Source: a virus. Taken from it: 26,112 bases of DNA. Shown here one piece after another: positions 1 to 26,112 of this stretch (position 1 is the stretch's first letter; each line of letters begins with the position of its first letter). A program made the translations under genes and the position numbers. The notes under the pieces are model-generated. The model was not told where the DNA came from, did no database searches, and was given only the letters and a program-made list of their open reading frames with translations. The stretch is taken from the IMG/VR virus record IMGVR_UViG_3300048029_000389, positions 1-26,112 of that record. One strand, written 5' to 3'.

Positions 1-81
1 ACTAACTGCATCAACAAGATGCAAAACGCACAGCTTTCAATCAATGGGTTGCAAGCAAAACTCAGAGAAATGGGGGAGTAA
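1..81 (+). CDS. 3' end of an unidentified gene (partial)
   Basis: An open frame enters from the left edge and ends with TAA at 79-81, leaving about 26 residues rich in Gln, Asn and Ala and ending LREMGE. The stop codon shares its last base with the ATG at 81 (TAATG), the same coupling used throughout this genome, which supports its being a real upstream gene. Too little is visible for a family call; the tail would fit a small helical protein. Confidence 0.5.
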   Translation, partial: TNCINKMQNAQLSINGLQAKLREMGE

Positions 82-311
82 TGAAACCAAAAACAAAAAT
101 AATAGACAATAAAACTCCGTCCTTAAAAGAGATGCAAGAATACGTAGGTGGTTGGATAGAAGTCGTCTACTTAAAAAATGACGAGCAATTAGTTGTAAAT
201 GAAGAAGGATTATTAAAAGAACTTCCATATAACAAAGTAGCATCTAGCTATGCTAATAGAACAATAGTGGGTAATGCTATACTCTTAAGAAAAAATGCTA
301 TAATGTCATGA
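81..311 (+). CDS. DUF3846-like small phage protein
   Basis: This encodes 76 aa. Residues 18-70 show the pattern I associate with DUF3846: MQEYVGGWIEVV, then LVVNEEGLLKELPYN, then a closing IVGNAILL. The domain is common in phages and plasmids and its biochemical role is unknown. The start is preceded by a purine-rich GGGGGAG that can serve as a Shine-Dalgarno site and also overlaps the previous stop (TAATG). The stop overlaps the next ATG at 308 (ATGA). The family call comes from recalled sequence pattern, not from a search. Confidence 0.7.
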   Translation: MKPKTKIIDNKTPSLKEMQEYVGGWIEVVYLKNDEQLVVNEEGLLKELPYNKVASSYANRTIVGNAILLRKNAIMS

Positions 312-472
312 ACTTATTAGAAAAATGGGCAAAAGGCACTCTTCTATCAGATAGTCAAATTCTTGAAATACTGCAAGATTGGGGAGTCATATCAGATAAT
401 TGCTACAAATTAAGTCAAGTTGCTAATGATAAACAAGCCGTTGAGTTTTTAATAAAAAAGCTAGGATTATGA
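308..472 (+). CDS. 54-aa hypothetical protein
   Basis: This short frame begins with MNLLEKWAKG and ends with FLIKKLGL. It starts at an ATG that overlaps the stop of the gene before it (ATGA at 308-311), and its own stop overlaps the ATG of the gene after it (ATGA at 469-472). Tight coupling on both sides, with no other gene filling 312-468, is the main evidence that it is real. The predicted product is soluble and mostly helical, with two amphipathic segments (LSDSQILEILQDWG and DKQAVEFLIKKLG). No family is recognised. Confidence 0.6.
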   Translation: MNLLEKWAKGTLLSDSQILEILQDWGVISDNCYKLSQVANDKQAVEFLIKKLGL

Positions 473-885
473 AGTGTGAAATTATAAGCAAAAAACGACT
501 TGAAGAAGTAGAGGAAACTTCATTAATCCCATTTGAAGAATTTGAACAATGGGCAAAAAGTCAGTTAAATGAATTTCCATTTAAAAATTTAAACAAATAT
601 CAAAAGGCTTACACCCTTAAACGTCTTTATACAAAAAGATATATAGACAGAACGTGTGTCAGACAATCACAAGAGCCTGAGTTAAAAGGATTAAGAATAG
701 AGTTTTCAAACGATGCTGTATTTTATCCTGAGTCTCAAGCATTAGTAAGAAGTGGTTATAAACTATGGATTCACGATTTAGGAATTGCTGATTTTGCGTG
801 CTTCACATTCAAAGAAATTAAAATGATGATGAATTGCCTAAAAAAAGGTAAATGGGCAATTGAGCAATTTGAATATGAAACTTAA
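469..885 (+). CDS. hypothetical protein, 138 aa
   Basis: This is a charged soluble protein with no signal peptide or membrane segment. The N-terminal half is lysine- and glutamate-rich (FEEFEQWAKSQL, KYQKAYTLKRLYTKRYIDR) and probably helical. The C-terminal half (LRIEFSNDAVFYPESQALVRSGYKLWIHDLGIADFACFTF) reads like a small beta-rich domain. It is the last member of the overlapping chain that starts before position 81; a 51-nt gap containing a promoter follows. I do not recognise a family. Confidence 0.65.
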   Translation: MKCEIISKKRLEEVEETSLIPFEEFEQWAKSQLNEFPFKNLNKYQKAYTLKRLYTKRYIDRTCVRQSQEPELKGLRIEFSNDAVFYPESQALVRSGYKLWIHDLGIADFACFTFKEIKMMMNCLKKGKWAIEQFEYET

Positions 886-901
886 ATAAAATAAAAAAGT
901 A

Positions 902-930
902 TTGACATAAATAAAACCTTGTTTTAAGTT
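902..930 (+). promoter_or_regulatory. leaderless-type promoter for the 937 gene
   Basis: TTGACA lies at 902-907, followed by a 17-bp spacer and TAAGTT at 925-930. An A/T-rich UP-like tract precedes it. The predicted transcription start, about 7 nt past the -10 box, coincides with the A of the ATG at 937. The distance from the -35 box to the ATG is 35 nt, so the mRNA would have essentially no leader. Confidence 0.65.
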
Positions 931-936
931 GAGATT

Positions 937-1230
937 ATGACAACAACACAAATCAAAACTGCATTACTCTCTGTACTCGACACCCAACCAAGGGAAAAGG
1001 AAAAGCCTAGAATCGGATGGAAGATTTACAGAGCTAACAAAAATCGCCCTTATGTTGAGTCGGGACAAATGATTGATTGGTTCTACTCAACTGACAACAA
1101 TCCAATTGCGAAGGCGAAAAAAATCCTTAAAAACCATTTTGACTTTATGTACGGCAAATTCGTACTGATTGATGAGGAAAACGGAAATATAGTTAGTTTC
1201 TCGTACATTCCAAGCAGAAGGGAGTTTTGA
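937..1230 (+). CDS. hypothetical protein, 97 aa, probably from a leaderless mRNA
   Basis: The product begins MTTTQIKTALLSVLD and contains IGWKIYRANKNRPYVESG and GKFVLIDEENGNIVSFSYIP, suggesting a small alpha/beta soluble protein; no family is recognised. There is no Shine-Dalgarno sequence. The ATG is 35 nt downstream of the first base of a TTGACA box, and the coding region opens with a CA-rich stretch (ATGACAACAACACAAATC), which is known to enhance leaderless translation in E. coli. The gene ends just before the ATG at 1233, with a GGGAG site for the next gene inside its last codons. Confidence 0.65.
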   Translation: MTTTQIKTALLSVLDTQPREKEKPRIGWKIYRANKNRPYVESGQMIDWFYSTDNNPIAKAKKILKNHFDFMYGKFVLIDEENGNIVSFSYIPSRREF

Positions 1231-1232
1231 TC

Positions 1233-1475
1233 ATGAGCGATCAAATAATTCTCAAGTCTGTCGGTAGTTTTATGCAAGGCAGTATGGTTGGAGCTTTGAT
1301 GTCTAACGGACTTCCTGACTTAATGGAAGAATCCATACACTTTGAGGACTTAGATATTGAATGGATAGAGTCCTTGAGTGACGAAGATAGGAAAACGTTT
1401 GCACATCAAGTTAGCTATTTTGAAATTGAACTTACACAAGAACAAAAGAATAGTCTGTACGGAAAAAAAGGGTAA
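1233..1475 (+). CDS. hypothetical acidic protein, 80 aa
   Basis: I chose the ATG at 1233 (MSDQIILKSVGSFMQG) over the in-frame TTG at 1227 because GGGAG at 1220-1224 gives a normal 8-nt spacing to it. The protein has a small hydrophobic N-terminal part (SVGSFMQGSMVGALMSNGLPDLM) and a strongly acidic C-terminal part (EDLDIEWIESLSDEDRKTF). It follows the 937 gene after two bases and is probably cotranscribed with it. No family is recognised. Confidence 0.6.
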   Translation: MSDQIILKSVGSFMQGSMVGALMSNGLPDLMEESIHFEDLDIEWIESLSDEDRKTFAHQVSYFEIELTQEQKNSLYGKKG

Positions 1476-1509
1476 ACCAAAAAATACTGAAATATTTTTA
1501 AAAAAAGTA

Positions 1510-1538
1510 TTGACATAAAAGAAATTCTTCAGTAGATT
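1510..1538 (+). promoter_or_regulatory. leaderless-type promoter for the 1545 gene
   Basis: TTGACA at 1510-1515, a 17-bp spacer, then TAGATT at 1533-1538. An A/T-rich tract precedes it. The flanking GTATTGACATAAA is identical to the promoter at 902. The ATG at 1545 is exactly 35 nt from the start of the -35 box, so the predicted start of transcription is the start codon itself. Confidence 0.65.
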
Positions 1539-1544
1539 ACGAAC

Positions 1545-1685
1545 ATGAACAAAAAACAACCAAGACTCCAAAAAATCACATCCGCTTTAGCAAAAGCAAG
1601 AGTTCAAAAAAGTCAGACTTGGATATTATCAAAACTTAATGACATTTGGGATGCTGAAGCATTAAGAATTTGCAGAGCAAGCTAA
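1545..1685 (+). CDS. small basic protein, 46 aa
   Basis: The product starts MNKKQPRLQKITSALAKARV and ends EALRICRAS. It is basic and probably helical, but has no recognised fold. The evidence that it is a gene is its position: a TTGACA promoter is placed exactly for a leaderless start at this ATG, the first codons are A/C-rich (ATGAACAAAAAACAACC), and the TAA stop overlaps the next ATG (TAATGA at 1683-1688). Confidence 0.55.
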   Translation: MNKKQPRLQKITSALAKARVQKSQTWILSKLNDIWDAEALRICRAS

Positions 1686-1795
1686 TGAAAATCAAGGTTA
1701 GGATTCCATTTGTATTTTCCAAGGCTCGACCTCATAAGGATAAATCAAAATACAATCGTAAACATAAACATAAAGGACAACAACATGACAGATAA
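1685..1795 (+). CDS. very basic small protein, 36 aa
   Basis: This short frame encodes a peptide that begins MKIKVRIPFVFSKARP and then runs into a Lys/His/Arg-rich tail (NRKHKHKGQQHDR). Its start overlaps the stop of the preceding gene, and it in turn overlaps the start of the 30-aa membrane peptide at 1785. The basic tail could bind nucleic acid, but that is only inference from charge. It may be a chance ORF in an A-rich region. Confidence 0.35.
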   Translation: MKIKVRIPFVFSKARPHKDKSKYNRKHKHKGQQHDR

Positions 1796-1877
1796 AATAC
1801 TTAACAAAGAAAACATTATAATTCCTGCATTATTTGCATTGGGTTGGTTGGCAATCGTAGTGGACATGGTGCTATGA
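1785..1877 (+). CDS. 30-aa predicted single-pass membrane peptide
   Basis: The peptide has a short polar head (MTDKILNKEN) and one hydrophobic segment (IIIPALFALGWLAIVVDMVL), long enough to span a membrane once. It starts inside the end of the previous small ORF, and its TGA overlaps the ATG of the 391-aa gene at 1874 (ATGA), the coupling typical of this genome. Translation through it would deliver ribosomes to that gene. Function is unknown; a membrane anchor or regulator is possible. Confidence 0.45.
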   Translation: MTDKILNKENIIIPALFALGWLAIVVDMVL

Positions 1878-3049
1878 GCAAAACAGATAAAATATTAGCT
1901 TTGCACGAAAAAATAATTTCAAAAGCAAAGCGTACTTCTGATTGGTCAAAGCATTGTCCTAGAGAGTACAAAGTGCCAAAAGGATACTACAATCCTGCTT
2001 GGTATTCTACTCTTCAGTTAGCAACGTCAGGCGGAAAAATTGAAGGAATAGATAGTCCAAATTATAATTTTCAATCTGATATTTCTTACAAGGTTGGCGA
2101 AATGCTTTCTAGCTATATGTTTCCACATTACTTTCTAGACAAAGATTTGGTCAAACTTATGGGCATGACTCAAATGACTAATGAGGTAGATTTGGGTAAA
2201 ATAAAATATCCATTTGATTCTTGTTTGTTTACCTTGCCTATAAACATGATTCAAGATGTGTATTCAGATTTAGAAAGAGAAATTCCAAGGCATAAGCTAG
2301 GCGAGTCTTTTGGATACAATAAATGCTATCTTACTCAACTCGCATATGCACGATCTTTTGATGTGCAGACTATGACTCAAGAGTTGAATGCAAAAGCCAA
2401 AGGATTGCAGTCAACAGACGAACGCCATTATATGCCACAGATATCTAAATTATGGTCAGAGACATTAGCTCTAGAAGAAGATAAGCAAGAAAAAGCGCAA
2501 AGTTTGATAATCAAAGAAATTGAAAGAAAAATGGGAGAGCCATGCAGAATAGTGCCTAGTTTTTCTGTAGTAATGGCATATGATACAGGAGATATAGGCG
2601 TTACGTGCTATCCAATTGAGAAAGACAAAGGATTAGGCGAGATAGTAAAGTCTTATGATAATACTTTTTACTTTGAGAACGAAAAACTTAAAAACCTAGA
2701 TGACATTAAAGGCGTACGCAATGAAGTTAGTTCAATGCAAAACCTAACCAAGTTAGTCGTTACTTTAATTCTATATATGTCTTCTAAGGCTACAGAGTAC
2801 AAAACAGAATCAAAGAAAATTAAGTTTCAACATAAAGGAAAAACAATTTCTAATTTATACAATGCTAATTTCTTGGGAGCAAAATACAAAGGATATATAA
2901 GCAAACAAGAAAAACTAATGTCACATAAAAAGCAGAAAGCACATTGGAGAAGTGGCACATATCGCGTATATTGGACAGGTAAAGGAAGAAAAATACCCAT
3001 AAACAAATGGGTAATGCCTTATCCTGTAAACATTGAGCAAGTAGCATGA
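1874..3049 (+). CDS. hypothetical phage protein, 391 aa
   Basis: I place the start at the ATG at 1874 (MSKTDKILALHEKI) because it overlaps the preceding stop (ATGA); an upstream in-frame start at 1844 would lie inside the membrane-peptide gene. The protein is soluble and mostly helical. Its C-terminus is distinctive: after the basic segment SHKKQKAHWRSGTYRVYWTGKG comes KWVMPYPVN. A similar His/Arg/Trp-rich ending recurs in many phage and plasmid proteins of unknown function. No catalytic motif is visible. It ends in ATGA with a possible 51-aa ORF at 3046. Confidence 0.75.
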   Translation: MSKTDKILALHEKIISKAKRTSDWSKHCPREYKVPKGYYNPAWYSTLQLATSGGKIEGIDSPNYNFQSDISYKVGEMLSSYMFPHYFLDKDLVKLMGMTQMTNEVDLGKIKYPFDSCLFTLPINMIQDVYSDLEREIPRHKLGESFGYNKCYLTQLAYARSFDVQTMTQELNAKAKGLQSTDERHYMPQISKLWSETLALEEDKQEKAQSLIIKEIERKMGEPCRIVPSFSVVMAYDTGDIGVTCYPIEKDKGLGEIVKSYDNTFYFENEKLKNLDDIKGVRNEVSSMQNLTKLVVTLILYMSSKATEYKTESKKIKFQHKGKTISNLYNANFLGAKYKGYISKQEKLMSHKKQKAHWRSGTYRVYWTGKGRKIPINKWVMPYPVNIEQVA

Positions 3050-3201
3050 ATTATTGGCTTTTAAAAACTAAAGATATGTGGCTTTTATCTTCATCTAAAC
3101 AAGACAAGGAATATATGATTAAAAAGAAAAAAGTCTTGACACAAAGAAAAGAATATGTGGAAATAATTAAACCTTTTAACAACAATAATAAAAAAATATG
3201 A
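3046..3201 (+). CDS. possible 51-aa hypothetical protein
   Basis: The open frame begins MNYWLLKTKDMWLLSSSK and ends FNNNNKKI. It overlaps the preceding stop by ATGA at 3046-3049 and ends at TGA 3199-3201, overlapping the ATG of the OB-fold gene. Those junctions support a real coupled gene. Against it, the frame contains a TTGACA promoter element at 3136 and its 3' part is low-complexity A/T-rich DNA, so it may be a leader region that happens to be open. Confidence 0.35.
   Translation: MNYWLLKTKDMWLLSSSKQDKEYMIKKKKVLTQRKEYVEIIKPFNNNNKKI
3136..3164 (+). promoter_or_regulatory. probable promoter for the OB-fold gene
   Basis: TTGACA at 3136-3141 follows an A-rich tract. The -10 region is weak: 17 bp downstream reads GGAAAT, with A/T-rich alternatives just after. 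The predicted start near 3171 gives a leader of about 27 nt containing TTTTAACAACAATAATAAAA before the ATG at 3198. That segment resembles the leaders of the capsid gene and the 22296 gene. Confidence 0.45.
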
Positions 3202-3794
3202 ATAAAATATCACAACTACTAACTGCACCTGAGGGTTATGCTTGCACAGGACTTGAAGGCGAAGTATCTAAAATCTATAAACGAAGCGTTTTTTCAAATG
3301 CTAAAGGAGACAATAGCGTACAAAAAGTAATCGTAACAGATGCAAGCGGTTCATCTATAAGATGTGCCTTTTGGGGAAGAGATGAGTTTCCGTATGGTGA
3401 AGGAACTAAGATTTTAATTACACCAACATCGCAAGGCAAAGGATTAACTATCAAGGATAACGAATATCAAGGCAAAGTTACAAAAGAGCTTAATGTTGGT
3501 GACAAATGCGGAATTGTTCAGATTGATGAATATAGCGATCAAACTCAATCGCAAGAAAGTGCATCTGATGTAGTAACGACAGCAGACAACACAACTAATA
3601 ACAATGCATCCATGCTTCCTGTACCTTTAGTTCAGAATATTAATTTAATTGATTTGTGTATTCAAGGAGCTACAACACTAAGATCAAAATATCCAAACAT
3701 GACGGATGATCAGTTCCAAGCAATCACATCATCATTATTTATTGAATGCAATAGGCAAAATGTAGGAAAATCTATGCCCTCTCAGCTTTTATGA
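3198..3794 (+). CDS. OB-fold ssDNA-binding-like protein
   Basis: This encodes 198 aa. Residues about 16-95 read as an OB fold: GLEGEVSKIYKRSVF, VQKVIVTDASGSSIRCAFWGR, GTKILITPTSQGKGLTIKDNEYQGK. The alternation of hydrophobic strands and a conserved-looking FWG after the ligand-binding strand resembles RPA/SSB-type OB domains. A Ser/Thr/Asn/Gln-rich linker (about 110-138) separates it from a helical C-terminal part. The position at the head of the replication cluster suggests it coats single-stranded DNA, but SSB identity is an inference. It ends in ATGA with the next gene. Confidence 0.6.
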   Translation: MNKISQLLTAPEGYACTGLEGEVSKIYKRSVFSNAKGDNSVQKVIVTDASGSSIRCAFWGRDEFPYGEGTKILITPTSQGKGLTIKDNEYQGKVTKELNVGDKCGIVQIDEYSDQTQSQESASDVVTTADNTTNNNASMLPVPLVQNINLIDLCIQGATTLRSKYPNMTDDQFQAITSSLFIECNRQNVGKSMPSQLL

Positions 3795-4051
3795 GAGGTG
3801 CATCAACTTCCTTTGGTTACGAAGATGTTGCGCTTTTAGATATATACTTAAATGGAGGAAAATCATTTACTCCTTTTATATCTAAATCAATAGCAAAAAC
3901 ATTAAGAACAAAGGCATACAAAGCATTAGTCAAGGAGTATTCAGTTAATGAAAAAGTACATGAATTAGATGCAGAAATAGAAGTAGATTGTATTATTTGC
4001 TGTCTACTAATAGAAAAGATGGCAGAGCATATAGACTATATCAAAAATTGA
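3791..4051 (+). CDS. hypothetical protein, 86 aa
   Basis: This small soluble protein begins MRGASTSFGYEDVALLDIYLNGGKSF and ends EKMAEHIDYIKN. A central basic helix (SIAKTLRTKAYKALVKEY) is followed by an acidic one. Its ATG overlaps the stop of the OB-fold gene, so it is probably translated with it and may act in the same step. No family is recognised. Confidence 0.6.
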   Translation: MRGASTSFGYEDVALLDIYLNGGKSFTPFISKSIAKTLRTKAYKALVKEYSVNEKVHELDAEIEVDCIICCLLIEKMAEHIDYIKN

Positions 4052-4119
4052 GCTTACTTAGTTTTTTATGCTTCTGCATTGTTGCATTTGTATTTTGCGT
4101 ATGGCTTTACAATCCTTGA
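4048..4119 (+). CDS. possible 23-aa hydrophobic peptide
   Basis: A TTG at 4048 overlaps the preceding stop (TTGA) and opens a frame reading MSLLSFLCFCIVAFVFCVWL, ending YNP. Almost every residue is hydrophobic or Cys, so it would be a minimal membrane peptide. Its TGA lies inside the TTGACG promoter element of the next gene. The coupled start is the only other support. It could equally be T-rich promoter-upstream DNA that happens to be open. Confidence 0.25.
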   Translation: MSLLSFLCFCIVAFVFCVWLYNP

Positions 4120-4145
4120 CGCACACAATTTTGTTGTTCCATTAT
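4116..4145 (+). promoter_or_regulatory. leaderless-type promoter for the phosphoesterase gene
   Basis: TTGACG at 4116-4121 is followed by CATTAT at 4140-4145 with an 18-bp spacer. The ATG at 4151 is exactly 35 nt from the first base of the -35 box, predicting a leaderless transcript. The core CTTGACGCAC is shared with the capsid promoter at 18057. Confidence 0.55.
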
Positions 4146-4150
4146 AAGAA

Positions 4151-5065
4151 ATGGCAACAAAAAAACAAAACCCACCTTGGAAATTAACAAAAGTAAGTAG
4201 AAACGTTCATAAAGTCACATGGGACTTTAAAAGCGTTGACCAAAGTGGATGGGTTTTAATACGAAGTGATGCACATCATGACTCCAAGCATTGCAATAGA
4301 AAAATGGAGAAAAGGCATCTTGATTTAGCAGTAGAAAGAAATGCTATAATCTTAGATAACGGAGATTTATTCGATGCAATGCAAGGCAAGTTTGATAGAA
4401 GATCATCAAAAGAAGATTTATTGCCTGAGTATAAAAATGGTGACTATTTAGATAGTTTAGTAAATGAAGCAGTTAAATTTTACTCTCCTTATGCAAATCA
4501 CTTTGCTGTACTTGGTCAAGGAAATCACGAGACAGCAATCTTAAAGCATCATGAAACAAATTTAACAGATAGACTTAGAATAGGATTAAATCGTCATTTA
4601 AAAGACACAGGTAGTAAACATAGAGTTTATATGGGTGGCTATGGTGGATGGGTAGGACTTAAGGGAAAATATGCAGGTGCAGAAGATGCCAAGTGGCTAC
4701 ATTATTTTCATGGATCAGGAGGAGGTGGCCCTGTCACTAGAGGAGTAATTGGAACAAATAGAGAAGCGGTTTTTCATCCTGACCCATCTTTTTGTGTGTC
4801 AGGTCATACTCACGATCAATGGATTGTTCCAATTGTTAGAGACAGAATAAAACCAACAGGAACAATTTACCAAGATACTCAATATCATATTAAAATAGCA
4901 GGATACAAAGAGGAGTACGGAGATGGTTATGGTGGGTGGCATATCGAAAGAGGCGCCGCCCCAAAACCACAAGGTGCTTGTTGGATTAAAATTTCTTGGC
5001 ATGGTCACTCAGGCGACAAAGCAACAAGAGGTATTTATCCTGAAGTATATTTAAGTGATAGATGA
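4151..5065 (+). CDS. calcineurin-like metallophosphoesterase
   Basis: The 304-aa product carries the metallophosphoesterase signature in the expected order: SDAHHD near residue 39 (DxH), DNGDLFD near 70 (GDxxD), GQGNHE near 122 (GNHE), HGSGGG near 188 and SGHTHD near 217 (GHTH). These side chains hold the two metal ions in the family. Phage members near replication genes are usually assigned to DNA or nucleotide hydrolysis; the substrate cannot be read from sequence. There is no Shine-Dalgarno site. The gene opens with CA-rich codons (ATGGCAACAAAAAAACAAAA) behind a leaderless-type promoter, and ends in ATGA with the next gene. Confidence 0.85.
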   Translation: MATKKQNPPWKLTKVSRNVHKVTWDFKSVDQSGWVLIRSDAHHDSKHCNRKMEKRHLDLAVERNAIILDNGDLFDAMQGKFDRRSSKEDLLPEYKNGDYLDSLVNEAVKFYSPYANHFAVLGQGNHETAILKHHETNLTDRLRIGLNRHLKDTGSKHRVYMGGYGGWVGLKGKYAGAEDAKWLHYFHGSGGGGPVTRGVIGTNREAVFHPDPSFCVSGHTHDQWIVPIVRDRIKPTGTIYQDTQYHIKIAGYKEEYGDGYGGWHIERGAAPKPQGACWIKISWHGHSGDKATRGIYPEVYLSDR

Positions 5066-5313
5066 TCGACCCAAGTGGCGAAGAATGGAGCGTGGATAAA
5101 AAGTGTGACGCTCTAGAAATGGAACTTAGTAGAGTTCTTCATAACTTTATAGAAGAGTTTACAAATCTTGATGAAGAGCTTGAAAGTATTTCAATAAAAC
5201 CACAAGAAAATGTTCCTTATGTAGCGATCCTTGGAATACTAGATAAAATAAAACTTGATTTTTATATGGAAAATAAGCTAAATGAGGAAGGTCTTTTTGA
5301 GGAAGACCCATAA
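5062..5313 (+). CDS. hypothetical acidic protein, 83 aa
   Basis: This encodes a small acidic protein (KKCDALEMELSRVLHNFIEEF, NKLNEEGLFEEDP), probably two or three helices. It begins at an ATG overlapping the phosphoesterase stop (ATGA) and ends 23 nt before the replication initiator. Position suggests a replication accessory role, but no family is recognised. Confidence 0.6.
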   Translation: MIDPSGEEWSVDKKCDALEMELSRVLHNFIEEFTNLDEELESISIKPQENVPYVAILGILDKIKLDFYMENKLNEEGLFEEDP

Positions 5314-5336
5314 ACATAAAATAACATAACAATAAA

Positions 5337-6227
5337 ATGATAATAAAAGTAAAAGAAAAGATATTTGATCCATACGCTAGAATCCCAAATAGAATATTAA
5401 ATGATTCTAAATTAAGTTGGAAATCAAAAGGACTCTTGGCGTACTGCATGAGTAAACCTGAGAATTGGGAAATAAGAGTTGCAGACATAATTAACAAATC
5501 TACAGACGGAGAAAGTTCTGTAAGAAGTGCGTTAAAAGAATTAATGGAACTTGGATATTGCCAAGGAACGCAATTAAAGAATGAAGACGGATCAATAGGT
5601 GGATATCAATATGACTTTGCAGATTATCCATACTTTAGAAACCCACACGTGGAAAATCCACACGTGGAAAATCACTATCATAATAATAAAGATAAAATAA
5701 ATAATAATAATAAATTATTATTAGAAGATGTTCCTAAAGTTTTAGGTAAAAGACCAAAAAGCATACCTTTTGATGAAATTATAGCGATTCTAGAAAAGCA
5801 AAGACCTCAAAAGAAATTTATACGCAGAAATAAGTATGGTGCAGTTGAAAAAGCAATAAGTAAGTTTTACAGAGAGAACGATAAAGATACACAATGTTTT
5901 TATGATCTATGTGATAGATTAGAGGAAAGCGATTTTCTAATGGGACGAAATGGTCACAATCCTCCAATACAAATAAAAGACCCATCTTGGTCATGGATTT
6001 TTAAATTAGGGAACGATGGAGTAATGAATGCCTCAAAAATATTAGAAGGCAAATATTCAAATGATCGAATGGAGTTTGCATTACAAAAAGCCAAAAAAGA
6101 AGCATTAACAGAAGTTATAATTGTAGGCGGAGGTGGAAAACAAAAAGTAGACCTTACGGATTCAAAGTACAGAGTTGTAGGATTTGATGACGTGCAAAAT
6201 CTTAAAAAAGTAGTGGAGGTTCAGTAA
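5337..6227 (+). CDS. winged-helix replication initiator / helicase-loader-like protein
   Basis: This encodes 296 aa. Residues about 10-85 form a winged-helix domain of the phage replication-protein type: FDPYARIPNRILNDSKLSWKSKGLLAYC, then IRVADIINKSTDGESSVRSALKELMELGY as recognition helix region. A low-complexity Asn/Lys linker (about 100-130) follows, then a helical C-terminal domain ending near a Gly-rich IIVGGGGKQ. Lambda O and RepA/DnaD-like initiators share this winged-helix, linker, partner-binding layout. The linker DNA contains tandem 15-bp repeats and an A/T-rich tract that look like the origin. The primase-helicase gene follows with a TAATG overlap, as expected for its partner. The C-terminal domain is not recognised. 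Confidence 0.7.
   Translation: MIIKVKEKIFDPYARIPNRILNDSKLSWKSKGLLAYCMSKPENWEIRVADIINKSTDGESSVRSALKELMELGYCQGTQLKNEDGSIGGYQYDFADYPYFRNPHVENPHVENHYHNNKDKINNNNKLLLEDVPKVLGKRPKSIPFDEIIAILEKQRPQKKFIRRNKYGAVEKAISKFYRENDKDTQCFYDLCDRLEESDFLMGRNGHNPPIQIKDPSWSWIFKLGNDGVMNASKILEGKYSNDRMEFALQKAKKEALTEVIIVGGGGKQKVDLTDSKYRVVGFDDVQNLKKVVEVQ
5643..5672 (+). repeat. two tandem 15-bp iteron-like repeats
   Basis: The unit CCACACGTGGAAAAT occurs twice in perfect tandem (5643-5657 and 5658-5672). Each copy contains the palindrome CACGTG. The repeat is in frame and encodes PHVEN twice. It lies at the junction between the initiator's winged-helix region and its linker, directly before an A/T-rich tract. Confidence 0.85.
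5643..5730 (+). other. candidate phage replication origin inside the initiator gene
   Basis: The two 15-bp repeats are followed by about 50 bp that is almost entirely A and T (5676-5722, with runs of AATAATAAT and a TTATTATTA end), suitable as a DNA-unwinding element. The whole lies in the linker-coding part of a replication initiator gene. The arrangement matches lambdoid origins, where iterons and an A/T-rich tract sit inside gene O. Only two repeats are present, fewer than in lambda. Confidence 0.5.
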
Positions 6228-8050
6228 TGGATGCAAATGAAATAAAAGATATGTTGCATTCTGAAGCTGTTTCTGTGTGTGAAATGCTTTTACCTAACGG
6301 AAAACTAGAAAGGAATGATTGGTGTGTTGGCTCAATAGCAGGCGAAGAAGGAAGGAGTTTAAAAGTAGTAACTTCAGGCAGGAAATTAGGCACATGGAAA
6401 GACTTTGCAGGGGACGAAGGTGGAAATAACTTGCTTGAGCTTTGGTCTAAAGTAAAACGCATTACATTTGTAGAAGCATACATAGAGGCAAAAAAATATT
6501 TAGGCGTCTATGAAGAGGAATACATCAAAGGTTCTGAAAAAAAATACGAGCCTTACAAGATCACATCAGAGTGGAAAGTTAAGCACTCAGATGGAATGAA
6601 CTACTTAATGACTAAGAGAGGAATAGAAAAAGAAACTATTAAGCAATTTGGAATAACAACCAAAGGAACTGAGGTAATGTTTCCATACTACTCTTTAGAT
6701 GGTAATGTTTGCGAAATGGCAAAATTCTTAAAGAAAGAAGAAGGCAAGAAGAAGCAAATGTGGTCATCTTCTAATACAGCTAAAACATTATTTGGAAAAC
6801 ATTTAACTAGCGACAATGCACATACTTTAATTATAACAGAAGGAGAAATTGATGCTATGTCTATATGGCAGGCATTAAAAAGCGAAGAGCATGGAATTGT
6901 AAGTGTGCCTTTTGGAGCTAAATGGGAATCTCAAAACGGAAATGATCCTAATAGTGAATGGATAAGTAATGACTTTGATTATTTAAGTAGATTTGAGACG
7001 ATTATATTAGCATTAGATAATGATGAAGCAGGACTATCTGCAACTAAGTGCATAGTAAAAAGACTAGGAAGAGATAGATGTAGGTCTGTAGATTTTGGAG
7101 AATACAAAGATGCAAATGAGGTTCTACTAAAAAAAGCAAATCTAAGAAAGATTATAGAAGATGCAAAAAACTACGAACCTGAGAATTTAAAAAATGCATC
7201 AACTTATGAAGCAGAATTAGCTGACAGATTTTTTAATCCTGAAAAAAACTATAGAGGAATACCATTGCCTTGGAATATTCCATTTTTTGTAAGAATGAAT
7301 GAAATTAGTATAGTCACAGGATTTAGTGGTAGTGGTAAAACAATGCTTTTAAATTATTTGTGCTGTCATCTTGCAAGTTTAGGAAACAAAGTATGCATTG
7401 CATCACTAGAGGTTAGAGTAGAAGAAACTATATCCTGCTTGGTAGCTCAAACATTAGGAAAAGATGCACCAAGTAGCAAAGAAGAACTTTCTAACGCTAT
7501 GAATTGGCTAGGTGACGGATTTTGGTTTTATGATCATGTAGGACAAGCTGATTTTGAACCAATGATTGAAAGTTTTGCATATGCACATAAGCGTCATGGA
7601 ATAAATGTAATTGTAATAGATAGCTTAATGAAGTGCGGTCTAGCATTTGACGATTACAAAGGACAGAAACTTTTAGTTGATAAACTTGCCGACTTTGTAC
7701 ACAAGTACGACGTTCATATTTTTTTAGTTGCTCATTCAAAAAAGAAAGAAAGCGAAAAAGAATATGTTGGTAAAATGGATGTCAAAGGAATATCTGAAAT
7801 TACAGACATGGCACACAATGTTTTAAGCGTGTGGAGACATAAAGCTAAAGAAGAAGCAATCAATGCATTAAGTCCTGAGACTCAAAAGGAAGACATTGCA
7901 GATTTAGAAATATCAATGTTTAACAGCTTGTTTAGCGTGCATAAGCAAAGAAATGACAAAGGAGAAGAGCCTGAAATAAGATTATGGTATGATAAAGACT
8001 CTAGGCATTATACTCAACAATGGGATGGAGGAGAAAAAGGATTTTTATGA
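6227..8050 (+). CDS. bifunctional DNA primase-helicase (TOPRIM plus RecA-like, T7 gp4/Twinkle type)
   Basis: This encodes 607 aa. An N-terminal region (1-100) contains WKDFAGDEGGNNLLELWS, as in CHC2-type primase heads, but lacks a CxxC zinc ligand set. A TOPRIM domain follows, with LIITEGEIDAMS near residue 200 and ILALDNDEAG near 260. The helicase domain has Walker A GFSGSGKT near 364, CIASLEV near 390, Walker B NVIVIDSLMKCG near 460, FLVAHSKK near 498 and a GISEITDMAHNVLSVWR segment near 520. It should unwind DNA 5'-3' as a hexamer and prime the lagging strand; without the zinc finger, priming may be weak or use different recognition. The start has GGAGG at 6215-6219 and a TAATG overlap with the initiator gene. 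Confidence 0.88.
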   Translation: MDANEIKDMLHSEAVSVCEMLLPNGKLERNDWCVGSIAGEEGRSLKVVTSGRKLGTWKDFAGDEGGNNLLELWSKVKRITFVEAYIEAKKYLGVYEEEYIKGSEKKYEPYKITSEWKVKHSDGMNYLMTKRGIEKETIKQFGITTKGTEVMFPYYSLDGNVCEMAKFLKKEEGKKKQMWSSSNTAKTLFGKHLTSDNAHTLIITEGEIDAMSIWQALKSEEHGIVSVPFGAKWESQNGNDPNSEWISNDFDYLSRFETIILALDNDEAGLSATKCIVKRLGRDRCRSVDFGEYKDANEVLLKKANLRKIIEDAKNYEPENLKNASTYEAELADRFFNPEKNYRGIPLPWNIPFFVRMNEISIVTGFSGSGKTMLLNYLCCHLASLGNKVCIASLEVRVEETISCLVAQTLGKDAPSSKEELSNAMNWLGDGFWFYDHVGQADFEPMIESFAYAHKRHGINVIVIDSLMKCGLAFDDYKGQKLLVDKLADFVHKYDVHIFLVAHSKKKESEKEYVGKMDVKGISEITDMAHNVLSVWRHKAKEEAINALSPETQKEDIADLEISMFNSLFSVHKQRNDKGEEPEIRLWYDKDSRHYTQQWDGGEKGFL

Positions 8051-8547
8051 AAAACGAATTAGAAAAAATTATTAAGCATATAGTAGACATAAAAGACATA
8101 GCCTGCATAGAGACGATAGAAACAAAAGCAAGCGTTTCATTAATTGCAAAAATAGCAGGAGAAGACTACGGAAGAATAGTAGGTTCAAAAGGAAGAACTA
8201 TAGAGTTATTAAAAGATTTAGTTGATGCATATTCTGATTTACCAACAACTGAAAAAACTCACAGATTAATATTAGAAGAACCTCAAACGAAATCTTGGGG
8301 AGTTAGGGAAAACTTTAGGCATAACCCAAAGTGGAGAACTAGCGAAGTCGAGAGTGATATTTATAACTTAATATCTTTATTTGGAAAAGTAGAAATTAAT
8401 ATTGTAGATACAGGTAGTCATGTTATCTTTGAGTGTATAGAGCAAGGAAACAACTACCTAAGCGATAGAGTAAAAGAAGCAATTGAGTTTTTAACTATTG
8501 CAATGGTAAAAGGATATGGAAGAAATGCATTACTAGAATTTAGTTGA
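8047..8547 (+). CDS. KH-domain (KhpA-like) nucleic-acid-binding protein
   Basis: I chose the ATG at 8047 (MKNELEKIIKHIVDIKD, 166 aa) because it overlaps the primase-helicase stop as ATGA; an upstream in-frame start at 8020 would intrude into that gene. Residues about 28-65 contain LIAKIAGEDYGRIVGSKGRTIELLKDLVDAY, where GRIVGSKG is a GxxG loop flanked as in KH domains of bacterial KhpA and Jag. KH domains bind single-stranded RNA or DNA in the groove beside this loop. The remaining about 80 residues (WGVRENFRHNPKWRTSEVESDI, then a beta-rich end) are unfamiliar and roughly domain-sized. Its place directly after the primase-helicase suggests a replication or early-RNA role. Confidence 0.6.
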   Translation: MKNELEKIIKHIVDIKDIACIETIETKASVSLIAKIAGEDYGRIVGSKGRTIELLKDLVDAYSDLPTTEKTHRLILEEPQTKSWGVRENFRHNPKWRTSEVESDIYNLISLFGKVEINIVDTGSHVIFECIEQGNNYLSDRVKEAIEFLTIAMVKGYGRNALLEFS

Positions 8548-8548
8548 T

Positions 8549-8794
8549 ATGAAATTTAAGCAAGAATCTATAACAAGATTTATATTTTATTCAGAAACAC
8601 AAAAAGATGTTGCGCATATAGTGGATTTATTAGAAGGAGAATGCTCGTGTCAGAATTTTCAGTTTAGAATAAAACCCTTAATTGAAAGAGGAGTAATTAA
8701 AAAAACAGATGCAGTTGGAAAATGTAAACATATGAAGCACGCAAGAAACATTCTTTGCGATGAAATTATAGAACAACTAAAACAAAAAAATTGA
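8549..8794 (+). CDS. small SWIM-type zinc-binding protein
   Basis: The 81-aa product contains GECSCQNFQFR near residue 31, and GKCKHMKHAR about 25 residues later. This CxC...CxH spacing is the SWIM zinc-finger signature, and the ending resembles small phage proteins that consist of a SWIM finger alone. SWIM domains bind DNA or protein partners. The gene starts one base after the KH gene's stop, and its own TGA overlaps the next start (TTGA at 8791). Confidence 0.6.
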   Translation: MKFKQESITRFIFYSETQKDVAHIVDLLEGECSCQNFQFRIKPLIERGVIKKTDAVGKCKHMKHARNILCDEIIEQLKQKN

Positions 8795-9165
8795 AACGCA
8801 CGCCATTAAAAAGAAAGACTCCAATGAAAAGGAGTCAGAAACCTATGAAGCGCACACCTTTAAAAAGGCAAAGCAACTCGAAGAGTTCGAGAGAAAGGAG
8901 AACATCATACGCAAAAGCCAAAAAGGAATATATGCATGGTAGAGAAGGCAAAAAGAACCATTGTGAGAGATGTGAAGGATTGATTGGTATAGATTGTTTA
9001 GATTTGCATCATAAAGCAGGCAGAAGTGGATCATCTGAAAACGAAAATGGTGAAATGGAAAGAAATTTAACAAATAAGAAAAATTTTATGGCTGTATGTA
9101 GAAAGTGCCATGATTGGATACATAGAAACCCAAAAATAAGTAGAGAAAATAATTGGTTGATATAA
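8791..9165 (+). CDS. HNH-type endonuclease-like protein
   Basis: This encodes 124 aa from a TTG start that overlaps the preceding TGA (TTGA). The N-terminus is a basic repeat (KRTPLKRKTPMKRSQ, then MKRTPLKRQ) often seen in phage HNH proteins. The domain follows: CERCEG near residue 50, DLHHKAGRSG near 62 (HH as in HNH), NLTNKKNFMAVCRKCHDWIH near 90. Two CxxC pairs should hold structural zinc, and the HH...N...H residues form the metal-dependent nuclease site. It could serve in recombination, packaging or host-DNA cleavage. It is in the replication cluster, not next to a terminase. Confidence 0.75.
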   Translation: MKRTPLKRKTPMKRSQKPMKRTPLKRQSNSKSSRERRTSYAKAKKEYMHGREGKKNHCERCEGLIGIDCLDLHHKAGRSGSSENENGEMERNLTNKKNFMAVCRKCHDWIHRNPKISRENNWLI

Positions 9166-9166
9166 A

Positions 9167-9964
9167 ATGAAAATAAATTGCTCATACACAAAGTTAGTAT
9201 CTGTAGATGAATTAGTTAAGCATCCAAAGAATCCAAACACTCACACACCTAAGCAAATACAACTGCTTGCAAAAATTATAAAAGCTCAGGGATTTAGACA
9301 GCCTATAGTGGTAAGTAAAAGAAGTGGATTTATTGTAAAAGGTCACGGAAGACTTGAGAGTGCAATATTGGCAGGCTTGCAAGAAGTGCCTGTAGATATT
9401 CAAGATTACAAATCAGAAGCAGAAGAATATGCAGACATGATTGCAGACAATCGAATAGCAGAACTAAGTCAGATGAACTCTGATACGCTTATTGATTTAA
9501 TAGAAGAGCTTGAAGAAGTAGATTTTGACTTAGATTTAACAGGATTTGAGGAGTATGACATAGATCAGTTAATAAAAGATGTCAGCGAACAGGAAGAGGA
9601 GAAGGAAGAGGAAAATGTGCAAGGCATGGAGTACTCAAAAAAAATAAAAGCACCAAATTATGAAATTAAAGGAGAAAATCCAAATATAGAAGAGTTGTTT
9701 GATTTGGAAAAATACAAGTCTTTGCTTAAAGAAATAGAAAAAAGTAATCTAACAGAAGAACAAAAAGAATTTTTAAAATTAAGTGCTTCAAGGCATATAG
9801 TATTTAATTATGAAAAAATAGCTGAATACTACGCACATCAAGAAAAGGAAGCGCAAGAGCATATGGAAAATTCTGCATTAGTTATTATAGACTTTGAGAA
9901 AGCGATAGAAAAAGGATTTAGTGCATTTTCGGAAGACATGAGGAACTATTTTAAAAATGAGTAA
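9167..9964 (+). CDS. ParB-like nuclease/DNA-binding domain protein
   Basis: This encodes 265 aa. Residues about 8-85 show the ParB/Spo0J N-terminal domain: KHPKNPNTHTPKQIQLLAKIIKAQGFRQPIVV, then FIVKGHGRLESAILAGLQEVPV, with GHGR corresponding to the ParB GHRR nucleotide-binding box. The usual phage MTase partner domain is absent. The rest is acidic (DLIEELEEVDFDLDLTGFEEYDIDQLI, EEEKEEENV) and helical, probably a protein-interaction tail. The CTP-dependent ParB clamp role needs further domains not visible here, so a nuclease-like or DNA-modification accessory role is more likely. It overlaps the glycosyltransferase by 8 nt. Confidence 0.7.
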   Translation: MKINCSYTKLVSVDELVKHPKNPNTHTPKQIQLLAKIIKAQGFRQPIVVSKRSGFIVKGHGRLESAILAGLQEVPVDIQDYKSEAEEYADMIADNRIAELSQMNSDTLIDLIEELEEVDFDLDLTGFEEYDIDQLIKDVSEQEEEKEEENVQGMEYSKKIKAPNYEIKGENPNIEELFDLEKYKSLLKEIEKSNLTEEQKEFLKLSASRHIVFNYEKIAEYYAHQEKEAQEHMENSALVIIDFEKAIEKGFSAFSEDMRNYFKNE

Positions 9965-10811
9965 AAAGTTTGCTATATTTATAATGGTTCATGGAAGACC
10001 AAAAAAAGATTGGACTTATAGAACTTTAAAAAATAATGGTTACACAGGTAAGATTTACCTAGTAGGTGACAACTTAGATGAAACCATAGATGAATATAAG
10101 GAAAGATATGGCGATGATTTACTAGTTTTTGATAAAGAACTTGCTAGAAAAGGATTAGATGCAGGCGACAACTCAGGCGACTTAAGGAGTACATTGTATT
10201 CATCTAATAAAATTCATGATTTAGCTAAAGAAAAAAAGTTAGATTATTATATGATTATGTGCGATGACTACGATGGTTTTAGATATCGTTTTGATGAGTT
10301 TGATAATTACTGCACTAAGAAAAATTGCAGAACATTAGATAAAGTTTTTAAAAGTATGATAAATCTAATGCAAAGCTCAAAGCAAATTACTACAATAGCA
10401 TTAGCGCAAGGTGGTGATTTTATAGGAGGCGAAAAATCAGCAATGGGAAAGCAAAAAACGCTTCGGCGTAAGGCAATGAATAGTTTTTTATGTAGTACAA
10501 AAAGACCATTCAAATTTATGGGCAGAATGAACGAAGATGTCACGACTTATGTAAATCTTGGTGGCAAAGGACATTTATTTTTTACAATTCCTCAAGTAGC
10601 AGTTGATCAAATGGGAACACAGCAGGAAGAGGGTGGCTTGACTGATTTATATAAGAGTTATGGCACTTATGTGAAATCATTTTTTAGCGTAATGTATAAT
10701 CCGTCATGTGTAAAAATAAGTATGATTGGATTTTCTCATCCAAGAATCCATCATAGAATACTATGGAATAATGCAGTTCCTAAAATATTATCTGAAGATC
10801 ACAAGAAGTGA
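9957..10811 (+). CDS. phage GT-A-like glycosyltransferase (TET-associated-glycosyltransferase-like)
   Basis: This encodes 284 aa. The N-terminus (FAIFIMVHGRPKKDWTYRTL, YTGKIYLVGDN) looks like a nucleotide-sugar-binding Rossmann half, followed near residue 100 by YYMIMCDDYDGFRYRFD, where CDDYD can serve as the DxD metal site. Later blocks (TIALAQGGDFIGG, RRKAMNSFLC, FKFMGRMNEDVTTYV, GTYVKSFFSVM, HHRILW) match my memory of phage proteins grouped as TET-associated glycosyltransferases, proposed to glycosylate oxidised 5-methylpyrimidines in phage DNA. No TET/JBP dioxygenase or methyltransferase is in the window, so its substrate is open. It follows the ParB-like gene by overlap and ends in GTGA with a ribbon-helix-helix gene. 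Confidence 0.6.
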   Translation: MSKKFAIFIMVHGRPKKDWTYRTLKNNGYTGKIYLVGDNLDETIDEYKERYGDDLLVFDKELARKGLDAGDNSGDLRSTLYSSNKIHDLAKEKKLDYYMIMCDDYDGFRYRFDEFDNYCTKKNCRTLDKVFKSMINLMQSSKQITTIALAQGGDFIGGEKSAMGKQKTLRRKAMNSFLCSTKRPFKFMGRMNEDVTTYVNLGGKGHLFFTIPQVAVDQMGTQQEEGGLTDLYKSYGTYVKSFFSVMYNPSCVKISMIGFSHPRIHHRILWNNAVPKILSEDHKK

Positions 10812-10996
10812 AGAGATACAAAAGCAAAGATTATGCAGAAGGTGAAAAGCTATCATACAAAGGAAAAAAAGGATGTCAGTTAAGTTGCCATTTGCCTAAG
10901 TGGATGAAAGATAAGATCAGAGAAAAGTCCCAAGAAAGTGAAATGTCTATCAGTAGATATGTTATAAATCTTTTAAAAAAAGAATGGAGACAATAA
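10808..10996 (+). CDS. ribbon-helix-helix (Arc/CopG-like) DNA-binding protein
   Basis: This encodes 62 aa from a GTG that overlaps the glycosyltransferase stop (GTGA). Residues about 22-58 (CQLSCHLPKWMKDKIREKSQESEMSISRYVINLLKKEW) fit a ribbon-helix-helix fold: a short beta strand, a helix, the SISRYV turn and a second helix. Such proteins dimerise and repress transcription through the beta strand. It is the last gene before a regulatory gap, so it could control this cluster or the promoter at 11098. That link is inference. Confidence 0.6.
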   Translation: MKRYKSKDYAEGEKLSYKGKKGCQLSCHLPKWMKDKIREKSQESEMSISRYVINLLKKEWRQ

Positions 10997-11030
10997 AAAT
11001 AACTTTTTTTTTATTTTTTTTACAAGCCAC

Positions 11031-11054
11031 AACCCTCATAAACACTAGGGTTTT
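11031..11054 (+). terminator. weak intrinsic terminator after the ribbon-helix-helix gene
   Basis: AACCCT (11031-11036) and AGGGTT (11047-11052) form a 6-bp stem with a 10-nt loop and run into TTTT. The stem is short and the U-tract only four long, so termination may be partial. The 137-nt gap also holds a long T-rich tract at 11003-11021 upstream and the promoter at 11098. Confidence 0.4.
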
Positions 11055-11097
11055 CCAATATTTCTAAAAAAATATAAAACTTTTTTCTTAAAAGGTA

Positions 11098-11126
11098 TTG
11101 ACAAATATATAAGTTTGTGGTTTTAT
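11098..11126 (+). promoter_or_regulatory. leaderless-type promoter for the 11134 gene
   Basis: TTGACA at 11098-11103 is followed 17 bp later by TTTTAT, with TATTAT a few bases further. The flank GGTATTGACA resembles the promoters at 902 and 1510, and an A/T tract lies upstream. The ATG at 11134 is 36 nt from the first base of the -35 box, so the transcript should begin at or next to the start codon. Confidence 0.6.
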
Positions 11127-11133
11127 TATAACC

Positions 11134-11418
11134 ATGAACAACACAACACACACCAAAACATTTAAAGGCATCGTAAACGTATCTTCAATAGGAGAAGACC
11201 CTTACAAAAAAGTTTCTCTTTTCAGCGTAGCATTAAATCGTCACGTAATGACCAACATGATTCAAAATGTTATTGAAGTAGAAGCTCCTTCTAAAAACGA
11301 AGCACGTCTTTTAATCAACAAGATTGCACGTAGCCAACAAAGTGAAGTAACTTTGACAAAGGGCTTTGCAAATTGGGGAGATGCTACTTTAGTAATCACT
11401 CAAATCATAGAAAAATAA
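11134..11418 (+). CDS. hypothetical protein, 94 aa, leaderless
   Basis: The product (MNNTTHTKTFKGIVNVSSIG ... LVITQIIEK) looks like a small alpha/beta protein: a beta-rich N-terminal half, a helix around APSKNEARLLINKIARSQ, and a final strand pair. The opening codons are CA-repeats (ATGAACAACACAACACACAC), the strongest such stretch in the window, placed directly at the predicted transcription start. Its codon use includes more CGT, CTT and TCT than the neighbours, like the capsid gene, which hints at high expression. No family is recognised. It is transcribed towards the resolvase gene. Confidence 0.65.
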   Translation: MNNTTHTKTFKGIVNVSSIGEDPYKKVSLFSVALNRHVMTNMIQNVIEVEAPSKNEARLLINKIARSQQSEVTLTKGFANWGDATLVITQIIEK

Positions 11419-11429
11419 TATGTTTGTCT

Positions 11430-11471
11430 TGTGTTCTAAAAAATGGGAATTTTGTTCCCATGAAGAACACA
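11430..11471 (+). promoter_or_regulatory. hairpin enclosing the start codon of the RecU-like gene
   Basis: An outer 8-bp stem (TGTGTTCT 11430-11437 with AGAACACA 11464-11471) and an inner 7-bp stem (ATGGGAA 11443-11449 with TTCCCAT 11455-11461) enclose a TTTTG loop. The internal loop is AAAAA against GA. The ATG at 11460 has its first two bases paired in the inner stem. There is no U-tract, so it is not a normal terminator; a translational switch fits better. Confidence 0.6.
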
Positions 11472-11960
11472 GGAAAAAATTTAGAAAAGTGGATTGAAAT
11501 AGAAGCTAAAAAGTACGAGCATAAAAATAAACTTCTTTTAAGAAAGGTTGATCCTCCAAGTTTTTCTCGTGTTGTTAAAGGCAGAACAATACACACATTA
11601 CTGCCAAATCCCTTTGCTGATTTCATTGGATGCACAAAACAAGGACGCATCGTATGCATCGAAGCGAAAAGCACTAAAGAAGCAAGATTGCCTTTTGGTA
11701 AAAGCGGACTTAGGCAAAAACAAATAGATGACTTAAAGCAATTTGAATCATTTGGTGCAATATGTGGCATCATTTGGGATTGTGGAAAATTCTATTGGGT
11801 AACCTTGCAAGATATTGAAAGAGCAAGCAAAGAAGGAAGGAAGTCAGTAACACCAAAACATTGCAAAGAAATAAAATCAGAAAATGGTCATGTTATAGAT
11901 TTTTATCCTTTTTTAAAAAAATGTAATTCTTTTACAGAGTGGCAAACAACTCGCATTTAA
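11460..11960 (+). CDS. RecU-like Holliday-junction resolvase
   Basis: I chose the ATG at 11460 (MKNTGKNLEKWIEIEAKKYEH, 166 aa); an upstream in-frame start at 11373 lies inside the previous gene. The layout fits RecU: an N-terminal GKNLEKWIE, a variable region, then NPFADFIGCTKQGRIVCIEAKST near residues 50-72, supplying the D...ExK metal-binding residues of the restriction-endonuclease-like fold. LRQKQIDDLKQFESFGAICGIIWDC follows, with Q and G at the places RecU has HQ...GG. The enzyme would resolve four-way junctions during recombination or before packaging. The start codon is enclosed in a hairpin. The portal gene follows after 24 nt. Confidence 0.7.
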   Translation: MKNTGKNLEKWIEIEAKKYEHKNKLLLRKVDPPSFSRVVKGRTIHTLLPNPFADFIGCTKQGRIVCIEAKSTKEARLPFGKSGLRQKQIDDLKQFESFGAICGIIWDCGKFYWVTLQDIERASKEGRKSVTPKHCKEIKSENGHVIDFYPFLKKCNSFTEWQTTRI

Positions 11961-11984
11961 AAAAAATTTTGTTAATATTAAGTC

Positions 11985-14087
11985 ATGAGTATATTTAGTG
12001 ACATTAAATCTGCGTTTACAAAAAAAGGAAGTATGCCTCAAAAATTTGGAGGATTTGATGCAGAAGAAAATAAAAAAATCTTTGAACATCTCGAACGATT
12101 AGCAGGTGTAAAGATTGATAAAATATCAGACTACGATAGTTATTTTGATGCAGTTCTAGGAAAAATATGGGCATCATATAGAGCGTGCGATATGGTTGCT
12201 AGTGTAGTATCAAATGTAAGCTATGGATTAGTTGATAAGAACGGAAATCCAAAAGTAGACAAAGAAATACAAAGATCACTAACTCATCCAAACACGCACG
12301 AAACTTTTAGAGAATTGCTGTACATAACTGCAATGCAGATAAAAATGACAGGTAATGCCTATTGGTATAAGGAAAGAAAAACACTAGGTGGAGAATTTGA
12401 GCTAATTCCTTTATATCCTCAGTATATTAAAATTATTCCTGACCCAAAGAAAAAAATTGGAACATACGAATATACAAGAAATGGAAATACAACATATTAT
12501 AAACCTGAGCAAATCATACATTTTAAAAAACCTAATCCGTCTGATCCTGTATTAGGCATAGGAGACATAGAAGCATCTGAAGTATTATTTCAAGACTTCT
12601 TAAATCAAGGTAAGATAAGAACAAAAGGATTAGAAAGGGGGAATATACCCGCAGGCGTTTTAGTTAGAGAAGAATATGAAGGAGATGAAGCAGAATGGGA
12701 AAGAGCTAAATCAGCATGGGAAAGAAAATATATAGGAAAAACAAGAGGCTCAGGAGGAATTGCGTGGCTTACAGGAAAGTGGAACTTTCTAAAAATAGGA
12801 ACGACGCCACAAGAGCAGGAATCTATTGAGTTTGAAAAGAAAACAGAAAGAGAAATATTCTTAGCACATGGAGTGCCTGCTAGTATTGCAGGATTTGAAA
12901 ACGCAACTAATTATGCAACAGCAAGACAAGATTATATAAATTTTACAAGATTTACTTGCTTGCCACTAGTTCAATTAATATTTGCAAGAATTAATGATCC
13001 TGACGAATGGATTAAAACAAAAAATGAAAATCTAGAAGTAGAGTTTCAAATAGATGGATTGTTAGATGTAGAGCAATTGGTAAAAGATTATAAACCTTTA
13101 GTGGATTGCGGAGCAATGTCTTTAAATGAATTAAGAGTAAGATGCGGACTAAAAGCAACAAACAATCCCGACCATGATAATTTTTATTCTAATTCCTCTG
13201 TAGTTACTTTAGAAAACATATCAACAGAAGGAATAGAACCTATTGAAAGCATACCACAGCAATCAGAAGTCAAGCCTGTAGAAAGCAAGCCTGTAGTTGA
13301 GGAAGAAGAAATTATAGATGAAGACGAGCAAGAAGAAAAAGCACTTTATGAAGTGTATGGCGAGAAAGTAGAATCTGTTCCGTCTTATGTAAGTGCAAAT
13401 GCTAGAAGAGGATTAGAACTTAGAGGAAAATACGGAGGAAGTGGCTTAACTCCAAAGACGATTAGAGAAGCAAGATTAATGGGAAGAGGTGAAATTAGTG
13501 ACTCTAAGGTTATTAGAATGAGTGCTTGGTTTTTAAGGCATGAGTCAGATTTAGCAAGTCCAAGAGCAAACGAATATTTAAATGGAGAAACTGACAGACC
13601 TACAGCAGGTCAAGTGGCTTGGTTGCTATGGGGAGGAGACTTAGGGAAGTCAAATAGAATGCGTGCGCAAAAATGGGCAGAACGACAAGCGAATAGAATA
13701 AGAGAAAGCGGAAGCAAAATAGTAGAAGTAAAATCTATAAAATCAAGATCGTGGAAGTTCAATGAAGAGGTATACAATAAAAATGTGTCAAAAAATGCAA
13801 AAAGAGCTTTAGCATATTTAGATTCACATAAGCCTAATTGGGACGACTCAAAAGTATTTAAAGGAGCATATTCATATCCTGAGTTACGTGGAATAGCGAG
13901 TGTGTTAGCTAGGAAAGTAAATGTTAGCTACAAAAGTATGTGCAAAATCGCAAATGCAAATAGAATAGGCGAGAGAGAACTGCAAAAAATAGAAGACGAT
14001 ACATATGAAAATGTAGATGCACTAATATTAGATTTACTAGGAGGATTAACATTTATAAGATGGGCAAGTGAAGAAGTTGGCGACTAA
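11985..14087 (+). CDS. portal protein with two extra C-terminal domains
   Basis: This encodes 700 aa. Residues 1 to about 420 are an HK97-family portal: SYRACDMVASVVSNVSYGLVD, TGNAYWYKERK, FELIPLYPQYIKI, IIHFKKPNPSDPVLGIGDIEA, then ATNYATARQDYINFTRFTCLPL. The dodecameric portal is the DNA entry and exit channel at one capsid vertex. After an acidic linker come two additions. Residues about 465-560 contain RRGLELRGKYGGSGLTPKTI and PTAGQVAWLLWGGDLG, a block I recall from other phage structural proteins, function unknown. Residues about 595-700 (KNAKRALAYLD ... ILDLLGGLTFIRWA) resemble part of the protease. No Shine-Dalgarno is visible. No terminase precedes it. Confidence 0.88.
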   Translation: MSIFSDIKSAFTKKGSMPQKFGGFDAEENKKIFEHLERLAGVKIDKISDYDSYFDAVLGKIWASYRACDMVASVVSNVSYGLVDKNGNPKVDKEIQRSLTHPNTHETFRELLYITAMQIKMTGNAYWYKERKTLGGEFELIPLYPQYIKIIPDPKKKIGTYEYTRNGNTTYYKPEQIIHFKKPNPSDPVLGIGDIEASEVLFQDFLNQGKIRTKGLERGNIPAGVLVREEYEGDEAEWERAKSAWERKYIGKTRGSGGIAWLTGKWNFLKIGTTPQEQESIEFEKKTEREIFLAHGVPASIAGFENATNYATARQDYINFTRFTCLPLVQLIFARINDPDEWIKTKNENLEVEFQIDGLLDVEQLVKDYKPLVDCGAMSLNELRVRCGLKATNNPDHDNFYSNSSVVTLENISTEGIEPIESIPQQSEVKPVESKPVVEEEEIIDEDEQEEKALYEVYGEKVESVPSYVSANARRGLELRGKYGGSGLTPKTIREARLMGRGEISDSKVIRMSAWFLRHESDLASPRANEYLNGETDRPTAGQVAWLLWGGDLGKSNRMRAQKWAERQANRIRESGSKIVEVKSIKSRSWKFNEEVYNKNVSKNAKRALAYLDSHKPNWDDSKVFKGAYSYPELRGIASVLARKVNVSYKSMCKIANANRIGERELQKIEDDTYENVDALILDLLGGLTFIRWASEEVGD

Positions 14088-15969
14088 GTTATACAATCCA
14101 TCAAAAGGATGGAACGAAGAAACTTATGAAAAGCATGGAAAGACTTTAATAGCTAATTTTTTAAGAATACAAAAAAACCACAGAACGAACGGAAAACTTA
14201 AATTAAAAAAGTTTCTAGCCAATTTGTTTAAATTTCAAATTGAGGAAGTAATAAAATATGCAGAAAAGCAAACACTCTTTAAAGCATATAAATCATCTGA
14301 TCCTTGGTCTACATCAATAACTAGAGTTTTTTCACTAGGTGACTTTTCTGTGGCAGGAAATATGCAGGCGATTCAATCAACTGCAATTAATGGAGTGTAT
14401 GAAGATGCCAAAAAATTATTAGGCGAAGAGCCAACACAAAGATCAAGATTTCAAAATAAAGACAGATCGTATAGAATCGCTAGTAAGGTAACAAAAATAA
14501 ACAACACGACTAGAAAGTTGCTCAAGTCAGAAATATTAAAATCTTTAAAAGATGGATTAAGCGTTTCTGAAACGTCAAAGAAACTAAGAGATTTAATTCC
14601 TCAAATGAATCGCAGAATCCCAACAATAGTGCGCACAGAAATGAGTAGAGCGACTGATGAAGGTGTAAAGCAAGCAATGAAAGAATCAAAAGTAATTACA
14701 CATTGCTCAGTAATGGGATGCGAGAAAGAAGAGCCATTATTTACATACAATGGTCAAAGTACTTGCAATGTTGAAAATGTACCAATTGGGGAAGTTGATG
14801 GAGTAGAATTTCATATAAACCACACAGGTGCATGGGTGCCGAGTAAATTTAAAACACAAAAGCAAATAGCAAGAGAAGCTCGAATAAGCGCAGAAAGAGA
14901 AGCACAGCAAGACCCAACAGCATTTCCGTCAAAGCCTAGAAGAAACTCAAGAGATAGTAGAGATGCACACACAAGAAATGGAATCTTTAATAAATCAAGA
15001 ACTGAAGAGCATAAAAAAATAAAAAATTTAATTACAGGCAATCAAACAGAAACATCATGGAAAGGTGAAAAATCTATTAGTCTTTTAGGGGGTGGCTTTC
15101 TTTTGGGTGATTCATTAAGAAATAAAAAAGAATTTAAAAACAATAATCCAAGAGGAAGAGTATCAGAATCTGTTTATATAAATCCTGAATATATTCTTGA
15201 AGAATTACCTGAATATAAGCCTATGCAGAAAGCAAGTAGAATGGGATCACTAGAACAGAACAATGCATATCTACAGAAAGAAACAAGTTACATTATAAAT
15301 GATCTAATAAATGAAATAACAATAATTGGACTAACTGCTATTATTGAGGGAATCCATGCAGGGAGCAGAGAAAACTATGATAGGTTTTATGATAATTTAA
15401 AAGAGCAAGGACATAAGCTCGAAGGTCATTTTATTGCAAGTAATCTAGGATATGCTTTAAATAAAAATACAAACTATGCTGTTAGGTTGGGGAGGGAAGT
15501 ACCAAAATATTTTATTGAAAGAAGCATCGAATGCACTTCTGAAATCTTAACAAAGGTGCAAAAAGGAGTATTTAATAAATTTTATTTATATGATGACAAT
15601 AAAACTATATTTAAATTTGAAGACAATAGAAGCGAAATATTAGATCATGTAAAATTTCAAGACTTTGTATTTAATTCAAGATATTATACATATTTAGCTT
15701 TAGAAGGAAACGATTTACCATTTCTTAAAAACAAACACATTACAAAAGATATAACTGATATAGATCAAAAAGACACAACAGAAGAGCCTGACGCAAAAGA
15801 TTTACAAATCATGTCAGTTGAAATTATTACAGGAGTAGACAAAGATGATAGTCAGTTACAGCCGTTTAACGAAGAGTATAAATTGGCGTGGAAAAAACTA
15901 GAGACTCAAATAGCTGAAATTGAATATGTGGGAAACAAGTTGACATTTGATAGATTTATAGAATCATAG
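14068..15969 (+). CDS. Mu F/SPP1 gp7-like minor head protein with a long unknown C-terminal extension
   Basis: The start is GTG at 14068, overlapping the portal end by 20 nt; TTG at 14077 is an alternative. Residues about 60-275 are the minor head domain: SLKDGLSVSETSKKLRDLIPQ, IPTIVRTEMSRATDEGVKQAM, a Cys pair (HCSVMGCE), then FHINHTGAWVPS, where the RTE...A and HINHTG blocks are typical. Such proteins bind the portal inside the head and may be injected with the DNA. The remaining about 350 residues are unlike any head protein I know; they hold a hydrophobic segment (IINDLINEITIIGLTAIIEGI) and several Tyr/Phe-rich blocks. Full length is about twice the family norm. Confidence 0.75.
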   Translation: MKKLATKLYNPSKGWNEETYEKHGKTLIANFLRIQKNHRTNGKLKLKKFLANLFKFQIEEVIKYAEKQTLFKAYKSSDPWSTSITRVFSLGDFSVAGNMQAIQSTAINGVYEDAKKLLGEEPTQRSRFQNKDRSYRIASKVTKINNTTRKLLKSEILKSLKDGLSVSETSKKLRDLIPQMNRRIPTIVRTEMSRATDEGVKQAMKESKVITHCSVMGCEKEEPLFTYNGQSTCNVENVPIGEVDGVEFHINHTGAWVPSKFKTQKQIAREARISAEREAQQDPTAFPSKPRRNSRDSRDAHTRNGIFNKSRTEEHKKIKNLITGNQTETSWKGEKSISLLGGGFLLGDSLRNKKEFKNNNPRGRVSESVYINPEYILEELPEYKPMQKASRMGSLEQNNAYLQKETSYIINDLINEITIIGLTAIIEGIHAGSRENYDRFYDNLKEQGHKLEGHFIASNLGYALNKNTNYAVRLGREVPKYFIERSIECTSEILTKVQKGVFNKFYLYDDNKTIFKFEDNRSEILDHVKFQDFVFNSRYYTYLALEGNDLPFLKNKHITKDITDIDQKDTTEEPDAKDLQIMSVEIITGVDKDDSQLQPFNEEYKLAWKKLETQIAEIEYVGNKLTFDRFIES

Positions 15970-15972
15970 CAG

Positions 15973-16000
15973 TTGACAAACTTCTTTAGACTGATACAAA
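15973..16000 (+). promoter_or_regulatory. promoter of the predicted small RNA
   Basis: TTGACA at 15973-15978 begins four bases after the minor-head stop codon. TACAAA at 15995-16000 sits 16 bp downstream. Transcription would start near 16007, one base before a hairpin that leads directly into a strong terminator, so this promoter seems to serve only a short RNA. Confidence 0.55.
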
Positions 16001-16006
16001 CAAATT

Positions 16007-16075
16007 AACGAACTGAGAAATCAGATCGTAAAAGCCATCTATATTCATGGGATCGAAAATAGGTGGCTTTTTTTT
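16007..16075 (+). ncRNA. predicted about 69-nt structured small RNA
   Basis: The predicted transcript has two hairpins and nothing else. The first (16008-16029) pairs ACGA with TCGT and CTGA with TCAG around a single A-A mismatch and is closed by a GAAA tetraloop. The second (16030-16075) is the terminator, with a 13-bp stem, a 16-nt loop and eight U residues. Loop bases 16044-16052 (TTCATGGGA) are complementary to TCCCATGAA at 11456-11464, spanning the RecU-like start codon. There is no open reading frame of note. The alternative is that it is only the terminator of the preceding operon. Confidence 0.5.
16030..16075 (+). terminator. strong intrinsic terminator
   Basis: AAAAGCCATCTAT (16030-16042) pairs with ATAGGTGGCTTTT (16059-16071) through 13 positions with one T-G wobble, and the 3' arm merges into an eight-T run ending at 16075. 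It separates the portal/minor head unit from the protease/capsid unit. Confidence 0.85.
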
Positions 16076-16077
16076 GC

Positions 16078-16106
16078 TTGATGCAAATTGAAAAAGGGAA
16101 ATATGT
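16078..16106 (+). promoter_or_regulatory. possible promoter for the protease gene
   Basis: TTGATG at 16078-16083 with a 17-18 bp spacer to ATATGT or TATGTT. It lies just after the terminator and about 50 nt before the protease ATG, where a new promoter is needed. The match is weaker than the TTGACA set. The 10-bp repeat GATGCAAATT begins within it. Confidence 0.3.
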
Positions 16107-16138
16107 TTTAAAATAAAATTAACCCTTAGATGCAAATT
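16080..16138 (+). repeat. 10-bp direct repeat flanking an AAGGG/CCCTT pair
   Basis: GATGCAAATT occurs at 16080-16089 and again at 16129-16138, 49 bp apart. Between them AAGGG (16094-16098) and CCCTT (16123-16127) are complementary. The position between the terminator and the protease start makes a regulatory role possible, but nothing identifies a binding protein. Confidence 0.45.
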
Positions 16139-16156
16139 AAGCTCTTTTACTAAGCT

Positions 16157-18022
16157 ATGAAAATATTACAAGTCTCATTTGATTATAAAAATCCTTCTTT
16201 AAGTCGTTCTAAATTTAGAATGTTGCCATTTACTTATGTGCAAAGTTTAAAGAAAACATATTCGTTTTTATGGAATGCAGGTATTTCTGAACTTGCAGAT
16301 GATGCATTTGAAGTTTGGTCGCAACACGAAAAAGGTGAAAATGTAGATTTCAATAAATGGATTAAGCAAAGAGAAAAATACGGAGAGCTACACATAAATG
16401 ATGTAAATCATTTGTTACGCGAAAAAATAACACCAAGAAACTCAGGAACATTTATTTCTTTGCTTAAATGGGGAATTATACCAAATTTTGGAATACAAAA
16501 AACAAAATCACTAATTGCTGATTTAATTGATAGTGATTGGACAATGGGAAAAGTTAAATTTGAAAAAACTTTTAACGATTATCCAAGTACAGCAGTTGAG
16601 AATGCAAAGAGGGCTTTAGCTCAATTAGACACAAAAGTAGGCAAACGTGTAAACAATGTTTTTGCATCTCATGTAGCAAGAAAACTTTCACAAGGATACA
16701 AGTTTACATTTAATGAAATTCAAAAAATTGCTTCGTTTATTGTTCACAAAAAAATAGCAAACAAGTCGTATGACGATGACGCTAGTGCTATTGTTTGGGA
16801 TTGCTTAGGTGGCACAAACGGAATAATGTGGGCAAAAAGAAGAGCAGATAGCTTTAAGAAAATGCCTGAGCTTGTAGAAATAGAAGGCTACAAAAAAGCA
16901 GATTGCTTAAGTAATGAAACCTGTAATTCCTGCTTGTTTGCCAAAAAAGGATGGTGTGAACAAAATAATGCACCAATCATAGGTGATTATGTATGCAAAG
17001 ATTGGCAAGACAATGAGGATAAAGATAATTCTACACTAATTGGCTTAGATAGTGATGCTAGAAAACGAAGAAAGCAATTAGAGGAAAGAGCTATTAATTT
17101 TAATAGAGCCACTAGTGCAAAAGCTAATAACTTAATAGCGTCTAAGAGAATAGGAAAAGAAGACGGATATGAAAAAAGCGAATACATACAAAATTACGGA
17201 TGGGATGAATTTGCTAAGTGGTTTGTAGGACAAAACACAGAATATTCTAAACGCTCATATAATAGGTATGTTTATCCAATTACTGACAATTTTGTTACAC
17301 TTTCTCAGTCAGCGATCAAGGCGTCTAAGACAAAAGCAGGACTTCGAGGACATAGACAAGTTTTAGAAGAGTTGATCAGAATAGAAAGTCAAGTAAAGCA
17401 CATTCTAAGAGTAGAAGAAACAGATGACTCATATATTGTTGAATTTGGAAAAACTGAAAATCAAATTCAAGAAAGCGAAGAAGAAAGATCAGTAACAGAA
17501 AAAGAAGAAAAATCTTTTAGATTTGCGAACAAAAGGAAGCCAACCTTTAAAGTAATTAAAGATGAAAATGGGGCAGTCGTAGATTATCAAGATGTACGTA
17601 TTGCAGGCTATGGTTCTACGAATGAGGAGATAACAAAAGCAGATAGAGGTGGCGACTATTTACGCAAAGGTGCTTTCAAGAAAACTATTAAAAAGTTTAT
17701 GAACAATCCTGTAATGTTAGCGGATCATGCAAATTCCACAAAAACAATAGTCGGAAAATACACTCATGTAGAAGAAGATGAAAAAGGATTATACATTGAG
17801 GGAGAGTTAAGCAATTCACCTGAGCAAAAAAATATAAGATTTCAAGTAGCAGAGGGTAATCTACAAACTATGAGCATTGGAGGTATCTTCAAATACGAAG
17901 AAGATGGCAAAGCAATTGAAGAAGTGGACTTAATGGAGATTTCATTAGTAGCAATTCCAATGAATCCTGATGCAAGATTTATTGTAAAAGAAGCAAGCGA
18001 AGAAAATATTGAAAAAATTTAA
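16157..18022 (+). CDS. HK97-type prohead protease with a long multidomain N-terminal extension
   Basis: This encodes 621 aa. The protease is only the last about 170 residues: VRIAGYGSTNEEITKADRGGD near 470, then PVMLADHANSTKTIVGKY near 516 (catalytic His in DH), LQTMSIGGIFKY near 568 (catalytic Ser), and EISLVAIPMNPDA near 596. It should mature the capsid by cleaving scaffold. The first 450 residues are extra. They include about 144-230 (NAKRALAQLD ... AIVWDCLGGTNGIMWAKRR), matching the portal C-terminus; a Cys cluster at about 248-283 (CLSNETCNSCLFAKKGWC ... CKDW) that may bind zinc; and about 360-410 (RYVYPITDNFVTLSQSAIKA). A normal protease of this family is about 200 aa. No Shine-Dalgarno is visible. 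Confidence 0.85.
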   Translation: MKILQVSFDYKNPSLSRSKFRMLPFTYVQSLKKTYSFLWNAGISELADDAFEVWSQHEKGENVDFNKWIKQREKYGELHINDVNHLLREKITPRNSGTFISLLKWGIIPNFGIQKTKSLIADLIDSDWTMGKVKFEKTFNDYPSTAVENAKRALAQLDTKVGKRVNNVFASHVARKLSQGYKFTFNEIQKIASFIVHKKIANKSYDDDASAIVWDCLGGTNGIMWAKRRADSFKKMPELVEIEGYKKADCLSNETCNSCLFAKKGWCEQNNAPIIGDYVCKDWQDNEDKDNSTLIGLDSDARKRRKQLEERAINFNRATSAKANNLIASKRIGKEDGYEKSEYIQNYGWDEFAKWFVGQNTEYSKRSYNRYVYPITDNFVTLSQSAIKASKTKAGLRGHRQVLEELIRIESQVKHILRVEETDDSYIVEFGKTENQIQESEEERSVTEKEEKSFRFANKRKPTFKVIKDENGAVVDYQDVRIAGYGSTNEEITKADRGGDYLRKGAFKKTIKKFMNNPVMLADHANSTKTIVGKYTHVEEDEKGLYIEGELSNSPEQKNIRFQVAEGNLQTMSIGGIFKYEEDGKAIEEVDLMEISLVAIPMNPDARFIVKEASEENIEKI

Positions 18023-18056
18023 ATTAAAGAAATTTAAAATATTTTTTTAAAAACTC

Positions 18057-18086
18057 TTGACGCACAAAAATACTCCGTGAGAAGTT
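18057..18086 (+). promoter_or_regulatory. promoter for the major capsid gene
   Basis: TTGACG at 18057-18062 follows an A/T-rich tract. The -10 region 18 bp downstream is GAAGTT, a poor match. The predicted start near 18092 leaves a leader of about 34 nt containing TTTTAACAACTAAATATC. The core CTTGACGCAC is shared with the promoter at 4116. Confidence 0.5.
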
Positions 18087-18092
18087 TACGGA
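18074..18092 (+). promoter_or_regulatory. inverted repeat over the capsid promoter -10 region (possible operator)
   Basis: TCCGTGA (18074-18080) and TTACGGA (18086-18092) are inverted repeats with one G-T mismatch around GAAGT. If transcription starts near 18092, the dyad lies over the -10 region and start site, where an activator or repressor could act. If transcription starts upstream instead, it would be an RNA hairpin in the leader. Confidence 0.4.
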
Positions 18093-18125
18093 AGATTACT
18101 TAATTTTAACAACTAAATATCAGAC

Positions 18126-19685
18126 ATGACAAAAGCACAAAAACAAAGGTTCTTAGAACTTAAATCACTCGGCGTTGACATGAATGAGTCACAGCAAGAA
18201 GAATTTGACAAGTTGGCTGAAATCGCTGTCAAAGCAGGTCTTGATCTTGAGACTCTTCAAGAAGTTGATCAAAGCTCACTTACTGAGGCAGAACTTTCCC
18301 AAGTTATCAAGGGATGCGTTCAAGACGAACTTTTTGGAATGAGCGAACAAATTCAAGACAGACTTGAAAATTCTGCAACTAAAGAAGATTTAGAAAGAGC
18401 AGTTAAGAAATATGCTTCTGAAAAAATTAACGAAGATGAGTTAGTTGCTAAAATTACAAAATCACTCCCTAAAGGTGAGTCTCTTAATAAAGAAGACTTA
18501 GCTGAAGCGTTTAAGTCAGCAATTGGCGCACTACCTCTTCCTTCTAACCACGAGTATCCTGTACAAAAGGAAGAAAAAATGACAATTGAAGTACCTTTCG
18601 GCAATTCTAAAGGAAACTTAACAGTGGCTTCCAAGCAACTTTTGAATGTTATTCAAGAAAAACATATCAATGATGGAATCTCTGAATCTCAACTTGCAAC
18701 TGCAAAAGCAAATGCACACAAAGTCAAAAGTCTTCAGACTACAAGAACATCAAGTTCAGGAGTTGATGCAGGTGGATTTGTAGTTAACACAGACATTTCC
18801 ACACAACTTGAGGAAGCAATTTATCTTGAGTCAGCAGTAGCAAATGCATTTCGCGCACAAGAAATTCAAATGCCTACTCAAAACTTTGAGATTCCTTTAG
18901 TTACAACTCGTCCAAGTTTTACATTAACAGCAGAAGGGGTTTCAGCAACAGAAAGTAATCCTACGCTTGCTAATAGAACATTGAACTCTAAGAAGTTTAC
19001 AGGATTGTCAACTTACTCATATGAGTTAGACGATGATGCAATTATTGCTATTCTTCCAATGCTTCAAGATCAGTTGGCTAAAGGCGCGGCAGATGCTTTA
19101 GAGAAAGCTATTATTTCCTCACAGCTTCTAGATGGTAGCGGTACATCTGTTGCAAACATCTTTGACATGGGTCTTCAAGGATCAGCACAAGGTTCATCCA
19201 AACAAGAAGATGTTGGAAGTGCTGTATTTTCAGGAGTTACTGATCACATTGCAAATGCTCGTGGTAAAATGGGAGTTGCAGGTATTAAGGCAAGTGAGTT
19301 GCTTCTCATCTTGACATCGAAAGCATATGGTGAGTTCTTGGGTGACAGCAGTCTTACAACATTTGACAAGATTGGCGATCAAGCAACCTTAATTACAGGT
19401 TCAGTAGGACAAGTTTACGGAGTTAATGTATTGGTTTCTGACCAATTCCATTCGCTTAATCCTACTTATACTGCTACAGGAGCTTTTGATTCATCCACAG
19501 CCAACCTCATCCACGGACTTCTTTGCAGACCTGCTTCCTTTAAATTGGGAGTAAGAGGAGAGTTCTCCGTTGAGTTAGATCGTAACATTAAGACTCAAAC
19601 CAATGAAGTCGTAGCATCTTTCAGAAGAGCTATGAACGAAATGGATAATAGCACAGCTAACGCAATTCAGTTAATAGGTGCTTAA
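18126..19685 (+). CDS. major capsid protein (HK97 fold) with N-terminal scaffold domain
   Basis: This encodes 519 aa. Residues 1 to about 190 are charged and helical (FLELKSLGVDMNESQQEEFDK, LEDLAEAF-type segments) and match a delta-domain scaffold that the upstream protease would remove. The capsid domain starts near 205 with SGVDAGGFVVNTDISTQLEEA, then FEIPLVTTRPSFTLTAEGVS, KKFTGLSTYSYELDDDAI, ALEKAIISSQLLDGSGT and a C-terminal REF/SVELDRNIKTQTNEVVASFRRA block, the usual order for HK97-like capsids. Codon use is less A/T-extreme than the neighbours, fitting high expression. No Shine-Dalgarno is present; a terminator follows 22 nt after the stop. Confidence 0.92.
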   Translation: MTKAQKQRFLELKSLGVDMNESQQEEFDKLAEIAVKAGLDLETLQEVDQSSLTEAELSQVIKGCVQDELFGMSEQIQDRLENSATKEDLERAVKKYASEKINEDELVAKITKSLPKGESLNKEDLAEAFKSAIGALPLPSNHEYPVQKEEKMTIEVPFGNSKGNLTVASKQLLNVIQEKHINDGISESQLATAKANAHKVKSLQTTRTSSSGVDAGGFVVNTDISTQLEEAIYLESAVANAFRAQEIQMPTQNFEIPLVTTRPSFTLTAEGVSATESNPTLANRTLNSKKFTGLSTYSYELDDDAIIAILPMLQDQLAKGAADALEKAIISSQLLDGSGTSVANIFDMGLQGSAQGSSKQEDVGSAVFSGVTDHIANARGKMGVAGIKASELLLILTSKAYGEFLGDSSLTTFDKIGDQATLITGSVGQVYGVNVLVSDQFHSLNPTYTATGAFDSSTANLIHGLLCRPASFKLGVRGEFSVELDRNIKTQTNEVVASFRRAMNEMDNSTANAIQLIGA

Positions 19686-19707
19686 GGAAAAATAATCCTT
19701 TACAAAT

Positions 19708-19742
19708 AAGTCCCTCTTGGTTATTCCTTGAGGGACTTTTTT
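19708..19742 (+). terminator. intrinsic terminator after the capsid gene, abutting the next start codon
   Basis: AAGTCCCTC (19708-19716) and GAGGGACTT (19730-19738) form a perfect 9-bp stem with a 13-nt loop; the T-run lasts to 19742. The ATG of the next gene is at 19746, three bases beyond the U-tract. A smaller hairpin (AAGGA/TCCTT, 19684-19700) precedes it. Confidence 0.88.
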
Positions 19743-19745
19743 ATT

Positions 19746-20378
19746 ATGAGAATTTGCGAAATAAATGACACACATATTAAACTAAACACAAGAATGTGGT
19801 GTAGGCAGGGGAAGCCTAAAGTAGTAGGATGTGAAAATTTATTGATTCACGAACCTTTTGAAGGAGTTGATTGGACACAAGAGACAAGGCAAGTTCTAGT
19901 AAAATTATCAAGAAGTAAAGGATTACTAAAGCGAGTTTGCGACTACATACGAAAGAAAACAAAAGAAAAAAAGTATGAGTACGACATTGAGGAGCATATA
20001 CCTGAAAACAAAGCATGGGATGTAATGGATTATGCTTTTTGCTGTGGTTGGACTAAAGAATTAGAGCCTATACAAGAAAAGGTTGAAGAAATACGAGAAG
20101 AGGAAGATTTCAGCAAAGAACTTGACGCAAAACAAAATAAGGAAGTATTATTAGAAGATAATACTGAGGAAGAACCTATAAATTTAAAAAATTTAAAATT
20201 TAATCAAAATGGACAAGCAGGAATTAAGGAAGAAGATAAGCAAGTCGAGCAAGTCGAAAGAGGAGAAGCAGAAGTTGTTCAAGATGTTGGACACAGCACA
20301 AGTGAAAAAAGTGAAGGAAGCTCTGAACTTGATCCCCAAAGAACAACCAAAAGAAAAAGAAAAAAAAGAAGAAGCTAA
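19746..20378 (+). CDS. hypothetical protein downstream of capsid, 210 aa
   Basis: I use the ATG at 19746 (MRICEINDTHIKLNTRMWCRQG); the in-frame TTG at 19728 lies inside the terminator stem. Residues 1-115 look folded (QTRQVLVKLSRSKGLLKRVCDYIRKK, PENKAWDVMDYAFCCGWTKEL) and could be a head-completion protein by position. The rest is acidic, then very basic (KRKRKKRRS). Its last 170 nt overlap another ORF at 20209 in a different frame, far more overlap than elsewhere. Two TTTAAAA heptamers in frame lie just before that ORF. The C-terminal 55 residues may be a by-product. Confidence 0.6.
   Translation: MRICEINDTHIKLNTRMWCRQGKPKVVGCENLLIHEPFEGVDWTQETRQVLVKLSRSKGLLKRVCDYIRKKTKEKKYEYDIEEHIPENKAWDVMDYAFCCGWTKELEPIQEKVEEIREEEDFSKELDAKQNKEVLLEDNTEEEPINLKNLKFNQNGQAGIKEEDKQVEQVERGEAEVVQDVGHSTSEKSEGSSELDPQRTTKRKRKKRRS
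20183..20203 (+). other. two tandem TTTAAAA slippery-type heptamers with a nearby -1 stop
   Basis: In the reading frame of the 19746 gene, T TTA AAA occurs at 20183-20189 and at 20192-20198. A -1 slip at either reaches TAA at 20201-20203, five bases before the ATG at 20209. A slip would therefore end this product early and leave ribosomes next to the following start. No stimulatory structure is apparent; poly-A/T DNA makes these heptamers fairly likely by chance. Confidence 0.3.
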
Positions 20379-20430
20379 ACCTTTTAATCCACAAGGAAAC
20401 AAAAAGGCAGAAGTTCCACAAGGAAAGTGA
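20209..20430 (+). CDS. possible Lys/Glu-rich small protein overlapping the preceding gene, 73 aa
   Basis: This frame reads MDKQELRKKISKSSKSKEEK, then LDTAQVKKVKEALNLIPKEQ, then a Lys/Glu/Pro tail ending AEVPQGK. The middle part forms a plausible amphipathic helix pair and looks more protein-like than the overlapping C-terminus of the 19746 gene. It ends seven bases before the GTG of the connector gene. It is in a different frame (+1 relative to the 19746 gene), and either or both may be real. Confidence 0.45.
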   Translation: MDKQELRKKISKSSKSKEEKQKLFKMLDTAQVKKVKEALNLIPKEQPKEKEKKEEAKPFNPQGNKKAEVPQGK

Positions 20431-20437
20431 GGGCTAA

Positions 20438-21175
20438 GTGCCTGACCTTGCATATGGTGATTTAATTCGTGATACGAGAAGCAATAATGCTTCTCAGACA
20501 AATGCACTTGCTTTAATTCCTGTAGCAACAGACTACAATTCAGTAAAATTAAACAAGCCTTACTGCACAATTGAAGATTTAAAGGCATACATAGCGAACT
20601 CAGAATATGATGATGGCTTTTATGCACAAGCAATTAATCAAGCAAGTCGAATGGTTGAGAAAATTGCAGGAAGAACATTTTGGTATGTAGATTTTAGATT
20701 TAAAGACTATGTACCAAATAAATCAGATATTACAGAAGATAGAATATACTTTCCGTTTCCTATAAGAGCAATATCAAGCATACAAGTTGATAGCTCTAAT
20801 TTAGATGCAAGTGACTACTATTATGTATCTGTAACAGATTATGATGATCCAAGAAATTGGTACATTGAAGTAGTATCAAAAGAGTCTTTTGAATTAGCAG
20901 TTGAGGATATTAGATTTATAAAGGATGAAATTACTAGCAATATAAAAGTAAAAGGAACATTTGGCTATCAAGTAGAATCTAATACAAAAATTCCCACAGA
21001 CTACAATTTTCCACCTGATGTAAGACGAGCGACTACAATGATTGCAGGAACATTGACAGGTAAATTTATGAAGCAAAGCGTAGATTTAGATGGGAATAGA
21101 GAAAATATTTTAGAGACGATGATACCAATGGATGCGGTAAAGCTATTAAAAAAATCTAAACGAATTATCATGTGA
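20438..21175 (+). CDS. head-tail connector (gp6-like adaptor) protein
   Basis: This encodes 245 aa from GTG at 20438; a TAA immediately precedes it in frame, so no earlier start is possible. The N-terminal helices CTIEDLKAYIANSEYDDGFY and AINQASRMVEKIAGRTFWYVD resemble the DNA-packaging adaptor family of HK97 gp6 and SPP1 gp15, in which a helical domain sits under the portal. A beta-rich insert follows (FPFPIRAISSIQVDSS, VKGTFGYQV), then PPDVRRATTMIAGTLTGKF near 190, a typical block of the family. It would form the ring joining portal to tail. It overlaps the next gene by GTGA. Confidence 0.7.
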   Translation: MPDLAYGDLIRDTRSNNASQTNALALIPVATDYNSVKLNKPYCTIEDLKAYIANSEYDDGFYAQAINQASRMVEKIAGRTFWYVDFRFKDYVPNKSDITEDRIYFPFPIRAISSIQVDSSNLDASDYYYVSVTDYDDPRNWYIEVVSKESFELAVEDIRFIKDEITSNIKVKGTFGYQVESNTKIPTDYNFPPDVRRATTMIAGTLTGKFMKQSVDLDGNRENILETMIPMDAVKLLKKSKRIIM

Positions 21176-21639
21176 ACGCATCAAATGCGTCTAAGATAGC
21201 AAAAGAACTGCAAATTGTAGCTAGAACGCTTAGTAAGCGTTTAAAAATGGGCTTTAAGAAAGTATCTACCCATGCATATAAAAAACTTATCCAAGAGACT
21301 CCTAAAGGTTACACAGGACAAACTAGGAGATCGTGGAAACTTAGGAATAAATCGACTTCTAGCTATATATCTTTTAATATAGGTAATAGCTCAAAGATAA
21401 TGAAGTATTTAGAAGATGGCACAAAAGCACATGGCCCTCGAACTGCAAAATATTTATTTATACCACTTGATAGGAAAACAGCACTAAGAGGATTATCAAA
21501 ATCTAGCAAATTCGGAAAAAACTATGTCTTAACAAGAAAGGTAAAAGGAATAAAAGCGTTAAATATAGTAAAAAAACGAACAAGAATTGTAGAAAGACAA
21601 TCTATGAGAACATTAAACAATATATTAAAAACAATATGA
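21172..21639 (+). CDS. HK97 gp10-like head-tail joining/tail component
   Basis: This encodes 155 aa from a GTG overlapping the preceding stop (GTGA). The signature is TPKGYTGQTRRSWKLRNKS near 43, then KYLEDGTKAHGPRTAKYLFIPL near 78: a small protein with a conserved G-x-L/W and YLE-GT-HGPR-pattern, as in gp10-like neck proteins. It is strongly basic. Its position, after the adaptor and before the tail terminator, is the standard one. Confidence 0.7.
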   Translation: MNASNASKIAKELQIVARTLSKRLKMGFKKVSTHAYKKLIQETPKGYTGQTRRSWKLRNKSTSSYISFNIGNSSKIMKYLEDGTKAHGPRTAKYLFIPLDRKTALRGLSKSSKFGKNYVLTRKVKGIKALNIVKKRTRIVERQSMRTLNNILKTI

Positions 21640-22232
21640 CATACTCGCACGAACTAGTTAATCCTCCTTTAACTTACCCAAGTAGATTGGTAAAGCCTGT
21701 CGATGTAATGCATCATAGATTAAAAAGGGAGTCAGTAGAAGATGGCATTTTGTCAGGTCTAAATGTCTTGCAAAGTCCATTAATAAGAGTTGAAGGCGTT
21801 GATCAACTTCCAAATGTTTGTATGGTAGATTATTCAGATCAAGAAGAACCTTGGGCAGGTGCAAAGACAAACGAAAAAATGTCTTCTAATAATGTACAGA
21901 CAGAATCAACAGCATCGTTTTTGCTGTCTTTTGAAAGAGAAAACGGAAATTACTCAATACCTTTAAATTCAAAACCTTGGGGAATGTTAAATTGGGTAGA
22001 AAGATTTAAAGATACGCTAGAAACAGGTGATGATGGACAAGTGGATGCCACTTTAGAAATGTCATGTATGAAACCTTTATATTGTCATGTTAGAGAGTCA
22101 GAAGTAATGGATTTAGCTTGGAGTGTGTTAATAGATGTAGAATTTTTTCCCTTCCCAATACAACGAGGAACTCGAAGATTTGGATGGAAAATAGAAGATT
22201 CAGATAAAGATAGTTTAAAAATTCCAACCTAA
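21636..22232 (+). CDS. probable tail terminator/tail completion protein
   Basis: This encodes 198 aa in an ATGA overlap with the previous gene. It begins MTYSHELVNPPLTYPSRLVK and contains ILSGLNVLQSPLIRVEGVDQ, ESTASFLLSFERENG and AWSVLIDVEFFPFPIQRG, an alpha/beta pattern consistent with tail terminators. I do not recognise the family directly; the call rests on position between a gp10-like protein and the tail-tube region. It is the last gene before a promoter. Confidence 0.45.
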   Translation: MTYSHELVNPPLTYPSRLVKPVDVMHHRLKRESVEDGILSGLNVLQSPLIRVEGVDQLPNVCMVDYSDQEEPWAGAKTNEKMSSNNVQTESTASFLLSFERENGNYSIPLNSKPWGMLNWVERFKDTLETGDDGQVDATLEMSCMKPLYCHVRESEVMDLAWSVLIDVEFFPFPIQRGTRRFGWKIEDSDKDSLKIPT

Positions 22233-22235
22233 TGC

Positions 22236-22265
22236 TTGACGCAATTAAAAAACTCAAAGTAATTT
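22236..22265 (+). promoter_or_regulatory. promoter for the 22296 gene
   Basis: TTGACG at 22236-22241 and TAATTT at 22260-22265 with an 18-bp spacer. The predicted start near 22271 gives a leader of about 25 nt containing TTTAACTCAACACAATAAAA before the ATG at 22296. CTTGACGCA is shared with the promoters at 4116 and 18057. Confidence 0.5.
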
Positions 22266-22295
22266 AAATTTATTTAACTCAACACAATAAAAATT

Positions 22296-22760
22296 ATGGC
22301 TAATCAAGCAATAGGACTTACGCACGTTTTACCGAATGCAGAGTTTGCAACTCCTTCAGGAGGTTCTTTATCAACTACTAACACTACTGAATGTGTAATT
22401 ATTCCAATTAGTGATTTAGGTATAACAGCATCTTCAGGAGGATCGTCATATAGTATTACATACACAGGTGCAGATGGAACTGACACCACTTATACAGGTA
22501 ATGCTGACTTATTTCTTCAGAAACTTATAGATGCGTGGTATACAAAATTTAAAGCTATATCTGACGATTATACAACAGATCAAGCAAAAGCAACAGCGGA
22601 TCAACAAGATACTGATCCTCCACCTAGCGCTTGTACATCAACAGGTTTTACAAGTTACACAACTAGTGGAAACACAGGGAATAAACTTAGAAATCAAATC
22701 ACTATCAACTTTCTTTACGAAGAGCCATCAGTTGCCTTGGTAGATGACGGAGACGTTTAA
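22296..22760 (+). CDS. hypothetical structural protein, 154 aa
   Basis: The product is rich in Ser, Thr, Gly and Ala (ATPSGGSLSTTNTTECVIIP, TASSGGSSYSITYTGADGTD, STGFTSYTTSGNTGNKL) and probably beta-structured, like tail-decoration or tail-tube-associated proteins. It lies directly before the tail-tube-like gene and has its own promoter. No family is recognised. There is no Shine-Dalgarno. Confidence 0.6.
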   Translation: MANQAIGLTHVLPNAEFATPSGGSLSTTNTTECVIIPISDLGITASSGGSSYSITYTGADGTDTTYTGNADLFLQKLIDAWYTKFKAISDDYTTDQAKATADQQDTDPPPSACTSTGFTSYTTSGNTGNKLRNQITINFLYEEPSVALVDDGDV

Positions 22761-22783
22761 TTTAAAAAAAGGAGATTTAAAAA

Positions 22784-23212
22784 ATGGCTACAGATAACGG
22801 AAATAGTATTAAATTTGCAGGAGGCGCAGCTTCCGATTTTAATAAAACAGCATGGGGTATTGATGCTAATCAAGCAGGATTTTCTGCTACACAAAGCATA
22901 TCCATAACTCAAAGTATGTCCACCGTGGAAGCAAAGAATAACCAAGGTGAGGTTATTGGTGTGCTTGTTTACGATAAACGTGCTGAATTAACAATTGAAG
23001 GCATTGCAAATCAACTTGGAGATTTAGATGTTAATCAAATTGGTGAAAGTTTAAGTGGCTTAAACGGAACAGATGGTTCAGGTTTAGACTCAGACTTAAA
23101 TAGTGCAACAATTATGATTACAGAAATTGGTGTTGAGCTTTCCAATGAAGATTGGAAGCGTTTTAGCTTAAAAGGACAAATGTACGAATTGGTTACAGAA
23201 ACTGCTTCCTAG
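22784..23212 (+). CDS. major tail tube-like protein
   Basis: This encodes 142 aa. The start has the best Shine-Dalgarno in the window (AAAGGAG, GGAG at 22771-22774, nine bases from the ATG). The block STVEAKNNQGEVIGVLVYDKRAELTIEG near 47 and a beta-rich remainder (NSATIMITEIGVELSNEDWK, GQMYELV) resemble tail-tube proteins, which polymerise around the tape measure. A strong translation start and a strong terminator directly after the gene fit a major structural protein. Family assignment is from pattern and position only. Confidence 0.65.
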   Translation: MATDNGNSIKFAGGAASDFNKTAWGIDANQAGFSATQSISITQSMSTVEAKNNQGEVIGVLVYDKRAELTIEGIANQLGDLDVNQIGESLSGLNGTDGSGLDSDLNSATIMITEIGVELSNEDWKRFSLKGQMYELVTETAS

Positions 23213-23224
23213 TATATTTTTCTC

Positions 23225-23254
23225 CTTCAGGTTTTAGCCTGAAGTTATTTTTTT
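23225..23254 (+). terminator. intrinsic terminator after the tail-tube gene, abutting the next start codon
   Basis: CTTCAGG (23225-23231) and CCTGAAG (23238-23244) form a perfect 7-bp stem with a TTTTAG loop, followed by TTA and seven T residues. The ATG of the next gene begins at 23255, the base after the U-tract. Confidence 0.85.
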
Positions 23255-23668
23255 ATGAAGACTACAAAAGCGAACATTCGCATATTTCAAACTAGCGACA
23301 CTAAATTAGCGTCGTTTTTAATAACGTCAGGACATCTTCCAATGTCTCCACCTCTTATAAAGAGGGAAGAAAAAGGTAAGACAAAAGGATTTTGGCGATT
23401 TAATAACTTTGAAGAGTTAAACCAATATGGCAAAACTCTAGATCAAAGTTTAGGCGTATGGAAAAAAGGCATAAAACACATAGAGGAAAATCCTAAAGAT
23501 TATGAATCTAAGATTATGCAAGCACTTAAAACATACGACTATTTAACATCTCAGTTTAATCGTGACGATTTAGGTAATACATTAGTATTTTATACGATAG
23601 ATGGAAATACATTCTCTGCTGTTAAGGGAAGCAAGAAAGACGAGTTATTAAAAAAGAAAATAAAATAA
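23255..23668 (+). CDS. DUF5659-like protein upstream of the tail chaperone, 137 aa
   Basis: The N-terminus (IRIFQTSDTKLASFLITSGH near 8-27) and the following FWRFNNFEELNQYGKTLDQS resemble DUF5659, a small phage domain of unknown function. The C-terminal half is helical and basic (SKKDELLKKKIK). The start codon follows the terminator U-tract directly and the stop is immediately followed by the chaperone ATG. The position suggests a tail-assembly accessory role. The DUF call is from memory of the pattern. Confidence 0.5.
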   Translation: MKTTKANIRIFQTSDTKLASFLITSGHLPMSPPLIKREEKGKTKGFWRFNNFEELNQYGKTLDQSLGVWKKGIKHIEENPKDYESKIMQALKTYDYLTSQFNRDDLGNTLVFYTIDGNTFSAVKGSKKDELLKKKIK

Positions 23669-24136
23669 ATGACAAAGACAAAGACAAAGGTAAAAAAAGA
23701 AAAAGACGATGATGAAAAGTTTGTAGATAGCTTGCTAACTCAATCAAAATCTCAGTCCGTAATACATGGCATAAACTTAAGAGCGCCAACATTAGCTACT
23801 TTAGCAATCTTAACAAGAGCGGATAATGCTTTAGTTACAGGAAAGAATCTTAGTGAGTCAGATGTAATGATGCACGTATTGGTTTTTCTATATGTTCACT
23901 CTGCTCCAATAGAAGAAGTTCATGGTGCTTCAATTGTGTCGCCTATTGCAGGGCAAAATTTAGCACTAGAAAGAAAGGCTTTAGAGCTAGGTGAAACATT
24001 AAAATATAAAAGTGCTAGTGATTTTATAAAATTGTACGAGGATTTGGTTAAGTGGCTGTCTGAGCATATGGATTTGCAAGTTGAGGCAATACCTGATGAA
24101 ACTAACAAAGGGAAAGCTCCAAACCCAAACGAGTAA
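23669..24136 (+). CDS. tail assembly chaperone, short (G-like) form
   Basis: This encodes 155 aa. After a Lys/Asp-rich start (TKVKKEKDDDEKFVDSLLTQ) comes a helical domain (RAPTLATLAILTRADNALVT, DVMMHVLVFLYVHSAPIEEV, YEDLVKWLSEHMD). It lies between the tail-tube region and the tape measure, as gene G does in lambda. Most ribosomes would stop at TAA 24134-24136. Some should slip -1 at AAACCCA (24121-24127) and make the longer form. The chaperone coats the tape measure during tail assembly and is absent from the virion in known cases. Confidence 0.75.
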   Translation: MTKTKTKVKKEKDDDEKFVDSLLTQSKSQSVIHGINLRAPTLATLAILTRADNALVTGKNLSESDVMMHVLVFLYVHSAPIEEVHGASIVSPIAGQNLALERKALELGETLKYKSASDFIKLYEDLVKWLSEHMDLQVEAIPDETNKGKAPNPNE

Positions 24137-24348
24137 ACCCACCTTATACAGCACGGATACTAACAATTGTGTCCGAAGTAACAGGTATAGAGGTGGGAAA
24201 AATTTTCTACCATATGCCAATCAGAAGCGTACACGCTTATCAGCATTGCTACATGGCATCTAATGGTGTAGACTGCAAGTACCCAAAGGGAAGAAAGGGT
24301 AAGAATACATTACAAGAATTAAACGAGTGGACTAAAGAAAATGGCTGA
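23669..24348 (+). CDS. tail assembly chaperone, long (GT-like) form made by -1 frameshift
   Basis: A -1 slip at 24121-24127 joins the first 153 residues of the short form to a second frame of 73 residues (24127-24348), about 226 aa in all. The extension reads KRVNPPYTARILTIVSEVTG, then IEVGKIFYHMPIRSVHAYQH, CYMASNGVDCKYP and a basic end. This resembles T-domain sequences of other tail chaperones and cannot be made from its own ATG: the frame opens only after TAA 24103-24105 and has no ATG until 24214. It ends at TGA 24346-24348, overlapping the tape-measure start at 24341. Confidence 0.72.
24121..24127 (+). other. -1 ribosomal frameshift site AAACCCA
   Basis: The heptamer fits X XXY YYZ in the chaperone's frame (A AAC CCA to AAA CCC A). 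It ends seven bases before the zero-frame stop. A large stem-loop begins ten bases downstream. Confidence 0.7.
24138..24197 (+). promoter_or_regulatory. frameshift-stimulating stem-loop
   Basis: CCCACCTTATAC (24138-24149) pairs with GTATAGAGGTGGG (24185-24197) through 12 base pairs with one bulged G at 24190. Inside, CGGATAC (24154-24160) pairs with GTGTCCG (24169-24175) with one G-T wobble around an 8-nt loop. The spacer from the slippery site is 10 nt, near the usual range for -1 stimulators. Confidence 0.65.
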
Positions 24349-26112
24349 TAAAAACTTAAACATTAACATTAGTGTAAGAACGCAAAACACTAATAAAAAG
24401 TTATCTCAGATAAATACTCAACTAAAGCAGTTGTCTAGAGGTGCTAATACAGCATCAGCGAACACAACAAAATTGGGTATAGGATTTAAGTCAGCATTTA
24501 CACAGCTATCAGCATTCACAGGCGGAATGATAGCACTTAGTAGTACATTCAGAGTGTTTAGCTTTGGTGTTAGTCAGATGGTGCATTTTGAGAAGACAAT
24601 GCGCCAAGTGAAAGCAGTTACTCAAGCAACAGAAGCACAATTTAAGTCCTTAAGTAATACAGCTAGGCAACTAGGTGCAACTACATCATTTTCAGCAACT
24701 GAGTCCGCAGAAGGATTAAGATTTTTAGCTATGGCAGGCTTTTCAGTAGAAGAGTCTATGCAAGCGTTACTTCCTACTTTGCAATTGGCAAAAGCAGGCA
24801 ATATGGATTTAGGAAGATCGGCAGACATTGTATCGAACATTATGCGTGCAATGAATATGGAAGCATCCAAGACAGCAGAAGCAGGTGACATCTTGGCACA
24901 GGCGGCGCGTAGTTCAAACACAAGTATAGAACAACTAGGTGATGCATTTAAATATGCAGGTGGAATTGCAGGAAATTTAGGACTTACACTTGAAGAAACA
25001 ACTGCTGTGTTAAGTACATTGTCAAATGCAGGTATGCAGGCATCTATGGCAGGTACAGGATTGCGTCAAGTTTTAACAAAGTTGGTAAATCCAAGTGCTA
25101 GTATGCGAGAAGTGTTCAAGTCTGTAGGCATAGAAGTTGATCAGTTAGATATTTCAGCTAACAATCTTGTACCAACGTTAAGAAAGCTACAGCAGTCAGG
25201 ATTAACTACAGGTGAAATATTCTCAGCATTTGAAGCACGAGCAGGTACTGCATTTAGTGTATTAATGGGTGGCATTGACGACCTAGAAAAGTTAAGTCAA
25301 AAAAATGCAGAAGCAAGTGGCACGCTTGACGATATGGCAAAAGTCATGGAGGACTCGCTTCATAATTCTGCAAAACTTTTACAATCAGCATTTTCAGAAT
25401 TATTTATTAGTCAAAATGAGTTACATAATGGCATGAGAGGAATGCTTGATACTCTAACAATGGCAATAAATATATTTAATGGAACAGCGACATCTGTAGA
25501 CAAATATGGACAAAAACAAGATGAGCTAATCGTTAAAGCAAATAAATTAATAATTGTATTAAAAGCTATTGGAGTAGCAATTACAGGTGCAATGGCATTC
25601 AAAGCATTAAGTGCTACAATAAAAGTGTGTAGTTCAGCAATGGCAATGCTAGGACTAACAACATCGGCAACTACAAAAGCTATTGTACTACAGAATGGAA
25701 CACTAAAGGCAATGGCAGGTGCTACAATTCCGTCTGTACTTTCTAAAATAAGTCAAGCTGTGGCAAGTATGGCATTGTTTAAGAATACTATAATAGCATC
25801 GTCTTTGGCTGTAAGGGGTTTTGCTATTGCGTTAGCATCGACAGGAATAGGTGCTATTGTGGTAGCGGTAGGATATTTAATAGGAAAACTATTAGACTTA
25901 TCAGCGCAGTCAAATGCTACCAAAGATATGCTAATAAGTGATGCAAATGCTGTAGTTACAGAATTGCAAGCACTAAGAGGATCATACGATTCACTCAGAG
26001 ATAGCGCAGAAAGTGCGGGAACGGCAAGCGAAACATCATTTTCTAGAACAGCACAGAAGATAATGGAGTTGGAAGGCATTGCATCTGAAGCATCAGAGGC
26101 ATTAGAGGAATT
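24341..26112 (+). CDS. tail tape measure protein (partial, runs off the right edge)
   Basis: The frame is open for about 590 residues to the window end. It starts MADKNLNINISVRTQNTNKK. It contains the TP901-type tape-measure core at about 80-290: KTMRQVKAVTQATEAQFKSL, LGATTSFSATESAEGLRFLA, SIEQLGDAFKYAGGIAGNLG, EETTAVLSTLSNAGMQASM and GLRQVLTKLVNPSASMREVF. Hydrophobic segments follow (IVLKAIGVAITGAMAFKAL, and IALASTGIGAIVVAVGYLIG near 500), which in other phages help DNA cross the membrane. Its length sets tail length. The start overlaps the long chaperone form by 8 nt. Confidence 0.9.
   Translation, partial: MADKNLNINISVRTQNTNKKLSQINTQLKQLSRGANTASANTTKLGIGFKSAFTQLSAFTGGMIALSSTFRVFSFGVSQMVHFEKTMRQVKAVTQATEAQFKSLSNTARQLGATTSFSATESAEGLRFLAMAGFSVEESMQALLPTLQLAKAGNMDLGRSADIVSNIMRAMNMEASKTAEAGDILAQAARSSNTSIEQLGDAFKYAGGIAGNLGLTLEETTAVLSTLSNAGMQASMAGTGLRQVLTKLVNPSASMREVFKSVGIEVDQLDISANNLVPTLRKLQQSGLTTGEIFSAFEARAGTAFSVLMGGIDDLEKLSQKNAEASGTLDDMAKVMEDSLHNSAKLLQSAFSELFISQNELHNGMRGMLDTLTMAINIFNGTATSVDKYGQKQDELIVKANKLIIVLKAIGVAITGAMAFKALSATIKVCSSAMAMLGLTTSATTKAIVLQNGTLKAMAGATIPSVLSKISQAVASMALFKNTIIASSLAVRGFAIALASTGIGAIVVAVGYLIGKLLDLSAQSNATKDMLISDANAVVTELQALRGSYDSLRDSAESAGTASETSFSRTAQKIMELEGIASEASEALEE

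Follow-up and report, generated by a model that had tools for sequence, protein, structure and literature searches.

Eight homologous loci support a programmed -1 frameshift in a probable tail assembly chaperone gene of an IMG/VR virus

In the viral DNA analysed here (the window: 26,112 nucleotides, positions 1 to 26,112 of IMG/VR record IMGVR_UViG_3300048029_000389), an ORF of 155 codons stops just ahead of a tape measure gene, and the -1 frame remains open past its stop. This raises the question of whether ribosomes enter the second frame and, if they do, on which of two overlapping slippery heptamers. We conclude that the locus is very probably a G/GT-type tail assembly chaperone gene like that of phage lambda, in which a -1 slip at C CCA AAC yields a 226-aa fusion. 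An initial annotation of this DNA had proposed a programmed -1 frameshift with a hairpin just upstream of the tape measure, and a second product that ordinary gene calling would miss. Comparison of eight homologous loci strongly supports both proposals; the slip site and the junction are revised below. The features are listed in Table 1.

Table 1. Features of the chaperone locus and its neighbours in the window.
Feature	Position	Strand	Basis or remark
Candidate major tail (tube) protein	22784..23212	+	position only
Companion gene preceding the chaperone, conserved, 137 aa, no assigned function	23255..23668	+	profile
Short putative tail assembly chaperone, 0-frame ORF, G-like by position, 155 aa	23669..24136	+	ORF call; kept in 8 lineages
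AAACCCA, heptamer of the initial annotation	24121..24127	+	in phase (A AAC CCA), not conserved
Slippery heptamer C CCA AAC (CCCAAAC), supported site	24124..24130	+	in phase; X XXA AAC in 8/8 homologous loci
-1 frame extension, T-like position	24130..24348	+	x-[VI]-x-P-P motif after slip site, 8 lineages
7-nt spacer, heptamer to hairpin	24131..24137	+	holds 0-frame TAA
Two-layer hairpin	24138..24197	+	outer arms 24138-24149 with 24185-24188 and 24190-24197; inner arms 24154-24160 with 24169-24175
ATGGCTGA, tape-measure start overlapping extension stop	24341..24348	+	same overlap in L006, L008
Tail length tape measure protein, truncated at the window end (N-terminal part)	24341..26110	+	phrog_1533 E 3.7e-77; PF10145 E 2.1e-44

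The frame layout agrees with the initial annotation. The 0-frame stop TAA at 24134-24136 is present, as are the 212 nt of open -1 frame beyond it; this frame is open from after a TAA at 24103 through TGA at 24346-24348, and the extension, counted from CGA (24130-24132) to that stop, comprises 72 codons. The claim that no upstream ATG serves the -1 frame is also borne out, since in the window neither ATG nor GTG or TTG stands in that frame ahead of the conserved start of the extension. The locus thus shows the arrangement that marks the G/GT type: two overlapping ORFs lie directly upstream of the tape measure gene, and the second, read in the -1 frame, has no start of its own. It also has an in-phase heptamer conserved at the overlap and a downstream frame under protein-level selection.

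These last two features were recognized by comparison with related loci. Single-query IMG/VR searches with the chaperone and the extension returned the same phage twice (contigs with 99.96% DNA identity to the window), the nearly identical L006 and L007, and L008; L009 was set aside, its gene context being unrelated and its match due to chance. Tape-measure scans gave many further loci, and profile searches over candidate ORFs and then over all six-frame ORFs identified L058 and then L164, L151, L146 and L155, the last four with both chaperone and extension at E 5e-13 or better (L151 equals L153 in this region, and L146 equals L147). Seven further distinct homologous loci were therefore available, giving eight sequences with the window. 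Their counterparts of the 155-aa protein are 81, 70, 35, 27, 25, 25 and 23% identical to that of the window. No further family members were found with a looser DNA pattern around the slip site, and a genome scan with the chaperone alignment found nothing.

The extension lies in the -1 frame in all eight loci, and its first 30 codons from the slip site align gap-free. Eight of its residues never vary among the eight lineages; these include the P-P after the third residue and the M-P 30 codons from the heptamer. In 57 -1 frame codons compared between the window and L008, substitutions number 12, 5 and 27 at codon positions 1, 2 and 3. Judged from these sequences, the extension is protein coding. 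Separately, 25 nt (CACGCTTATCAGCATTGCTACATGG, 24232-24256), well downstream of the hairpin, are the same in the window, L006 and L008, without synonymous change; this may reflect RNA-level constraint or chance.

The choice of slip site was decided by the distant relatives. AAACCCAAAC contains two overlapping in-phase heptamers, of which the initial annotation had chosen AAACCCA. Formally its letters fit the X XXY YYZ rule, and in the window it is in phase as stated, but it is missing from all seven other lineages: its position reads GAACCCA in L006, is TCCCCAA-like in L008, and has no counterpart in the five more distant loci. It also lies 10 nt from the hairpin, not 7. The overlapping CCCAAAC, in contrast, belongs to an in-phase X XXA AAC found 0-1 codons ahead of the 0-frame stop in 8/8 loci (one codon in the window). 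Three loci carry CCCAAAC (window, L006, L008), three GGGAAAC (L058, L164, L146) and two AAAAAAC (L151, L155). In the eight-lineage alignment, the 93 nt from the heptamer onward are gap-free; AAAC is invariant, and the three preceding bases vary together. X may be C, G or A, yet its three bases are always identical, as slippage needs. The three heptamer types track three subgroups, so that at least two switches, and not eight independent events, are represented. A slip at AAACCCA, giving APNP-KRVNPP (hyphens here mark the frame change), is therefore very unlikely. The initial annotation had held that related phages lacking the heptamer would speak against the frameshift; this lack counts against AAACCCA as the slip site, and the mechanism stands through X XXA AAC. 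With CCCAAAC as the slip site, the predicted junction follows Asn154 and reads APNPN-RVNPP, in place of the earlier NP-KR.

An in-phase XXXAAAC near a stop codon is rare in this material. Among 1,974 ORF ends (non-redundant, at least 100 aa, both strands, all loci gathered), only 15 carry one no more than about four codons from the stop, and 8 of these 15 are members of this chaperone family. The remaining seven comprise L053 and L065, in each of which a -1 candidate precedes a tape measure; L128, L152, L168 and L169, which were gathered by their tape measure and not individually read; and L027, which was gathered by DNA pattern without a match to these proteins and is counted as background.

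A wider survey covered 95 tape-measure loci (within L046-L212, deduplicated on 60 residues). In 72 of them, a mechanical test registered a -1 extension whose end lies close to the tape measure; the test took the longest upstream ORF, and cases were not individually read. An in-phase heptamer was present in 67 of the 72, compared with 18 out-of-phase heptamers in the same overlaps, the two phases taken together. This test counts heptamers with Y = A or T only and is silent on AAACCCA; it is a survey, not a tally of proven frameshifts. The last site was XXXAAAC in 48 of the 67 and XXXAAAG in 2, a predominance that, within the bounds of a mechanical survey, differs from E. coli, for which a preference for AAAG has been described.

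The 12-bp stem with an inner 7-bp stem that was said to begin 10 nt after AAACCCA was confirmed in the sequence; the outer stem contains one bulged base, and the minimum free energy is -24.8 kcal/mol. None of 1,000 dinucleotide shuffles folded as well (z -5.1). The 75 nt after the heptamer were also compared with 1,000 sequences encoding the same -1 frame protein with the codon use of the locus, and again 0/1000 were as good for the window (z -5.0). With the same control, z was -4.3 for L006, -1.4 for L008, -2.7 for L058, -3.3 for L164, -5.9 for L151, -3.9 for L146 and -2.5 for L155. Structure beyond the synonymous-codon controls is thus found in 7/8 loci (z -2.5 to -5.9), with the first base pair 6-8 nt after the heptamer in each of the seven; for L008 the structure is not significant (92/1000 controls as good).

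The covarying stem expected among relatives was not recovered: no column-wise covariation is seen across the eight-locus family, RNAalifold on the three close sequences gave zero compensatory pairs, and an Rfam search returned no match. Within subgroups, changes on both sides of a pair are few (0-3 per comparison) and some pairs break; between subgroups, the stem pairs shift register, as judged by eye from dot-brackets. Because the structure recurs while its pairs are re-registered between subgroups, a stimulatory structure is supported as a recurring feature and not by classical covariation. An upstream Shine-Dalgarno-like stimulator, AAAGGGA, was considered and rejected, being present in the window and L006 and absent from L008.

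A separate gene in the -1 frame, with its own internal start and no fusion, is likewise very unlikely. All eight loci have a Met codon 30 codons past the heptamer (24214 in the window), which would allow internal initiation. However, none of the eight has an ATG, GTG or TTG between the upstream -1 stop and the P-P motif, which argues against separate initiation; the first possible -1 start lies at least 8 codons past the start of the heptamer, inside the conserved domain, and initiation there would leave the conserved heptamer unexplained. An additional internal product alongside the fusion is possible.

Transcriptional rather than ribosomal slippage into the second frame is scarcely credible: L151 and L155 do have a run of six A, but the window and five other lineages have runs of only three identical bases, which are too short for polymerase slippage, and the downstream hairpin suits a ribosomal signal. 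Seen in one genome only, abutting frames can resemble a split ORF, but a broken gene or sequencing error has next to no chance here, as the same -1 arrangement occurs in eight lineages and the two 99.96%-identical contigs agree.

For the programmed ribosomal frameshift, we propose the following course. Most ribosomes would translate the 0-frame ORF to its stop and release the 155-aa protein. A minority, probably stalled by the hairpin, would step back one base with the Pro and Asn tRNAs on C CCA AAC and continue in the -1 frame to 24348, giving a 226-aa fusion joined as APNPN-RVNPPYTAR. A slip at CCCAAAC predicts APNPNRVNPPYTARILTIVSEVTGIEVGK as the Lys-C junction peptide. In lambda, the binding partner of the short form is the tape measure, and that of the -1 domain is the tail shaft subunit (PMC5009743). 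By analogy with this shared layout, the short form may bind the tape measure, the -1 domain may recruit the tail-tube protein, and the slip frequency may set the ratio of short to long product.

The sequences establish the two frames and the hairpin, and the conservation of both the heptamer and the -1 domain; the chaperone function is what we infer from the layout. Searches of Pfam, NCBIfam, PHROGs and PDB sequences with both products gave no confident match, and tblastn of the window's and some relatives' products against named phages gave no match or only E 0.3. The chaperone family is absent from Pfam and NCBIfam. One weak link comes from L164, whose extension residues 11-65 match positions 3-56 of the phrog_4888 "tail assembly chaperone" profile (E 0.003); the other seven extensions do not match it. 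The "T-like" label of the initial annotation thus holds by position and logic, with thin sequence evidence from this single lineage. A weak local likeness of the extension to thymidylate synthase (window 24124-24345, L008 928-1164; phrog_160, E 7.6e-4 for L008; PDB 6auj, E 0.72 for the extension profile) is probably due to chance. AlphaFold2 models of the products (pLDDT 41 and 57) are helical and too poor for a reliable fold.

The companion gene was found by profile in L006, L008, L058, L164, L146 and L151, and was undetected by profile in L155. The candidate tail tube protein had no confident profile match. Elsewhere in the window, the C-terminal part of the portal protein (11985-14087) and the 16157-18022 protein look alike by eye (NAKRALAYLDSHK and NAKRALAQLDTKV), which suggests a shared fused domain.

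Most genes of the window lack a Shine-Dalgarno sequence of their own. Translation of the frameshifted product terminates, in the window clade, on the tape-measure start (ATGGCTGA). A further proposal can be made, tentatively and as a rather unlikely one: that this is an unusually strict site, combining X XXA AAC 0-1 codons before the stop with a two-layer hairpin whose arms are roughly fixed while its pairs re-register, and that slipped ribosomes may, through the shared stop and start, also feed translation of the tape measure. If true, the chaperone ratio and the tape-measure yield would be tied to one event in the window clade.

The mechanism itself is already known from the G/GT tail-chaperone frameshift; the protein family is unrecognised by the libraries. 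Our analysis brings in a 226-aa product that had no annotation, together with a tail-chaperone family missed by Pfam and NCBIfam, and indicates that distant relatives can decide between two overlapping slippery heptamers. The locus also lends itself readily to tests, on bacterial ribosomes, of X_XXA_AAC sites accompanied by a strong hairpin.

Among named phages, the best relative by tape measure is Roseobacter phage RDJL Phi 2 (NC_041958.1, our locus L018; 34% identity). Its proteins fall short of the profiles of the window chaperone family. Close to the stop of its gp68 lies A AAA AAC in phase (L018 3614-3620), followed by about 125 open -1 codons to 3997 and the tape measure at 4001; the extension is unannotated in the record.

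The g-t slip sites of the haloarchaeal viruses HCTV-1 and -2 are G_GGA_AAC and A_AAA_AAC (PMC5009743). These are the heptamers of the GGG and AAA subgroups of the present family and follow the same logic, in archaeal hosts. In E. coli, A_AAA_AAC promotes slippage less strongly than A_AAA_AAG does (PMC5009743), and this weakness counts against the chaperone frameshift reading.

The closest parallel in layout is lambda gpG/gpGT. As in lambda, the gene lies directly upstream of the tape measure and would give a short form and a longer -1 fusion. The slip heptamer of lambda is GGGAAAG; that of the window is CCCAAAC, with AAC in the A site. Unlike lambda gpG/gpGT, the window has a strong downstream hairpin and a slip site one codon from the stop, and an extra 137-aa gene separates the candidate tail tube gene from the chaperone.
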